Made by a program: the position numbers and the translations under genes. Under the pieces are notes generated by a model, which searched no databases, was not told the DNA's origin, and was given only the letters and a program-made list of their open reading frames with translations. This document shows, one piece after another, positions 1-64,000 of a stretch of 64,000 nucleotides of DNA. The number at the start of each line of letters is the position of its first letter. Position 1 is the first letter of the stretch. This DNA comes from an uncultured Thiodictyon sp. (GTDB lineage: Bacteria > Pseudomonadota > Gammaproteobacteria > Chromatiales > Chromatiaceae), in NCBI RefSeq assembly GCF_903946935.1, contig NZ_CAJAXH010000015.1:1-64000 (forward strand). The letters run 5' to 3'.

Positions 1-341
1 AGCATCAACTACTGTTATGCTCGGGAAGCGTCCTTGCTGCTGTATATCACAAATTCAGAATTTTTTCAGCCACATTTTCTATGCGTGGCAGATTGGTCGA
101 TGCTATGCGATTTTCTTGTTATTTTTCATAAATATAGCGTGTACTAGCTCGAGACGGGCCGCCGCCGGGCTAGGCTGCCGCGGGCCGCTAGTGTGCTAGG
201 CTGGATTAGGATACTAGTGTACTAGACTGAAATCGGTCCAGCCCCCACGCAACCCTTCCCGCCCATGGCTACCGCATCCCGCCGCCAAGACGCTACCCCG
301 TTGAACTGGGGAAGCCTCGAGGATCGCGGCCAGGCTCAACG

Positions 342-370
342 TTTCCCATCTGCGATCGGCAGATGGGAAA
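342..370. other. Perfect 11-bp stem-loop
   Basis: TTTCCCATCTG at 342-352 pairs exactly with CAGATGGGAAA at 360-370 around a 7-base loop. There is no U-tract on either side, so it is a poor intrinsic terminator. It could be an operator or an RNA structure; the sequence does not decide. Confidence 0.5.
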
Positions 371-421
371 GGAAACGGAAACATCCACGGGACGACCGTT
401 GAACCGGGTACGATGCGCTCC

Positions 422-439
422 TTTTTCGTTAACGAAAAA
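422..439. promoter_or_regulatory. 18-bp perfect palindrome, possible operator
   Basis: TTTTTCGTTAACGAAAAA is its own reverse complement. Symmetric AT-rich sites of this length are typical of dimeric repressor operators. No gene start lies immediately beside it, so the regulated gene is unknown and the regulatory role is inference only. Confidence 0.35.
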
Positions 440-580
440 TTTACATAAGCAGCATGCGGAATAAAGCTTAACTCTGGCTTGTTGCCAAATGCAAGAAGTT
501 TTTTTGATCGTGGCTGGGACGGGTTGCCATCGGGCTGGGGTGCCACCGTCGGCTGTCGGTGCGGCGGTCTTGATCATCCT

Positions 581-738
581 AGAAAAAGCGGCTGTCACGC
601 CAAGGCGCCAAGCTCGCCAAGGCTTTTCAGTGCGTTATCAGCGTTGCGCGAGTCGCCGGGAGGGTGATCTGGATCGTGGTTCTACCCGATCGTATTGCTT
701 GGCGAGCTTGGCGCCTTGGCGTGAGCAATTCCCGGGTC
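581..738 (+). repeat. Dispersed palindromic repeat family 1, copy 1
   Basis: The core is bounded by a 27-bp arm starting TCACGCCAAGGCGCC (595) and its exact inverted partner ending GCCTTGGCGTGA (724), with about 75 bases between. Similarity to the other copies (8208-8370, 23834-23990, 24592-24746) extends outward to AGAAAAAGCG on the left and GAGCAATTCCCGGG on the right. The interior closely matches copy 4. It encodes no protein. The shape is that of a non-autonomous inverted-repeat element. Confidence 0.85.
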
Positions 739-739
739 G

Positions 740-801
740 TTGGTCCGCGCAGCGGACCCTACGGGCGCGGCGCAAGCCGTAGGGTCCGCTGTGCGGACCA
801 A
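740..801. repeat. Imperfect palindromic repeat, family 5
   Basis: TTGGTCCGCGCAGCGGACC and its near-exact inverted copy ending GGACCAA flank CTACGGG/CCGTAG arms, giving one long hairpin of about 62 bases. It directly follows family 1 copy 1. Only one copy is seen in the window. It is REP-like, with no coding content. Confidence 0.65.
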
Positions 802-875
802 TCGCCTGGCCGAAACGATGATCAAGGCCGGAAAATCTGGCTTGTCTCTGGGCCGGTGTCACGCGCGGCCCCCGT

Positions 876-1880
876 TCAAGCCCGGCACAGTTCGTGGATC
901 GCGATCTCCGGCAGACAGTTGAGTCGGGCCGCGACCACTGAGCTGCCGCAGCCCACCGAGGTGTAGCCGTTCATGTCCCCTTGGGACCAAGGGCCGGCGG
1001 CGAGGCGGCGCGGGCAGCGCGCGTCCCAGGTGAGTGCGTAGCCGCCGGGCAGGCAGATCTGGCCGCCGTGGGTGTGACCGCAGAGCATGGCCGCAAAGCC
1101 TGCATGGGCCGCATGGCGGTAGACCTCCGGGGTGTGGGAGAGCAGGAGTGAGACGCCGTCTGCCGGGATGTTGGCGGCCGCCTGCTGGAGGTTGTGAACC
1201 CGATAGTAGTGTGCGTCGTCGATGCCGGCCAGGTACAGGTGCGCCCCGTCGCGCTCCAGCGCCACCGATTCGTTCAGCAGGACCCGGATCCCCAGGGCCT
1301 CCAGCCCCGGTACCATCCGGATGCTGTCGTGGTTGCCGAGTATGGCGTAAAGGGGGCCGTGCAACTCTCTGCAAATGGCGGTCATGCCCGCCAGGGCCGC
1401 CAGGTAGGGGCCATAGGTGCGGGCGCGGTAGTCCCCGGTGAAGACGCACAGGTCATAGTTGAGATCATGCACCCGTTCGGTGATGGCGGCCGTGATGCGT
1501 GGGTCCATGTCCGCGTGCAGGTCGCTCAGGTGCAGCAGGCGCAGGCCCTCGAATGGCTGCGGCAGGTCGCGCAGGGCCAGGCGGTGGTGGGTGATTCGGA
1601 TGGCGCTGGTGTTGCCTTGGGCGCGCTCATAGAGGCCCGCCAGCCGCAAGGACGTGCGGATGAATCCGTGGAACGAGTACCAGTTCTCCGGATAGAAAAA
1701 GTGCGCGCCCGGGCGGGAGAAGCAGAAGACCTCGTGGTCCTCTTCCAATCCCAGGCGTTGGCGCAGGTGGGTATGGCCAATGCGCTGGGCCAGCGCTTGC
1801 AGCTCGGGTGGGGTCTCTGCGTCGCTCGGCCCTGGGGGGCGTCGGGCACCATCTTGCGAAGTCGGGTCGATTCTGGCCAT
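876..1880 (-). CDS. Metallophosphoesterase, calcineurin-like
   Basis: This 334-residue protein carries the ordered metal-binding motifs of calcineurin-like phosphoesterases: DLH at 120-122, GDY at 149-151, GNHD at 182-185, SHT at 248-250 and GHTHGG at 268-273. Spacing fits the YkuE/YaeI-type family, whose members hydrolyse phosphoesters at a dinuclear metal centre. An N-terminal extension of about 110 residues precedes the catalytic domain. No signal peptide or membrane segment is evident. The gene points left and its upstream side faces a divergent small gene at 1995. The substrate cannot be told from sequence. Confidence 0.9.
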   Translation of the reverse strand: MARIDPTSQDGARRPPGPSDAETPPELQALAQRIGHTHLRQRLGLEEDHEVFCFSRPGAHFFYPENWYSFHGFIRTSLRLAGLYERAQGNTSAIRITHHRLALRDLPQPFEGLRLLHLSDLHADMDPRITAAITERVHDLNYDLCVFTGDYRARTYGPYLAALAGMTAICRELHGPLYAILGNHDSIRMVPGLEALGIRVLLNESVALERDGAHLYLAGIDDAHYYRVHNLQQAAANIPADGVSLLLSHTPEVYRHAAHAGFAAMLCGHTHGGQICLPGGYALTWDARCPRRLAAGPWSQGDMNGYTSVGCGSSVVAARLNCLPEIAIHELCRA

Positions 1881-1994
1881 GGGTCCTCAGGCGGCTTGAA
1901 CACTGAAGGTGGCGCCTCATGCAAGACCCAGGTCCGCGCGGATGACAGTTGGACGCGGGGTAGTCAGGGCGTCGGATGTTACTATAGACGGCCT

Positions 1995-2309
1995 ATGAAC
2001 ACTCTGTTTCCCCTCTTGATCCTGGCGCTGATTGGCTGGTTTTGGCTGGACAGCCTGCGGGTGCGCGAACGCGCGTTGCATCTGTGTCGCAGCGCCTGCG
2101 AGCGCCGTGACCTCCAGTTTCTCGACCAGGCCGTGGCCCTGCGGCGTTTGCGTCTGGCGTGGGGTCGCGAGGGCGTCCGGCTGCGTCGGGTCTACCGCTT
2201 CGATTTCAGCGAGGAGGGTCTGGGGCGGCGCAGCGGCTATCTGGTGATGCGCGGCATAGGCTTGGAAGAGTTGAGCTTCGGCCTGCCTGATAGTCCCGCA
2301 GACACCTAA
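1995..2309 (+). CDS. DUF3301-like small membrane-anchored protein
   Basis: This 104-residue protein begins with a hydrophobic anchor (residues 4-18, LFPLLILALIGWFWL), followed by an arginine-rich soluble region. The pattern of a short anchor and a tail with RVYRFDFS and GYLVM fits the DUF3301 family of gammaproteobacteria, which has no known function. The ATG at 1995 is chosen because it begins directly at the anchor; the frame is open far upstream but that part is antisense to the phosphoesterase. It converges with sspB, 13 bases away. Confidence 0.75.
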   Translation: MNTLFPLLILALIGWFWLDSLRVRERALHLCRSACERRDLQFLDQAVALRRLRLAWGREGVRLRRVYRFDFSEEGLGRRSGYLVMRGIGLEELSFGLPDSPADT

Positions 2310-2322
2310 CGAGGATGCCCCC

Positions 2323-2802
2323 CTATTTGACGATTTTCAACGTGGGGCCGCCACGTCCTTTCCCCTTGCCGGGGCCGGTGCCGTCGCCCTTGGGGCGTTC
2401 CGCCGCGCGCAGCGTGGGTACCGCGGTTGGGCCGGGGGGCGCATCGGCGGTGTCGGCGGCGACCGCCGGCTCGTCGGACGGGGGGAAGACCATCCCCTGA
2501 TGGTTCTCGCGGCTGAAGATGCCGAGGATGGCCTCGCTGGGGAACTCAAGGTTACGGGTCACGCCGCCGAAACGCGCGCTAAAGCGTACCCAATCGTTGT
2601 CCATGACCAGCCCATGGACGGCGCTGGGGGCGATATTGAGGACGATCTGACCGTCCTCGGCAAACTCCATCGGCACCCGGGTGCCCGGGTACTGTGTATC
2701 CACCAGGACGTGCGGAGTCATCCGGTTGTCCAGAATCCACTCGTAAATGGCGCGCACCAGATAGGGCTTGGTAGAGGTCATGAACCCGTCTTGGTTGTTC
2801 AT
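2323..2802 (-). CDS. sspB: ClpXP adaptor SspB
   Basis: SspB tethers ssrA-tagged and other substrates to the ClpXP protease. Residues 8-110 form the conserved substrate-binding domain (KPYLVRAIYEW, then HVLVD). A low-complexity linker rich in Pro, Ala and Gly follows, and the protein ends in LKIVK, matching the ClpX-docking tail LRVVK of E. coli SspB. The 159-residue length is typical. A GGAG site lies 6 bases before the ATG. It follows sspA by 21 bases, the usual sspAB operon order. Confidence 0.96.
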   Translation of the reverse strand: MNNQDGFMTSTKPYLVRAIYEWILDNRMTPHVLVDTQYPGTRVPMEFAEDGQIVLNIAPSAVHGLVMDNDWVRFSARFGGVTRNLEFPSEAILGIFSRENHQGMVFPPSDEPAVAADTADAPPGPTAVPTLRAAERPKGDGTGPGKGKGRGGPTLKIVK

Positions 2803-2823
2803 CCGCGACTCCGGGGGCGGCAG

Positions 2824-3444
2824 TTAGAGGTCAGCGACCAATTCCCGTTCGGCCTCGGTCAGGCTAGCGCGAAAGGCCTCCCAGGCGAAGATCCTGGTCA
2901 TATAGTTGCGCACTGCCTTGGCCTGTTCCGGTAACTCGATCCCGAGTGCGGGCAGGCGCCATAAGAGCGGCGCGACGCAGCAATCCACCAGCGAGAACTC
3001 GTCGCTCATGAAGAACGGGTGGGCGGCAAAGATCGGCGCCGAGGTGATCAGGCTCTCACGCAACGCTTTGCGTGCCTTGGTTTTTTCATCTGCGGTTCCG
3101 TTGAAGCCGCGGCCCATCAATTGATACCAGTCGTGCGTGATGCGGTACATGAAGAGCCGCGCATTGGCACGCGAGACCGGGTCGACCGGCAGCAGCGGCG
3201 GGTGCGGGAAGCGCTCGTCCAGATACTCCATGATGATGCGCGACTCATAGAGGCGCAGGTCGCGATCGACCAGGGTCGGCACGGTGCCGTAGGGGTTGGC
3301 GTCCATGACCTCGTCGGGGAGGTGCTTGGCGTCTACATCCACCACGTCCACCGCGATGCCTTTTTCGGCCAGGACCATCCGGACCCGATGGCAATAAGGA
3401 CAGAGGGGATCAGAGAATAGGGTCATTACAGCTCGTCTGCTCAC
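2824..3444 (-). CDS. sspA: Stringent starvation protein A, GST fold
   Basis: SspA is an RNA-polymerase-associated protein with a glutathione S-transferase fold. The N-terminal thioredoxin-like part has LFSDPLCPYCHRVR, and the linker has the SspA-typical PHPPLLPVDPVSRA. Length (206 residues) fits. Translation appears to start at a GTG: the first residues align with the N-terminus of E. coli SspA before MTLFS. An internal ATG at 3426 is the alternative. It is the first gene of the sspA-sspB pair, downstream of petABC on the same strand. Confidence 0.95.
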   Translation of the reverse strand: MSRRAVMTLFSDPLCPYCHRVRMVLAEKGIAVDVVDVDAKHLPDEVMDANPYGTVPTLVDRDLRLYESRIIMEYLDERFPHPPLLPVDPVSRANARLFMYRITHDWYQLMGRGFNGTADEKTKARKALRESLITSAPIFAAHPFFMSDEFSLVDCCVAPLLWRLPALGIELPEQAKAVRNYMTRIFAWEAFRASLTEAERELVADL

Positions 3445-3847
3445 GGGCGTCGCCGGCGTTCCATCATTCAGCGCCGAGGCGCGATCCGGCAGCGACCGAA
3501 GAACTTAAGGCGCCAACCCATCCAGGTTGCGCAGTGTGGTGTCGGCGGGTGGCTTGCCTCTGCGGCAGCCGCTGCCAAGGGTGACCCTGGCGTGGGCGAG
3601 GGGAGGGGGAATGCACGCGCCGTACTTAGAGCGGCAGTATACCGTGTCGGGCCGCGGCCCGAGGGCTTTTTACGGGGGGAACGGCGGGAGACGGCCCCCG
3701 GGAACCGGGGGCCGGGCGGGCAAAGTCCGCTAGCAGGCTGTCGGACTTAGTGATGCAACCGATTGAATGCAAAGAGTTTCCTCTTTTGCGCCAAAAAGTC
3801 GTTTTCCTGTTTAATCAATCGGTTACGCCATCAAGTCCGACAGGCTG
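3445..3847. other. Intergenic region between petC and sspA
   Basis: This roughly 400-base gap separates the petC stop from the sspA start on the same strand. It must hold the sspA promoter, but no confident -35/-10 pair was recognised. Its right third is an inverted-repeat element (3730-3851). A GC-rich stretch at 3640-3725 shows no coding signal. Confidence 0.5.
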
Positions 3848-3851
3848 CTAG
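3730..3851. repeat. MITE-like inverted-repeat element abutting petC
   Basis: Nineteen-base ends CTAGCAGGCTGTCGGACTT and AAGTCCGACAGGCTGCTAG are inverted with one mismatch. Inside, CAACCGATTGA and TCAATCGGTT form a second, inner inverted pair. The 122-bp unit has no ORF. Its right end supplies the petC stop codon (TAG, complement of 3848-3850), so the element lies exactly at the end of the gene and could also act as a transcript 3' hairpin. Confidence 0.75.
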
Positions 3852-4576
3852 TGGACGTCCTTCCAGTACTCTTTCTTCATCAGATAGGCGATGACGAAAA
3901 AGAAGCCGAGGAACACCAGCACATAGGCGCCGAGGCGCTTGCGCTCCTGTTGGATCGGTTCGCCGACATAGGCCAGGAAGGCGGTGATGTCACGAATCAT
4001 CGCATCGTACTGCGCCGGCGGCAGGCTGCCGGGCTTGATCGGCTTGACGCCCTCCGCCACCGGGGTCGAGCCCGCGTGGTGTGACATGACGGCCTCCTGA
4101 TCGCCCCCGAGGTCGCCCAAGACGTTGGGCATGGCCACGTTCGGGAACAGCACGTTGTTGACGCCGTAGGCCCGGGTCGGGTCGAGATAGAAGCTCTTGA
4201 GATAGGTGTAGATCCAGTCCGGGGTCCGCCAGCGGGCGACCAGGGTGAGATCGGGCGAGGCGACCCCAAACCACTTCTGGGCATCTGCATCGGTCATGGA
4301 CCGCTTGATCAGATCGCCCGGCTTGGCGTCGCCGACCAGGAAATACTTGCGCAGGTCGGTGTCGCTGATCCCGATGTCCGCAGCCATGCGGTTATAGCGC
4401 ATGTACTGGAGCGAATGGCAGCCCGAGCAATAGCTCATATAGTACTTGGCGCCCCGCTGCAGCGACGCCTGGTCGCGCAGGTCGATATTCGACTGTTGCA
4501 GTGCCGGCCCGCCGGTGTTGGCGAACCCCAGTACAGGCAGCAGCGCGAGGGCGGCGGTGGCTAACAGCTTTTTCAT
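3848..4576 (-). CDS. petC: Cytochrome c1 of the bc1 complex
   Basis: This is the haem-bearing subunit that passes electrons from the Rieske centre to soluble cytochrome c. The 242-residue precursor has a signal peptide (cleavage near GFA-NTG, about residue 19), haem motif CSGCH at 50-54, a likely Met ligand region at NVAMPNVL, and a C-terminal membrane helix (LGAYVLVFLGFFFVIAYL) followed by basic residues. The start overlaps the petB stop as ATGA. The stop codon lies inside the neighbouring inverted-repeat element. Confidence 0.97.
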   Translation of the reverse strand: MKKLLATAALALLPVLGFANTGGPALQQSNIDLRDQASLQRGAKYYMSYCSGCHSLQYMRYNRMAADIGISDTDLRKYFLVGDAKPGDLIKRSMTDADAQKWFGVASPDLTLVARWRTPDWIYTYLKSFYLDPTRAYGVNNVLFPNVAMPNVLGDLGGDQEAVMSHHAGSTPVAEGVKPIKPGSLPPAQYDAMIRDITAFLAYVGEPIQQERKRLGAYVLVFLGFFFVIAYLMKKEYWKDVH

Positions 4577-5826
4577 GCGGTGACCCTCTCCGGAACCGGC
4601 TTGACCTTGTCCAAACTGCTGTAGATCGGCATCAGCAGGAAGAACGCGAAATACAGAACGGTGAATATCTGCGACATGACGGTCGCCAGCGCACTCACGG
4701 GCATCATACCGAGATAGCCCAGCGCGACGAACGACACCGCGAAGATCCCCAAGGCGATCTTGGACAGCGTGCCCTTGTAACGGATGGACTTGACCGGGCT
4801 GCGATCCAGCCAGGGCAGCAGGAACATGATCAGGATCGAGGCGAACATCGCCGCTACACCGGGGAACTGCGAGTCATACATCGGCGGCACGGCGCGCAGG
4901 ATGGCGTAGAAGGGCGTGAAGTACCACACCGGCGCGATATGCAGCGGGGTCACCATCGGGTTGGCCGGCTGGAAGTTTGCGGCCTCCAGGAAGACGCCGA
5001 AAAAGGCCGGGCCGTAGAAGAGGATGATGCTGAAAACGATCAGGAAGCCCGCGACACCAACCGTGTCCTTCACTGAGTAATAGGGGTGGAAGGGGATGCC
5101 GTCGCTCGGTGCCTTGTCGCTCCAGCGGTTGCCTTTGGGTCCTTTCTTGATCTCGATGCCGTCGGGGTTGTTGGAGCCGACCGCGTGCAGGGCCACGATA
5201 TGGATGAAGACCAGGGCCGCCAGGATGAAGGGGACCACAAAGTGGAAGGCGTAGAAGCGGTTGAGGGTCACGTCGGAGATGACATAGTCGCCCCGCACCC
5301 AGGTGGAGATGTCAGGGCCATAGCCGGGGATGGCCGCGAACAGGTTCACGATGACCTGGGCGCCCCAGTAGGACATTTGCCCCCACGGCAGCAGGTAGCC
5401 GAAGAAGGCGCTGGCCATCATCGCCAGATAGATCACCACGCCGACGATCCACAACAGTTCCCGCGGCTTGCGGTAGGAGCCATAGAGTAGCGCCCGGAAC
5501 ATGTGGAGATAGACGACGATAAAGAAGGCGGAGGCGCCGGTGGAGTGCAGGTAGCGGATCAGCCAGCCCCATTCCACGTCACGCATGATGTACTCGACCG
5601 AGGCGAAGGCCTCTGCCGCCGAGGGCTTGTAGCTCATGGCCAGAAACAGCCCGGTCAGGATCTGCATGACCAGGACCAGGATGGCCAGTGAGCCGAAGTA
5701 GTACCAAAAATTGAAGTTCTTGGGGGCGTAATACTGGGCGAGATGCTCGTTCCAGACCTTGGTGGCCGGGAAGCGCTGGTCGATCCAGCCCATGAAACCG
5801 GTGGTGGTCGTCTCTTCGGCGCTCAT
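4573..5826 (-). CDS. petB: Cytochrome b of the bc1 complex
   Basis: This 417-residue polytopic membrane protein carries the two b haems and the quinol-oxidising and quinone-reducing sites. Haem-ligand histidines fall at 94 and 108 in one helix and 195 and 209 in another. The Qo-site motif reads PVWY rather than PEWY (in IAPVWYFTPFYA). Eight or more hydrophobic helices are visible. It starts with no gap after the petA stop and overlaps petC by 4 bases, so the three genes form one tight operon. Confidence 0.97.
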   Translation of the reverse strand: MSAEETTTTGFMGWIDQRFPATKVWNEHLAQYYAPKNFNFWYYFGSLAILVLVMQILTGLFLAMSYKPSAAEAFASVEYIMRDVEWGWLIRYLHSTGASAFFIVVYLHMFRALLYGSYRKPRELLWIVGVVIYLAMMASAFFGYLLPWGQMSYWGAQVIVNLFAAIPGYGPDISTWVRGDYVISDVTLNRFYAFHFVVPFILAALVFIHIVALHAVGSNNPDGIEIKKGPKGNRWSDKAPSDGIPFHPYYSVKDTVGVAGFLIVFSIILFYGPAFFGVFLEAANFQPANPMVTPLHIAPVWYFTPFYAILRAVPPMYDSQFPGVAAMFASILIMFLLPWLDRSPVKSIRYKGTLSKIALGIFAVSFVALGYLGMMPVSALATVMSQIFTVLYFAFFLLMPIYSSLDKVKPVPERVTA

Positions 5827-6420
5827 TTAGGCAGCTCCTTGATCCTGACCCACTAGAATGGTGGTGTCATTGAGGTACTTGTGGTTCGGGATCACCAGGT
5901 TGGTGGGTGCGGGCACGCCCTTGAACACCCGGCCCGCCAAGTCAAACCGGGAGCCGTGGCACGGACAAAAGAACCCGCCCTTCCAGTCCTTGCCGAGATC
6001 GTCCGGCGCCATTTCGGGGCGGAAGGTCGGCGAGCAGCCCAGGTGGGTGCAGATGCCGATCGCGACCCAGATCTCGGGCTTGATGGACCGCGTCGGATTC
6101 TTGCAGTACTCCGGCTGCTGGGGGACCAGCGAGTTCGGATCGGTCAGCCGCGGGTCCAGGGTTGGCAGGGCGGCCAGCATCTCAGGGGTACGCTTGACGA
6201 TCCAGATGGGTTTGCCGCGCCACTTGACGCGCAGCAGGGCGCCTGGCTCCAGCTTGCTGATATCGGCCTCGACCGGGGCGCCGGCGGCTCGTGCCTTCGC
6301 GCTCGGGTTCATTGATGCGATGAATGGAACGGCCACGAAGCCCGCGCCAACGGCGCCGACTGCTGTGGTCGCGGCGACGAGAACCCGTCGCCTGCTTTGA
6401 TTTACGCCTGGTGCGCTCAT
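5827..6420 (-). CDS. petA: Rieske iron-sulfur subunit of the bc1 complex
   Basis: This 197-residue subunit carries the 2Fe-2S cluster that accepts electrons from quinol. Cluster ligands are in CTHLGC (124-129) and CPCHGS (152-157), including the disulfide cysteines. The N-terminus has a twin-arginine-like signal anchor (SRRRVLVA followed by a hydrophobic stretch), consistent with Tat export and retention in the membrane. It is the first gene of petABC; petB follows directly. Confidence 0.97.
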   Translation of the reverse strand: MSAPGVNQSRRRVLVAATTAVGAVGAGFVAVPFIASMNPSAKARAAGAPVEADISKLEPGALLRVKWRGKPIWIVKRTPEMLAALPTLDPRLTDPNSLVPQQPEYCKNPTRSIKPEIWVAIGICTHLGCSPTFRPEMAPDDLGKDWKGGFFCPCHGSRFDLAGRVFKGVPAPTNLVIPNHKYLNDTTILVGQDQGAA

Positions 6421-6523
6421 TTCCGACTAACCCCCGGGTGGAGACAGGTGCTGCCGACTCTCCATAAGCCGACATCGCGCGTGTATGTAAGAATATGCGA
6501 AATCGCTGTAAAACCGACCGCAC

Positions 6524-6553
6524 ATTCTCCGTGATTCGGGCGCCGTAGGTCAA
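6524..6553 (-). promoter_or_regulatory. Possible petABC promoter
   Basis: On the minus strand TTGACC (complement of 6548-6553) is followed after 18 bases by GAGAAT (complement of 6524-6529). This resembles a sigma-70 promoter with a good -35 and a weak -10, about 100 bases before petA. It lies in the gap after the nif3-like gene, where a petABC promoter is expected. No other evidence supports it. Confidence 0.35.
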
Positions 6554-6644
6554 GGCAGAAACCTCAATAACTGCTCTTGCCCGCTGGTTGTTGTCCGGTG
6601 GGCATCCCGGGCGGCCGCGGTTGGGCCTGACCGACGGGGTCGGG

Positions 6645-7397
6645 TCAGGCTGGATTGTCGATTTCCACGTAACTGTGGTCCAGTGCGAACCGCTCCGCCA
6701 GGTGACGGCCCAGCGCCTGCACCCCATAGCGTTCGGTCGCGTGGTGGCCGGCGGCGAGATAACAGAGTCCGAGTTCCCGGGCGGTGTGGGTGGTCTGCTC
6801 GGAGATCTCGCCGCTGAGGTACGCATCGACCCCCAAGGCCGCGGCCGCCTCGAGATAGCCCTGGCCCCCACCTGTACACCAAGCGATGCGCTCCAGCGGG
6901 GTGTCCGAACCCGCCACCAGGGTTGGGGTACGCCCCAGCCGCGTGCCGACGTGCTGGGCCCACAGCGCGGGCGGGGTCGGCTCGCTCAGTCGCCCGGTCC
7001 ACAGCACCCCATTGGCGAGGCCGGTCGGTTGTGCGTCCAGGACCCCGAGTTGGGCGGCCAAGCGGGCGTTGTTGCCCAGCGTCAGGTGTGCATCCAGGGG
7101 CAGGTGGTAGGCGATCAGGCTCGCGCCGCCGCGGATCAGGGTGCGGACGCGCCGCCCCTTCAGTCCGGTGAGACAGGGGTTCTCGCCCTTCCAGAACCAC
7201 CCATGGTGGACCAGCAGGGCGTCGGCCTGAAGATCCAGTGCGGCCGTGATCAGGGCCAGGCTTGCGGTGACGCCGCTCACCAGCCGCCGGATGGGGCGCT
7301 CGCCCTCCACCTGGAGGCCGTTGGGGGCATAGTCGGCGAAATCGGCGGCGGCCAGTAGCTGGTCGCAGTAGGCGGTCAGGGCGTGTGGTTCGATCAT
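6645..7397 (-). CDS. Nif3-like dinuclear metal centre protein
   Basis: This 250-residue protein of the Nif3/YbgI family has the conserved metal-binding segments VHHG (about residues 63-66), HLPLDAH (about 98-104) and GHHATE near the C-terminus. Family members form hexameric rings with a two-metal site; some are annotated as GTP cyclohydrolase I type 2 homologues, but the reaction is not settled. The N-terminal NGLQVEG segment is also typical. It lies upstream of petABC on the same strand, with 224 bases between, so it is probably a separate unit. Confidence 0.9.
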   Translation of the reverse strand: MIEPHALTAYCDQLLAAADFADYAPNGLQVEGERPIRRLVSGVTASLALITAALDLQADALLVHHGWFWKGENPCLTGLKGRRVRTLIRGGASLIAYHLPLDAHLTLGNNARLAAQLGVLDAQPTGLANGVLWTGRLSEPTPPALWAQHVGTRLGRTPTLVAGSDTPLERIAWCTGGGQGYLEAAAALGVDAYLSGEISEQTTHTARELGLCYLAAGHHATERYGVQALGRHLAERFALDHSYVEIDNPA

Positions 7398-7583
7398 CCG
7401 AGCCTCTTAGTCGGTCAATTTCCCTGATCGCCGCGCGCTGGCCTTGAGTCCGCGCGGGATGGGACAATGTACTTTGTCAAGTTACGGGGGCGGGTGCGAT
7501 GTCGGTCCGCCCGAAGGTGCGAAATTCCGGCCTGCCGCCCTCCTGTTCGGAGGCGCTGTGCCTCCACGGGCCAAGGCCAACGT

Positions 7584-8198
7584 ATGCATAATCCAAAATC
7601 CCCAATCCTGTTGTTCGCCCTCGTGGGCGCCCTATTGAGCGGCGGCTGCGCCCTGGATCCCGCGATCGGCGAGGTCGCTCCCGAACCCTTGCAACTCGTG
7701 CCCGCCTCGTCCAGCGAGATCGACCTAGTCAAGAATACCCCGCCCGTGAAGCCGAACAAGGACCTTCGTTACCAACTTCCCCCGGCGGAGCACCGGGCCT
7801 TGACGATCTTTATCGGCTCCCAGAGCTTCGAGTATGTGGAGGGCGATCAGGTCTTCCTGAGCGGGCCGGTTTCCACCGGCACCAAGGAGCACCCGACGCC
7901 CACCGGCGACTTTCGCGTGTTGAGCAAAGATATCGATAAGCGATCGGGGAAATATACCAATTATTTCAACGACAATACGCCGATGCCTTACTCGTTGCAG
8001 TTCCATGGCCCGTATTTTGTCCATGAGGGCTGGGTCCCCACCCCCACCGTTCCGGATTCGCACGGCTGTATCCGCTTGCGCACCGAGGATGCCCGGTTGT
8101 TGTTCGACCGCATCCGGATCGGCGATCGCATCCTGGTCAAAGGGTCGGGGGCCGCCCGGCTCGCCAGCGTCTCGCCGAACCACCCCACGGTGTTCTAG
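7584..8198 (+). CDS. L,D-transpeptidase, probable lipoprotein
   Basis: A YkuD catalytic domain spans about residues 70-195 of this 204-residue protein, ending in the active-site motif SHGCIRL with the catalytic Cys at 162. Enzymes of this family form 3-3 peptidoglycan cross-links or attach proteins to the wall. From the ATG at 7584 the protein begins with a hydrophobic leader and LLSGGC, an imperfect lipobox with Cys22. The frame is open further upstream to 7467, but that extension would bury the leader. It converges with mutS across a repeat. Confidence 0.88.
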   Translation: MHNPKSPILLFALVGALLSGGCALDPAIGEVAPEPLQLVPASSSEIDLVKNTPPVKPNKDLRYQLPPAEHRALTIFIGSQSFEYVEGDQVFLSGPVSTGTKEHPTPTGDFRVLSKDIDKRSGKYTNYFNDNTPMPYSLQFHGPYFVHEGWVPTPTVPDSHGCIRLRTEDARLLFDRIRIGDRILVKGSGAARLASVSPNHPTVF

Positions 8199-8207
8199 TC
8201 CCCGCTC

Positions 8208-8370
8208 CGAAATCCGGCAATCGCTCACGCCAAGGCGCCAAGCTCGCCAAGAAAGACAATGGGATGCGTTCGGTGTTCAATCACCCCCCGGGTGCGTCGC
8301 CGAGCGCCGATAAGGGTTGCAAAACCTTGGCGAGCTTGGCGTCTTGGCGTGACAAAACTGCTTTTTCTAC
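8208..8370 (-). repeat. Dispersed palindromic repeat family 1, copy 2
   Basis: This is the inverse orientation of copy 1. Arms TCACGCCAAGGCGCC (8224) and GCGTCTTGGCGTGA (to 8352) enclose an interior most like copy 3. It fills the whole gap between the convergent L,D-transpeptidase and mutS genes, and the mutS stop codon (8367-8369) falls in the outer end of the element. This position would let it serve as a shared transcript end. Confidence 0.85.
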
Positions 8371-11027
8371 GCTGGTCGATGACCGCGCGCTCTTGGTTTA
8401 CGCGGCTTGGTCGCCGGTTCCAGGATCATCCCCCGCAGCCGGTATAGGATGTCCAGCGCGGCCTTTGGGGTGAGTTCATCCGGGTCGATCCCGCGCAGCT
8501 CGGCGTAGACCGGGTGCTCCGCCGCTGGTTGCGGCGGCGGCGCGACGTCCGCCGCGGGGTCCGGCAGGAACAGCGAGAGCTGCACCGCCCCCTGTTCGGC
8601 ATGACGGCGGGCGGCGTCCTCCAGCTCCCGCAGGCGCCCGCGGGCGCGGTCGATCACCCCGGGCGGGACCCCGGCCAGGGCGGCGACCGCCAGCCCATAG
8701 CTCTGGTTGGCCGGTCCCTCCAACAGTGCGTGCATGAAGACGATGCTGGTGCCGTGCTCCACCGCGTCCAGATGGACATTGGCGATGCCGGGGTATTCGT
8801 CCGGCAAGGTCGTCAGCTCGAAATAGTGGGTGGCGAACAGGGTGTAGGCGCGGATGCGGTTGGCTAGTTCCACCGCGGCGGACCAGGCGAGCGAGAGCCC
8901 GTCGAAGGTGCTGGTGCCGCGGCCCACCTCGTCCATCAGGACCAGGCTCTGCGCGGTGGCGTTATTCAGGATATTGGCGGTCTCCTCCATCTCCACCATG
9001 AAGGTGGAGCGCCCGCCGGCCAGGTCGTCCGCCGCCCCGATGCGCGAGAACACTCGGTCGACCGGCCCCAGGGTGGCGGCGCGGGCCGGGACGAAGCTCC
9101 CGGCATAGGCGAGCAGCACGATCAGTGCGCACTGGCGCATATAGGTCGACTTGCCGCCCATGTTGGGTCCGGTGATGACCAGCATGCGGCGGCGGTGGTC
9201 GAAGGTGAGTCCATTCGCCACGAACGGGCGGTCGAGCACGCGCTCCACCACCGGGTGGCGGCCGTCGGCGATCTCGATCAGCGGCTCTTGCGTGAACTGG
9301 GGGCGCGCCCAGTCCAGGGCCTGCGCCCGTAGCGCCAGATTGACCAGTACGTCGAGTTCGGCGATGGCGGCGGCGCCCAGTTGCAGCGGCCCGAGCGCGT
9401 CGCGCAGGGTGGCGAGCAGCCCCTCATAGAGCGCCTTCTCCCGGGCCAGGGCGCGCTCCCGGCTGCCCAGGATCTCGTCCTCGAAGCGCTTGAGTTCGGG
9501 CGTGATATAGCGCTCCACGCCCTTGAGGGTCTGGCGGCGCACGAAGTCCGGCGGGACCTGATCGGCGCGCGCCCGGCCAAGCTCGATGTAATAGCCGTGG
9601 ACGCGGTTGTAGCCGACCTTCAGTGCGGCGATGCCGGTGCGTTCCCGCTCCCGTGTCTCCAGGTCCAGCAGGAACTGGTCCGCGTCGGTCGAGAGTGTCC
9701 GCAGTTGATCCAATTCGGCATCGTAGCCCGGGGCGATGACCCCGCCGTCGCGGATCAGCATCGGCGGCTGGGGGAGGATGGCGCGCCCGAGCAGGTCCAC
9801 CAGGTCCGGGTGCTCGCCGATCTGCGCTTGCAGGTCATTGAGCAGCGGGTCGTCGATGGCCGCCAACCGGGTTCCCAAGTCCGGGCACAGGGCGAATGAG
9901 TCGCGCAGGGCCGCCAGATCCCGGGGCCGTGCGGTGTTCAAGGCCACCCGGGCGAGGATGCGCTCCAGGTCGCCGATACCGCTCAGGAGCTCGCGCAGTG
10001 GCGTGCCCGCGGCGGTGTCGAGCAGGGCGGCGAGTGCCTGGTGACGCGCGCGCACCGCCGCTTGATCGCGCAGCGGCCGGGCGAGCCAGCGGCGCAGGAG
10101 TCGGCTGCCCATGGCGGTGGCGGTGTGGTCCAGCACCCCGGCCAGGGTGTGTTCGGGGTGACCGGACAGGCTCTCGGTGAGCTCCAGGTTGCGGCGGGTG
10201 GCCGCGTCGAGGATGACGGCCGCATCCCGGTTCTCCGTGGACAGGCCGCGCAGGTGGGGGAGTGCGGCGCGCTGGGTGTCGCGGACATACTGGAGCAGGC
10301 AGCCGGCTGCCCCCACCGCGAGGCGCAGTTGCGCACAGCCGAAGCCGCTGAGGTCGCGGGTACCGAACTGTTCGCACAGCAGCCGCTCGCCGCTGTCCGC
10401 ATCCAGGTGCCAGGCGGGGCGGCGGGTGAGTCCGCGCTCCAGGCCGAGTGTCGCGGGGAGTCGGCTGTCCTCCGCGAGCAGGGTCTCGGCCGGTCGCAGG
10501 CGGGCCAGCTCGCTCCCCAGGGCCTCCTGGGTCCCCAGCTCCAGGACCGTGAAGCGTCCGCTCGACAACTCCAGTGCGGCCAAGCCGTAGCCGCCCTGTT
10601 CGTCCTCCGCAATGGCGACCAGCAGGTTGTCCTGGGCCGCATCGAGCAGCGCCTCGTCGGTCAGGGTGCCCGGGGTGACGATCCGCATCACGCGCCGTTC
10701 CACCGGCCCTTTGGTCTTGGCCGGGTCCCCGATTTGCTCGCAGATCGCCACCGAGACCCCTTTGCGCACCAGCTTGGCCAGATAGCCCTCGGCGGCGTGA
10801 TACGGCACCCCGGCCATCGGGATGGGCTGCCCGGCCGAGGCGCCGCGCTTGGTCAGGGTGATGTCCAGCAGGCGCGCCGCCCGCTCCGCGTCCTCAAAAA
10901 ACAGCTCGTAGAAGTCGCCCATGCGGAAAAAGAGCAGCATCCCCGGGTGCTCGGCCTTGAAGCGCAGATACTGTTGCATTACTGGCGTATGCTGTAGATT
11001 ATTGTTATTAATTGAAATATTCTCCAA
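8367..11027 (-). CDS. mutS: DNA mismatch repair protein MutS
   Basis: MutS recognises mismatches and small loops and recruits MutL. The N-terminal mismatch-binding domain has GDFYELF (Phe-x-Glu reader). The C-terminal ATPase has Walker [14 protein letters not shown] and Walker B region [14 protein letters not shown]. Length (886) is normal. The N-terminus [12 protein letters not shown] aligns with E. coli HTPMMQQYL, so translation begins before the first ATG (10979), probably at the TTG at 11027; the first 40 coding bases are unusually AT-rich. Confidence 0.97.
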
Positions 11028-11114
11028 TTATCTAACCCGCAGGCGGTTCGTCTGAAAAGATTCGCCCATAGTCGCGCCCGAACACCTACCCGGCGTAGTA
11101 AATCGCGATCTTGT

Positions 11115-11480
11115 TTAACACTTCCTCCCCCAGTCGGCTAGTGAAATGTTGACGGCGACGCACACAAGACGGCTGTTTTCTTGGCTGTAGCCTAAAGCTC
11201 GGCCGGTTACCGCGCCCTGTTCCCTGCCTCGCAAGTATCTGACCGTCATCGCCGCAGTGGTATGCCCGGCCAAGTGCCGGGCGTCGCGGCCCTGGCGCTT
11301 GGCGGGTAGGTCGTCGAGGTGGGCATCGGCGATTCCGGCCTGGTCGCGCACGTCGAAGCGCGCATGCCGAAATAGGAGCGGGTGCGGCCGTTGCGCTGGC
11401 CCAGGACGCAGAGCTTGCGGTTGCTGTGCAGGGCGCGCGGGTCGCCTGGGGACCGCGCTCGGGCAGGCCTGCCTGGACGC
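11115..11480 (-). pseudogene. Degenerate tyrosine recombinase (integrase) C-terminus
   Basis: Two frames together spell the end of a phage-type integrase. In one frame: LCVLGQRNGRTRSYFGMRA. In the next: RFDVRDQAGIADAHLDDLP, then AGHTTAAMTVRYLRGREQ. The family consensus is H-x-x-R followed later by LGHT, AMT and RYLR with the catalytic Tyr. Here the H-x-x-R Arg region reads DDLP, so a catalytic residue is lost as well as the frame. The left stop is at 11115; nothing upstream of about 11480 is recognisable. It marks an old integration event. Confidence 0.6.
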
Positions 11481-11736
11481 GGCCGAGCTGACCGCCGCCC
11501 TGGGCGGGCCGATCGCCGGCACCAGGGCACTGCCCTGCCAAATGACAGCATCCCGGCTGGGCTGGCCAATGTCGGCTATGGAACCGGGCGGGCGCTCAAG
11601 TAGGCGCTCGACCCCCTCGTCATCCCGGCCGCCGTGGCGATCGGCGGCATGGGCGCCGTGGCGGCCCTCGGCGGGCTGGCCGGCGGGGTGCAGAATACGT
11701 CGACGCAATATCTCGGCAACCGGGGAGTGAAACCAA

Positions 11737-11964
11737 ATGGCGTACTCAAGAACGCGACAGCAGGAGCCTTTGGCGCCATGGCAGGAGATGGCGTGGTTCA
11801 TAATCTTGGTAGTGACACTGTGGGGGAGTTGGTGGGTCGTCGCGGTGCTGGCATTTACGCAAGTAGTGGAATCGAGGCGTTTGCGCAGGATCAAGAGCGA
11901 GCGGATGGAGATGTTGTCTATGACCCCCGTCATCCGCAGCGACTCGCCGACGGTGGACCCGTAA
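11737..11964 (+). CDS. Small single-pass membrane protein, unknown
   Basis: A 75-residue ORF starts at an ATG preceded by GGGGAG 8-9 bases upstream, a strong ribosome-binding site. Residues 16-42 form a tryptophan-rich hydrophobic helix (MAWFIILVVTLWGSWWVV), followed by a basic segment RRLRRIKSER and a polar tail. This topology (N-terminus out, positive side in) is credible for a real small membrane protein. No family is recognised. It lies in the mobile-element remnant, so it may be a surviving cargo gene. Confidence 0.5.
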   Translation: MAYSRTRQQEPLAPWQEMAWFIILVVTLWGSWWVVAVLAFTQVVESRRLRRIKSERMEMLSMTPVIRSDSPTVDP

Positions 11965-12501
11965 CCTATGACGACTGGCACCAGGCCGCGGCCAAGCCGG
12001 CGCCCCCCGCACCGCTCGCCCCCGGCGCCATCTTCGAGCGCATCGCCCCCGACGGCGCTGGCGAGCGCGTCGTCATCGACCGGCTCAACCCGAGCGACGA
12101 CCCGCAGCAGGACGACCGGATCTTGCGGGGTGGTGCGGGCGCCATGGCCGTTACCGCGACGCAGTCGCCCCCGACCCCGTGGGAGCGGCTTCCAGGCGCG
12201 ACGACACCGCCCCGACGTCCAACGCACCCTTCGGCCCCCATGCCACCCTGGAGGAAACCGCCGCCAAGGCCCGCGCCCTGACCGACCAAGAGGCCAGGGC
12301 GCAGGCCGCGCGCATGACCATCGACCCCGCGAAGGACGACATCCTCACCGCCATCGCCAAACTAGGCGGGATCAGCCGCACCATGGCGCGGGCGCGCAAG
12401 GCGCGCGCCAAGAGGCCGAGCGCGCGGCCCAGGAGGCGGCCGCTGCCGCCTCTGCCGTGCGTGCCGCCTGGGACGCCATGCAGGCCCCGCAGCGCCAAGT
12501 C

Positions 12502-12532
12502 CGTAGCTCGGGTTAGCGAAGCGTAACCCGAC
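12502..12532. repeat. REP-like palindrome, family 3, copy 1
   Basis: CGGGTTA and TAACCCG flank GCGAAGCG, giving a short hairpin. The same sequence opens the longer element at 54238-54360. It lies between the mobile-element remnant and the end of the DUF1640-like gene. Confidence 0.7.
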
Positions 12533-12538
12533 GGGCAC

Positions 12539-12802
12539 CTAGAGCAGCTTGACCAAGGCCGCGATGACGGCCGCCTGAGCCAGCATCAGGCCCGCGACCC
12601 ACTTGATCATATCCACCTTGGATTCGTTGATCGTGCTCTTGAGCCGATACTCCAGCTCGCTCAGGTCGCCTTTGGTGGACAGTTCGGCGTTGCTCTGGGC
12701 CACCCTGAAGGCTTCGGCGATGGCTTCGGCCTGGTTCTCGGGGATGCCGGACGCCTGGATGGTTCGCACGAAGAGATGGGTATCGAAGGTCACTGTGGTC
12801 AT
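12539..12802 (-). CDS. DUF1640/CCDC90-like coiled-coil membrane protein
   Basis: This 87-residue protein starts at an ATG with AGAGGA 7-8 bases before it; the frame is open for 39 further codons upstream but these look non-coding. Residues 1-60 are helical and charged (FVRTIQASGIPENQAEAI, then LSELEYRLKSTI), followed by one C-terminal membrane helix (GLMLAQAAVIAALVKLL). This coiled-coil plus C-terminal anchor pattern fits the DUF1640/CCDC90 family. In bacteria the function is unknown. A truncated relative lies at 13066-13188. Confidence 0.75.
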   Translation of the reverse strand: MTTVTFDTHLFVRTIQASGIPENQAEAIAEAFRVAQSNAELSTKGDLSELEYRLKSTINESKVDMIKWVAGLMLAQAAVIAALVKLL

Positions 12803-13065
12803 GATGAAATCCTCTGAGCCTTGACCGGAGTATAGGGTCTTGCCCGTTTGCTGCAAAACGCCCGGCGCCCTGAACCGTGAGCGTGTCGAACGGTCGACGG
12901 GCGTCCGGTCCTCAGTCATCCCGCGAAATCACCTGCCGCTTCTTCACCATCACCACCGCGGCGGACTTCGGCGCCGCCGCCGGTTTCGCCGCAGGTTCTC
13001 CAGCGCCACCGCGCCCCGCGCCGCCCGATCGATGGCGGCCTGCGCCGCCATGCGGCGCGGTGAGT

Positions 13066-13188
13066 TCAGAGCAGCATGATCAGTGTTGCCACGGCGGCCA
13101 CCGCCGCTATCATCATGGCCCCGAGCTTGATGGTCAGGCGGTAGTCCAGTTCGCGGATCTCTGACTTGAGTACCGGTTCCAACGCCAC
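13066..13188 (-). pseudogene. C-terminal fragment of a second DUF1640-like gene
   Basis: The last 40 codons read LKSEIRELDYRLTIKLGAMM and then an alanine-rich membrane helix ending TLIMLL. This matches the coiled-coil end and anchor of the intact DUF1640-like protein nearby (EYRLKSTINE, then ALVKLL). Upstream the frame runs antisense through the end of the WHy lipoprotein gene and loses similarity, so the 5' part is missing. It is a decayed paralogue beside the mobile-element scar. Confidence 0.6.
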
Positions 13189-13196
13189 GCGACGGG

Positions 13197-13712
13197 CTAT
13201 CGTCGCGGTGCGGCCTGACGCGTCGTCGGCGTCGTCAGCGCACCGGCGCGCGACAGGACCTCTTGGGGGTCCACCTGACCTGAATAGCGATAGGGTAGGG
13301 TGAGTAGCCCGTCGGCGATGGTCGCCGTCCCCGTCAGGGTCCAATCCAGGGGTGTCTGCTTGGTGGCCAGGGCGGGTAGCATCTGGGTCACGCCAAGCAG
13401 GCTGCCAATCACCTCCACGTCGACCGACGCATCGCCCAAGGCGGGGATCTGACGGTCCAGCGCGCTCGCGCCCTGCGCCAGCTCCTGCCCTTCCAGTTTC
13501 AGCTTGTAGGTCATGGCCTTGATCGGCAGGGTCCGGTCGTTGGGGTTATGCACTGCCAGCGTTGCCACAAAGACCTGGCGTGCCAGGGTCAATTCCTTGA
13601 GCCGCAGCCCGGTCAGGCTCACCTCCGGTGCCTTCCAAGGCTGGGTCAGGGTGGCGCAGCCGGTGAGCAGCGCGGCGCACAGGAGTGCGAGGGCAAGGGC
13701 GGATCGTTGCAT
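13197..13712 (-). CDS. LEA type 2 (WHy-domain) lipoprotein
   Basis: This 171-residue protein has a lipoprotein signal peptide ending ALLTGC (Cys19), then a WHy/LEA14-like beta-sandwich domain (LTGLRLKELTLARQVFVATL, NPNDRTLPIKAMTYKL). Domains of this type occur in desiccation- and stress-related proteins and bacterial lipoproteins; the role here is not known. It sits 13 bases downstream of the GH57 gene on the same strand and is probably cotranscribed. Confidence 0.85.
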   Translation of the reverse strand: MQRSALALALLCAALLTGCATLTQPWKAPEVSLTGLRLKELTLARQVFVATLAVHNPNDRTLPIKAMTYKLKLEGQELAQGASALDRQIPALGDASVDVEVIGSLLGVTQMLPALATKQTPLDWTLTGTATIADGLLTLPYRYSGQVDPQEVLSRAGALTTPTTRQAAPRR

Positions 13713-13725
13713 GGTCGGTCACTCC

Positions 13726-15840
13726 TCAGGCCAGAAAAATACGTTCCAGGGCGCCCCTGGACACATTCCCGCGCCGGTCTTGCGCTTCGATGAAATAACG
13801 CACATCGCCAGCACCGATCGGCAGGTCGGCGGTGAAATAGTCCGCCGTCACCGCGGCCCCGGTCTCGCAGGGATAGGGGCCGTGGTTGTGCATGGTCAAG
13901 CGCTGTTCCCCGGTGGCGGTGCGTAGCACCAGTTCGACCCGTGACAGCCCGCAGACATCGGCGACGAAGGCGTGGGCGACGCCTTGGCGCGGCGCATCGC
14001 GCAGACACCCCTGGCCCCAGCGCTGGCCGCCCGGATTCTCCGGGGTCACCCACGGCGGAAAGATCGTCGGACCCTGGCGGTCGTGGCCGGTCGCCACCAG
14101 CGTATCGAGCGCCGGCTTGAGCAGGCCAAGTCCCAGATTGGCGGCGTTGGTCACCTGCTGGTCCCAACCGTGTTGGCCGGTCCAATACCAGTAACAGCTC
14201 GTCTCGGCGGTCAACAGCAGGCGGATGGCGGCGGGGAGGTCCGGATGATCGGGCGCGCTCGCTTCCAGCGTATGCACGGCATTCTGGAAGGCGGTGAGCA
14301 CCGCCCACGAATTCAAATCGGGCGAGTAAGGCCGATCATAACGGCTGAACCACTTCATGAATTGCGGGTCGCCGTTGTCGGCCCCGGCCCAGGAGCCCGG
14401 CTCGATATGGGACACCTGGGTGAGGTCGGGCGGGAAGCGTTGCAGATAATCCTCCACCGTGGTCAGCTCAAAGCGGGTGTCCTGCTGGAGCCATTCGACC
14501 AGCCGCGCGGTGTTGTGCCCGTAGTAGCTGTCGGCCCCGCCACCATGATTGTCGCCGTCCGAATGCAGCACGAAAAACGGCGGATGCGCCGGATCGAAGC
14601 TGCCGGTGCTGACGATCCGGTCATAGACCTGACCCAGCACATCCGGATATTGCAATGCACCGAAGCCGCCGCGCGCGTCCTCGTTGCCAATATAGCGCTC
14701 GGCTGGGACGGCGATGATCTTATGGAGCGTGCCGTCCGGGTCCTCATAGCCTACATATTCCGGCCGCAGCAGGCGTGGTGAAATCTTCGATCCGGCCCAG
14801 ATATTGGTCAATTGCAACCAATCATCCACTGGCGGGTTGGCCTGCTCGGCGGCATTCGGCGGCAACATGCCCTCATTGATGCCGGCATAGGGGTAGTCGC
14901 GACAGGCGCGGAAGCGGTGGATCGAGTCATAGATCAACGCCGTTACGCCAGCCTCGACTAGGGCCGGGATCATGCGTACATGGAAGGCGGTCTCAGGCGG
15001 AAACAACACGCGCGACGCCTCGATGCCGAAGGTCTGTTTGATCAGGTCGCGGTGCGAGGCGATCTGGCGCACGATGTCTTGCGCCGGGATCAGCGGCATC
15101 AGCGGGTGAAAGAAGCCGAACGCGGAAAAGGCGATGCGCGGGTTATCCAGTTGGGTCTTGGCCGCGGCCAGTTGGCGCAGCGCCGCGTTCCAGCCCGCGA
15201 AGCGGCCGCCGCACAGCCCCTCGGCGCCGCAGCGATCCAGTTGTTCGATCAGTGAGCCGCTCCAACTCGTCGACAGCCCGGCATGCGGCAGTGCGCCCTC
15301 CATGTATTGCCGCACCGCGGTGGGAATGAAATCCGTATAGTTGCCGCCGCGCGAACCGAAGATACCGTCCTTCTCACCGTCCCAATAGTTGCGGTCGGTG
15401 GTGTTGTAATAAGGCTGGTGCATGTGTTTGTGGATGCCGAAGTAGAGCTTTACCTCGGCCCCGCCGGACACCGCCGGACGAATTTCCGCCCTGGGTTGCG
15501 GCGGACGGATCAGACGCAACTCCCGGTGTTCCTTGACCCAGTCTTCACCCCGCGCATGCGTAAGGTCGGCCTGGCGACAGCCCTCGACCTGGACGCTGAC
15601 GCGCTCGCCTTGGAGCGTCCCCGCCGGCACCGCGGCGACATAGTCCTTGTCCTGGCTGGATCGGATGGCATCGCCATTAAGCAGTATTTGTTTCCCGTGT
15701 GCATGCAAGATCACCTGGGGAAACGGAATCTCTCCGTCCGCGGTGAAATTGACATCAAACGCGGGCTGGGTGCCGTCGGCCTCGCAGTGAATTTCTTCCG
15801 GGCAGTCAATCAGGAGAAAGCGCGTAAAGATTCCCATCAA
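13726..15840 (-). CDS. Glycoside hydrolase family 57 protein
   Basis: This 704-residue protein has GH57 signatures: HMHQP at 139-143 (region 1), PPETAF with Glu283 (the likely nucleophile region) and SDGDNHGG (the likely acid region). GH57 enzymes are retaining alpha-glucan-active amylases, glucanotransferases or branching enzymes. About 125 residues before the catalytic barrel form a separate beta-rich domain. No signal peptide is seen, so action on internal glycogen is plausible but inferred. The neighbour downstream is the WHy lipoprotein. Confidence 0.9.
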   Translation of the reverse strand: MMGIFTRFLLIDCPEEIHCEADGTQPAFDVNFTADGEIPFPQVILHAHGKQILLNGDAIRSSQDKDYVAAVPAGTLQGERVSVQVEGCRQADLTHARGEDWVKEHRELRLIRPPQPRAEIRPAVSGGAEVKLYFGIHKHMHQPYYNTTDRNYWDGEKDGIFGSRGGNYTDFIPTAVRQYMEGALPHAGLSTSWSGSLIEQLDRCGAEGLCGGRFAGWNAALRQLAAAKTQLDNPRIAFSAFGFFHPLMPLIPAQDIVRQIASHRDLIKQTFGIEASRVLFPPETAFHVRMIPALVEAGVTALIYDSIHRFRACRDYPYAGINEGMLPPNAAEQANPPVDDWLQLTNIWAGSKISPRLLRPEYVGYEDPDGTLHKIIAVPAERYIGNEDARGGFGALQYPDVLGQVYDRIVSTGSFDPAHPPFFVLHSDGDNHGGGADSYYGHNTARLVEWLQQDTRFELTTVEDYLQRFPPDLTQVSHIEPGSWAGADNGDPQFMKWFSRYDRPYSPDLNSWAVLTAFQNAVHTLEASAPDHPDLPAAIRLLLTAETSCYWYWTGQHGWDQQVTNAANLGLGLLKPALDTLVATGHDRQGPTIFPPWVTPENPGGQRWGQGCLRDAPRQGVAHAFVADVCGLSRVELVLRTATGEQRLTMHNHGPYPCETGAAVTADYFTADLPIGAGDVRYFIEAQDRRGNVSRGALERIFLA

Positions 15841-15899
15841 TTGCTCCAGGTCAAAGTCGATTGGTCAACGTAAATCACAAGCGCGTCGGCGCTGAGGTT

Positions 15900-15966
15900 G
15901 GGCAAGTATTCTACGGAGCGGTTTCCCGTAGCCTGGATGGAGCGCAGCGGAATCCAGGGTTCTGCG
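15900..15966. repeat. Dispersed repeat family 4, copy 1
   Basis: GGTTTCCCGTAGCCTGGAT and AGCGCAGCGGAATCCAGGG recur at 59931-59999, and the match extends about 25 bases to the left (GGGCAAG, ATTCT or ATTCC, CGG). The copy fills the gap between the decarboxylase stop and the GH57 start. The central part is a palindrome of the REP type. Confidence 0.75.
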
Positions 15967-15967
15967 T

Positions 15968-18205
15968 TCACCGCACACAATCCACATAATACCGCACATG
16001 CCCGTTGAGCCCTTCCTTGACCAAGCCATGAATATCGGTCTCGAAGCCCGGGAACTTTTCGTTGAAGGCGCGGGCAAACTTGAGATAGCGCACGATGGTG
16101 GCATTGAACCGCTCGCCGGGGATCAGCAGCGGGATGCCGGGCGGGTAGGGGGTGAGCAGGATGGCGGTGATACGGCCTTCCAGATGGTCGATCTCCACCC
16201 GCTCGATCTCGCGGTGGGCCATGCGCGCAAAGGCGTCGGCCGGGCGCATGGCCGGCGCCATCTCAGAGGTATACATCTCGGTGGTGAGTCGAGGGATGTC
16301 GTGTTCCTGATAGACCGCGTGGATCTGGTCGCACAAGTTCTTTAGGCCAATGCGCTCATAGCGCGGCTGCTTGGCGACAAAGTCGGGCAAGACGCGCCAC
16401 AGCGGACGATTGTGATCATAGTCGTCCTTGAATTGCTGGAGCTCGGTGACCATGGTATTCCAGCGGCCCTTGGTGATGCCGATGGTGAACATGATGAAGA
16501 ACGAATAGAGCCCGGTCTTCTCCACGATGATGCCGTGCTCGACCAGATAGCGGGTGACGATGGCGGCCGGGATGCCCCAGTCGGCGACATTGCCGTCCAC
16601 GTCCACCCCGGGGGTGATCACGGTCGCCTTGATGGGGTCGAGCATATTGAAGCCGGGGGCCAGGTCGCCGAACCCGTGCCAGCGCTCGCCGGCGCGCAGG
16701 ATCCAGTCCTCGCGCTCGCCGATGCCTTCCTCTGCCAGCTCATCCGGGCCCCAGACCTTGAACCACCAGGACTCTTCCAACTCCGCGTCGACCTTGCGCA
16801 TGGCGCGGCGGAAGTCGAGCGCCTCCAGGATCGACTCCTCCACCAGGGCCGGCCCGCCGGGCGGTTCCATCATGGCGGCCGCCACGTCGCACGAGGCGAT
16901 GATGGCATATTGGGGGCTGGTGGACATGTGCATGAGGAAGGCCTCATTGAACACGTCGCGGTCGAGTTTGTTGTTGTCGCTCTCCTGCACCAGGATCTGC
17001 GACGCCTGCGACAGCCCCGCCAGGAGCTTGTGGGTGGACTGGGTGGAGAAGATCATCGAGTCCACGCAGGGGGCTCGGCCCTCGCCGATGGCGTGATAAT
17101 CGCCGTAAAAATCATGGAAGGCGGCGTGCGGCAGCCAGGCCTCGTCGAAATGCAGGGTGTCGATGTGCCCGTCGAGCATCTCCTTGATGGTCTCGACGTT
17201 GTAGCTGACCCCGTCATAGGTGCTCTGGGTGATGGTGAGGATGCGCGGGCGGCTGCCGGTCGTGGCGAAGGGGTTGGCGGCGATCTTGCGCTCGATATTC
17301 TCCCAACTGAACTCGGACAGCGGGATGGGGCCGATGATCCCGTAATGGTTGCGCGTCGGCATCAGGAAGACCGGGATGGCCCCGGTGATGGTGATGGCGT
17401 GCAGGATCGACTTGTGACAGTTGCGGTCTACCACCACCACATCGCCCGGGGCCACGGTGGAGTGCCAGACGATCTTGTTGGAGGTCGAGGTCCCGTTGGT
17501 GACAAAGAACAGGTGATCGGCGTGGAAGATGCGCGCCGCGTTGCGCTCCGAGGCCGCGACGGGGCCGGTGTGATCGAGCAACTGCCCCAGCTCCTCCACC
17601 GCGTTGCACACGTCGGCGCGCAGCATGTTCTCGCCGAAGAACTGGTGGAACATCTGCCCGACCGGACTCTTGAGGAAGGCCACACCGCCCGAGTGTCCGG
17701 GGCAGTGCCAGGAGTAGGAGCTGTCCGCCGCGTAGTGGGTGAGTGCGCGGAAGAATGGCGGGGCGAGCGAATCCAGATAGTTACGCGCCTCCCGCACGAT
17801 ATAACGGGCCACGAACTCCGGCGTATCCTCAAACATGTGGATGAAGCCGTGCAGCTCGCGCAGCACATCGTTGGGGATGTGGCGCGAGGTGCGGGTCTCA
17901 CCATAGAGGAAGATGGGGATGTCCGAGTTGCGGAAGCGGATCTCCTGCACGAAGGCGCGCAACTGGGCGATGGCCTCCGCCGTCTCCTCGGGGGAGGAGA
18001 ACTGCTCGTCGTCGATGGACAGGATAAAGGCGGAGGCGCGCGACTGCTGCTGGGCGAAGGAGGCCACGTCGCCGAAGCTGGTGACGCCGAGCGCCTCGAT
18101 GCCCTCCCCCTCGATCGCCTTGGCCAGCACCCGCACCCCGGTGCCGCTGGCGTTCTCGGAGCGGAAGTCCTCGTCGACGATGACCACGGGGAAACGGAAG
18201 TACAT
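15968..18205 (-). CDS. PLP-dependent Orn/Lys/Arg decarboxylase
   Basis: This 745-residue enzyme belongs to the fold type I basic amino acid decarboxylases. An N-terminal receiver-like wing domain (VVIVDEDF, residues 1-125) precedes the PLP domain, with the Schiff-base lysine in STQSTHKLLAG at Lys393 and the cofactor-binding FDEAW at 353-357. A C-terminal domain ends near residue 745. These enzymes make cadaverine, putrescine or agmatine and serve acid resistance or polyamine synthesis. Substrate choice cannot be read with confidence. The gene stands alone. Confidence 0.9.
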   Translation of the reverse strand: MYFRFPVVIVDEDFRSENASGTGVRVLAKAIEGEGIEALGVTSFGDVASFAQQQSRASAFILSIDDEQFSSPEETAEAIAQLRAFVQEIRFRNSDIPIFLYGETRTSRHIPNDVLRELHGFIHMFEDTPEFVARYIVREARNYLDSLAPPFFRALTHYAADSSYSWHCPGHSGGVAFLKSPVGQMFHQFFGENMLRADVCNAVEELGQLLDHTGPVAASERNAARIFHADHLFFVTNGTSTSNKIVWHSTVAPGDVVVVDRNCHKSILHAITITGAIPVFLMPTRNHYGIIGPIPLSEFSWENIERKIAANPFATTGSRPRILTITQSTYDGVSYNVETIKEMLDGHIDTLHFDEAWLPHAAFHDFYGDYHAIGEGRAPCVDSMIFSTQSTHKLLAGLSQASQILVQESDNNKLDRDVFNEAFLMHMSTSPQYAIIASCDVAAAMMEPPGGPALVEESILEALDFRRAMRKVDAELEESWWFKVWGPDELAEEGIGEREDWILRAGERWHGFGDLAPGFNMLDPIKATVITPGVDVDGNVADWGIPAAIVTRYLVEHGIIVEKTGLYSFFIMFTIGITKGRWNTMVTELQQFKDDYDHNRPLWRVLPDFVAKQPRYERIGLKNLCDQIHAVYQEHDIPRLTTEMYTSEMAPAMRPADAFARMAHREIERVEIDHLEGRITAILLTPYPPGIPLLIPGERFNATIVRYLKFARAFNEKFPGFETDIHGLVKEGLNGHVRYYVDCVR

Positions 18206-18649
18206 GGGTGACCTTCTGGGGGCGGGGTGAAAAACGCGGCAGTATAGGCCTAAGGGGCAGGCGGTGCGTTACCGTGTGAAGTCGTCGTGCGGTGCGGGCG
18301 GCTTCGGGACCGTTGCGCGCTTCACAAGCTGCCGCCTGAGGGGCGTGACTTCAGCCCGATCCCGCCCCTGACGCAGCGCTGCCGACGCAATCGTCCGTCG
18401 GCGTGCATCCCGCCCGCCCGATGGGGTATCCTTCGGGCCTACCAAGGAGAACAGTCACAGCAGGCATGAAGCCCGCTTGGAGGGCCGCAAGAAGGCATTG
18501 CAGGCGATGCGCCACGTCCGTCGTGCTGGGCGTCGCTTTGATTGTCCCAGTGGGTTTCTGCGTACCCTGCGCCGCGAGGTTATAGAGTGACCCGGCCGCA
18601 GCCTTGCGATTCCATCATTCACAGCATCGAATAACCCGGAGAAATATCT
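18206..18649. other. Intergenic region before the PIN-domain pair
   Basis: This stretch of about 440 bases lies between two divergent genes. Short open frames on both strands lack domains and start signals. A promoter for each neighbour is expected, but no convincing -35/-10 pair was found. Confidence 0.5.
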
Positions 18650-18937
18650 GTGAGTATCGACATCAAGAATGCAATTACTTCGGCTCGGGAACATGCCCGT
18701 GCGCTATTTGACCAGGAATCGCTGGAGAATCTGGCGCTCGAAGAGGTCGTGTTTGATGACACGAGCAATCAATGGCTCGTGACCCTTGGGTATGATTCGC
18801 CGCACAAGCTCAGAAGAAGAACAAACGGACCTGGCCTTTTCCCAACGGTTGAAGAAGAAACCCTTCGGGAATACAAAGTGTTCCGGATCGATCCTGACGA
18901 TGGCCATCTGATCTCCATCAGCATAAGGGGTCTTTGA
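18650..18937 (+). CDS. Unknown protein paired with a PIN-domain protein
   Basis: This 95-residue protein starts at GTG with GGAGA 7-8 bases upstream. It is acidic, with a helical N-terminal half (ITSAREHARALF, ENLALEEV) and a beta-like C-terminal half (WLVTLGYDSP, EYKVFRIDPDDGHLISISI) that faintly resembles PepSY-type domains. No family is assigned. The next gene, a PIN-domain protein, begins one base after its stop, so the two are cotranscribed. It could be an antitoxin but lacks a recognisable DNA-binding motif. Confidence 0.7.
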   Translation: MSIDIKNAITSAREHARALFDQESLENLALEEVVFDDTSNQWLVTLGYDSPHKLRRRTNGPGLFPTVEEETLREYKVFRIDPDDGHLISISIRGL

Positions 18938-18938
18938 T

Positions 18939-19436
18939 GTGCGCCATCATCACCTTGCATCACCACTGAAAGGCATTCTGATCGATGCGAATCTACTGAT
19001 TGTCTACATCGTTGGCATGCTTGGCCGAGGCGAGGTCGAAAAATTCAAGAGAACAAAGGCTTTCACTACCGATGATGTCCAGGGTATCGACGATCTGGTC
19101 AGACAGTTCGGATGGACCTGCACGACGCCGCATGTGATTGCCGAAGTTTCAAACCTGTTGGATTGGCTCGATCCCAAGAAGAGGCAACAAGCAAAGCAAT
19201 TGCTGGCTCAAGCCGCCTTGACGACTCTCAGTGAGATTTTCATGCTTTCGAAGGAGATCGTTGCAACGCCAGTGTATTTCAAGTTAGGAGTCACCGATGC
19301 CGGACTGTTCCTTACGGCGCGAGAACAACGATTGGTCCTCGTCACGGCTGATCTTCCGCTTTATCACTATGCTTCCGAACTCAAAGTGGAAGCAATCAAC
19401 TTCAATCATATCCGAGAGCAGTGGCTGAGTTGCTGA
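18939..19436 (+). CDS. PIN-domain nuclease-like protein
   Basis: This 165-residue protein starts at GTG, one base after the preceding stop. PIN acidic residues are visible in order: Asp16 (ILIDANLL), Glu69 (HVIAEVSN), Asp120 (GVTDAGLF) and Asp138 (LVTADLPL), so the metal site appears intact. PIN proteins of this size are often VapC-like ribonuclease toxins. The coupled 95-residue upstream gene would then be the partner. The AT content is higher than in flanking genes, which suggests transfer. Confidence 0.8.
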   Translation: MRHHHLASPLKGILIDANLLIVYIVGMLGRGEVEKFKRTKAFTTDDVQGIDDLVRQFGWTCTTPHVIAEVSNLLDWLDPKKRQQAKQLLAQAALTTLSEIFMLSKEIVATPVYFKLGVTDAGLFLTAREQRLVLVTADLPLYHYASELKVEAINFNHIREQWLSC

Positions 19437-19557
19437 TCCATCTTGCGCGATCAGCTCATTGAGGCGAAAAATCGGTCGGGATTCGAGCCCGAGTGCTGGT
19501 AGTCTTGCCTAAATCGACCTATCCACCCACCCATCCAACGTTTGTGAGATCGCACCC

Positions 19558-20514
19558 ATGGCCGGCAGCAGCCTACTCGCACTGATCGACGACATCGCCT
19601 CGGTCCTCGACGACATCTCGCTCATGACCAAGGTGGCGGCCAAGAACACGGTCGGCGCACTGGGTGACGACCTGGCGCTCAACGCCCAGCAGGTGGCTGG
19701 GGTGCGGGCGGAGCGCGAACTGCCGGTGGTGTGGGCGGTGGCCAAGGGGTCGCTAGTCAACAAGGCGATCCTGGTGCCGGGGGCGCTCGGGATCAGCGCG
19801 GTGGCGCCTTGGGCCATCGTGCCGTTGCTGATGGTGGGCGGCGCCTATCTGAGCTTCGAGGCGTTCGAGAAGCTGGCCCACCACTGGCTGGCGGCCAAGG
19901 GCGAGGACGCGGCCCACCAGGCGGAGCTGGCGCAGGCACTGCAAGACCCCAATGCCGACCTTGCCGCCCTGGAGCGTGACAAGATCAAGGGCGCGGTGCG
20001 CACCGACTTCATCCTCTCCGCCGAGATCATCGTCATCGCCCTGGCAACGGTGGCGGCCGCGCCCTTTGCCGAGCAGGTCGCGGTGCTGGCGGCGATTGCG
20101 CTGCTCATGACCATCGGCGTCTATGGTCTGGTGGCGGGGATCGTGAAGTTGGACGATGCCGGGCTCTACCTCAGCCGGGTGGCCGGGGCGGGGGCCTGGG
20201 CGGACGCGGTGCGCGGTCTGGGCCGGCTCCTGGTCGCCGCCGCCCCCCGGCTGATGCAGACCCTCTCGGTCGTCGGCACCGCCGCCATGTTCCTGGTCGG
20301 CGGCGGCATCATTCGTCACGGTGTCCCCGCCATCCACCATCTGGTCGAATGGGCCACTCAGCTGGCCGGGGGCGTGGCGGGCGTGGGTGCGGTCCTGGCG
20401 TTCCTGGCGCCGCTCTTGCTGGATGCCCTGGTGGGCATCCTGACCGGCGCCCTGGTGCTCGCGGTGGTGGTGCCGACCACCAAACTGTGGGGGCTGCTCC
20501 GGCGCCGGGCCTGA
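19558..20514 (+). CDS. DUF808 family membrane protein (YedI-like)
   Basis: This 318-residue integral membrane protein matches the DUF808 family typified by E. coli YedI. The N-terminus MAGSSLLALIDDIASVLDD and the following VAAKNTVGALGDDLALNAQQ are characteristic. About six to seven hydrophobic helices are visible between residues 70 and 310, and the C-terminus is basic. The function is unknown. It converges with the Hsp70-like gene 33 bases away. Confidence 0.9.
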   Translation: MAGSSLLALIDDIASVLDDISLMTKVAAKNTVGALGDDLALNAQQVAGVRAERELPVVWAVAKGSLVNKAILVPGALGISAVAPWAIVPLLMVGGAYLSFEAFEKLAHHWLAAKGEDAAHQAELAQALQDPNADLAALERDKIKGAVRTDFILSAEIIVIALATVAAAPFAEQVAVLAAIALLMTIGVYGLVAGIVKLDDAGLYLSRVAGAGAWADAVRGLGRLLVAAAPRLMQTLSVVGTAAMFLVGGGIIRHGVPAIHHLVEWATQLAGGVAGVGAVLAFLAPLLLDALVGILTGALVLAVVVPTTKLWGLLRRRA

Positions 20515-20547
20515 GGCCGTGGCGCGTGGTGATCGGCGCCCCCCGCC

Positions 20548-22578
20548 TCACAGGAAGTGACCGATCGCTGAGATGTTCTCGATCTCCTGTTCCACCTGCC
20601 GCCGGATCTGACCCTCCAATCCCTCCCGGGCGCCGTCCGCCTGCGCCTTCACCTTATCCGCCACCTGCGCCTTGATGTCGTCGCGCAGGCTGGCGATCTT
20701 CGCGTCGGTGAGTGCGCGGGCGATGATCCAGCGCGGCGTGCCCTCCCAGGCCTCGGCGCGGCGCTTGGCCTCCTCCGTGCCGTAACGCGCCACCAGGAAG
20801 CCGGCGACCAGACCGATCAGTGCGCCGATCGCCAGACCCAGGTGACCGGACATGATGAGCGCGGTGCCGGCCCCGCCGCTCACCACGGCCGCGAGTACCG
20901 TGACCACGGTGGTGGACAGCGCAAAGATGACCCCCTCGATCTCGGCATAGATGTTCGGGTCGGCGATGCTGAGATCGTTGCCCTTGGTCAATGGCCGGCC
21001 GTCGTGACTGACCCCCTGGCCGAAGCTCAACCCGTGGCGGCGATACCAGTCGCGCATCAGCTCGGTGGTGTCGGCGGCCACCCCGGTGAGCACCTGGGCG
21101 ATCGCCGTGGTGACGATCGACTCGATCTGCGGCTGGAAGGCGACGGCCTGCGCGGCGATCTGTTCCTTGAGCGCGGCCACCGAGCCGCCCGTGCGGCGGA
21201 AGGCGTGCAGGATGGGCGCGATCCCCTGGTCGAAGAGCCCCACCGCCACCCGCTCGGCGATACGCTCGGCGACCTCGTCGAGGCGCCGTTTCAGCAACGG
21301 ATCGATGCGCTCGTCGATGAAGCCCGGGAGCTCGGTGTGCAGTGCCGTCTGGGTGGTCGCCAGCCGCGACTGTAGGGCCGGGAGTATCGCCAGGCCCTGG
21401 GAGACGGTGACATAGGGTCGGTCGCTGTTGACCAGGCGCGCGGGCTTGGCGAGCTGCGCGAGCTCCTCCGTGATGATCGCGGCGACGAAGGGCCAGGCGC
21501 TGCTGCCGCCGGTGAGGATGACACAGGCCGGTTCGTGTTGCCGCACCCGTTCGTGGGCCAGTCCCTGGCGGAGCGTCTGGCGAAACCAGTCGAGCAGGTC
21601 GAGCCCCTGGCCGGCGGACTGGAGATGTCCATAGGCATCTGGGTTCATGGCCCGGAGATAGTCGGCGAAGGTGCGCGACGGGCGGTAGTGGCGCGCCCGT
21701 GCCAGGAACGCCTCCCAGGTGAGGTCGCTGATGCGTCCGAACTCGCCGATGGATTTGCGGAAGACCTGGGCCGGGTCCATCGCCATGGCCAGCGAGAACT
21801 TCTCCTTGGCCTCCCGGCAGCGCACCGCCAGGACAAAGAACTCCGCCCGCTCGCGCTGCATCGCGGCCACCGCGTCCGGGTTCTGCTCGATGAACCATTG
21901 GTAGAAGAGGTCATCGAACAGCCGCCCGCCCAGGTGCATATCGCCCCAGGAGTGCATCACCTCCCCTCGCACCAAGAGCGCGAAGTCGCAGGTGCCGCCG
22001 CCGAAGTCGACCACCAATGCCCCCTGGAGCGCCTCGGCCGGGGTGATATCCTTGCGATGGAGATGAAAATAGATGGCCCCCTTGGGCTCGTCCACCGTGC
22101 GGACCTCACCGAAGCCCGCGTCGCGCGCGGCCGTGCGCAGCACCTCCCGGTACTCCTCCGACGCCTCGCTCGGTGCGCCGAAGATCACCTGGCGTTGCAA
22201 GGGGTCGATGTCCTTGTGCTGACGGCGGGCGACATCCAGCACGCCGGACAGGAAGTCGCGGGTGTTGCGGCGCGCCTCCTCGCTGGAGGCCAGGTCCGGC
22301 TTGAACTGGGCGCGCAGGTAATAGTCCGGGTGGTCGGCGGCGCCCTCCCCGAACTCCTCCAGTGCCTGGTAGCCGATCAGGGGTGTCTGGTCGTCGCGGT
22401 AGAGGATCGCGGTGGCCAGCCCGTCGCGGCCGTCGCCGAAGTCCACCCCGACCGGCTCCTCGCGGTCGCCGGCGCACTTGGTGACATAGGTGTTGGAGGT
22501 GCCGAAGTCGATGGCGAGCGTCGGGCGGACCAGCGGCGTGGCGATCCGCAGCGCGTTAGGAACGTTGTTTTCGTACAA
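20548..22578 (-). CDS. Hsp70-like ATPase with membrane-associated C-terminus
   Basis: Residues 20-400 form an actin/Hsp70 ATPase: LAIDFGTSNTYV (phosphate 1), VVDFGGGTCDFAL (phosphate 2) and VILTGGSSAW (adenosine). No DnaK-type peptide-binding domain is recognisable. A helical region follows, then two hydrophobic helices (about 555-605, including IGALIGLVAGFLVARYG) and a coiled C-terminal tail. This is a membrane-linked Hsp70 of unknown client. It starts at TTG with GGAG 7 bases upstream and overlaps the preceding membrane-protein gene by 23 bases. Confidence 0.85.
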   Translation of the reverse strand: MYENNVPNALRIATPLVRPTLAIDFGTSNTYVTKCAGDREEPVGVDFGDGRDGLATAILYRDDQTPLIGYQALEEFGEGAADHPDYYLRAQFKPDLASSEEARRNTRDFLSGVLDVARRQHKDIDPLQRQVIFGAPSEASEEYREVLRTAARDAGFGEVRTVDEPKGAIYFHLHRKDITPAEALQGALVVDFGGGTCDFALLVRGEVMHSWGDMHLGGRLFDDLFYQWFIEQNPDAVAAMQRERAEFFVLAVRCREAKEKFSLAMAMDPAQVFRKSIGEFGRISDLTWEAFLARARHYRPSRTFADYLRAMNPDAYGHLQSAGQGLDLLDWFRQTLRQGLAHERVRQHEPACVILTGGSSAWPFVAAIITEELAQLAKPARLVNSDRPYVTVSQGLAILPALQSRLATTQTALHTELPGFIDERIDPLLKRRLDEVAERIAERVAVGLFDQGIAPILHAFRRTGGSVAALKEQIAAQAVAFQPQIESIVTTAIAQVLTGVAADTTELMRDWYRRHGLSFGQGVSHDGRPLTKGNDLSIADPNIYAEIEGVIFALSTTVVTVLAAVVSGGAGTALIMSGHLGLAIGALIGLVAGFLVARYGTEEAKRRAEAWEGTPRWIIARALTDAKIASLRDDIKAQVADKVKAQADGAREGLEGQIRRQVEQEIENISAIGHFL

Positions 22579-23653
22579 GGCCCTTCTCCAATACGGTGTC
22601 GTTCTGAATCACCGGCTCGTCCTCGACGATGACGGTGTCGCCCGCCTCGATCAGACCGAAGGGGCGGTAGTGCTCGGCCAGTTCCGGACCCCAGCGCAGC
22701 CGACGGCGCTGGGCGCGCTCGGCTGCCGTGAAGCGGGCCGGGTCGGTCAGCCCCGCGAGCCCCAGGCGGCGCGCCTCCAGCAACAGGGCCTCGGCGGCGG
22801 CCGGCAGACCCGGCAGGTCGGCGCGGTGCAGGTCCTGGATGGCGCGGGCGAGGTCCGGGTCCAGCACCGGGCCACGGGGTGCCTGGACCGGCGCGGTGGC
22901 CAGGCTGCACAGCAGGATCGCCGAGCCATCGACCCATTGCCGGATCAGGTCCTGGATCGACTCCCGGTAGGCACCGCGGTCATATTGGCTGCTGCCCTTG
23001 GTGAAGGCGAGCAGGGCGACCACCCCTGGATAGAGCAGGATGCGCCGCAGCAGCCCGACCCCGGCGAGCCGACCCCAGAGACCGACGGCCCCCAGGGTGG
23101 CGACGCGCGCGAGATCCAGCGTGCCGGCCAGGCCCAGCAGTGTCGTCAGGGCGACCCGCAGCGCCTTGCTCTCCGCCAGCCGACCGACCGCATACATGGC
23201 CCCCGCGGCACCGGCCGGGGCGCCGATCAACATCCCGATGGCCCGGAGATCCAGGCTGAGGTTGAACAAGGTCCCGAAGATCAGCATCCCCAGCAGGCTC
23301 CCGCCGCCCGCGGCGATGGCGAGGCGTTGCGCGGAGAGCGAGCGCTCGGTGGTCGGGGGGCCGGGCAACACCCAGGCGGGGTTCAGTCCGTACCAATGGC
23401 TGCGCAGGGCCTCGCGGGCGCCGGGCTCCACCGGCGGGAAGGGCAGGGCATCCAGCACCGGCTGCGCGGTGAGCGCGGCGAACACCGTGTCACGCGCGGC
23501 GGCGACGGCCCGCCCGACCTGATCCGGGGTCGTTGGTTCGCGGTCTCCCAGGGTCGCAAAAAAGCGCTCGACACCCTGCCTGACGACCTGCTCGCGCAGT
23601 CCGCGGTTGGCCGCCATCCACCCGCGGATGGCCTCTTCGATGATGACTGACAC
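22556..23653 (-). CDS. Membrane protein coupled to the Hsp70-like gene
   Basis: This 365-residue protein is chosen to start at the GTG at 23653, which has AGGGGG 8-9 bases upstream; a TTG nine codons earlier is weaker. The soluble N-terminal 115 residues are followed by several hydrophobic helices (about 120-230) and a soluble tail that ends in a beta-rich stretch (AGDTVIVEDEPVIQN). No family is recognised. Its 23-base overlap with the Hsp70-like gene indicates translational coupling and a shared job, perhaps a membrane client or nucleotide-exchange partner (inference). Confidence 0.75.
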   Translation of the reverse strand: MSVIIEEAIRGWMAANRGLREQVVRQGVERFFATLGDREPTTPDQVGRAVAAARDTVFAALTAQPVLDALPFPPVEPGAREALRSHWYGLNPAWVLPGPPTTERSLSAQRLAIAAGGGSLLGMLIFGTLFNLSLDLRAIGMLIGAPAGAAGAMYAVGRLAESKALRVALTTLLGLAGTLDLARVATLGAVGLWGRLAGVGLLRRILLYPGVVALLAFTKGSSQYDRGAYRESIQDLIRQWVDGSAILLCSLATAPVQAPRGPVLDPDLARAIQDLHRADLPGLPAAAEALLLEARRLGLAGLTDPARFTAAERAQRRRLRWGPELAEHYRPFGLIEAGDTVIVEDEPVIQNDTVLEKGLVRKQRS

Positions 23654-24225
23654 GGGATTTTTCCCCCTGTTGGCTAACAACCGTCTTCCGGCCCCGATTT
23701 TAGGCCATGGATCACCCCCAAGTTGGGGCTTGCCTGGAAGAAATTAAGGGTATAACCGTCAACTTCCGACCGGCGGCGGTGTGTCGGCCCAGCCAGGCGG
23801 CGCCCGGGTCAGGTGGCACTCCTGTACCTAAGCCCGGTCATTGCTCACGCCAAGGCGCCAAGCTCGCCAAGCAAGACAATGCGCTGTGTCGAGTGTCCAG
23901 GTCATCCACCGGGTGCATCGTCGAGCATCGATAAGGGAGTGAAAAGCCTTGGCGAGCTTGGCGCCTTGGCGTGACAACTGCGCTTTCTGGCTGGTCGTGA
24001 GCGACGCCGGCACCGATTCGTCGCGCCCTTCCCGGTTGGCGCGGTCCTGGTGACGGCCACCAAGGCGGCTTGCTATCGCCTTGCTGGCCACCATCAAGTG
24101 GGCGAGCGACCCCGAGTGTTGGTTCGGGGTCTAAGCCCTCAGCCTGCTCGGTCAATCCACAATGCTGACGCTCTCACGTTCCAAGAGTCGGCGGCGCTGT
24201 CTCAGCATGCGGGGTCATCATCCTT
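23654..24225. other. Intergenic region with repeat copy 3
   Basis: About 570 bases without a gene. The promoter of the leftward membrane-protein/Hsp70 pair should lie at 23660-23800, but no clear consensus is seen. The middle is family 1 repeat copy 3. The rest (23991-24225) has short open frames with no recognisable content. Confidence 0.5.
23834..23990 (-). repeat. Dispersed palindromic repeat family 1, copy 3
   Basis: Same inverted orientation as copy 2. The arms (TCACGCCAAGGCGCC from 23845; GCGCCTTGGCGTGA to 23974) are an exact 27-bp inverted pair. The reverse complement aligns with copy 1 over its outer boundaries (AGAAAGCG at one end, GAGCAATGACCGGG at the other). The interior shares CAAGACAATG and GATAAGG with copy 2. 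Confidence 0.85.
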
Positions 24226-24447
24226 CTATCGCCCCTTTTGCTTGGACTCCCAGTATTGCTGGCGTTGCTCCGGGGTCACGCCCCATCGCACCCACAAGTC
24301 CTCAGCCTTCTGTTGCATCTGCTCCTGCGTCCAGTGCGGGAAGGTTGCCGCTGGGGCCTCCGCTGCCATCGCGGGCGAGCCGCAGAGCAATAGTGCAACC
24401 GACAAGGCGGAGGCCGTTATCGTTAGGCGTTTGGTCGTTGAGTGCAT
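24226..24447 (-). CDS. Small secreted protein, unknown
   Basis: This 73-residue protein has a clear signal peptide (residues 1-28, cleavage after SPAMA). The mature part, about 44 residues, is helical and tryptophan-rich (FPHWTQEQMQQKAEDLWVRW, VTPEQRQQYWESK). The ATG at 24447 is preferred because AGAGG lies 8 bases before it; an ATG two codons earlier sits too close to that site. No family is recognised; the mature sequence superficially resembles a helical metal- or envelope-stress-type peptide. Confidence 0.75.
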   Translation of the reverse strand: MHSTTKRLTITASALSVALLLCGSPAMAAEAPAATFPHWTQEQMQQKAEDLWVRWGVTPEQRQQYWESKQKGR

Positions 24448-24540
24448 CGTCATATCCTCTGAGATTGGGCGTTTCGGACGGCCAAGCATGGCCCCCTGAG
24501 CCGCTCATATCCGTTCGCCGCCGCACCTAGACCCAAGGCC

Positions 24541-24600
24541 CCGCTCTTTTCTCGTGACACCGCTCGGGCGGTGTCACAAGGGTCAACCTATAAAGAGCGG
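24541..24600. repeat. Nested inverted repeat, family 6
   Basis: An inner hairpin GTGACACCGC (24554) and GCGGTGTCAC (to 24577) is enclosed by CCGCTCTTT (24541) and AAAGAGCGG (to 24600). The inner hairpin recurs at 48704-48726. The outer right arm is also the left boundary of family 1 copy 4. No T-tract follows. Confidence 0.7.
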
Positions 24601-24746
24601 TTGTCACGCCAAGGCGCCAAGCTCGCCAAGGTTTTTCAGTGCGTTATCAGCGTTGCGCCAATCGCCCGGAGGGTGATCTGGATAGCGGATCGACCCGATT
24701 GAATTTCTTGGCGAGCTTGGCGTCTTGGCGTGAGCAATTCCAGGGT
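24592..24746 (+). repeat. Dispersed palindromic repeat family 1, copy 4
   Basis: Same orientation as copy 1 and nearly identical to it inside (TTTTTCAGTGCGTTATCAGC, GGAGGGTGATCTGGAT). The left arm is TCACGCCAAGGCGCC; the right arm GCGTCTTGGCGTGA has one change from a perfect inverse. It ends just before the stop of a broken leftward gene. Confidence 0.85.
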
Positions 24747-24752
24747 TTAGGG

Positions 24753-25180
24753 TCAATGGCCGCCCGCCAGGGCGTCGCGCAGGGCGGCGGCGAGTTGGGC
24801 CAGGGGGGCGGGGAGGTCCGGGGGCGGGGGCGGGTTCTCATGGCGGGCGAGGGCCTGAAGGAAGCGGCCGAAGGCGCCCAAGGGGGCCGGGAGCCCGGCG
24901 ACTTGGGCCAGTGACTCGGCCACATCGGGCGCGTGTGCGCGCTGCTGGGTGCGGGCCTCATAGACGGCCTGGGCTAGGGCGGTCAGGGCCTCCATGGGTT
25001 GGCGGTTGGGGGCGCGGCCGGGTCCTGGTCGCGGTCCGGGCCGGCGGCGAGGCGCTCGGCCTCGGCCCGCTTGGCATCGGCCTTGGCCTGCCAGTCGGCG
25101 GCGGCGGGGGCGTCGTGGCGGGCGCGGGCGATGGCGGCGAGGTTGGCGTAGACCTTCCAGGTTTTCGGGGTCCACTATAG
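24753..25180 (-). pseudogene. Frameshifted 3' remnant of a TPR-type gene
   Basis: Two minus-strand frames join into one protein tail. The first (about 25180-25005) reads KVYANLAAIARARHDAPAAA and WQAKADAKRAEAERLAAG, the closing helices of a tetratricopeptide-type protein. The second (24995-24753) reads MEALTALAQAVYEARTQQRA, then SLAQVAGLPAPLGAFGRFLQ, a C-terminal region often seen after such repeats in purple sulfur bacteria (recalled, not checked). The shift falls near 25000 and the 5' part is absent. Family 1 copy 4 abuts its stop. Confidence 0.55.
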
Positions 25181-25254
25181 TGGTCCCAGCAGGTTGACAT
25201 CGCCCGCCCCGCGGCCCAGATTCCCGCGTCAATCTTCTACACCGGACCCTGCCG

Positions 25255-26697
25255 ATGAAACTATTGGAACAAACCGCCACCCGCTTCGCCGCCCTGGCCC
25301 CCGCCTGCGACTATTGGACCCTGCGCCTGGTCGCGGAGTCGTCCGACCATCTGGAGGTCCGCCAGGGGGTGGTGGAGCCCAGCGCACTGGGCGAATCCCT
25401 GGGTGCCATGATCACGGTGGTGGCCGGCAGCGGGGTCGGCTATGGGGCGACCAGCGATCTCAGCGACGCCGGCCTGCGGGCGGCGGCCGACCGGGCGCTG
25501 GGGTGGGCCGCGGCCCACGTCAGCCTCGGGCTCTTCGATGCGGCCATCTATCCGCGCAGCGACCTGCGGGCGGACTATCGCTCGCAGGTCGCGGAGCCCT
25601 GGGAGTCGCTGGGCCTCGCGGACAAGCTCGGCCTGCTCCAGGACGCCAATGAGGCCTTGGCCATCGATGAGCGCATCGTCGACTGGTCCGCCTGGCTCGC
25701 CTGGCATCAGGTCCGGCAACTGCTGGTGACGAGCGACGGCGGGCGGGTCGCCCAGGTCTGGGACTATGTGAGCCCGGGGCTGGCGGCAGTCGCTAATGCC
25801 GGGACCCAGACCCAACACCGCCACGGCGGCGGGGCGGACTGGGCGCAGCAGGGCGGGCTGGAGCGCATCGCCGCGGTCGGTCTGCTGGCGGACGCGCCGC
25901 GGGTGGCGGAGGAGGCCATCGCGCTGCTGACGGCCCCCGAGTGCCCGTCCGATACCCGCGACCTGATCCTGACACCCGGGCAGATGGTGTTGCAGATCCA
26001 CGAGAGCATCGGCCACCCGCTGGAACTCGATCGCATCCTGGGCGACGAGCGCAACTATGCCGGCACCAGCTTCGTGACCCCGGCGATGTTCGGCACCTAT
26101 CGCTATGGCTCGCAGTACCTCAACGTCACCTTCGACCCCACGGTCCCCGGTGAGTTGGTGAGCGGTGCGGCGGACGATGAGGGCACTCCGATGCAGCGCG
26201 AGTACCTGATCCGCAACGGGCTGCTGGAACGGCCGCTGGGCGGGCGCCTGTCGCAGGCCCGCAGCGGTCTCATGGGGACGGCGAACGCGCGGGCCTGCGG
26301 CTGGGACCGCCCGCCCATCGACCGCATGGCCAACCTCAACCTGGAGCCGGGGGAGGGGCGTCTGAACGACCTGATCGCCCGGGTGGAGCGTGGTGTGCTG
26401 ATGGACACCAATCGCTCCTGGTCGATCGACGACAGCCGCAACAAGTTCCAGTTCGGCTGTGAGTTGGGGCGGCTGATCGTGGACGGCGCGCTGGCGGGGC
26501 TGGTGCGTAACCCGGGTTATCGCGGACTTTCGGCGGAGTTCTGGCGCAGCCTCGACGGCGTCGGCGGGCCGGCGACCCTGGAGGTGCGCGGGGTGCAGAA
26601 CTGCGGTAAGGGCGAGCCCAATCAATCGGTCTATGTGGGACACGCCACCCCGCCCGGGCTGTTCCGTGGCGTGGCGGTCTTTGGGGGTGCGCAATGA
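25255..26697 (+). CDS. TldD-type metalloprotease subunit
   Basis: This 480-residue protein has the TldD zinc motif HESIGH within HESIGHPLELDR, so it is the catalytic member of the pair. TldD/TldE heterodimers degrade unfolded peptides and process certain peptide natural products. The HESIGHPLELDR form differs from the HEAVGHGLEGD of E. coli TldD, which suggests a distinct subfamily. Its stop overlaps the next start as ATGA. The pair ends at a hairpin at 28018-28047. Confidence 0.9.
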   Translation: MKLLEQTATRFAALAPACDYWTLRLVAESSDHLEVRQGVVEPSALGESLGAMITVVAGSGVGYGATSDLSDAGLRAAADRALGWAAAHVSLGLFDAAIYPRSDLRADYRSQVAEPWESLGLADKLGLLQDANEALAIDERIVDWSAWLAWHQVRQLLVTSDGGRVAQVWDYVSPGLAAVANAGTQTQHRHGGGADWAQQGGLERIAAVGLLADAPRVAEEAIALLTAPECPSDTRDLILTPGQMVLQIHESIGHPLELDRILGDERNYAGTSFVTPAMFGTYRYGSQYLNVTFDPTVPGELVSGAADDEGTPMQREYLIRNGLLERPLGGRLSQARSGLMGTANARACGWDRPPIDRMANLNLEPGEGRLNDLIARVERGVLMDTNRSWSIDDSRNKFQFGCELGRLIVDGALAGLVRNPGYRGLSAEFWRSLDGVGGPATLEVRGVQNCGKGEPNQSVYVGHATPPGLFRGVAVFGGAQ

Positions 26698-28013
26698 ATC
26701 AGGATGGCTTCTATGGACTGGCCGCCGGGCTGTTCGAGCAACTCGGTGGCGATGAGCACCTGTTTTGCAGCCTGGGGGTCGAGTCGTCCGACTTCGTGCG
26801 GCTCAACCACAACCGCATCCGCCAGGCCGGGGCGGTGCGCGCCGCCGCGCTCGGGCTCAATCTGATCGACGGTGAGCGCCAGGCGGAGGCGTCCTGCGAC
26901 TTGAGCGGCGATCCGGAGGCCGACCTGGCCCGCGCCCGGCAGTTGCTCACGCGGTTGCGCGAGCGCATCGTCCATGTGCCGGAGGACCCCTATCTCAATT
27001 ACTCGCTGGAGGCCACGGCCAGCGAGCGCCAGGTGGGCGAGGACCCGCCGGATGCGCGTACTGCGGTGGCCGATCTCATCCACGCGGCCAGCGGACTGGA
27101 CCTCGTCGGCATTTGGGCCTCCGGTGAGATCGGCGAGGGCCTGGCCAGTTCTATCGGTCATCGGCATTGGCACCGCAGCCGCAGCTTCAATCTGGACTTC
27201 AGCGGCTATCTGGAGGCGGACAAGGCGGTGAAGGCAAGCTATAGCGGGCTCAATTGGGAGCCCGTGGTGCTGGCCCGCAAGCTGGATGAACTGCGCCAGG
27301 GTTTGGAGGTGATGGGGCGGCCCGCGCGGGTCATCGCACCGGGTTCGTATCGGGCCTATCTGGCCCCGTCCGCGGTGGCCGAATTGATGAATATGCTGGC
27401 CTGGGGTGGGTTCGACCTCAAGAGCCATCGCACCCGTCAGACCCCCTTGCTCAAGCTGGTCCTGGGTGAGCGCGCATTCGATCCGCGGGTGACCATCCGC
27501 GAGGAGCAGGACCGGGGGCTGGCCGCCGACTTTACTGGCGATGGCTTCATCAAGCAGGATCGCGTCACCCTGATCGAGGGCGGGCGCTTCGGCCGCTGCC
27601 TGGTCGATGCCCGGGACGCCAAGGAATACGGTGAGCCGGTGAATGCCGCGGGTGGATCGCCGGAGTCGGTGGGGCTGGACCCGGGCGAACTGCCGTCCTG
27701 TGAGGTCCTGGCCCGGCTCGACACCGGGTTGTGGATCGGCAACCTCTGGTACTGCAACTGGTCCGACCCCAACGACTGCCGGGTCACCGGCATGACCCGT
27801 TTCGGCACCTGGTGGGTGGAGAACGGCGTGATCCAGGCCCCGGTCAAGGTCATGCGCTTCGACGACAGCCTCTACCATCTGCTCGGCGACCGGCTGGAGG
27901 GGCTGACCTGCGAGCGTGAACTGTTGATGGACGCGGGGACCTATGAGGGGCGCAGCACCGAGAGCGCGCTCTTGCCGGGGGTGTTGGTGTCGGGCATCGA
28001 GTTGGCCCTATAA
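26694..28013 (+). CDS. TldE/PmbA-type non-catalytic protease subunit
   Basis: This 439-residue protein is the expected partner of the TldD-type gene it overlaps by 4 bases. It shows family segments such as VESSDFVRLNHNRIRQAG and, near the end, GVLVSGIELAL, and it lacks an HExxxH zinc motif, as TldE/PmbA proteins do. The tight coupling implies equimolar synthesis. No adjacent peptide-precursor gene was seen, so the substrate is unknown. Confidence 0.88.
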   Translation: MNQDGFYGLAAGLFEQLGGDEHLFCSLGVESSDFVRLNHNRIRQAGAVRAAALGLNLIDGERQAEASCDLSGDPEADLARARQLLTRLRERIVHVPEDPYLNYSLEATASERQVGEDPPDARTAVADLIHAASGLDLVGIWASGEIGEGLASSIGHRHWHRSRSFNLDFSGYLEADKAVKASYSGLNWEPVVLARKLDELRQGLEVMGRPARVIAPGSYRAYLAPSAVAELMNMLAWGGFDLKSHRTRQTPLLKLVLGERAFDPRVTIREEQDRGLAADFTGDGFIKQDRVTLIEGGRFGRCLVDARDAKEYGEPVNAAGGSPESVGLDPGELPSCEVLARLDTGLWIGNLWYCNWSDPNDCRVTGMTRFGTWWVENGVIQAPVKVMRFDDSLYHLLGDRLEGLTCERELLMDAGTYEGRSTESALLPGVLVSGIELAL

Positions 28014-28047
28014 AAAACGCCCCGCGGCAGTTGCCTGCCGCGGGGCG
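28012..28047 (-). terminator. Intrinsic terminator for leftward transcription
   Basis: A 13-bp perfect stem (CGCCCCGCGGCAG at 28018-28030, its complement at 28035-28047) with a TTGC loop is followed on the minus strand by six T. It therefore ends transcripts arriving from the right. There is no T-tract on the plus-strand side, though it may still cap the TldE-type transcript. Confidence 0.75.
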
Positions 28048-28063
28048 ATGAGTGCGCTTGCTA

Positions 28064-28279
28064 TCAGTTGAAGGTCAATTGCGACGCCATGGTGTTGCCA
28101 TTGGTTTCCATGTCGATCAGCTCGCCGGTGGCAACGGTGGTCGGGCCCCCCGTGAAGGCGGTGTCGGCCGGGGTCGGGGTGTACCAGACATGATCGCCCA
28201 GGGCGAGTCCGCCGTTGACCGACAGGAAATCGCGCCCGATCGAGGTGACGACCGCTAAGGTATAATTATGGAACGAAGC
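28064..28279 (-). pseudogene. Orphan C-terminal coding remnant
   Basis: A 71-codon open frame without any plausible start ends 17 bases before the minus-strand terminator. It reads VTSIGRDFLSVNGGLALGDH, then TGGPTTVATGELIDMETNGN, and ends QLTFN. The composition looks like a secreted or surface protein tail. An in-frame stop at 28280-28282 and the lack of ATG or GTG show the 5' part is lost. The terminator at the correct distance supports a former real gene. Confidence 0.5.
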
Positions 28280-28591
28280 TTATCGGCGCAGAGTCCGACC
28301 GTCAAGCTCGACTATGTGTCGCAAGGTTAGGGGGTGCGTCAGCGGGGAGGCTTCTGCGGCAGCGGCATAGGAAAAAAGGCGCCGAACTTGACTCCACCTC
28401 GATAACGTTTTGGGCTATTCTTGATCATTTCTGGGTTGCCTGGAATTGGCGAGACGGCGCTCCCGGCGGGTGGCCGGTGCGCCCGTTCGGTCCAGGGAGC
28501 GATCCAGCAATGGCCACGACTGCCGTCCTGGCCGGCCGTCTGCCCCCCGCTTGGTGCAGCGAATGACATCGTCGAAATGGAGAGGCCTTGC
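28280..28591. other. Intergenic region before the FG-GAP gene
   Basis: About 310 bases with no supported gene. The frame of the FG-GAP gene is open back to 28421, but that part has no signal peptide or start signal. Minor AT-rich patches (28365-28430) could hold the promoter; no convincing -35/-10 pair was found. Confidence 0.45.
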
Positions 28592-30970
28592 GTGTCCCCG
28601 TATCGCATCATCGTAGCCGCCGTCCCGGCACTCCTATTGGGGGCCCAGTCAAGCCTCGGGTCAAGCCTCGCTTCGAGCCAGTTTCCGGAGCTCAATGGCG
28701 ACTTTGCGGGGGTCTGCCAAACCGCTTTTGAGCGCTCGCGCCGGCCTTATGTGGAGGATTTGCCGCCGCCCTTGCCGGCGTTCGATCCGCCCGCCTCCGG
28801 GATCAAGGGGGCACTCGGTCTGGTCTATGAGGAATACAATTTGATCAAGACCATGGGATGGCTTTACAACAGCAATGTCCTGTGGGTGACGACCCGGCCC
28901 CGCGGCAACGTCCATAATCGGGCGCTGGATCTGTGGTACGCCCCCGGCGTGGGGCGCCCCTACCGCCAGGGGGCCTATCGACTGTCCGACTACGACTATC
29001 GGTCGCCCGACATTCAGCCGCCCTTGCCGCTCATAATTCCTGACGCGGCGCGGGTCGTTTCCGGTCTGGAGTTCGGGTGGGCCTTTGGTCGATCCGGGAG
29101 TTGGCCACAGGTCGGCTATCTGGGGCCCAGTGCCTATGTGCGGTTGGCCGGGCTCGACACCGTGTTCGGCACCAGCCTGCGGTTGACCGGTTATAACATC
29201 GGTTTCGTCGAGGCCAAACCGCAGCTCACCAAGGTCGCGGTGCGGCCGCTGCTGTATGGGCGCCTGGCGCTGTTCGGGGTGATCGAGAGTGCGCCCTATA
29301 CCGCCTGCATGCAGATGGTGGTGACCGCGGATCTGAGTACGCGCGCCCAGATCGGGGTGCGATTCTATCCCCGCGCCGGCCTCAAAGGGTCGCCGCGCGC
29401 CAGGGTCAGTCCAATCGCCATGAGCAGTATGTTTTGGAAGGATGAAACCCAGACCCCGCGCGACGGCGCCGACGAGGCCCACGATGCCGATCATCTGGTG
29501 GTCTGCGGGCAGCCCGCCGTCCCGCTTCACGGATTCGTCCCCACCACCCTGCTGCGCAAGCGCCCGGCCTTTCGCGATTTCGGCTCGGCCGCCTGTTTTG
29601 GGCTCGTGCAACTCGATCGCGACCCCGCCCACTACAAGGCCTACGCCGCGGCCAAGTATGCCCGGCGCGTGAACTTGTGGGTCGACGACGTCCGATCGGA
29701 CCTGCCCTACGCCATCAAGCTCATGGCCTACGGTACCAACTATGAGGGCGAGGACAATGTCGTCGCCTATGCCGAATTTCTGCGCGACCTGCCGGTCCCC
29801 CGGTCGGTCGCGGATGGCGCCACCTTCAGCTACACCCTCACCACCTCGGACTTGCCGCCGCCGCAGCCCGGTCCACGGATCATGTTCGGCGATTCCGATC
29901 CGGGCGACCTCATCGGGCAGTCGGTCGCCACGAGCGGGGGGACCCTGGCGGTGGGGGCCCCGGTCATCAAGGGTCGGTTGGGCTCGGTCTATCTGTTCAA
30001 GTACACGCCGCTCGGGGTGATTGCGCAGCGCCGGTTGACGCCGCATGACGGCATGGCCGGCGACCAGTTCGGGGCCGCGCTGGCCATGACGAAGGATACC
30101 TTGGTGGTGGCGGCGCATGGCGCGGCCTATGTCTTTGTGCGGCGTGGGCAGGATTGGGCGCAGCAGGCCAGGCTCCCGGTGCCCAACGGCGATGGCTTCT
30201 CGGCCCTCGGGTATGCGGTTGCCATTTCGGGTGACACGGTCGCGGTCGGGGTCCCGGGAGACGACGGTGACAAGGCTGGACCCATGACCGACTATGGTGC
30301 TGTCTATGTCTTCCGGCGCTACGGTGAAACTTGGAGCAGTGAGGCGGTGCTGCGGGCCGCCGACCGGGCGGCCTGGGACCATTTCGGCGCCGCGCTTGCG
30401 CTCGATGGCGACCGGCTGGCCATCGGCGCCCCGGGCGACGATTATCCGGGCGCCTGGGAGCAAGGCTCGGTCTACCTGTTCCAACGGTCCGCGAACGGCT
30501 GGGCGCAGAGCGCAAAGTTCACCGAACCGGGCGGTTGGCAGGATTATGGGGCCGCGGTCGCCTTGTCCGGCGATCGGCTCCTCGTGGGGGTACCCCGCGC
30601 CCATGACAACGCGGCGCGCACCGCCGGGGGCGCCGTGTGCGCCTATACACGCCACCCTGACGCTTGGTCATTGGACGAGTGCCTGCGGCGGGTCGACGGG
30701 AAGCAGGGGGATGCGTTCGGTGCCGCCGTAAGTCTCAACGGTCTCACCGCCGTCATCGGTGCCCCCGGTGCATCGGGGGGTCATGGGGCCGCCTGGGTCT
30801 ATCGCAGCGCGAAGGGTGAGTGGCACCAGGGGACCGAACTCAACGGATTGGCGGGGGTCGGCGGGCAGTTCGGGGCGGCGGTCGCGACCGACGGCACCTC
30901 CTTACTGGTCGGCGCTCCGCCGGTCTCCGGTCAGGGCGAGGCCTACGTGTTTCCCGCTGTCCCACTTTAG
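28592..30970 (+). CDS. Secreted FG-GAP beta-propeller protein
   Basis: This 792-residue protein starts at GTG with GAGAGG 6 bases upstream and begins with a signal peptide (IIVAAVPALLLGAQSSLGSS). About 430 residues of unassigned sequence follow, rich in Tyr, Pro and Gly. The C-terminal 360 residues hold seven FG-GAP-type repeats of about 45-50 residues, each with a core such as FGAALAL, GDRLAIGAPGDD and GSVYLFQR, which predicts a complete seven-bladed propeller. Such domains bind calcium or partners at the cell surface. The protein is probably exported. Confidence 0.85.
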   Translation: MSPYRIIVAAVPALLLGAQSSLGSSLASSQFPELNGDFAGVCQTAFERSRRPYVEDLPPPLPAFDPPASGIKGALGLVYEEYNLIKTMGWLYNSNVLWVTTRPRGNVHNRALDLWYAPGVGRPYRQGAYRLSDYDYRSPDIQPPLPLIIPDAARVVSGLEFGWAFGRSGSWPQVGYLGPSAYVRLAGLDTVFGTSLRLTGYNIGFVEAKPQLTKVAVRPLLYGRLALFGVIESAPYTACMQMVVTADLSTRAQIGVRFYPRAGLKGSPRARVSPIAMSSMFWKDETQTPRDGADEAHDADHLVVCGQPAVPLHGFVPTTLLRKRPAFRDFGSAACFGLVQLDRDPAHYKAYAAAKYARRVNLWVDDVRSDLPYAIKLMAYGTNYEGEDNVVAYAEFLRDLPVPRSVADGATFSYTLTTSDLPPPQPGPRIMFGDSDPGDLIGQSVATSGGTLAVGAPVIKGRLGSVYLFKYTPLGVIAQRRLTPHDGMAGDQFGAALAMTKDTLVVAAHGAAYVFVRRGQDWAQQARLPVPNGDGFSALGYAVAISGDTVAVGVPGDDGDKAGPMTDYGAVYVFRRYGETWSSEAVLRAADRAAWDHFGAALALDGDRLAIGAPGDDYPGAWEQGSVYLFQRSANGWAQSAKFTEPGGWQDYGAAVALSGDRLLVGVPRAHDNAARTAGGAVCAYTRHPDAWSLDECLRRVDGKQGDAFGAAVSLNGLTAVIGAPGASGGHGAAWVYRSAKGEWHQGTELNGLAGVGGQFGAAVATDGTSLLVGAPPVSGQGEAYVFPAVPL

Positions 30971-31102
30971 GGAGCGCTACACCGAGCAGCGTCCCACCCG
31001 ATAGAGCGGTTTCGTGTCCCAAATCACGCAAGGGGGATGCAAAACGTGTCAGACCTGGGATACCCTAATCACCGAGCCGAGAAAACACCATGAGAGGCCG
31101 CC

Positions 31103-31504
31103 ATGACCGACATCGCCCCGCAGACTGACACCGTCCCCCAGGCCGATCCCGCCGCCGATCTGACCCAGCGTATCGGTAACCGCCTGCGTCAGGCGCGCCA
31201 CGACCAGAAGCTCTCGCTCAGCGAGTTGGCCGAGCGCACCGGCTGTTACTCCAAGTCGCGCATCAGCAACTACGAGCAAGGGTTGCGCCGCATGGGTCTG
31301 GAGGAGTCCATGGCCCTGGCAGCGGCCCTGGGCACCGTCAGCGCCACCTGGCTCCTGTGTCTGGACGACAACGCCCCGCTCGACCCCGCGGAGGCCGAAC
31401 TGATCGCCCGCTACCGCGCGGCCGACGAGGCCGGCCAGGCGAGCCTGCGTGAGTTCGCGCAGTCCCTGCCAGCGGCCAAGCCCAAGCGTGCCAAGAAGGC
31501 GTAG
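31103..31504 (+). CDS. XRE-family transcriptional regulator
   Basis: This 133-residue protein has a Cro/C1-type helix-turn-helix at about residues 20-80 (IGNRLRQARHDQKLSLSELA, SKSRISNYEQGLRRMGLE). A short helical C-terminus (AELIARYRAADEAGQASLRE) and a lysine-rich end follow. It resembles phage-type repressors without a peptidase domain. It stands alone between the FG-GAP gene and rpmB, and its target is unknown. Confidence 0.9.
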   Translation: MTDIAPQTDTVPQADPAADLTQRIGNRLRQARHDQKLSLSELAERTGCYSKSRISNYEQGLRRMGLEESMALAAALGTVSATWLLCLDDNAPLDPAEAELIARYRAADEAGQASLREFAQSLPAAKPKRAKKA

Positions 31505-31560
31505 GGTGGATCGGGCGCGCCGCCCGGTGCCTTGAGCACGGCGGTCGCCTTGGCCGTTCC

Positions 31561-31592
31561 CCCTCCCCGCCTTCCCCCGCGAGGGGGGAGGG
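31561..31592. repeat. GC-rich hairpin downstream of the XRE gene
   Basis: CCCTCCCC at 31561-31568 pairs with GGGGAGGG at 31585-31592. It has no T-tract and resembles REP-type hairpins more than a terminator. Between it and rpmB a 12-base direct repeat CATGGTAAGGCT occurs twice (31623 and 31638), of unknown meaning. Confidence 0.4.
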
Positions 31593-31745
31593 AGCATTGG
31601 ACCGCGCTTCCGGCGCGACTTTCATGGTAAGGCTGTCATGGTAAGGCTTGCGTCTTGCCCGCTGGCCGTGATAGCCTTCCGCTTCTTTTTCGGGCCCCCA
31701 TGTCTTGCCGGTCCCAGTCATTTTTTATCTTTTAGGATCTCTGCC

Positions 31746-31982
31746 ATGTCTCGGGTATGTCAGGTCACCGGTAAGGGACCAATGAGCGGCCATCGTGTGT
31801 CGCACGCCAACAACAAGACCAATCGCCGTTTCCTGCCCAACCTGCATTATCATAGGTACTGGGTGGAGAGTGAGAACCGGTGGGTGCGTTTGCGCCTCAC
31901 CGCCAGCGGGATGCGTCTGATCGACAAGCAAGGCATCGACGTGGTCATTCGTGACCTGCGTGCCCGCGGTCAACAGGTTTAA
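31746..31982 (+). CDS. rpmB: 50S ribosomal protein L28
   Basis: The 78-residue protein begins [20 protein letters not shown] and contains [17 protein letters not shown], diagnostic of bacterial L28. The true start is the ATG at 31746, with AGGA about 8 bases upstream; an upstream ATG in frame is not conserved. rpmG follows after 12 bases, the usual gammaproteobacterial rpmBG order. Confidence 0.97.
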
Positions 31983-31994
31983 GGGGAAAGGTCC

Positions 31995-32162
31995 ATGGCC
32001 AAGGCAGCACGCGATAAGATCCGGCTCAATTCCAGCGCCGGTACCGGTCACTTCTATACGACCACCAAGAACAAGCGCAATCAGCCGGGCAAGATGGAGA
32101 TCAAGAAGTTTGATCCAGTCGCCCGAGCGCATGTGTTGTATAAAGAAGGTAAGATCAAGTAG
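31995..32162 (+). CDS. rpmG: 50S ribosomal protein L33
   Basis: This 55-residue protein reads [20 protein letters not shown] at the start and ends YKEGKIK. It has no cysteines, so it is the zinc-independent L33 type. AAGGGGAAAGG lies just upstream as the ribosome-binding site. It is the second gene of rpmBG and is followed directly by an intrinsic terminator. Confidence 0.97.
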
Positions 32163-32191
32163 AAAAAAGCCCGCGGTAGCGGGCTTTTTTT
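32163..32191 (+). terminator. Intrinsic terminator of rpmBG
   Basis: AAAAAAGCCCGC and GCGGGCTTTTTTT form a strong stem with a short loop (GGTA) followed by a seven-T tract. It begins at the first base after the rpmG stop. The A-run before the stem makes it potentially bidirectional, which would also serve the converging res gene. Confidence 0.93.
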
Positions 32192-32261
32192 GGCCAATGA
32201 TTAAGGTCCCGAGCATGCAGGACCGCTGGCCGTCGTCGGAGCTGGACTCAACGCGCGACCA

Positions 32262-35200
32262 TCATTGCAACGTGGTCGGCACGGCCGGCATATTCCCCGT
32301 CGACCAGAGTTCCCCTTCGATATAGTCCTTCAGCGACGCTATGCTCGGCTCGGTCAATTGATCGAACCAGGATAGGTGCGCCCGCCCCACCTTCGCATCC
32401 TCCTGCACCAGCAGATAGTGCCAGGGCTCCGCATCGTGGCTGGCGAGTAGTGCGGCATAGCGCTGCCCGGCCCTGGCCTTGGCCGCGTCGCGCTCATCCA
32501 GGCGGCCCTTTACCTCGACGATCAGGTTATGGAAATGCCCGGCCCAGCGCACCCGCAACACGAAGTCCGGGTAGTAATGGGACAGTTGGCCCTGCCAGTC
32601 GTATTCGATGCGCAGACCCACCCCCTGACGGTGGTTATAGAGCCACCCGATCAAGTCCGGACAGCGTTCCGCCAGGACGGCGAAGCGCAACTCGTCCGCG
32701 CTGTCGAAGGCACCATTGCGAAAAACGCTCTTCTGCGTGTGTTCCAATTCATGCTGCTTGCGCGCCGGATAGGCCTTGAGGTCCGCGCCTCGCACCTCGC
32801 GCAGCTCCGCCACCCGCTCGGTCAGCCGCCCGGCAATCGCCTCGCGCAAGGGTGCGCGCAGGGTATCACGCACCCGCGCGATGACCTCCGGTCGCAACAG
32901 GTTGCACAGCGCAATGCGCCCGCTCTCGGGACCGGCCTCGATCGCCCGGTCAAATGACAGCGGCAGCCCCAGTGGCAGTCGGAAGGTGCGCCGTTCCAGC
33001 GCCTCCTTCACTACCGCCTTGACCGCATTCATATGGATGAAGGCGGCCTGGATATCGCGCAACAGCGGGACGGCATAGGCGACCTCGATGACCTGGTCAT
33101 AGTCCTTGAAAGAGGGCGCGGCGGACAGGGTGAAATGCTGGCCATCGGCATCCTCTGCCTGCATGGCCTCGCGCAGATAGGTCTGCACCTCCCGGTCATG
33201 GAAGTCTTCCACCCAAGGCAGGCGCTGCGTGGCTGGTGTGTCCGCGACCCGAAATCCCGCATGCCAGTCCGCCAGCCGCTCCCGCTCGCCCAGGAAATAG
33301 ACGAAACGTACATCGCGGGCCGCCCGCTCTTCGGCGGATTCCAGTGGCTCGATCCGTACATATTCGGGCACATGAACGATCTTGTCGGGATCGCGCACCT
33401 CCACGATGTCCTTGATCTCCTCAATGATGGCGTCGAATGAGGGATGCTGCATGACATACAGTTCCTCCTTCGCCGCCGTCACCGCCCCGTCCTCGTCCAG
33501 CGCCGAGGGGTGCATCCGCCGCAGCCCGCGGCCCAGGGTCTGCTCGGTCAAGGTGCGGCTGTCGCAGGAACGCAGCGGGACGATGACCTTGACGTTGCGC
33601 ACGTCCCAGCCTTCTTTGAGCATCATCACGCTGACGACGACATTGAATGGATTGGGCAGCCGCCGCCGTTCGCCCCGCTCATCCAGTGCGTTCTGGTCGG
33701 GGTCGGGCATCTCGTCGTGGTCCACCGCGTTGACCGCGGCCCGCACCTTCTGCCAGTCCGCGTCGTTCTTTTCTTCCTTGGCGCCGATATGGATCTGAAT
33801 CACTGTGGAGCGGGGGATGCCGTCTGCATCCGGCTCCACGAAGAGCCGCTCCTGCGTCTGTGGGTCAAGCCAGCCGGTGACGGCACGGGTGCCGGTCAGG
33901 TCCTGCCGCGACGCCTCCCCATAGGTGAGGAAGTTCGCGATCTCCTGCCCCTCGTTGCGGTCGGCGCAGAGCAGGAACAGGATTGGCTTGCGCGTATCGC
34001 CTTCGCAGCGGAGTTGATCGCGCACCCGCCGCCAGCGCCCGATCCCGGCGCGCAGCAGTGGCTGGTACTTGAGCCAGGCGTCGGGCTGATTGGCGAGCAC
34101 CACCTCGCCCGCGGCCCCATCCTTACCCGTCACCTTCACCCGCTCCAGCACCGGGTGCTTGACCACGCCGTCGGCGATGGCCTCGCGCAGCGGATAGTCG
34201 ATGACGGTGTGGCGGAAAGGTCGCGGCGTCCGCGCCTTGACGGATTTGGCCTTGGTCGCCCCGCCTTCCTCCTCATACAGGGTCGCCGAGAGGTCCACTT
34301 GCAGCCCCAGGCCGCAGCGCTGATGCAGGGTGCGCAGACTACGGACCCACGCCATGGATTCGGGCTCCTCCCCATTGCCCATCCCCACCGCGCGCTTGTT
34401 GGCCGCCGTCTTCTCAAAGCGCTGATGGGCCGGCTCGTCGCCCACATGGTGGGCCTCGTCATTGATGACCAGGAACCCGGGGCCGCGGCGCAGCCGCGCG
34501 ATGAGCGGGGTGCACTCGGACTCCAGTCGCTTGGGCTCCGGGGTCTCGAACAGCAATTGCATCTGCCGGCCGCCGGACGACTGGGGGCCTGGCCAGGGCG
34601 GCGGCGGTTCATCCACCCGCAGCAGTTGATGGATATTGGTCACGATCAGGGCCGGCTCGGTGGGGTCCAGGCGCTGCGGCACCGTCTCCGGACCATAGAC
34701 CGGCAAGTGCCAATCCGGCTCCAGGATGGGCGGGATCACCGGATCGGCGCGGAACACGCTGGGTCTGTCCTGGGGAAAAAAGTCGAATAGCAACCGCTCT
34801 TTCACAAAGAGCCCGGGGGCGATCACCAGCACCTGCGGACCGAGATCCAGATGTTCTGTTCCCTCCCGCAGTGCGTTGAGCGTCGACCAAGCGATCAGCA
34901 GGCTCATGATCTTGGTCTTGCCCGAGCCGGTGGCGAGTTGGCCGCCGAGCTTTGGCCAAGGGTCCACGCCGGTGAAGCCCCGCTGTTCCCCGAACCGGTC
35001 ATAGAGCCCGTCGACGTTGCGGACGCCCAGGACCTCATGCAGATAGATCAGGGTCTCCACACAGCGGCGCTGGTGCGGCCAGTAGCGGAAGCGGGTCAGT
35101 CCGCCCTCTGAACCGTCGCGGGCGAGGGTCGGCAGTTCATGGGGCAGGGCGCGGAACCAATGCTGCAACAGGATCAGCGTGGTCTCGGACACCGGCTGTT

Positions 35201-35330
35201 CGTCGTCGCCCACCGGTACATAGGCGCCCGGCTGGGTCCAGGCCTCGCCGGCGCGGCCCAAGGCAAAGCCGCGCCAGGCATCGACCCGGGCGCCGATGCG
35301 CGCAATCAGTGCTGGTTGCTCCGCCGTCAT
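32262..35330 (-). CDS. Type III restriction enzyme Res subunit (helicase-nuclease)
   Basis: This 1022-residue protein starts at the ATG overlapping the mod stop (ATGA). Superfamily 2 helicase motifs are seen: ATGSGKT at 133-139, DEAH at 291-294, LSATLYEEEGG, and RGLRRMHP as motif VI. The C-terminus carries a PD-(D/E)XK nuclease: YPDF (Pro921-Asp922) and VEVKG (Glu939, Lys941). It translocates and cleaves DNA in complex with the Mod subunit. All key residues appear intact, so it is probably functional. Confidence 0.92.
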   Translation of the reverse strand: MTAEQPALIARIGARVDAWRGFALGRAGEAWTQPGAYVPVGDDEQPVSETTLILLQHWFRALPHELPTLARDGSEGGLTRFRYWPHQRRCVETLIYLHEVLGVRNVDGLYDRFGEQRGFTGVDPWPKLGGQLATGSGKTKIMSLLIAWSTLNALREGTEHLDLGPQVLVIAPGLFVKERLLFDFFPQDRPSVFRADPVIPPILEPDWHLPVYGPETVPQRLDPTEPALIVTNIHQLLRVDEPPPPWPGPQSSGGRQMQLLFETPEPKRLESECTPLIARLRRGPGFLVINDEAHHVGDEPAHQRFEKTAANKRAVGMGNGEEPESMAWVRSLRTLHQRCGLGLQVDLSATLYEEEGGATKAKSVKARTPRPFRHTVIDYPLREAIADGVVKHPVLERVKVTGKDGAAGEVVLANQPDAWLKYQPLLRAGIGRWRRVRDQLRCEGDTRKPILFLLCADRNEGQEIANFLTYGEASRQDLTGTRAVTGWLDPQTQERLFVEPDADGIPRSTVIQIHIGAKEEKNDADWQKVRAAVNAVDHDEMPDPDQNALDERGERRRLPNPFNVVVSVMMLKEGWDVRNVKVIVPLRSCDSRTLTEQTLGRGLRRMHPSALDEDGAVTAAKEELYVMQHPSFDAIIEEIKDIVEVRDPDKIVHVPEYVRIEPLESAEERAARDVRFVYFLGERERLADWHAGFRVADTPATQRLPWVEDFHDREVQTYLREAMQAEDADGQHFTLSAAPSFKDYDQVIEVAYAVPLLRDIQAAFIHMNAVKAVVKEALERRTFRLPLGLPLSFDRAIEAGPESGRIALCNLLRPEVIARVRDTLRAPLREAIAGRLTERVAELREVRGADLKAYPARKQHELEHTQKSVFRNGAFDSADELRFAVLAERCPDLIGWLYNHRQGVGLRIEYDWQGQLSHYYPDFVLRVRWAGHFHNLIVEVKGRLDERDAAKARAGQRYAALLASHDAEPWHYLLVQEDAKVGRAHLSWFDQLTEPSIASLKDYIEGELWSTGNMPAVPTTLQ

Positions 35331-37906
35331 TGGCCCACCTCCACGTCCACCAGGCTGATTCCGTCGTTGCCGAAGACATCCGTCACCCGGGCGGCGATCT
35401 GGTAACGGCCGGGCTGGGCATAGCGGCACTCGGCCGTCAGCACCAGCGGATCGACCCGGCCCTTGCCGCGACGGATGCGGAAGCTCTGCCAATCGGTATC
35501 GAACACCGGCCGCCCGTCCGGGCCGATATGGTCCGCATAATCCCAGTCGATCGCCCAGAAGTCGACGAACTGCTGCCAGGTATTGGCTCGCTCCAGCCAT
35601 TCCAACAGCACCGCCCGGCGCGCCTGCCAGCGTGCCTGTTCGGCCACGGCCTTCTTGCGCTGGGCGGGCGCGAGGCTGTCGGTTACGGGCTTCAACGCCG
35701 GCTGCTGACTCAGCAGGAAGCTCTGCACGTCTACCTCGCAGCGCTCCAGGCAGAGCTTCACCAGCGGGCCATCCACCTGGGCGGTGAGGCCGATGGCGAG
35801 CGGGGTATAGAAGGCCGGCACCGCCATCGACTCGATGGCCCCGTCGGCGGCGGCCCCGCGTTTCAATCGCAGGGCCACCTGCTCGATGGCCGCGTTGGGG
35901 ATGATGCGCAGCGTGACCTGCACACCGGTCTGCGCCCGGATGTCCTCGCGCTCCGGGTGCGGCAGGGTATCGAGGTCCGCCGAGAGGATGGTGACAAAGT
36001 GGGTATCGGTCTGCGCCGCTTCGCGGGCAATGCCCCAGGCCTGACGCATCGGCACCGGGGCATCCAGCGGCCCCACATGAATCCAGCCCCGGTGGTCACG
36101 CCCATGCAGCAGCGCGAAGCCGGAGACCGGCTCACCGCCGAAGACCCGGATCATCTCCGGGCGCCAGGCGGCGGGCTCACCGGCGGCGGTCAGCCAGGCC
36201 TCGGCGCGCAGATAGACCCCCATCGACTCCACCGAGAAGGGTCGCACCGCATAGGTGCCCGGGCTGCGCTGCTTCTTCGGCTTGCGTTCGATGTTGCCGC
36301 AGTGGTCGCATTCGACATAGTCGTGCTGTTCCTTGGCCGGCGGGCGGGGTTGGCCCTGGAGTTGGATCAGCCGCTTGCGGGCCAGGTGGACGGCATACTT
36401 GCCGTTGTCGATACCGATCCAACGCCGCCCCAGGCGTTCGGCCGCCTCCGCGGTGGTGCCGGAACCCATGAAGCAGTCGAGGACCAGGCCGCCCGGGGGG
36501 CAGGAGGCGGAGATAATGCGCTCAAGGAGGGCGACCGGTTTTTGGGTGGGATAGCCAAGCGACTCCGTCGCTTGGCTATTGATCGTATTAACATCGGTCC
36601 AGATATCCTGCGTCGGTACGCCGGTCATTTCATCCAGAAAACGCTTATAGCGTGGGGTAGCGCCCGGACTCGGTTGTACGACACGTCCCTCGGCGATCAG
36701 ACGGTGCATCCTTTCTTCCGAAAACCTCCAGTATTTCTTGTGACCAAAGACTTCATAGTAAGGATTTCCCTTGGCAGCCGAAGAACCGCCGGGTGCGTTC
36801 AGATCGCCAAGCTGATAGCGGCGGCCAGTCTCGTCTATTAATGAGTAATGACTGCGTATATAGTCTCCGGAGTAGGCAGAATAGATTTGATTCGCATAGC
36901 GACTCTCGGTGATGCCATAGATCAAGATGACGTCGTGAATCCTGCCGAAATGGGCGGCACCTTGACCAGCGTCTCCATGGGAGGTTTGCCGTTGCCAAAT
37001 CACTTCATTAATGAAATTTTCGTACCCGAAAATTTCATCCATCAGCACCTTGACGTAGTGTGCCGCATGCCAATCCAAGTGTACATAGATGCTCCCGCTC
37101 GGTGCCAGCAGTTCCTTCAAGAGCTGAAGCCGCGCCCGGATCATCGACAGAAAGCTGTCGAGCCCTTCGCGCCAGGTGTCCTTATAGGCGAGTATTTCAA
37201 CCAGCGACGGTTCCTTGACCGCCGCGACGCCGGCCTCACCATCTACGTCGATGCTGATGGAGTTGTCCGCCACAAAGTCGCTGTTGACCATGAAGGGCGG
37301 GTCGATATAGATCAGGTCGACCTTGCCGCGGTAACGCCAGTCACGGGTCAGGGGGTCCCGCTCCTCCAACAGGGTCTTGAGCGCCACCAGGTTGTCATTG
37401 GTCCAGATCAGCCGGTTGACCGGGGCGCGGCTATCGGCGCGGGCCTTGGCGGCGCCCAACCCTTCCAACTCGCCCTGGCGCTCATCGCGACGACTGGCAA
37501 GCCCCGGGCTCACCACCTCCAGCACCTGGGTTGGCACCCCGGTGATCGCCGGGCGTGCCTGCATCCCCTGCCAGGCGAGACGCGGCCGGCGCCGCGGCAC
37601 CTCGCATTGGAGCCAGTCGCCGCCGCTGCCCTGGCCCGCCGCCGCCAGCAATGCGGCGCGTGCCTGCGCTTGTGTCTGCTCACCACCGGCCGCCGCCGGC
37701 AACCCGAGGCGGGTGCAGGCGAGCCGTAGGGAGTCCTCGCCTAACTGGTCCAGCACCTGCGTCAGGCCCGGCCGCCCCGGAGCGCTCAACAGCGCCTGGA
37801 GTACCCCCATGGCCGTGCGCGGCACCGGGCCGATCGCCAGCGCCTCACCCAGGCGTAGCAGGTCGGTCTCGGTGGCCGAGCCCAGTAATGTGTCCCAAAT
37901 CTGCAT
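35327..37906 (-). CDS. Type III DNA methyltransferase Mod subunit
   Basis: This 859-residue adenine methyltransferase has beta-class motif order: DPPF at 202-205 before FMGSGTT at 479-485. It sets the recognition site for the Mod-Res complex. About 160 N-terminal residues precede the catalytic core. A CDHCGN segment lies after it, and the C-terminus ends in a beta-rich domain (PGRYQIAARVTDVFGND). The segment from about 36580 to 37010 is visibly more AT-rich than the rest and is bracketed by two perfect hairpins. It is the first gene of mod-res. Confidence 0.92.
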   Translation of the reverse strand: MQIWDTLLGSATETDLLRLGEALAIGPVPRTAMGVLQALLSAPGRPGLTQVLDQLGEDSLRLACTRLGLPAAAGGEQTQAQARAALLAAAGQGSGGDWLQCEVPRRRPRLAWQGMQARPAITGVPTQVLEVVSPGLASRRDERQGELEGLGAAKARADSRAPVNRLIWTNDNLVALKTLLEERDPLTRDWRYRGKVDLIYIDPPFMVNSDFVADNSISIDVDGEAGVAAVKEPSLVEILAYKDTWREGLDSFLSMIRARLQLLKELLAPSGSIYVHLDWHAAHYVKVLMDEIFGYENFINEVIWQRQTSHGDAGQGAAHFGRIHDVILIYGITESRYANQIYSAYSGDYIRSHYSLIDETGRRYQLGDLNAPGGSSAAKGNPYYEVFGHKKYWRFSEERMHRLIAEGRVVQPSPGATPRYKRFLDEMTGVPTQDIWTDVNTINSQATESLGYPTQKPVALLERIISASCPPGGLVLDCFMGSGTTAEAAERLGRRWIGIDNGKYAVHLARKRLIQLQGQPRPPAKEQHDYVECDHCGNIERKPKKQRSPGTYAVRPFSVESMGVYLRAEAWLTAAGEPAAWRPEMIRVFGGEPVSGFALLHGRDHRGWIHVGPLDAPVPMRQAWGIAREAAQTDTHFVTILSADLDTLPHPEREDIRAQTGVQVTLRIIPNAAIEQVALRLKRGAAADGAIESMAVPAFYTPLAIGLTAQVDGPLVKLCLERCEVDVQSFLLSQQPALKPVTDSLAPAQRKKAVAEQARWQARRAVLLEWLERANTWQQFVDFWAIDWDYADHIGPDGRPVFDTDWQSFRIRRGKGRVDPLVLTAECRYAQPGRYQIAARVTDVFGNDGISLVDVEVGQ

Positions 37907-38266
37907 GGCGGCCCTAGTCCTCAGCGTTATCTAGCCGCAGATGGTAACCGACCGGCGGCCGCGGCGGCGTGCTGGACGCCGACCCGGGGCGCATCACCAC
38001 TGCCGCCCAGATGCTTCGCACTGGAGATCGAGGCTTACCGTGAACGTCGCGGGGCTGGCCAGGACCATGCCTATCAACGATGCGCTGCCCTCCGGCGGGC
38101 GCGATTGTTTGTGCCTATGGCTCGGCCGGCGGCCGGACCCATTAAGACGCTATCAAGAGAATTGCAAAAAATTATTCTGTGGCCTTTCAGTCTCGGCTAG
38201 GCGAGCTACAATGCTTAGTGCGACCGCAGTATTTTTGGGTCGCACATGAAACGGAGGAATGCCATC
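37907..38266. other. Intergenic region between mod and an unknown gene
   Basis: About 360 bases between divergent genes. An AT-rich stretch (38158-38182) and TACAAT (38207-38212) may be promoter parts for the rightward gene, but their spacing is not canonical. A hairpin lies just before the rightward start. The left half should hold the mod promoter, which was not identified. Confidence 0.45.
38218..38245 (+). promoter_or_regulatory. Leader hairpin before the gene at 38267
   Basis: GTGCGACC at 38218-38225 pairs perfectly with GGTCGCAC at 38238-38245 around a 12-base loop. The ribosome-binding site (GGAGG) starts about 8 bases later. The position suits an mRNA leader structure or an operator; neither is shown. 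Confidence 0.4.
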
Positions 38267-38761
38267 ATGTCCTTGAATCGTATCGATGCCATCTTGACGG
38301 ATGAGCAACGCGATCAGGCCAGGGTTGCCTTGAGCCGCCTGACCGAGGCGTTACCCCTCCTCATCGACCTCAGCCCGAAAGAACGCGCTGAAAGCGTCAA
38401 GTTCGGAGAAAAAAACCGGTCCTTCGTCGCCAAGGCGCTAGCCATCGCGGAGGGGCATCCGGAGATGCTCCCGGCCAGCTTCAATCTGGCGCAGTTCCGC
38501 TGCGACGCGGACCTGGTCGAGCAACTGTATCCATTGTTGTCTGGCGTCGAAGTCCTGTATGGCAAGCTGCAGGACACCTATTTCGCCGCCGGCAGCGATG
38601 CCTTCGCCGCCGCGCTGGCGGTCTATCAGTACACCAAGATCCACAATGAGACCACTGGTGCCTTGGAAGATAGCCTGAACGATCTTGGCCGCCGCTTCGT
38701 CCACAAGGGCAAGAAGGCAGCCCCTCTCGCCGCGGTGGAATCTCCAGTCCTTCCCGCCTGA
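38267..38761 (+). CDS. Conserved-looking protein, unknown function
   Basis: This 164-residue, mostly helical, soluble protein starts at an ATG with GGAGG 9 bases before it; an ATG seven codons earlier overlaps that site. Codon use is typical of the chromosome. Segments such as LSRLTEALPLLIDLSPKERA and VYQYTKIHNETTGALEDSLN suggest helical bundles. No family is recognised. The strong ribosome-binding site and leader hairpin suggest a well-expressed gene. A 510-bp tandem array begins about 150 bases after its stop. Confidence 0.7.
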   Translation: MSLNRIDAILTDEQRDQARVALSRLTEALPLLIDLSPKERAESVKFGEKNRSFVAKALAIAEGHPEMLPASFNLAQFRCDADLVEQLYPLLSGVEVLYGKLQDTYFAAGSDAFAAALAVYQYTKIHNETTGALEDSLNDLGRRFVHKGKKAAPLAAVESPVLPA

Positions 38762-39551
38762 CGGCGGCGGCCGGATGGTGACAGTGCCCGGCGCGGCATG
38801 ACGCGCCGGGCCAGCATAGGCAGGCGCGGTGCGCGTCACTGCAAGGTCCAGCCCCAGCCCTAAGCCCTTGATGCCTGCCCGGGGACCATCCACCCCGGAG
38901 ATCGACCGATGGTTTCGCCAGATAGAGCGATCCATGACGAGGTATCAAGGATGGATGTTGGTGATCGGGCGATCCATGTTGCGCATACAACGATGGATGC
39001 TGGAGATAGGACGATCCAGGTTCGAGATGCGACGATGGATGCCGGAGATAGGGCAATCCATGATCGGACGGACAATGCCGGATGCTGGAGAGAGGACGAT
39101 CCATGTTTGAGATACAACGATGGATGTCGGAGATAGGACGATCGATGATTCAACGGACAGCGATGGATGCCGGACATCGGGCAGCGACTGCCGGAGATAG
39201 GACGATCCATGTTGGGACATCCAACGCCGGGTGCCGGAGATAGGACGGGCTATCTCAGACATGCAACGACGGGTGCCGGAGATAGGACGATCCATGTTGG
39301 GACATCCAACGCCGGGTGCCGGAGATAGGACGGGCTATCTCAGACATACAACGACGGGTGTCGGAGATGGGGCGATCAAGGGCGGGACATCCAACGCCGG
39401 ATGCCGGAGATACGATGCACCTAACCACTGGGGGCAACCCGTCGCGGCCGGGGGGCCGCTCCTACAAGGGGTAGGCGCGGTCCCCCGGCCGCGACGGGCG
39501 TACGCGCGCGGATCAGCGTTGTGATGCCGCTTAATCTCTGGCGCGGGAAAT
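38762..39551. other. Non-coding region dominated by a tandem array
   Basis: This 790-base region between two convergent genes consists mainly of the 42/43-bp tandem array (38908-39417). After it, GTCGCGGCCGGGGG (39443) and CCCCGGCCGCGAC (to 39497) form another inverted pair, possibly a transcript end. Open frames here run through the repeats and are not considered genes. Confidence 0.6.
38908..39417. repeat. Tandem array of 42/43-bp degenerate units
   Basis: About twelve units of alternating 42 and 43 bases share the core GATGGATGCCGGAGATAGGA followed by CGATCCATGTTG and ACAAC. Near the right end an 85-base double unit occurs twice in succession (39193-39277 and 39278-39362) with only two or three differences. 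Within a unit CCATGTTG and CAACGATGG can pair as a bulged hairpin. The mixed 42/43 period breaks any reading frame, so it is not coding. Confidence 0.9.
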
Positions 39552-40127
39552 CTACTGCCCGATCGCCTGACCGGCGATGGCCTTGATCGCCGGGTTTTCC
39601 ATCAGGCGCTGGGCGCGTGGGTTGTTGCGCAGTGCCTCCACATTGCCGGACATGATCAAGCGGGTGAACTCCGGGTCGGCGAGTGCCGCCTGGACGTCCG
39701 GGTCGCTCTGCAGGCGGGTGACGGCCTCCATGGTTTGCGGGTTGCTCAACAATTGCTGCTGGATGGCCGCGAGGTCGGCGGCCTGCGGGTTGGTGCCGGA
39801 GCCAGCGCTGGAGGCGGGCGCCGCGGTGGCGGGCGTGGCTGCCGTCGCGCTGGGCGCTGCGCCGGCGCTCGCCGGCCGGATGGCGAGCACCTCCGACTGG
39901 GGGATCGTCATCTCACCCAGGGCGGTGCTGCGCACGCGGTAGCCGCCATTCCCGACCCCGATCAACTCGCCGGTGATGACGCTGCCGTCGCGCAGTTCGA
40001 TCCGGTTCTCGGCGGCGCCGACCAGGCCGGCGCCCAGGATGAGTAAAGCGTACAGCGCAGACAGGGGCGCGCGGGCGCGCCGCGCACGCCACCGCGTGCT
40101 GTCGTGAGTAACCGGCTGATGAGCCAT
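39552..40127 (-). CDS. Secreted protein with STI1-like C-terminal domain
   Basis: This 191-residue protein starts at an ATG with GAGG 7 bases upstream. It has a basic N-terminus and a signal peptide (PLSALYALLILGAGLVGA). Next comes a small beta domain (RIELRDGSVITGELIGVGNG, YRVRSTALGEMTIP), then an Ala/Pro/Thr linker, and finally an STI1-like helical domain (NPQTMEAVTRLQSDPDVQAA, EALRNNPRAQRLMENPAI). STI1 domains bind hydrophobic clients in co-chaperones. An envelope chaperone or scaffold role is inference. Confidence 0.8.
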   Translation of the reverse strand: MAHQPVTHDSTRWRARRARAPLSALYALLILGAGLVGAAENRIELRDGSVITGELIGVGNGGYRVRSTALGEMTIPQSEVLAIRPASAGAAPSATAATPATAAPASSAGSGTNPQAADLAAIQQQLLSNPQTMEAVTRLQSDPDVQAALADPEFTRLIMSGNVEALRNNPRAQRLMENPAIKAIAGQAIGQ

Positions 40128-40266
40128 GATGTGCCTCGGTGTGGTTGGTTCTTGGTTGGTCCTGGATGGCTTGCACGTGGTCCCGGCCACCCCGCTTAGG
40201 GCGAGAGTGTAGGCCGTTTTTGCGACGCGCGAAGGGCCAATTGCGGCGACGGCGGCGGCGGTCGAT

Positions 40267-41394
40267 GTGGCATGCTGCCAGTCCCGACGGCCAGCGACGA
40301 TCGAACACCAGATGCAACACCAAAACCGCGAACGCTTCCTCTGCGAGATCGAGCGTGTCGTCGCCGAGGCCGGCGGGCACGGCGGGGCCGGGGCCCAGCG
40401 CGGCGCACTGCGCCGTCGGCTCGACGGCCTCATCGATTCATTTCTACTGCAATCCCAGCCGATCGCCGGGACCCACGCGACCATCGTACTCGCCGACATT
40501 CGCGGCTTTACCGCAATCACGGAGTCCCTGCCCGTGCGTATCGTTATCGGCCTGCTGAACCGTTACTTTTCGACCATGACGGCGGTGGTCGGACGTCATG
40601 GGGGCGTCATCGATAAGTTCATGGGCGACTGCGTGATGGTCTTGTTCGGCGCCCCCGAACGCCGCCCCGATGACCTGCTGCGCGCCCTGGCCTGCGCGGT
40701 GGAGATGCAGCAGGCGATGGTGGAATTCAATCGTGAGTCGGCGGCGCGCGGGGAGCCCCGGCTCTATGTGGGGATCGCGGTCAACACCGGGGAGATGATG
40801 GCCGGCACCTTCGGCTCCCGTCAATACAGCGAGTACACGGTGATTGGCGATACCGTGAACGTGGTGGCGCGTATGGAGCCTTTCAGCCTCCGCGGTCAGG
40901 TGCTGCTCAGTCAGACCAGCCTCGCCGGGGCACGCGAGCACGTTGAGATCGCCGGGACCAATGAGGTGCGGGTCAAGGGTAAGTCCCAGCCCGTGCTCCT
41001 CTATGAGTTGCGCTCGGTCAACTATCCGCGGCGTTTGGTGGTACCCCAGGTGGAGGTGCGCCGCTCGCCGCGGGTACCAGTGGATTTTCCGCTGGTGTTC
41101 AGGCGGGTGGCCGGCAAATGCATCCTGCCTGAGCCGCTGGCCGGGCGGGTGCTGGACCTTGGTTATCACGGTTTGCTGATCGCGTTGCCGACCCGGCTGG
41201 CGCCCGGCACCGAGTTGGTCGCCAATTTTGCGCCGTTCCTGCAGGAGGAGGGGATGGGCGACCTCTATGCGCGGGTGGTGCGGGCGGTACCCGGCGCCGA
41301 CGGATTTGAGATCAGCCTGCAATTCACCAGCGTGGACATCCCCGCCTGCTTGCAGGTCAAACGGTTTGTGGATCGGGTGCTGTGGGGGCGGTGA
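40267..41394 (+). CDS. Adenylate/guanylate cyclase with PilZ domain
   Basis: Residues 65-245 form a class III nucleotide cyclase domain, with metal-binding Asp77 in LADIRGFT and Asp121 in KFMGDCVMV; the distal part has TVIGDTVNVVARME. Residues 260-370 are a PilZ domain, with RRSPR and DLGYHG approximating the c-di-GMP motifs RxxxR and D/NxSxxG. The fusion predicts cyclic nucleotide synthesis gated by c-di-GMP or a related ligand. No membrane segment is seen. An ATG at 40312 is an alternative start. Confidence 0.88.
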   Translation: MACCQSRRPATIEHQMQHQNRERFLCEIERVVAEAGGHGGAGAQRGALRRRLDGLIDSFLLQSQPIAGTHATIVLADIRGFTAITESLPVRIVIGLLNRYFSTMTAVVGRHGGVIDKFMGDCVMVLFGAPERRPDDLLRALACAVEMQQAMVEFNRESAARGEPRLYVGIAVNTGEMMAGTFGSRQYSEYTVIGDTVNVVARMEPFSLRGQVLLSQTSLAGAREHVEIAGTNEVRVKGKSQPVLLYELRSVNYPRRLVVPQVEVRRSPRVPVDFPLVFRRVAGKCILPEPLAGRVLDLGYHGLLIALPTRLAPGTELVANFAPFLQEEGMGDLYARVVRAVPGADGFEISLQFTSVDIPACLQVKRFVDRVLWGR

Positions 41395-41545
41395 ACCGCC
41401 GACAAGGCGGCGGCGGTGCTGTGTCGAGGGTACTCGGAGACCGGTTCGATGGCGTCGATCTTGAGCCGTTTGGGCGAGCCCTCGACGCTTCGGCCGAGCT
41501 GCCGTCGGTGCTACTGTCGGCACCAACCAAGACCCCGAGCCGCCG

Positions 41546-41819
41546 ATGACCGACCGCAACCAGGCCGCAGCATCCAGCGACCGCGACAGCCCCTGGAAGG
41601 AGGCGCTGGAGCGCTATTTCCCCGACTTCCTGGCGCTCTTGTTCCCGCACATCCATGCCGAGATCGACTGGACGCGCGGGCATAGCTTCCTGCGGTTGAT
41701 CCGGCTGATGTTATGATCGCGGCTACGACCGCGGCACGGTCCTGGAGCTGTTTCGGGTCATCGACTGGATGATCCGGCTACCCGCGGAGGCCGCGGCCAC
41801 CTATACTCGGTTAGGTTAG
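41546..41819 (+). pseudogene. Internally deleted Rpn/transposase-like gene
   Basis: The ATG at 41546 opens a frame reading SPWKEALERYFPDFLALLFP and IHAEIDWTRGHSFL, the N-terminus of the Rpn-like PD-(D/E)XK family widespread in Chromatiaceae and cyanobacteria (recalled). It stops at 41716. The +1 frame then reads YDRGYDRGTVLELFRVIDWM to a stop at 41819, which resembles the C-terminus of the same family. The middle, with the nuclease core, is missing. Deletion plus frameshift make it non-functional. Confidence 0.75.
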
Positions 41820-41834
41820 ATTTTGGAGCCGTCC

Positions 41835-42545
41835 ATGTCCACCACCGAGCCCGCGATTCGCTGTGTCGGAATCCACAAGACCTACCATACTGGCGAGGTT
41901 GAAACGCCCGTGCTGCGCGGTATCGACCTGGAGATCATGCCCGGCGAGGTGACGGTGATCCTCGGCGCCTCGGGCGCCGGTAAGACAACGCTGCTCAATA
42001 TCATCGGCGGCATCGACCGGCCGACCACCGGCGAGATCTGGTGCGGCGGCGAAAATCTCGCCGGATTCGACGACCGCAGGCTCACCGAGCACCGGCGTCG
42101 CAACGTCGGCTTTGTGTTCCAGTTCTACAACCTGGTGCCGACGCTGACCGCGCTGGAAAACGTCCAGACCGCCACCGAGATCGCCGACCGCCCCATGGAC
42201 CCGGCCGAGGCCCTGGCCCTGGTCGACCTCTCCGATCGGCGCGACCATTTCCCGGCGCAACTCTCCGGCGGCCAGCAGCAGCGGGTCGCCATCGCCCGCG
42301 CGCTGGCCAAACGCCCCCTGGTGGTGTTCTGTGACGAACCGACCGGGGCGCTCGATGCGACGACCGGTCGTCATGTGCTCGACCTCTTGCTGCGCATCAA
42401 CGAGCAGACCGGCGCCACCATCGTCATCGTCACCCACGCGGCGCCGGTGGCCGGGCTCGCCCATGCCGTGCTGCGGCTGGAACTGGACGGTATCCACGCC
42501 AGCCGCAACGCCAAGCGCCTGGGTGCCGAGGACATCTCCTGGTGA
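41835..42545 (+). CDS. ABC transporter ATPase, MacB/LolD type
   Basis: This 236-residue ATPase has Walker [10 protein letters not shown], the signature LSGGQQQR and Walker [14 protein letters not shown]. The sequence is typical of MacB/LolD/DevA-type exporters. The ATG at 41835 has GGAG 7 bases upstream and is preferred to a TTG at 41823. Its stop overlaps the next start (GTGA). With the permease and adaptor that follow it would power export across the envelope. Confidence 0.93.
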
Positions 42546-44929
42546 GCGTACTCGGGCGCAAGCTGCGGCGTGATCTCGTCGCCGCCCGCGGCATGCTGAC
42601 CGCGGTGGTCGCCGTGGTCGCGCTCGGCATCGGCGCGCTGGTGGGCTTTCAGGCGACCAGCAACAACCTGATGGCGGCCCGCGACGCCTACTACGCCCGG
42701 TGCCGGCTCGCGGACTTCTGGATCGACCTCCACAAGGCCCCGCGCACCGTGCTGGCGGAGGTCGCGGACATTGCGGGTGTCGCGGCGTTGCGCGGGCGCA
42801 TCGCCGCCCCGGTCATCGTCGATCTGGCGCACGTGCCGGAGCCGATCTCCGGCCTCCTGCTCAGCCTGCCGGGGAGCGACGAGGGCGGGGCGGCGGTCAT
42901 CAACGATATCGTGCTGCGCAGCGGCCGACCCCTGGACCCCCGGCGTGACGACGAGGTCCTGGTCTCGGAGGCCTTCGCCCGGCACCGCGGGCTCGCCGCG
43001 GGCGACACCCTGGCGCTGACGATCACCGGGGAGCGGCGGCACCTGCGGATCGTCGGCACCGCGATCTCGGCGGAGTTCGCCGATCTGATCCCGCCCGGCG
43101 CCCTGGCCCCGGAGCCGGCCGACTATGGCGTCTTCTACGTCGGCCGCCAGTTCGCCGAGAACGCCACGAACATGGCCGGCGCGGTCAACAGCATCGTCGG
43201 CCTCCTGACGCCCGCCGCCCGGGCCGACCCCGAGCCGGTCATGGAGCGCCTCGACCGGGTCCTGGCCCCCTACGGCGTCTTCGCCACGACCCCGCTGGCC
43301 CTGCAGTCCTCGAACCTGAACCTGACCGCGGAACTGGGCGGGCTGGCCACGATGGCCACGACCATGCCGCTGATCTTCCTGACCGTGGCCGCGCTGGTGC
43401 TCAATGTCTTGATGACGCGCCTGGCCGCCCAGCAGGCGGTCATCGTCGGCACCCTGAAGGCGCTGGGCTGGGCCGATGGTGCGCTGCGCACCCACTTCGT
43501 CTCCGTCGGGGTCCTGGTGGGGCTGGTCGGGGGCCTGCTCGGCGGTCTGCTCGGCTGGGGGCTCGCCGCCTGGCTGACCGAGTTCTACCGCGGACTCTTC
43601 GCCTTCCCGTCGCTGCCCAACCGGTTCTATCTCGGGTTGATCCTGCTCTCGCTCGCCATTGCCCTGTGCTTCGCCGTGCTCGGGACCCTGCGCGGCGTGC
43701 GTCAGGTGACCCGGCTGTCGCCCGCGGAGGCGATGCACCCGCCGCCGCCGCCTGCCGGGGGCAAGATCGTGCTGGAACGCTTCCCGGTCCTCTGGCGGCA
43801 CCTCGGCTTCTTCTGGCAGATGGCCCTGCGCAACGTCTTCCGCAACCGCGGCCGGTCATTGGTGGGCATCTTCGCCGCCGCCGTCGGTACCTCGCTCCTG
43901 GTGTCGACCTTCGGCCTGGTCGAATCGCTGGCCTACATGGTCGGCTTCCAGTTCGACCAGGTCATGGTCGCCGAATACACGCTGAACTTCCGCACCGAAC
44001 TCGACGGCGGCGCGCTCGACGAGGCCCGGCGCCTGCCTGGGGTCCAGCGCGCCGAACCGGTATTCGCGGTTGCCGGCACTCTCGTCAACGCCAACCACAG
44101 CCACAAGGGGGTCGTCGTCGGTCTGCGGGCGGACGCGACCCTGACGGTGCCGCGCGATGGCGACGGCACCCGCGCCGCGGTGCCGGCCCAGGGCCTCCTG
44201 ATGGCCCGCCGGCTCGCCGCGCAGCTCGGGGTGGGCCTCGGCGACCGGGTCTGGCTGATCCCGACCAAGGGCACCCGCGAACCGCGGTTGGTGCCGATCA
44301 CGGGCCTCCTGGACAGTCTGTTCGGGCTGGCGGTCTATGCCGACTATGCCTGGCTGAACGCCCTGGTCGGCGAGACCGATGCCCTCTCCGCGGTAAAACT
44401 GCGCACCGCCCAGACGCCGGCGGAACGGGCCGCCTTTCTCGCCGAGATCAAACGGATGCCGACGCTCGAGAGCTGCGACGATCTGGCCCGCGAGCGGGCG
44501 AACCTGTGGCAGAACTTCGTGGTCAAGCTCGGCGGCATGTCTTACACTATGATCCTGTTCGGGGCCGTGATCTTCTTCGGCGCCATCCTCAACGCCGCGC
44601 TGATCGGCCTCATCGAACGCCACCGCGAGCTCGCCACCTACCGGGTACTCGGTTACCGCCCGCGCGAGGTCGGGACCATGCTGCTGCGCGAGTCGCTGCT
44701 GCTGAACCTGACCGGCATCGCCCTCGGCCTGCCGCTCGGCTGGTGGATGCTGGTCGGTATGAACGCTCAGTATACGAACGACCTGTACATGATCCCCTCG
44801 GTCATCACGCCCACGGGCTGGGCCTGGTCCATCGGGCTCGCCCTCGCCTTCGTGCTCATTTGCCAGTACATCGTCCAGCGCCAGATCGACCGGATGGACT
44901 GGCGCGAGGCGCTGGCGATGAAAGAATGA
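42542..44929 (+). CDS. ABC exporter permease, FtsX/MacB type
   Basis: This 795-residue permease begins at a GTG overlapping the ATPase stop. It holds two FtsX-like modules: an N-terminal membrane helix, a periplasmic domain, three helices (about 270-390), then a second helix, periplasmic domain and three C-terminal helices (about 660-780). This double-module form resembles bacterial permeases with an LptG/DevC-like layout. It works with the preceding ATPase and the following HlyD-type adaptor. The substrate is unknown. Confidence 0.9.
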   Translation: MSVLGRKLRRDLVAARGMLTAVVAVVALGIGALVGFQATSNNLMAARDAYYARCRLADFWIDLHKAPRTVLAEVADIAGVAALRGRIAAPVIVDLAHVPEPISGLLLSLPGSDEGGAAVINDIVLRSGRPLDPRRDDEVLVSEAFARHRGLAAGDTLALTITGERRHLRIVGTAISAEFADLIPPGALAPEPADYGVFYVGRQFAENATNMAGAVNSIVGLLTPAARADPEPVMERLDRVLAPYGVFATTPLALQSSNLNLTAELGGLATMATTMPLIFLTVAALVLNVLMTRLAAQQAVIVGTLKALGWADGALRTHFVSVGVLVGLVGGLLGGLLGWGLAAWLTEFYRGLFAFPSLPNRFYLGLILLSLAIALCFAVLGTLRGVRQVTRLSPAEAMHPPPPPAGGKIVLERFPVLWRHLGFFWQMALRNVFRNRGRSLVGIFAAAVGTSLLVSTFGLVESLAYMVGFQFDQVMVAEYTLNFRTELDGGALDEARRLPGVQRAEPVFAVAGTLVNANHSHKGVVVGLRADATLTVPRDGDGTRAAVPAQGLLMARRLAAQLGVGLGDRVWLIPTKGTREPRLVPITGLLDSLFGLAVYADYAWLNALVGETDALSAVKLRTAQTPAERAAFLAEIKRMPTLESCDDLARERANLWQNFVVKLGGMSYTMILFGAVIFFGAILNAALIGLIERHRELATYRVLGYRPREVGTMLLRESLLLNLTGIALGLPLGWWMLVGMNAQYTNDLYMIPSVITPTGWAWSIGLALAFVLICQYIVQRQIDRMDWREALAMKE

Positions 44930-44957
44930 CTCGTTCTTGCAAGACCACGACCGCGAT

Positions 44958-44981
44958 TACGACTACGACTACGACTACGAC
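44958..44981. repeat. Hexanucleotide microsatellite (TACGAC)x4
   Basis: TACGAC is repeated four times without error, followed by the related AAAGACTAC. It lies in the 111-base gap between the permease stop and the adaptor start. Copy-number change would alter the spacing within the operon but not a reading frame. Confidence 0.8.
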
Positions 44982-45040
44982 AAAGACTACAAGCGCAGCG
45001 CCACGGGCATGCGGCCACGGGTGTTGCTGAGGTCAGCGCC

Positions 45041-46414
45041 ATGCCATCTCTGAAGAAACACTGGATCATCGTCGTACTGCCGATCGCACTGATCGGGGGC
45101 CTCGGCGCCTATGCGTTCTTGCAGCCAGGACCGCCGGTCACGGCGGCCCGGGTCGAGCGAGGCACCCTGCGCGCCTATGTCGAGGAACGTGCGAGCACCC
45201 ATGTGCCGGGGGCCCAGCGCCTGAGCATGCCCGAGGACGGGCGCATCGAGACCATCGACCTGGAGCCCGGGACCCCGGTGGCCGCCGGCGACCTGGTGGC
45301 CCGGCTGGCGACCGCGGACCTCGACGACACCGTCGCCGTGGCCCGTGCCGAGTTGGGTCGGATCGACGCGCAACTGGCGGTGCTGCGCGACAACGCCATC
45401 GCCAACACCGCGTTAAACGAGGCCGAGGGCTGGATCGCGACCATTGCCAAGCTCGCCGCCGCCGCCGAAGAGGTCATCGCCGCCCACCAGGCCAATGTCG
45501 GCTTCAGCGACTGGTGGAAGAGCGCCGAGCAGAAGCTCAAGAAGGTCGGTGCGATCTCCGACGAGCAGCTGCGCCGCGCCCAGACCAACAGTTCCCAGGC
45601 GTCGGTCGACCTCGCCGTCAGCAAGCTCGACCATCAGATCGTGCTCGCCATCGGTCAGGTCTTCCAGCTCGGCCCGAAATATATCCACGACTACTTGGAT
45701 CTGAAGGGGCTCGAGGCAGCCGTGCTGCAGCGCCAGCGCGAGGCGGCCGCCGCCCGCCTGGCCCTGGCCGAGCGGGCGCGCGCCCGCGCCGAGATCCGCG
45801 CCCCGGCGGCCGGCATCGTGCTGACCCGGGCCGTACGCGACACCCAGGTCCTGCCCGCGGGCACGGAACTCCTGACCATCGGCGACCTCGCGGCCCTGCA
45901 CGTGCGTGCCGACCTCCTGAGCCAGGACGCCGGCCGGGTGCGCGAGGGCGACGCGGTGGATATCAGCGGCGTCGCCGGCATGACGCTCACCGGCAAGGTC
46001 ATCCGCGTCCACCCGCAGGCCTTCACCAAACGCTCGTCGCTGGGGGTCGATCAGCAGCGGGTCAGCGTCGACATCGCCTTCGACGACGGCGAGCTGGCAC
46101 GGGTGCGGGAGGCCGGCGAACGCCTCGGTGCCGACTACCGTGTCCAGGTGCGCGTCTATACCGACAGCGCCGACCAGGCCCTCATGATCCCGAGTCTGGC
46201 CCTGTTCCGCGGCGACGACGGCGGCTGGCGGGTCTACCGGGTCGATGCCGGCACGGCCGTCGAACAGCCGGTCGCCGTGGGCCTGAGCACTCCGGACGCA
46301 GTGCAGGTCGTCAAGGGCCTGTCGGGGGGGGATCTCGTCATCGTCTCGCCACCGAAGGACCTCACGGCCGGGACCAGGGTGACACCGGTCGTCGCCGTGC
46401 CAGTCGGAGGTTGA
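45041..46414 (+). CDS. HlyD-family periplasmic adaptor
   Basis: This 457-residue membrane-fusion protein has one N-terminal anchor (HWIIVVLPIALIGGLGAYAF), a lipoyl/barrel-sandwich half (RLSMPEDGRIETIDLEPGTP), a long helical hairpin (about 95-235) and the second barrel-sandwich half (IRAPAAGIVLTRAV), then a beta-barrel region. It would link the ABC permease to an outer-membrane channel, none of which is encoded here. The start has TGAGGT about 9 bases upstream. Confidence 0.9.
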   Translation: MPSLKKHWIIVVLPIALIGGLGAYAFLQPGPPVTAARVERGTLRAYVEERASTHVPGAQRLSMPEDGRIETIDLEPGTPVAAGDLVARLATADLDDTVAVARAELGRIDAQLAVLRDNAIANTALNEAEGWIATIAKLAAAAEEVIAAHQANVGFSDWWKSAEQKLKKVGAISDEQLRRAQTNSSQASVDLAVSKLDHQIVLAIGQVFQLGPKYIHDYLDLKGLEAAVLQRQREAAAARLALAERARARAEIRAPAAGIVLTRAVRDTQVLPAGTELLTIGDLAALHVRADLLSQDAGRVREGDAVDISGVAGMTLTGKVIRVHPQAFTKRSSLGVDQQRVSVDIAFDDGELARVREAGERLGADYRVQVRVYTDSADQALMIPSLALFRGDDGGWRVYRVDAGTAVEQPVAVGLSTPDAVQVVKGLSGGDLVIVSPPKDLTAGTRVTPVVAVPVGG

Positions 46415-46441
46415 GTCCGCACGGGCCCGGAGCGCCTGACG

Positions 46442-47140
46442 CTAAGGTCCGGCCTGTCCACCACGGGACAGGCGGGCGGAGATATGCATGCCCACAAGCA
46501 ACGAAATAAAGAACACAACGTAGAACAGACCGATCACGCCTTCGAGAACGGTGAGCGCCTGGGCGGTGTGCGACATGGGCAGGATATCTCCGAAGCCGAT
46601 GGTCAAGAGGGATATGAAGCTGTAGTAAAACAGCAGGTCGTATAGCTGAACCAGATTGGGGTGTTCGCCATGCACCCCGAAGTTGAAGGAACCGGGTTGC
46701 AGGAGCTCCACGTTGATATACAGGGTGTTGAATGCCCCGCCGATGAGGATGTAGGCGCAGAGCCCACCCAGCACACCGTCCAAGGTAATGGAATCGTTCT
46801 GCAGGAGGAACGGGACGATGCTGACGATGACCGAGATCACAAAGGCGCAGGTGATAAAATTCAGGATCACCATCGCCAGCTGGCTTTCCGGGTTGAACAT
46901 GAGCACCAGGTCGCTCGTGATCGTCATGATGAACAGCAGCACGTTGACCCCGAAGAGCCAGTTGCGTCTGATCGAATACACCACGTAGAAGATGAGCAAG
47001 AGGTAGACGAGATCGCTCAACACCCCCAGGATCATGCTGTCTTCGAAGATGGGGATGATCGCAAATTCCGCCATCATGTAGGCAAACAACAGGGTGAAGT
47101 GACCGTTCCGTGAGGGGTTGTTCGGCCTGATTAAATTCAT
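46442..47140 (-). CDS. Two-pore-helix ion channel family protein
   Basis: This 232-residue membrane protein has four N-terminal hydrophobic helices (about 10-130) and then a pore module: helix, pore loop TIGFGDILP (residues about 184-192) and final helix. TIGFGD is close to the K+ selectivity filter TVGYGD, with Phe for Tyr as in some prokaryotic channels. No cytosolic regulatory domain follows. The ATG at 47140 is preceded by GAGG; the open frame further upstream is Arg/Pro-rich and unlikely. Confidence 0.85.
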   Translation of the reverse strand: MNLIRPNNPSRNGHFTLLFAYMMAEFAIIPIFEDSMILGVLSDLVYLLLIFYVVYSIRRNWLFGVNVLLFIMTITSDLVLMFNPESQLAMVILNFITCAFVISVIVSIVPFLLQNDSITLDGVLGGLCAYILIGGAFNTLYINVELLQPGSFNFGVHGEHPNLVQLYDLLFYYSFISLLTIGFGDILPMSHTAQALTVLEGVIGLFYVVFFISLLVGMHISARLSRGGQAGP

Positions 47141-47348
47141 GAAACGAACCTCGGCGAATGGTGATCGGTGCGTACCGCGCTCAACGCGCACCATGCCATC
47201 TTTCGCGGCGGGGGCGCAGCGGTCCCGCGGACGGGGCCCGCCGCCTCGCCGACTTGGGCGGCGCCGCTGCCGCAGGACTGGCAGCGGCGGATTGACGATC
47301 AGTGGGCAGCGGACCCGAGCGCACTGTCGGTGGATCTGTGACGGTGTG

Positions 47349-47561
47349 TCAATCCAGGCCGAGCGCGAAGTCCGCCTTGAACGGGTTTTCCAGCCGCATG
47401 GCCCCAACCCGGCGACCGTCTTGCATGTCCTCGGTCAGTAGCCGCGTGACGCCGGCAGCCCTGGCGGCTGCCACCAGCATGGCATCCCAGAAACCGAATC
47501 CGTGCGCGTGTGGCTGGACGTCGGCGACGCTGTCGACCAACGGTAAGCTGCGCTCGGCCAC
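47349..47561 (-). pseudogene. PIN-domain C-terminal remnant
   Basis: This 70-codon frame reads FGFWDAMLVAAARAAGVTRL and LLTEDMQDGRRVGAMRLENP, the conserved end of VapC-type PIN proteins (WDAMLVAAA with its Asp, and TEDMQDG). A complete PIN toxin has about 130 residues; the N-terminal half with the first acidic residues is missing and no antitoxin gene is adjacent. It lies just downstream of hypE on the same strand. Confidence 0.7.
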
Positions 47562-47591
47562 CTCGGTAGACTATTGCCAGGGTCCTGAGGG

Positions 47592-48638
47592 TCAGCAGAT
47601 GCGCGGCAACTGCTCGCCGGCCAGCCAGTCGACGATCCGGCTGCCGCCGAAGGTGGTCTCCATCTGCACGAAGCGATGGGGGTCTGCCACCACCTCGCCG
47701 ATCAGGCTGGCCCCTGCCCCCAGTGGGTGTGCGCGCATCACGGCCAGCAGTTCGGCCGCCCGCTCGCCCGGGCAGATGGCCACCAGCTTGCCCTCGTTGG
47801 CGACGTAAAGCGGGTCGAGGCCCAGCAGTTCGCAGGCCGCGGACACCTCCGGCCGCACCGGGATGGCGGACTCATGGATACGCATCCCGACCTGGGATTG
47901 CTGGGCCAGCTCGTTGAGCGTCGTGGCCAGCCCGCCGCGGGTGGGGTCGCGCAGGCAGTGGATGTCCGGCACCGCGGTCACCATGGCCGCCACCAGGCCG
48001 TGCAGGGCGGCGGTATCTGACTCAATTTCCACGTCGAAGCCCAGGTTCTCCCGCCGCGAGAGGATCGCGACCCCATGGTCCCCCAGGGTGCCGCTGACCA
48101 GGATGGCGTCCCCGGGGCGCGCCTGGTCGCCGGCGATGGCGATGCCTGCCGGGACCACGCCGACCCCCGTGGTGGTGATGAAGACCCCGTCGCCCTTGCC
48201 GCGCTCCACCACCTTGGTGTCCCCGGTGACGACCGGCACCCCGGCCGCGTTGGCGGCCTGCGCCATGCTGGCAACGATGCGTGCCAGGTCCTTGAGTGGA
48301 TAGCCTTCCTCCAGGATGAACCCGGCGGCCAGATACAGCGGCCGGGCGCCGGCCATGGCCACATCATTGATGGTCCCGTGGACCGACAGGCAGCCGATGT
48401 CGCCGCCGGGGAAGAATAGCGGTGAGATTACATGCCCATCGGTACTCATCGCCAGACGACCCGGGGGCGGAGTGAATAGGGCCTGGTCATTGCCCTGGCG
48501 CAGCAGTTCATTGTCCAGGTGGGCATAGAAGACCTCGGCGATGAGTTGGGCCATGGCGCGCCCGCCGGCGCCATGACTCATATCGACGGTGCCGTGCTCC
48601 AGGTCCAGTCGAATAGCAAAGCGGCGGTTAGTGGTCAT
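47592..48638 (-). CDS. hypE: Hydrogenase maturation protein HypE
   Basis: HypE dehydrates the carbamoyl group on its C-terminal Cys to a thiocyanate, the source of cyanide ligands for NiFe hydrogenase. The protein ends PRIC, the required cysteine. GAGGRAMAQLI near the N-terminus and DPTRGGLATTLNE are typical of the PurM-like fold. Length (348) is normal. It lies 96 bases after hypD with a hairpin between. Confidence 0.97.
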   Translation of the reverse strand: MTTNRRFAIRLDLEHGTVDMSHGAGGRAMAQLIAEVFYAHLDNELLRQGNDQALFTPPPGRLAMSTDGHVISPLFFPGGDIGCLSVHGTINDVAMAGARPLYLAAGFILEEGYPLKDLARIVASMAQAANAAGVPVVTGDTKVVERGKGDGVFITTTGVGVVPAGIAIAGDQARPGDAILVSGTLGDHGVAILSRRENLGFDVEIESDTAALHGLVAAMVTAVPDIHCLRDPTRGGLATTLNELAQQSQVGMRIHESAIPVRPEVSAACELLGLDPLYVANEGKLVAICPGERAAELLAVMRAHPLGAGASLIGEVVADPHRFVQMETTFGGSRIVDWLAGEQLPRIC

Positions 48639-48703
48639 TGGGGCTCGTGGTCTCGGTAGTGGATCTGGGGCTGGGGGCGCGGAGCGCCAATCGGATTAGA
48701 TGC

Positions 48704-48726
48704 GTGACACCGCCGAGCGGTGTCAC
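48704..48726. repeat. Stem-loop between hypD and hypE, family 6
   Basis: GTGACACCGC and GCGGTGTCAC pair perfectly with a 3-base loop. The same 10-bp stem occurs at 24554-24577. It has no T-tract, so it may modulate hypE expression by stabilising or pausing the transcript rather than ending it (inference). Confidence 0.65.
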
Positions 48727-48734
48727 GAGTCTAT

Positions 48735-49859
48735 TTAATGATCACGCGGCGACCGAAAGCGCCCGTAGCTCCAATAGGCGGCGCAGGCGCCTTCGGAGGA
48801 GACCATGCACGAGCCCATCGGGTTGTCCGGCGTGCAGACGGTGCCGAAGAGCCGGCAGTCGGTGGGTTCCTTGACCCCGCGCAGGATCGCCGGGCATTCG
48901 CACCCCTTGACCTCGCGCACCGTACCGATCTCGACCGGAAAGCGCCGCTCCGCGTCCAGGTCCGCGTAGTTGTCGGCAAGCCGCAGTGCGCTGTGGGGGA
49001 GCAACCCAAGGCCGCGCCATTCAAAGGTCTCGCGCGGGCTGAACACCTGCGCCATCAGGGCCTGAGCCTTGCGATTGCCCTGCTCGGTGACGGCGCGGGT
49101 GTACTGGTTCTCCACCTCGCAGCGCCCCTCATTGAGCTGGCGGATCAGCATCAGGGTGGACTGCATGACGTCTAAGGGCTCGAAACCGGCGATGACGACG
49201 GGGGTGCCGAACTCATGCGGCACGAAGGCATAGGGTGCGCTGCCGATCACCGAGCTCACATGGGACGGCCCCAGGATGCCGTCGAGCTGGACGCCGTCCG
49301 GACCCGCGGTTGCGAGGATGGTGTGCAGCGCCGGCGGGGTCAGTACATGGTTGCAGAAGATCGAGAAATTCTTGAGTCCCTCGGCGCGGGCCACCTGCGC
49401 CGCCACCGCGGTCGGGGGGGTGGTGGTCTCGAAGCCGATGGCGAAGAAGACGACCTGCCGGTGCGGGTCCTCGCGGGCGATGCGCAACGCGTCCGCCGTC
49501 GAGTAGATCATGCGGATGTCCGCCCCCGCGGCCTTGGCCTTGAGCAGGCTGCGGCGCTCCCCGGCGGGCACGCGCATCAGGTCGGCATAGGTGCAGAGGG
49601 TCACCCGGTGCTCGGTGGCGAGCGCGATGGCCTGGTCGATGCGCGCCATCGGCAGGACACAGACCGGGCAGCCCGGGCCATGGATGAAGCGCACATTCGC
49701 CGGCATCAGGTCCGCGATGCCATAGCGGAAGATGGCATGGGTGTGGCCGCCGCAGAACTCCATCAGCCGATACTGGCGGTCGGGGCGTGCCGCCGCCCGG
49801 ATCGCCGCCGCCAGGCCGCGCGCCAGCTGTTGGTCGCGGAACTCGTCGATATATTTCAC
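48735..49859 (-). CDS. hypD: Hydrogenase maturation protein HypD
   Basis: HypD carries a 4Fe-4S cluster and, with HypC, assembles the Fe(CN)2CO group. This 374-residue protein has the family cysteine motifs FCGGHTH, GPGCPVCVLP, and a C-terminal set including GCECPA and MGSC. The GTG start overlaps the hypC stop (GTGA). The frame is open upstream over hypC but that part is antisense-like and rejected. Confidence 0.96.
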   Translation of the reverse strand: MKYIDEFRDQQLARGLAAAIRAAARPDRQYRLMEFCGGHTHAIFRYGIADLMPANVRFIHGPGCPVCVLPMARIDQAIALATEHRVTLCTYADLMRVPAGERRSLLKAKAAGADIRMIYSTADALRIAREDPHRQVVFFAIGFETTTPPTAVAAQVARAEGLKNFSIFCNHVLTPPALHTILATAGPDGVQLDGILGPSHVSSVIGSAPYAFVPHEFGTPVVIAGFEPLDVMQSTLMLIRQLNEGRCEVENQYTRAVTEQGNRKAQALMAQVFSPRETFEWRGLGLLPHSALRLADNYADLDAERRFPVEIGTVREVKGCECPAILRGVKEPTDCRLFGTVCTPDNPMGSCMVSSEGACAAYWSYGRFRSPRDH

Positions 49860-50104
49860 GCCGCGTCCTCGTGGGCGGCGTCCACCGGCACCCCGGCCTC
49901 CCGCATCAGGGCGAGGGTCTCCTGCGCCTCCTCCTCGCCGATGCGATTCAAGGCATAGCCGACATGGACCAGGACATAGTCGCCCACGGCGGCGTCGTCG
50001 ATCAGGGCCAGCGAGCAGTCCCTGGTCACGCCCCCTAGGGCGATGCGGGCCGTCTCCCCGGTCGGGTCGATGGCGGTAATGCGGGCGGGAATGGCGAGAC
50101 ACAT
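49856..50104 (-). CDS. hypC: Hydrogenase maturation chaperone HypC
   Basis: This 82-residue protein begins MCLAIPARI, with the essential Cys2 of HypC/HupF chaperones, and continues with ALGGVTRDCSLALI and VGDYVLVHVGYA. HypC carries the iron-cyanide intermediate between HypD and the hydrogenase large subunit. It lies 11 bases after the hupK-like gene and overlaps hypD by 4 bases, so the three are translationally coupled. Confidence 0.96.
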   Translation of the reverse strand: MCLAIPARITAIDPTGETARIALGGVTRDCSLALIDDAAVGDYVLVHVGYALNRIGEEEAQETLALMREAGVPVDAAHEDAA

Positions 50105-50115
50105 GGTGGCTGATC

Positions 50116-51291
50116 CTAACGGTCTAAGCGGTCTGTAAAAAAATTCAGGTCGAAGTCGACACAGGGGTCGACGGCGGTGATGAACAGGCGCGCCAGGGGC
50201 TCCAGTTCGGCCGGGGCGGCGTGTTGCACGAGCCCACTGAGACCGGCCGCCACCACCCCCTGCGGGTGAAAGTTCCATTCGGTCGGGGCCAGGATGCGGT
50301 ATTCGGCGATCTGCTCGTCGGCGAGGCGCACCCGATGGACCAGGAGCCCGCGGGCGGCCTGGACCTGGGCCAGCCCCACGCCCGGGGGCAGGGGGGCGGA
50401 TGCCGGTGGGGCGCTCTCCCCAGCGGTCGCGGCGAGCCCCCGGGCGACCTCGGTGAGTTGGGCCGCGAGCCGCGGCAGCAGACCATTGCCAAAGCGTTCG
50501 GTCAGGTCCAGCACCAGTGGCCAGGCCAACTGCCGGGTGAATGCGCTGGTCTCGCGCGCTTGGCCGTCCCAGTTGGGCCTGGCCACGAAGGCGTCCGCCG
50601 CCGGGTCCGCGCCGGCCAGGTGCCGCTCCAGGTCCGGCGCGGGCAGCTCGGGCAGGGCGTCGACGGCGCAGCGCCCGAGCCCGGCCCAGTCCGCGGCGAG
50701 GACCCGGCGCACCAGCCGCGCCGCCACCGTCTCGGTGCGCTCGGCCCAGGTCACCAGGGTGGCCAAGCCGTCGACCTGCCCCAGCCAGGTGTCCGGCGCC
50801 AGACCGAAGACCCACCGGGCGCCCAGCTCAGCCAGTTGCAGACGCGCGGGAACGGTGGTCGGTGCGGCGCCGACAGTGGCGCGAGCCGCGGGGGTGAGCA
50901 GGTCGCCCCCCGCGGTGAGGGTGGCCCGCCAGGCGGCGTCGGCGGCCATAGCCGCCGCCATCGCCGCGGTGTCCGGGGGCTCGCTCAAGGCGCGCGGCCA
51001 GTCGAGCAGGATGCGCCACAGGTGCTCCCGCACCGTCTCCACCGCCACCAGTTGCCGCCGCCGCGCCCCGACCGCGGGATCGGTGGTCAGCGCTAGCGCC
51101 TGTTCGATCGCCGTCACCCCAGCCGTCGCCTGGGCGGACGCACAGATGCTGAACAGGGCCGGCAGCAGATGCAGCGTCTGCGCGGTGCCGCGGCCCACCA
51201 GCAACCGGGCCGCCTGCACCGGCCGGGTCGAGGCGATGCCGACCCCGTCCGCGTGGACTTGGATGAGCAGTTTGCCGGCGGGATTGGTCAT
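50116..51291 (-). CDS. hupK: HupK-like hydrogenase large-subunit paralogue
   Basis: This 391-residue protein resembles a NiFe hydrogenase large subunit with its metal ligands half lost. The L2-type motif reads ICASAQATAG (Cys50, the second Cys replaced) and the C-terminal motif reads DPCVDF instead of DPCxxC. This matches HupK, thought to act as a scaffold in hydrogenase maturation. It starts at an ATG (51291) 5' of hypC, and the order hupK-hypC-hypD-hypE supports the role. No structural hydrogenase genes are in the window. Confidence 0.82.
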   Translation of the reverse strand: MTNPAGKLLIQVHADGVGIASTRPVQAARLLVGRGTAQTLHLLPALFSICASAQATAGVTAIEQALALTTDPAVGARRRQLVAVETVREHLWRILLDWPRALSEPPDTAAMAAAMAADAAWRATLTAGGDLLTPAARATVGAAPTTVPARLQLAELGARWVFGLAPDTWLGQVDGLATLVTWAERTETVAARLVRRVLAADWAGLGRCAVDALPELPAPDLERHLAGADPAADAFVARPNWDGQARETSAFTRQLAWPLVLDLTERFGNGLLPRLAAQLTEVARGLAATAGESAPPASAPLPPGVGLAQVQAARGLLVHRVRLADEQIAEYRILAPTEWNFHPQGVVAAGLSGLVQHAAPAELEPLARLFITAVDPCVDFDLNFFTDRLDR

Positions 51292-51372
51292 CGGGTGAGT
51301 GTACCCGAACCAGGGGCTAGAATAACCGCCCCCTGGTCCATCAATGGGCCTTCTGTCACAGGTTGCCTCCCC

Positions 51373-51966
51373 ATGCTTACCAAGGATCAAGTGGACCGTC
51401 TGCGCGAGCCGATCCGCTTCGCGGCTGAACTCGCCGGCCGCACGCTCACGATTGAGACCACCTGGGGGCTGTTCTCCCCGCGCGAGATCGACGAGGGCAC
51501 CCGCCTGCTGCTCGCGCACCTCAAGGTCGCGCCCGCCGCCGACTGTCTGGACCTCGGGTGCGGTTACGGCGCCATCGGGCTGGCGCTCGCGGCCCTGGCG
51601 CCCCAGGGCCAGACCCTGATGGTCGACAAGGACTTCGTGGCGGTAGACTGTGCCGAGCGCAACGCCCGGCGCAACCGGCTCGACAACGCGCGGGCGCTGC
51701 TCAGTAACGGTTTCGATCGGATACTGCCGGAGCGGCGCTTCGACCTGATTGCGAGCAACATCCCAGCCAAGGTCGGCAAAGAGCTGTTGTCGATCCTGCT
51801 GCACGATGCCCGCGACCGGCTGCGCCCCGGCGGCCGGCTCTATGTGGTCACCATCAACGGTCTGCGCGAGTTCATGAAGCGCAACCTCAAGGAGGTCTTC
51901 GGCAACTACGACAAGCTCAAGCAGGGCGCCCATTACACGGTGGGGATGGCGCAGCGGATGTCATGA
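51373..51966 (+). CDS. Class I SAM-dependent methyltransferase, RsmC-like
   Basis: This 197-residue protein has the SAM-binding motif DLGCGYGAIGLALA (about 58-71) and acidic MVDKD after the second strand. The catalytic motif IV position reads SNIPAK instead of the NPPF of RNA guanine methyltransferases, so substrate and activity are uncertain. Overall it fits the MTS/RsmC superfamily without the N-terminal duplicate domain. It is divergent from the hupK-hyp operon. Confidence 0.83.
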   Translation: MLTKDQVDRLREPIRFAAELAGRTLTIETTWGLFSPREIDEGTRLLLAHLKVAPAADCLDLGCGYGAIGLALAALAPQGQTLMVDKDFVAVDCAERNARRNRLDNARALLSNGFDRILPERRFDLIASNIPAKVGKELLSILLHDARDRLRPGGRLYVVTINGLREFMKRNLKEVFGNYDKLKQGAHYTVGMAQRMS

Positions 51967-51970
51967 TCGG

Positions 51971-52597
51971 CTAATGGGGGAGATAGCCCGCCTTGGCCAT
52001 GGCGTCGGTCACTGACTCGATGACCTCTTTGATGGTAGTCTTCTCGGAGCCCGGGTCCATGGTTGCGGAGCGGGTGGACCAGCGCAGTTTCTGGCGGGGG
52101 ACGTCATAGAGGTTGGTCTCCAGTTGCAACACCGGGAAGTTGGCGTAGTAACCGGGTGCGGTGACATAGTTATAGACACGGCGGTAATAGGGGTAAAGGC
52201 TGCCATAGAGGTCGGGATTCACATAGCTGCCAGCCGGGATATAGACGGTCTGGGCACGCTCCCCGACCAGATGGGTGAGGATGACCCCGTCCGCCGCGGA
52301 CTGTTCGACCGCCTTTTTGACCGCCTTGACATCGCCCAGACCGCCGACGGGCAGCAGGCCGTGACCGGCGCTGGCCTTGACCCCCTGCTTGCGCAACGCG
52401 GCGACAAAATTGTCCTCATAGGCGCTGCGGACCCGAGCGTTTGCGGCAATGCCGAAGACCAGGAGATTGTGGTAGGGTTTGGTGGGGGCTGCCGGGTCGC
52501 TCCAAGAGGAGGCGATCGGGGGCGAGGAGGAGCAGCCGCCGCCCAAGAGGGCGACGAGCAGGGCCATCAGGGCGATGCCGGTTGTGACTGGACGCAT
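51971..52597 (-). CDS. DUF4136-like lipoprotein
   Basis: This 208-residue protein has a lipoprotein-type leader ending LLGGGC (Cys22). It continues WSDPAAPTKPYHNLLVFGIA, with an Asn/Ala-rich segment and a Tyr-rich region (YGSLYPYYRRVYNYV). The layout resembles DUF4136-type outer-membrane lipoproteins. The ATG at 52597 is chosen because it starts the leader; the frame is open further but is antisense to the SDR gene. It converges with the methyltransferase gene. Confidence 0.7.
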   Translation of the reverse strand: MRPVTTGIALMALLVALLGGGCSSSPPIASSWSDPAAPTKPYHNLLVFGIAANARVRSAYEDNFVAALRKQGVKASAGHGLLPVGGLGDVKAVKKAVEQSAADGVILTHLVGERAQTVYIPAGSYVNPDLYGSLYPYYRRVYNYVTAPGYYANFPVLQLETNLYDVPRQKLRWSTRSATMDPGSEKTTIKEVIESVTDAMAKAGYLPH

Positions 52598-52702
52598 CGG
52601 GTCGATCCTTATGCACTGGGTGGGGCGAACCCCGGTCGGGCGGCGAGTTTGACCGCTCAAGGCGATAAAAGGCAAGGCGGTTCGTGATCTGGAGTGGATG
52701 TG

Positions 52703-53566
52703 GTGGGCGATATAATCATCGTTGGTTGTGGATATGTGGGCACGCGGCTGGCGCGCCAATACCTGGGGTTGGGCCAGTCGGTCCTGGGCGTGGTCCGCAC
52801 CCAGGCCGGGGTGGAGCGGTTGGCCGCGGCCGGGATCGCGGCCCGGCGCGCCGATCTGGCGGGTGAGGGCCTGGACGCACTGCCGCTCGATGGCGCGCTG
52901 GTCTTCCACCTGGCACCCCCGCCGGACCAGGGCCGCGAGGACTCGCGAACCCGTCGGCTGGTCGAGGCCTTCACGCGCGCCGGCCAGCCGCAGCGTCTTG
53001 TGTATATCAGCACCACCGGGGTCTATGGGGACTGCGGCGGGGCCTGGGTGGACGAGTCTTGGCCCGCTCGGCCCGGGGTCGATCGGTCGTACCGGCGGTG
53101 GGACGCCGAAGAGACCCTGCGGCGCTGGAGCGATGCGAGCGGGGGGGAACTCGCGATCCTGCGGGTGGCCGGGATCTACGGCCCGGGGCGCCTGCCGCTG
53201 GAGCGTATTCGTCAGGGCGTACCCATGGTGCGGGCGGAGGATTCGCCCTTCAGCAACCGTATCCATGTCGATGACCTGGTCGCGGCCTGCATGCTCGCCA
53301 TGGAGCGCGGCCAATCCGGTGCGGTCTACAACGCCTGTGACGACTCCCCAAGCAGCATGACCGACTATTTCCTCGCCATCGCGGACGCCGCCGGTCTGCC
53401 ACGGCCGCCCCTGATCCCGCTGGCGCAGGCGCAGGGCCAGGTCTCGGCGGCCATGCTGTCCTATCTCACCGAATCGCGCCGGCTCAGTAACCGCAAGCTG
53501 CGCGAGGAGTTGGGGCTCATCCTGCGCTACCCGAGTCTCGCCGACGGCTTGCCGTCCTGCCTGTGA
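52703..53566 (+). CDS. NAD-dependent epimerase/SDR family protein (YeeZ-like)
   Basis: This protein of about 287 residues has a Rossmann motif VGCGYVGTRLA at the N-terminus, as in extended SDR proteins of the YeeZ type. A YISTTGVYG segment precedes the position of the catalytic Tyr, but the YxxxK motif is replaced (SYRRWDAEE), so normal SDR catalysis is doubtful. GTG at 52703 is chosen for its GGAG 8 bases upstream; GTG at 52694 is an alternative. It converges with atpD. Confidence 0.85.
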   Translation: MGDIIIVGCGYVGTRLARQYLGLGQSVLGVVRTQAGVERLAAAGIAARRADLAGEGLDALPLDGALVFHLAPPPDQGREDSRTRRLVEAFTRAGQPQRLVYISTTGVYGDCGGAWVDESWPARPGVDRSYRRWDAEETLRRWSDASGGELAILRVAGIYGPGRLPLERIRQGVPMVRAEDSPFSNRIHVDDLVAACMLAMERGQSGAVYNACDDSPSSMTDYFLAIADAAGLPRPPLIPLAQAQGQVSAAMLSYLTESRRLSNRKLREELGLILRYPSLADGLPSCL

Positions 53567-53584
53567 AGCTCTGCCCGAGGGGCC

Positions 53585-54208
53585 TCACGCGCTGGTTCGT
53601 TCCCGCAGGAGCTTCACCTGGAACAAGGTGTTGCGCTCTTCTTCCTCCAGCGCGGACTGGATGAAGTGGATGGTCCGGCGGTAGCGCGGGATGATGTTGT
53701 ATTTGAGTGCGTTGACCCGCTTCTGCGCCTTGCGCTGTTCCTCCATCAGGCGGTGCAGGGCGGTCTCTACCTCCGCCAAGCGGGCCAACAGCACCGTGGC
53801 GTTGGCCAGGTTGTCGCGGCTGGTGTCGAAGCTCGCGTCGGTGCCGAGCAGCCCCACTGGTTTGAGCGGCAGCCGCTCGGCCGTCACCGCGGGGTATTCC
53901 ACGCCCAGTGCGCGCCGGGGCAGGATGTCCACTTTGAGCGCCGGCTGCGCCCCCAGTGCCGCCTGGCGGATACTGCGGTTGCCCATGCGCAGGTGGGTGA
54001 GGCTCAGGCACCGATAGGCCTCCGCGAGCGCCTCCTGTGCCAGGGCACGCAGGCTTCGATACTCGCCGATGCGCTCATAGACCAGGCGGGTGAGTAGCTC
54101 CCGCTTGCGCTCCAGCAGGTCGTGTCCGTCCTCCAGGAAAAGGACCTGCTTCTTGAGCTTGAGCAGGGTGTTCTTGGTGGGCGGGACCTTGATCAGTGGT
54201 TGGGTCAT
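53585..54208 (-). CDS. atpD: A/V-type ATP synthase subunit D
   Basis: Subunit D is the central rotor stalk of the A1/V1 head. This 207-residue protein shows the two long antiparallel helices expected: PTKNTLLKLKKQVLFLEDGH at the N-terminus and RLMEEQRKAQKRVNALKYNI at the C-terminus, with a short loop between. It is separated from atpB by about 1.8 kb holding an EEP-family gene, an unknown gene, a YkgJ-like gene and a repeat. Confidence 0.95.
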   Translation of the reverse strand: MTQPLIKVPPTKNTLLKLKKQVLFLEDGHDLLERKRELLTRLVYERIGEYRSLRALAQEALAEAYRCLSLTHLRMGNRSIRQAALGAQPALKVDILPRRALGVEYPAVTAERLPLKPVGLLGTDASFDTSRDNLANATVLLARLAEVETALHRLMEEQRKAQKRVNALKYNIIPRYRRTIHFIQSALEEEERNTLFQVKLLRERTSA

Positions 54209-54237
54209 GGGGGAAGCGGCAACTGGTTAGTGGTCAG

Positions 54238-54360
54238 GCGTAGGTCGGGTTAGCGAAGCCTAACCCGACATTTCTGCGCCGCATGTCGGGTTACGGCGCG
54301 CGTCAAGTCTTAAGTTCATTCAATCGGCGCAGTGCCCCGCGCGCCTAACCCGACCTACGC
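54238..54360. repeat. MITE-like element, family 3, copy 2
   Basis: Perfect 16-bp inverted ends GCGTAGGTCGGGTTAG and CTAACCCGACCTACGC bound a 123-bp element. The left end continues as GCGAAGCCTAACCCGAC, a hairpin also found at 12502-12532. Inside, ATGTCGGGTTACGGCGC adds a third half-site. It lies just upstream of atpD, so it may affect readthrough into it. Confidence 0.8.
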
Positions 54361-54401
54361 GATCTCCCTGTGCTGGCTAAAGACCTTTCCCGAGCGAGCA
54401 A

Positions 54402-54710
54402 TTAGCCGCCGCTCCAGTTTGTGCGCTCCTCGATACAATCAGGTCCGCCCTCATCGAATTCACGGCAGATCAGGGGCCGCTGTTCATAAATGCGGCAACG
54501 CAGACTGTCGCGATCCAGCGCGGCGCACCAGCCATCTGGCAGGCGGTCCATCGACGCGACACCCCCGGGATTCGAGCGGGTGAAGCGGCGCGGGACGCCG
54601 GTTTCGGTGATACACAGGACCTCCAGCCGGCAGCAGATGGCGGCGCAGGTGGCACAGGTGACGGGAGCCTGAGGCGCGGCAGACAAGAGTTCGTCGGATG
54701 TCTCGGACAT
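54402..54710 (-). CDS. YkgJ-family cysteine-cluster protein
   Basis: This 102-residue protein has the pattern of YkgJ/UPF0153 zinc- or iron-chelating proteins: CATCAAICC (about 19-27), CAALDRDSLRCRIYEQRPLI and a final Cys near EGGPDC. The eight cysteines probably bind a metal or iron-sulfur cluster. The function is unknown. It sits between the atpB and atpD segments on the operon strand, with 193 bases between its stop and the atpD start. Confidence 0.85.
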   Translation of the reverse strand: MSETSDELLSAAPQAPVTCATCAAICCRLEVLCITETGVPRRFTRSNPGGVASMDRLPDGWCAALDRDSLRCRIYEQRPLICREFDEGGPDCIEERTNWSGG

Positions 54711-54793
54711 GGATTAGCGGTCGCTACGCTGCCACTCTACGTATTTTTCAGTCCGGATTGAGCATAGTGCGCACTGGGTCACGACTATATTCA

Positions 54794-55213
54794 TCAGTTC
54801 GCTTGGATTTGTGCCAATAGTCCGGAAATCGCCCGGCGGACGCGGTCGGATTGGAGAACCTTTGCCACGGCCTCTTCAAATGCCCGTTCGTCGTGGCACT
54901 CGATCGGCTCGGCGTCGGCGGTTACCCAGGCAGGGTAAAGTTCAACGCCATGTCCGACTCGGAGGATTTCGTAGGTGTAGTTATTGAGGCTCGGTGCGAC
55001 GATGCGCATCGCCACCTCAAATCCGGAACTGGCGGGCTGAAATCGAGCTTCCGCATACAGTAGGCCTTTCGTCGCCTGTGCCAGCATTTGCCCCTGTTCC
55101 CGCAGGATCGCGACAGGGGCAAGCACCGGTGAGACCTCCGGGAGCGATCCCCAGAGATTCGCAACGGAGCGCATGTTGTCAGGGGTTACCGTTTGGGTAA
55201 CTGCTTGGGTCAT
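54794..55213 (-). CDS. Unknown protein downstream of the EEP gene
   Basis: This 139-residue acidic soluble protein has helical ends and a beta-rich middle (GFEVAMRIVAPSLNNYTYEI, HGVELYPAWVTAD). No family is recognised. It starts 15 bases after the EEP-family gene stop and so is probably cotranscribed with it. Base composition is less GC-rich than the ATP synthase genes on each side, in keeping with acquisition. Confidence 0.65.
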   Translation of the reverse strand: MTQAVTQTVTPDNMRSVANLWGSLPEVSPVLAPVAILREQGQMLAQATKGLLYAEARFQPASSGFEVAMRIVAPSLNNYTYEILRVGHGVELYPAWVTADAEPIECHDERAFEEAVAKVLQSDRVRRAISGLLAQIQAN

Positions 55214-55228
55214 TGTCTTGGCCTCGGT

Positions 55229-56038
55229 CTAGGTTCTGACGGTAAAGGTGATGGGCAGATGATCTGAGAACTCTCTTGCCAGTCGCCCATTGCGTAACAG
55301 GCTTGCGCCGTTGACAGCGGTGATGGTGCTGACGTCGTGATCGCGATAGTCCTCCAGCAAGGCGGGCCGGTACAGGACTTGATCAAAGGTATTCCAATAG
55401 TAATTCGTCGGCCGACCCGAATCGTAATAATATGTCCCGGGCGGGCCGCGCGTCTCGTCGCCGAGAAAATTCCACATCGGATTGTAAAAATACCTGCGTT
55501 CTTTGCCGTAAACCTTACGCATTTCCCTTTTTGCGATCCGTTTGCACATCACTGCATGCAGCCCTTCGGAGCCGCAGACTCCCGTCTCAAAGGGGTTCAT
55601 GTTGAGGTCGCCGACAAAGACTGTTCGGGTATGGCCGCGGCGCGCTTCGGCTTCCTGTAGCTGCATGGCGATGCGCGGCATCAGGTGTGACTGATCTGAA
55701 TCGGACATATGCAACTTGCTGGGATAGTGCGCGGCCACGAGCAGGATTTCTTTCCCGAATGGCGGAGCCACGGCGTGGATCGAGCAGTAGGGCGTATCAT
55801 CCGAAACCGGCATGATCGCCGCGGGCGGAAGGCGACTGAACAACGAAATTCGCTCGCACAAACTGAAGACACCGCAGAAGGTGCGATGACTATCGCGGTT
55901 GAGTGTTGGCAACAAGACTTCTGCCGGCATGCTACATTCCGAGAGCACCAGCAGGTCGACCTCATGTTCATCGCACAGTTGCCGCAGCGGTTCGGCCAGC
56001 GGTTTGCCGTTGATGTTACAAAACAGTACTCTTAACAT
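55229..56038 (-). CDS. Endonuclease/exonuclease/phosphatase family protein
   Basis: This 269-residue protein has the EEP (DNase I-like) fold motifs: FCNIN near residue 8, LSEC with Glu34, GDLNMNPFE with Asp144 and Asn146, and the closing SDH at about 258-260. Metal and catalytic residues look intact. It could cleave nucleic acid or a phosphoester. It starts 3 bases after the atpB stop, so it is in the ATP synthase operon, and its base composition is more AT-rich than its neighbours. Confidence 0.85.
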   Translation of the reverse strand: MLRVLFCNINGKPLAEPLRQLCDEHEVDLLVLSECSMPAEVLLPTLNRDSHRTFCGVFSLCERISLFSRLPPAAIMPVSDDTPYCSIHAVAPPFGKEILLVAAHYPSKLHMSDSDQSHLMPRIAMQLQEAEARRGHTRTVFVGDLNMNPFETGVCGSEGLHAVMCKRIAKREMRKVYGKERRYFYNPMWNFLGDETRGPPGTYYYDSGRPTNYYWNTFDQVLYRPALLEDYRDHDVSTITAVNGASLLRNGRLAREFSDHLPITFTVRT

Positions 56039-56041
56039 GGC

Positions 56042-57421
56042 TCAATCTGTCCCAGTATAGTACTTCGCCAGGTCAGTTTCATTCATGCGCGTGAGGCTGT
56101 CGCGCGGGAAGGCGCTCATCAGCTCCCAGGCGAGGTTCAGGGTCGCGTCGATTGAGCGCTCCTCGGATTCGCCCTGGCCGACAAAGCGCTGGTCGAAGGC
56201 GTCGGCGAAGGCAAGGAAGCGGCGGTCGCGCTCGGAGAGTTCATCCGCGCCGATGATGGATGCCAGGTTGCGGGTTTCCTGGGCGCGCGCATAGAGGGCA
56301 TAGATCTGCCCGGCGACCCGTGGATGATCCTCGCGGGTGTCGTCCTTGCCGATGCCGTCCTTCATCAGGCGCGAGAGGCTTGGTGAGCAATGCACCGGGG
56401 GATAGATGCCCTGGTTGTGCAGTTCGCGCGAGAGTACGATCTGGCCCTCGGTGATATAACCGGTGAGGTCCGGAATGGGGTGGGTGATGTCATCCGAGGG
56501 CATGGAAACCACCGGCATCATGGTGATTGAACCGTGGCGTTCATGGATGCGTCCGCAGCGCTCATAGATCTCGGCGAGATCCGAATAGAGATAGCCGGGA
56601 TAGCCCTTGCGTGCAGGTACGTCGCCCTTGGCGGTGGCGACCTCACGCAGGGCCTCGGCATAATAGGTCATGTCGGTCATCACCACCAGTACGTGGCGGT
56701 CCAGGTCATAGGCCAGGTATTCGGCGGCGGTGAGTGCGGTGCGCGGCAGGGTCAGTCGCTCCACCGGTGGGTCGTCCGCCAGGTTGATGAACATGACGAC
56801 ATTGCGCAGCACGCCGGAGCTGGCGAACTCATCCCGGAAGAAGCGGGCGTCGGCATAGGACACCCCCATGGCGGCGAAGACGATGGAGAAGCTGGTGTCC
56901 TCGTCCTTGAGCTTGGCCTGGCGCACGATCTGGGCGGCGAGCCGGTTATGGGGCAGCCCGGAGCCGGAGAAGATCGGCAGCTTCTGGCCGCGCACCAGGC
57001 TGTTGAGCCCATCGATGGTCGAGATGCCGGTCTGGATGAATTCGCGCGGGTAGGTGCGGGCGGCTGGGTTGATGGCGGACCCGGCGACCGGCCGACGCAG
57101 ATTGGCGAGGATCGGCGGGCGTCCGTCGCGTGGCTCGCCCAGGCCGTTGAACTCCCGTCCCAGCAGTTCGGGCGACAGGGCGATCTCTACCGGTTCGTCC
57201 AGGAAGCGCACCCAGGTGTGGTCGAGATCCAGGTCGTCGGTGCCCTCAAAGACCAAAATCAACACCTCGGCGTCGGCGCTGCGGATCACCTGCCCATTGC
57301 GCACGCCGCCGCTGTGGTCCTCGATCCGCACCCGGTCGCCGAAGGCGATCCCCGGGGCGTCCCTGACCACCAGCAGTCCGCCGCGGGCCTGGGTCGCCGT
57401 CCGGTATTCTTTGATGCTCAT
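56042..57421 (-). CDS. atpB: A/V-type ATP synthase subunit B
   Basis: This 459-residue subunit is the non-catalytic partner of subunit A in the A1/V1 hexamer. It has the B-type degenerate nucleotide loop SGSGLPHNRLAAQI and the conserved ITMMPVVSMPSDDITHPIPD segment. The start is the ATG at 57421. In its family the gene normally follows atpA directly; here a 2.2-kb accessory cassette and repeats intervene. Confidence 0.96.
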   Translation of the reverse strand: MSIKEYRTATQARGGLLVVRDAPGIAFGDRVRIEDHSGGVRNGQVIRSADAEVLILVFEGTDDLDLDHTWVRFLDEPVEIALSPELLGREFNGLGEPRDGRPPILANLRRPVAGSAINPAARTYPREFIQTGISTIDGLNSLVRGQKLPIFSGSGLPHNRLAAQIVRQAKLKDEDTSFSIVFAAMGVSYADARFFRDEFASSGVLRNVVMFINLADDPPVERLTLPRTALTAAEYLAYDLDRHVLVVMTDMTYYAEALREVATAKGDVPARKGYPGYLYSDLAEIYERCGRIHERHGSITMMPVVSMPSDDITHPIPDLTGYITEGQIVLSRELHNQGIYPPVHCSPSLSRLMKDGIGKDDTREDHPRVAGQIYALYARAQETRNLASIIGADELSERDRRFLAFADAFDQRFVGQGESEERSIDATLNLAWELMSAFPRDSLTRMNETDLAKYYTGTD

Positions 57422-57490
57422 GGTCCGTTCACTCGTTGAGATGCGCTGCCAGGGGGCAGACTCCGCCCTGGAGTTGCAGGCGGTGTGGGG

Positions 57491-57697
57491 TTAGCGGCTG
57501 GGTTGGGCTAGCCTATGGTCCGGATGCGGCGGTTCGGTGCGACGCCAGATTCGTTTCCCAGACGCCTCCTGACGGTGTCGCGCATCCTCCGTCAATTGTC
57601 GTAGGTCTCCGCCGAAGGAGTCGACGATGTTCTCGCGAATGCGGTGCAATTCGGAAATGATCGTGTCCGCCGACGATTCATTCAATGTCTTCTTCAT
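57491..57697 (-). CDS. Small partner (putative antitoxin) of the PIN protein
   Basis: This 68-residue protein starts at an ATG inside the end of the PIN gene (20-base overlap). It is helical: TIISELHRIRENIVDSFGGD, then LRQLTEDARHRQEAS, and ends in a basic tail. Small proteins of this kind commonly follow PIN genes of the YIETS type and are presumed antitoxins (recalled family arrangement). No DNA-binding motif is obvious. Confidence 0.7.
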   Translation of the reverse strand: MKKTLNESSADTIISELHRIRENIVDSFGGDLRQLTEDARHRQEASGKRIWRRTEPPHPDHRLAQPSR

Positions 57698-58163
57698 CGT
57701 CCAGCATCTCCTCAGGAGTACAAACGGTTGGCAGCGGGTAGCCCAAGTCTTGAAGTACATCGCGAACTCGCGGCAAGAGCCTGGCATTGGCAATGTGCGA
57801 GCAGTTCCAGGTCAGCAAGTAGTCAAGGCCATGAAACGCAGAAGCGCAAATGTGCAGGGCATCCAGTCGGGCGTTTGGCGGTAGCACCGCGCTGGAAAGC
57901 AATCGATTCGCGAGTTCGGGGATTTCTGCGGGAAGGTCCAAGAGTGGGATGCCTTGCAGGTTAGCCAACCGATCTGCGGCGAGTTCTTCGTTGCCTTGTG
58001 CGGCTTCATCGAGAACATACTGAGAGGTGATGAGTTGGTAGCTGCCGCGCTCACGGTCCCACCACCGGCATGTCAGTACCTGGCGCGCGACCGTAACGAC
58101 CTGTGCGCTCGGGCGAGACCGCAGATAGCTGACGATAGATGTTTCGATATACACCGTTTTCAT
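57678..58163 (-). CDS. PIN-domain nuclease, VapC-like toxin
   Basis: This 161-residue PIN protein starts MKTVYIETSIVSYL with Glu7 in place of the usual first Asp, then Glu53, Asp101 (NARLDALHI) and Asn120 (LLTWNCSHIANA). This YIETS/LLTWN variant is a recognised PIN subgroup. It overlaps the preceding 204-residue gene by 4 bases (ATGA) and the following small gene by 20, so the set is translationally coupled. It probably acts as an RNA-cleaving toxin or as part of a defence module. Confidence 0.85.
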   Translation of the reverse strand: MKTVYIETSIVSYLRSRPSAQVVTVARQVLTCRWWDRERGSYQLITSQYVLDEAAQGNEELAADRLANLQGIPLLDLPAEIPELANRLLSSAVLPPNARLDALHICASAFHGLDYLLTWNCSHIANARLLPRVRDVLQDLGYPLPTVCTPEEMLDDEEDIE

Positions 58164-58774
58164 CGATCTGCTAGCTTAAGGACGGCATCGATTTGCTTGG
58201 CTGTAAGTACGGCAAAAGGCTCAAAGGTTTTCTTAAGAATTGGTTCGATATCAAGATCCAATTCATCGTCGTTAGGTTCGATAGCAAATTCATAAAGGCA
58301 AACATCTCCGCTACTTGACCAGCCCATTGATCTAGCGGTCTTGCCGTCGCCCCCCGTAATTGCCCGTAATTCCTCTTCTTTGCTGCGCCCCCCTCTTACC
58401 CATAACCATCCGCACACGACAAGCCTGTTGCTGACTGGGTACACTGAAAGTCCATACTTCGCACGGCTCGGTGCTGGCTCTTCTCTGAGTCTGCCGAGAT
58501 ATCCAGCGGCCCCCCAACCAGAACGCTTATTGACTCGCAGGAATTTGCATTTGCCAGTAAAGTTGTTCTCTATTTCGCTCATTCCTGCGTCTAAGAAGCG
58601 TTTGCAGTCTGTTGCGGACTGATTAATAATGGCGATAACCATTTCCGCGACTTGATTTAGCCGCTTGCCTTTGATTTCGGGAATAAGTTCTTTATAATTT
58701 GGTTCATCGACGCAAAGGGCGTCTAGCTCCTGTGGATACCTGGCATAGAACGTTAGGGAGGGTCCGAGTTTCAT
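58160..58774 (-). CDS. Unknown protein of the nuclease cassette
   Basis: This 204-residue protein has no recognised domain. The N-terminal 75 residues are helical (NQVAEMVIAIINQSATDCKR), and the rest is beta-rich with Trp and Gly (GWGAAGYLGRLREE, LVVCGWLWVRGGRS, DVCLYEFAIEPND). It overlaps the PD-(D/E)XK gene before it and the PIN gene after it by 4 bases each. The AT-rich composition matches those two and not the ATP synthase genes. A role as specificity, sensor or inhibitor subunit is possible but unproven. Confidence 0.7.
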   Translation of the reverse strand: MKLGPSLTFYARYPQELDALCVDEPNYKELIPEIKGKRLNQVAEMVIAIINQSATDCKRFLDAGMSEIENNFTGKCKFLRVNKRSGWGAAGYLGRLREEPAPSRAKYGLSVYPVSNRLVVCGWLWVRGGRSKEEELRAITGGDGKTARSMGWSSSGDVCLYEFAIEPNDDELDLDIEPILKKTFEPFAVLTAKQIDAVLKLADR

Positions 58775-59685
58775 TTGTGGCCTCTTTCCCCCATCAATGC
58801 AGACGAATAAATCAGCGCATTGTAAGGATCTTCAGTGTCTTGGGTCAATGGGAGTTTCCAGCCGATGACATCGGATAGAACCCCTGTCAAGTAATACCGG
58901 AGAAGGTGGTATCCTGGGGCATCGACGTGATGTCTGCCAGATGACCAAATTATGGAAACCAGTTTCTGATAGTCCCAGATTTTCCAACCGGATCTGTCGG
59001 CGTAATCGTCAGAATTAAGGTCGTGAGTCAAGAGCAGTTTAAATACGCGGGCGTTTGGCTTCCCGGTTTTCCATTGAGTAATTCTTGAATCATATTTCTT
59101 GAGTTGGCCATCTCCTAGGCTGGCCTCGATTTTCGCTTCGATGACTAAGAGCCAAGGGATTTTCGAGACAGCAATCCTCCCCTCAACCCACACGTCAATC
59201 CTGCCGGAGGTTTCTGCGTCCGATACATAATGCTCAGAACAGCTATTTATTACACGGATGCCTTCTTGGTTGAAATCCGCATTGTCATCGTCAAGTCCAT
59301 TTAACACGGCGGCTATGATGCTGCTCCCGAATCCGTGAGGTTGATTAGGGTCAAAAAGCCACGCCAAGAAATTGGTATGCGCGGTCTCCCATCGTCCAAG
59401 ATCCATCGATCCAAAAAGGCTGACGTGTCCAAAGCAAGGGTTATCAGGGTCTTGTTCGCTGAGTTCTTCGATTCTCTCTTTCAGGGAGATCTTGCAGTGA
59501 TTCCGCATTTTGCGAAATAACGCATCCAAGCCCCGATGATCAAATTCAAATGGTGGCGCCGAAATGCAGGCGTAAACCCGACGCAGGTCATCTAAGAATT
59601 TAGTCGCCCCATCGCTCGTCGGTGGATTCATCACAAGCTCATACGACCTTTCCAAATCGGCTAAGAATGTTGCCATGTTCGACAC
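58771..59685 (-). CDS. PD-(D/E)XK nuclease family protein
   Basis: This 304-residue protein matches the PDDEXK_4-type family: an N-terminal helical part with ETAHTNFLAWLFDPNQPHGF (100-119), then RIDVW with Asp164, LLVIEAKIEASLGDGQLKKY with Glu183 and Lys185, and a Trp-rich C-terminus. The D-(18)-EAK spacing gives a complete nuclease site. Such proteins often lie in defence islands. It is the first gene of the four-gene cassette and ends with a 4-base overlap into the next. About 420 bases separate its start from atpA. Confidence 0.8.
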   Translation of the reverse strand: MSNMATFLADLERSYELVMNPPTSDGATKFLDDLRRVYACISAPPFEFDHRGLDALFRKMRNHCKISLKERIEELSEQDPDNPCFGHVSLFGSMDLGRWETAHTNFLAWLFDPNQPHGFGSSIIAAVLNGLDDDNADFNQEGIRVINSCSEHYVSDAETSGRIDVWVEGRIAVSKIPWLLVIEAKIEASLGDGQLKKYDSRITQWKTGKPNARVFKLLLTHDLNSDDYADRSGWKIWDYQKLVSIIWSSGRHHVDAPGYHLLRYYLTGVLSDVIGWKLPLTQDTEDPYNALIYSSALMGERGHK

Positions 59686-60107
59686 TGCCTCGCTTGTCTT
59701 TGAGTACGCCTGAGCCCGTCCTGAAGCTTACGCGCGTCGGTGAGCCAGATGATGCGAGTGATCGGAGTTGGGATAACCGTGGCTGCGTGGTAGACCAAGT
59801 GCAAGAGTTCGGCGGTGGGTACCATAGACATCGGGTGCCTCCGAGTTTTTCAGGGCGAGGGCCAGGAAACGCCCGGTGTGCCTGGATTTCTGGGCGTTGG
59901 GCGAAATATTATCAGGTTGCCGCAGAGACTGGGCAAGAATTCCGCGGCACGGTTTCCCGTAGCCTGGATTGAGCGCAGCGGAATCCAGGGTTCTGCGGTA
60001 GGCCATTGATCTTTCGGTTACCCGCGAGGCCGCACCCGGATTCCGCTGCGCTCCATCCGGGCTACGACGACCACGTAACCAATACCTTCACAGTCTCCGC
60101 AGTGCTG
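59686..60107. other. Spacer between atpA and the nuclease cassette
   Basis: About 420 bases without a gene. It holds two facing copies of the family 4 repeat (59931-60066). The left part (59690-59850) should contain the promoter of the nuclease cassette, but no convincing pair of boxes was seen. The repeats could separate cassette expression from atpA. Confidence 0.55.
59931..60066. repeat. Dispersed repeat family 4, copies 2 and 3 (facing)
   Basis: Copy 2 (59931-59999) repeats the 15900-15966 sequence, including CGGTTTCCCGTAGCCTGGAT and CGGAATCCAGGGTTCTGCG. Copy 3 (60036-60066) is the inverse: CCCGGATTCCGCTGCGCTCC, then ATCCGGGCTAC. The pair could fold into a long hairpin in the atpA-to-cassette transcript. 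Confidence 0.75.
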
Positions 60108-61913
<1,806 letters not shown>

Positions 61914-61917
61914 GGTC

Positions 61918-62559
61918 CTATCCACCGAAGAGGCTGGCGGTGTCGAGTCCGCCGGGCAGCAGGCCTTCCAGAATCACCTGCTGGATGCGCGCGCGCAGCC
62001 GCGCCAGTCGGCCCTCGAAGGTTTGGTCGACCCGAATGCGTCCGTCCGCGCTCAACAGCAGACAGCCGCCCAGGGTGTCGATGCGGGCCTCGGCCAGTGT
62101 TGCGGTCTGTCCCTTGGGCAGGCGCTCCAGCACACTGTCCCAGCGGGCGAACAGGCGCTGGTGGTCGCGCGCGTTGGCGGTGACCTGCAGGGTGTCGCGC
62201 TCGATCTGACTGGCCGCCTCCGCGATGATGGCCAGTAGCCAGTGGATATAGACCGTCTCGTCCTGCATGAAGGCACGCATCCGCTCTTGCAGGCGGCCCT
62301 CCACGTCCTGCACCAGATTCCAGCGCAACAAGTCGAGTTGGCTTTGCATCTTCAATTCGTTCGCCTGTACCCGCTGGCGGAAGGTGCGCTCGGCCTGGGC
62401 GCGGGCGCTGGCCTCTTCGCGTGACTCGCGCAGGCGCAGCCGTTCCGCGGCCTCCCGCAGGATGTTGTCGCGCCCGCGGTTGGCGCGTTCGTGGAATTCG
62501 GCCGCCAGGCGCTGCGCCCGGGCGAGGATTGCCTGTTCCAGTTCCTCTACCTGATTCAT
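61918..62559 (-). CDS. atpE: A/V-type ATP synthase subunit E
   Basis: Subunit E forms the peripheral stalk. This 213-residue protein has a long charged N-terminal helix (EELEQAILARAQRLAAEFHE through about residue 100) and a globular C-terminal domain (ARIDTLGGCLLLSADGRIRV). It overlaps atpF by 4 bases and atpA begins 4 bases after its stop. A separate subunit G or H gene was not seen. Confidence 0.9.
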   Translation of the reverse strand: MNQVEELEQAILARAQRLAAEFHERANRGRDNILREAAERLRLRESREEASARAQAERTFRQRVQANELKMQSQLDLLRWNLVQDVEGRLQERMRAFMQDETVYIHWLLAIIAEAASQIERDTLQVTANARDHQRLFARWDSVLERLPKGQTATLAEARIDTLGGCLLLSADGRIRVDQTFEGRLARLRARIQQVILEGLLPGGLDTASLFGG

Positions 62560-62915
62560 GTCGGACCTCCGGGGTGGCCGGACGTGCCGGCCCCGAACAG
62601 GGCGGTCAGTCGATCCGCGACCTCGCTGGCCAGGACGGTCGGGGCGTTCAACGGCGGGACCGAGATCACCACGATCCGCCCGCCCTCGCGGCGCACCTGG
62701 CGCAGGTTCGGACAGTCAGCACGTATGATCCGGTCGTCCACGATCACGAAGGCCTTCTCCCGGTTGCGTGAGAGGTCGCGAAAGACCTGATCGGCGGCCT
62801 CGGGAGTCGGATCCGCGATAGTCTCGAAACCGATCAGCCGGAAGCCGTCCGCCAGGCTCGCCTCGCCCAAGAACAGCATCCGGGTCGTGTGGGGCGCTTC
62901 GTGTTCGGTGGTCAT
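62556..62915 (-). CDS. atpF: A/V-type ATP synthase subunit F
   Basis: This 119-residue protein is the small regulatory subunit on the central stalk. It shows the expected Rossmann-like pattern: MLFLGEASLADGFRLIGFE, then KAFVIVDDRII and GGRIVVISVPPL. It begins 13 bases after the K-subunit stop and overlaps atpE, so K-F-E-A are one transcription unit. Confidence 0.88.
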   Translation of the reverse strand: MTTEHEAPHTTRMLFLGEASLADGFRLIGFETIADPTPEAADQVFRDLSRNREKAFVIVDDRIIRADCPNLRQVRREGGRIVVISVPPLNAPTVLASEVADRLTALFGAGTSGHPGGPT

Positions 62916-62928
62916 GACAGGGCGGGCG

Positions 62929-63381
62929 TCAGATCTTGTTGAGCAAGAGGATCGAGATGACCAGACCGTAGATGGCGATGCCCTCGGCCAGTCCGAGATA
63001 GATCAGGGTGCGGCCCATGTTCTCCGGCTTCTCGGTGATGGCGGCCAGCGATGCGGCGCCGATCGGGCCCACCGCGATGCCGGCACCGATGGTGGACAGG
63101 GCGGTGGGGATGCCCGCGCCGATGACCGCGAGCCCGCGTCCTACTGAGAACTCTGCAAGGCCGCCGGCGACCGCCACGGTTTCGGGGGCGGCTAGGGCGT
63201 CGTTGATGCCGAGCAGCAGCAGCCCGAGTTGGGCCGTGACGAAGACGACCAGTTGGGTCCCCAGCGCGGGCCGATACCAGGGGCGCCACCGCGTGCTCAA
63301 GTGCGGGCGCAGCTCCAGCAGGATGCCGACGAGGATCAGGCCGATGATGGCGAGGGTGAGGAGTGCGACGAACCAGTACAT
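62929..63381 (-). CDS. atpK: A/V-type ATP synthase subunit K (proteolipid)
   Basis: This 150-residue membrane rotor-ring subunit starts at an ATG with GGAG 7 bases before it. It has four hydrophobic helices. The last two form the c-type hairpin: AVIGAGIPTALSTIGAGIAV and LIYLGLAEGIAIYGLVI, with the ion-carrying Glu in LAEG. The first two helices are not obvious c-hairpin copies. It is the first ATP synthase gene in the operon; no subunit I or C gene lies between it and the window edge. Confidence 0.88.
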   Translation of the reverse strand: MYWFVALLTLAIIGLILVGILLELRPHLSTRWRPWYRPALGTQLVVFVTAQLGLLLLGINDALAAPETVAVAGGLAEFSVGRGLAVIGAGIPTALSTIGAGIAVGPIGAASLAAITEKPENMGRTLIYLGLAEGIAIYGLVISILLLNKI

Positions 63382-63523
63382 GGGGTGCTCCGGGTGTGTT
63401 AGTCGTTGGCCGCAAATTAATGTAAATAAAAAAAGGTTGTTTGTTGATTGTTGAAGCTGCCCGCCCACCCGGCAGGCGAGCCGAGCCGGCGGAACAAAAT
63501 TAAATCCAATAAGAGCGTTTCGT

Positions 63524-63652
63524 CCGCAAATAAACGCATATTAACGCAAATAATCAAGCGCCTGAGTCAAGTCGCCAGGGCGCCCCCGGGGTGATGACTT
63601 GGCTGAGGTAAGTGATCTGATCTTATTTGCGTCTTTCGCGTTCATTTGCGGC
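63524..63652. repeat. Inverted repeat pair of CGCAAATAA type, family 7
   Basis: CCGCAAATAAACGC with AACGCAAATAAT (63524-63554) and TTATTTGCGTC with GCGTTCATTTGCGG (63624-63651) are inverted imperfect copies about 70 bases apart. Such CGCAAATAAACGC repeats are common in intergenic regions of many bacteria (recalled). The pair lies between atpK and the aspartic protease gene. The AT-rich stretch at 63416-63445 next to atpK may be part of its promoter. Confidence 0.65.
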
Positions 63653-63679
63653 TTAACTGCGCTTTTTGGATGATTGGAT

Positions 63680-64000
63680 TCATGGTCGTAGAGCGGCCTT
63701 GACCCGTGCATGGGGGATATTCGGGCTTTGTGGGTCGACAGTGATCTCCCGCCGACCGGGCGCGACCACGAGGTCCATATCCTCCATCGGTACCGCGCCG
63801 AGGAGTACCTCATCCCCGAGGACCAAGGCCCCGACGTAGCAGAAGCGGCCCCCGAAGGCGACCTTGATCGGGCCGACATAAGGGACCTTGCGCCGACGCC
63901 CATCCGCGACCGAGACCTCCCGCTCTGACTCCGTTTCGAGCCCCAGTTGCAGTGCCAGGTGCTCGGGGATGCACAGCATGAGTGCGCCGGTGTCGGCCAG
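63680..64000 (-). CDS. Aspartic protease family protein, retropepsin-like (partial)
   Basis: The minus-strand frame runs off the right edge, so the N-terminus is missing. The visible 106 residues start LADTGALMLCIPEHLALQLG, where DTGA is the catalytic aspartate motif of clan AA proteases. It continues with a flap-like region and an ILG-type motif (EVLLGAVPMEDMDLVV). Family members have about 120 residues, so only about 15 are lost. It lies upstream of atpK with a repeat between. Confidence 0.8.
   Translation of the reverse strand: MADTGALMLCIPEHLALQLGLETESEREVSVADGRRRKVPYVGPIKVAFGGRFCYVGALVLGDEVLLGAVPMEDMDLVVAPGRREITVDPQSPNIPHARVKAALRP

What the first reader, a model, noticed from the sequence alone, without database searches (positions are those of the whole stretch)
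36551..37038. AT-rich mosaic segment in mod bracketed by perfect hairpins
Within the methyltransferase gene, bases about 36580-37010 are clearly more AT-rich than the rest. The segment is flanked by a 13-bp perfect inverted repeat (ATAGCCAAGCGAC, 3-base loop, 36551-36579) and a 12-bp one (ATGAAATTTTCG, 4-base loop, 37011-37038). The segment lies between motifs DPPF and FMGSGTT, where recognition regions of beta-class enzymes can vary. Domain swapping by recombination would change specificity.
Basis: partly seen in the sequence, partly recalled or inferred. Interest (0 to 1): 0.5.

Follow-up and report, generated by a model that had tools for sequence, protein, structure and literature searches.

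The report
Swapped recognition domain in DNA methyltransferase
The AT-rich stretch is the DNA-target-recognition part of a restriction-system methyltransferase, a module known to be exchanged between related genes; the two hairpins at its edges are real but peculiar to this gene and apparently not needed for the exchange.

Summary
In detail: both perfect hairpins sit at the stated bases, and the stretch between them is AT-rich (third-position GC 0.54 against 0.82 in both catalytic flanks). It encodes residues 300-443 of an 859-aa beta-class adenine methyltransferase (35327-37906, minus strand), between the DPPF block and YPTQKP/FMGSGTT: the target recognition domain (TRD). The exchange idea is supported. 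Against its closest relative, L032, the flanks keep 81-84% nucleotide identity and the TRD 47%. Clearest, two sister alleles (L032, L036) drop from 97.2% to 52% at one point. The window TRD is closer to TRDs of distant Mods (49-51%) than to those of its own flank-siblings (31-48%). The AT dip is not special to this gene: 93 of 112 relatives have it. The hairpins are not a conserved device: 0 of 114 and 1 of 118 relatives have them, and the L032 junctions lie about 60 nt outside them. TRD exchange in type III mod genes, with a low-GC recognition domain, is published (PMC3311624). New member of a known kind; why two hairpins sit at both junctions stays unexplained.

The parts
35327..37906 (-). 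mod: 859-aa beta-class adenine DNA methyltransferase with long N- and C-terminal extensions
   Evidence: Pfam N6_N4_Mtase 1.4e-42 over residues 196-510; translation P0001; 80% identical full-length relative L003/L032
36578..37009 (-). AT-rich target recognition domain, residues 300-443
   Evidence: GC3 0.54 against 0.82 in flanks; 47% nt identity to L032 against 81-84% in flanks; lies between the conserved blocks ending at residue 298 and starting at 452
36551..36579 (.). perfect 13-bp hairpin over NSQATESLGY; straddles the 3' junction of the TRD
   Evidence: unique in genome; in 0 of 114 relatives; win-L035 change point 36556, interval 36560-36553
37011..37038 (.). perfect 12-bp hairpin over DEIFGYENFI, at the last conserved residues before the TRD
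   Evidence: unique in genome; 11 of its 12 pairs in L036 only, 1 of 118 loci; win-L036 change point 37011, interval 37015-37004
37292..37303 (-). DPPF block (motif IV), residues 202-205
   Evidence: invariant in 10 aligned sequences; motif name recalled
36536..36553 (-). YPTQKP block (motif X), residues 452-457
   Evidence: TQKP in 42 of 45 rows, the other 3 gapped; motif name recalled
36452..36472 (-). FMGSGTT block (motif I, cofactor binding), residues 479-485
   Evidence: F479 and G481-T485 invariant in 10 aligned sequences; motif name recalled
32262..35330 (-). partner restriction gene (helicase-nuclease, 1022 aa), start overlapping the mod stop
   Evidence: NCBIfam NF046055 228.7 bits, below its cut-off of 800; PADLOC REase_III 9e-17; 81% identical to L032 res over residues 1-1004

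Best explanation
The segment is the target recognition domain of a type III-like restriction-modification methyltransferase. Such domains are exchanged between mod genes by homologous recombination in the conserved catalytic blocks on either side, which replaces the recognition module and leaves the catalytic frame and the partner restriction enzyme in place. The AT-rich composition is the usual make-up of these modules, not the mark of one recent import. The hairpins are by-products: the 5' one is an older feature of the conserved flank (shared with L036), favoured by a codon-symmetric conserved peptide; the 3' one arose where flank and module meet, perhaps made perfect by a template-switch mutation. 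Shown: place of the segment, breakpoints, family-wide AT shift, non-conservation of the hairpins. Inferred: homologous recombination as the route, change of DNA specificity, template switch.
For: L032 against L036: 97.2% identity over about 210 nt, then 52% from 37098 (interval 37101-37098); L032 against L035 on the other side 53% to 89% at 36491. Window against L036 86% to 52% at 37011; against L035 50% to 86% at 36556. The window TRD is closest to TRDs of distant Mods, L153 and L154 (51% and 49%, their N-flanks 45% and 37%), while flank-siblings L032, L033, L034, L044 with 77-92% N-flanks have TRDs at 43, 48, 40 and 31%. Flank data strongly reject grouping the window with L033+L008 (p 1e-88) or L032 with L009+L100 (p 8e-60), the groupings seen in the TRD tree. 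Other variable stretches of the gene are not AT-rich: GC3 0.80-0.87 in the four non-TRD 30-codon windows under 75% identity.
Against: No donor with a near-identical TRD was found; the best is 51%. TRD data alone do not reject window+L032 (p 0.53) or window+L032+L033 (p 0.47) as clades, and reject the five-gene clade only at p 0.045; the tested groups were named after the trees were seen. All alleles are from different species or metagenome bins; the L036/L035 gene is split, probably by a multi-copy element. Specificity was not measured.
Confidence: 0.86

Rival explanations
1. No exchange: the TRD simply evolves fast in place under diversifying selection, and relaxed codon selection lets it drift to AT.
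For: TRDs of the close clade align end to end at 31-48%; the TRD tree does not reject window+L032; the AT shift is family-wide.
Against: The change from 97.2% to 52% within a 4-nt interval in L032/L036; closer TRD kin in distant Mods; other variable parts of the gene keep GC3 0.80-0.87.
Confidence: 0.1
2. The two hairpins are working recombination sites: they extrude, are cut, and start repair against an incoming mod allele, so that the TRD is swapped between them.
For: Both lie at the TRD junctions; window-L036 and window-L035 change points fall in or at the end of them; two such hairpins together came up in 0 of 4000 synonymous permutations.
Against: Absent in 114 of 114 and 117 of 118 relatives and from the L032, L033, L034, L044 and L035 mod genes at arms of 9 or more, though these too have different TRDs; the L032 junctions are about 60 nt outside; arms of 12-13 bp are short for cruciform extrusion (recalled).
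Confidence: 0.04
3. The hairpins are mobile or repeated elements, or uptake signals like those found beside the recognition domain of modA (PMC3311624).
For: Uptake sequences flank the variable domain of modA in Neisseria and Haemophilus (PMC3311624, section 13 read).
Against: Each hairpin occurs once in the 6.0-Mb genome with up to 3 mismatches; the 13-mer arm of the first occurs only at its own two arms.
Confidence: 0.01

Closest known systems
modA DNA recognition domain (DRD) exchange in type III systems of Neisseria and Haemophilus (PMC3311624; abstract, passages and section 13 read)
   Same: Conserved 5' and 3' mod parts around a variable central recognition domain; en bloc replacement; inter-species sources; DRD of lower GC than both flanks (reported for modA12).
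   Different: Different Mod subfamily (859 aa with long extensions) in a GC-rich gammaproteobacterium whose nearest named relatives are Chromatiaceae/Lamprocystis; phase-variable repeats were not searched for in mod; no uptake-sequence-like repeat at the junctions.
Target-recognition-domain movement in Helicobacter pylori restriction-modification systems (PMC3077401, PMC3983042; search listings with start of abstract only)
   Same: Specificity modules move between methyltransferase genes.
   Different: Those reports include movement between positions within type I specificity subunits; here replacement at one position.
Quasipalindrome template-switch mutation (PMC7202029, PMC8604942; search listings with start of abstract only)
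   Same: A known route by which imperfect inverted repeats, also in coding sequence, become perfect.
   Different: Here only inferred for hairpin 1 from two residues (T447, S449) not shared by its close relatives; no ancestor sequence was tested.

Membership tests
Beta-class amino-methyltransferase | DPPF catalytic block upstream of the recognition region, and FxGSGTT cofactor block downstream of it | tested here: met
   Pfam N6_N4_Mtase 146.5 bits against cut-off 26.7; DPPF 202-205, FMGSGTT 479-485 conserved
Type III restriction-modification | mod gene with sequence kinship to solved type III Mod subunits | tested here: met
   6k0w Mod 2e-19 and EcoP15I Mod 4zcf 1.7e-16; PADLOC MTase_III 4.1e-66, though MTase_II is the top hit at 8.9e-72
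Type III restriction-modification | adjacent res gene with helicase and nuclease domains | tested here: inconclusive
   REase_III 9e-17 covering residues 563-639 only; Pfam ResIII 21.4 bits, below its 22.5 cut-off; NF046055 228.7 against 800
Type III restriction-modification | asymmetric target methylated on one strand | not testable with these tools
   needs methylome data
Exchangeable TRD/DRD as in modA | conserved flanks with abrupt loss of identity in the recognition domain | tested here: met
Exchangeable TRD/DRD as in modA | same recognition domain found en bloc in mod genes with different flanks | tested here: inconclusive
   Best TRD kin 51% (L153), none near-identical
Exchangeable TRD/DRD as in modA | phase-variable simple repeat in mod | not tested
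   mod was not scanned for simple repeats; the tandem repeat scan covered 38400-39700 only
Hairpins as conserved recombination sites | present at the same place in exchanging relatives | tested here: not met
   0 of 114 loci (YPTQKP site), 1 of 118 (ENF site)

The most novel reading that the evidence does not exclude
The paired palindromes at both TRD junctions are an active, lineage-specific device (or the scar of one): palindrome-provoked breaks or template switches at the edges of the recognition module help it to be replaced in this lineage (the 5' hairpin is also in the Lamprocystis allele L036).
Probability: 0.05. Interest if true: 0.5.

Novelty: new member of a known kind. Interest (0 to 1): 0.22.

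Why it matters
It is a clean further case of specificity-module exchange in a type III-like methyltransferase, outside the pathogens where it was worked out. The side result may be of wider use: at third codon positions the recognition domain is AT-shifted against its own gene in 93 of 112 relatives and in 34 of 34 whose flank GC3 is 0.7 or more (not corrected for relatedness). So a GC dip alone should not be read as a recent import, and it can help to delimit the recognition domain from sequence.

Tried and rejected
Hairpins as repeats or mobile palindromes: rejected by genome counts. Hairpins as conserved RNA or DNA structure: rejected by absence in relatives. A close TRD donor: not found in 93 relatives (whole protein), 369 genomes of the class, 210 of the order or viral contigs (2 weak loci); whole-protein searches gave only matches under 60% in plasmids (1143 of 1143 records) and in phages 546 of 549. 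AlphaFold2 model of the whole mod: too poor to use (mean pLDDT 56); no fold search was made. A motif-regex version of the GC3 test kept only 28 of 115 reading frames (TRD lower in 26 of 28) and was replaced by the alignment-based one, which left out duplicate TRDs and rows with under 50 TRD or under 100 flank codons. The automatic long-ORF caller mislabels the two mod hairpins (it prefers shadow frames), so its coding/noncoding labels are not used. Paper searches; the NCBIfam name BPTD_3080 has no paper in the library.

Full report
What is there. The two hairpins are at the stated coordinates and perfect. They lie inside an 859-aa reading frame on the minus strand, 35327-37906, an N6/N4 adenine methyltransferase with kinship to solved type III Mod subunits. 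A helicase-nuclease gene follows with overlapping start (32262-35330); it matches type III restriction models only in part. The segment between the hairpins is residues 300-443, between the block ending ENF (residue 298) and YPTQKP (452-457), FMGSGTT (479-485): the place of the target recognition domain (TRD) in beta-class enzymes (motif order recalled).

Composition. GC falls from 0.64-0.73 to about 0.5. At third codon positions the TRD has 0.54, against 0.82 in both catalytic flanks and 0.84-0.87 in the N- and C-terminal parts. From the flank's own codon choice for the same amino acids one would expect 0.77; observed 0.53. Other variable stretches of the gene keep 0.80-0.87. The same dip is in all six aligned relatives that cover the TRD wholly or in part (TRD GC3 0.44-0.70), and in 93 of 112 relatives overall; in 34 of 34 with flank GC3 of 0.7 or more; after amino-acid matching in 90 of 112. 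These rows are not independent of one another. So the dip is a property of TRDs in this family.

Exchange. Against L032 (Chromatiaceae bacterium ppb02, apparently the same contig as in G004) the flanks keep 81-84% nucleotide identity and the TRD 47%. The strongest case does not involve the window: L032 and L036 (Lamprocystis) share 97.2% over about 210 nt and then 52%, the change placed within 37101-37098; over the whole 1020-nt match the pair has 92.9%. On the far side L032 and L035 change from 53% to 89% at 36491 (interval 36492-36484). Window-L036 and window-L035 change at 37011 and 36556. For more distant pairs (L033, L034, L044) change points near the same places may only mirror protein conservation. 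The window TRD is 51% identical to that of L153 and 49% to L154, whose N-flanks are 45% and 37% identical; its flank-siblings L032, L033, L034, L044 have TRDs at 43, 48, 40, 31%. Trees of 40 rows (39 different) put the window TRD beside L033 and L008 and the L032 TRD beside L009 and L100; flank data reject both groupings. TRD data reject the five-gene flank clade only at p 0.045 and do not reject window+L032 or window+L032+L033, so the tree evidence is supporting, not decisive; the breakpoints are.

Hairpins. They are not chance in the plain sense: in 4000 synonymous permutations of residues 270-480, arms of 12 or more arose at the first site twice, at the second 39 times, two together never. 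Ten Markov simulations of the window gave one hairpin with arms of 12 or more in all, against five in the window; 217 kb of this genome hold 12. But they are not conserved: 0 of 114 relatives at the first site, 1 of 118 at the second. That one is L036, which shares 11 of 12 pairs and the flank up to the junction. So the 5' hairpin belongs to the conserved flank and appears to be older than the difference in TRD; its peptide EIF-GY-ENF (E 36, I 35, F 44, G 42, Y 29, E 32, N 38, F 37 of 45 rows) is codon-symmetric, which favours a palindrome. The 3' hairpin straddles the junction: one arm over LGY of the flank, one over NSQA on the TRD side. T447 and S449 complete it; none of L032, L033, L034, L044, L035 has either, though S449 is the second commonest residue (8 of 45) and T447 is in 3 of 45 in the wider set. 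A template switch that perfects an imperfect palindrome (PMC7202029, PMC8604942, starts of abstracts seen) would do this, but no ancestor was tested. The L032 junctions (37098, 36491) lie about 60 nt outside both hairpins, so exchange in this gene family does not depend on them. Folding energies are strong, yet without conservation a role in RNA is unsupported.

Known ground. Exchange of the recognition domain of type III mod genes, from other species and en bloc, with conserved flanks and a lower GC of the domain, is reported for modA of Neisseria and Haemophilus (PMC3311624: abstract, passages and section 13 read). There uptake sequences flank the domain; here the flanking hairpins are single-copy. 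The present case is a new member of that kind in another Mod subfamily. I found no paper in the library on a family-wide AT shift of recognition domains with the one search made for it (best 10 of 102 listed), which does not show that none exists.

Verdict. Open: why two rare hairpins stand at both junctions of one gene.

Noticed in passing
L035:1-110 and the end of L036 (G006 contigs C572, C582): The Lamprocystis mod gene is split inside its TRD; the first 110 bases of L035 match 12 places in that genome, so a multi-copy element probably sits in the recognition domain. A start like MSNEWLNDARKIP read on its minus strand looks like an IS630-type transposase (recalled, not searched).
   Followed up: partly
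38920-39412: Degenerate tandem repeats of about 42-43 and 85 bp with GC skew up to 0.30.
   Followed up: no
32262-32313: The window restriction gene departs from L032 and L033 after L032 residue 1004 and lacks their last 115-120 residues; the third gene of the L032 and L033 operon (L032:9945-10553) has no match in the window.
   Followed up: partly
G007:C1:5593042-5593209 and G005:C201:16146-16289: Only the N-terminal residues (1-56 or 9-56) of this mod occur at 79-84% identity in two genomes of the genus: remnants, or an N-terminal domain used elsewhere.
   Followed up: no
28018-28047: Another perfect 13-bp hairpin with a 4-nt loop.
   Followed up: no
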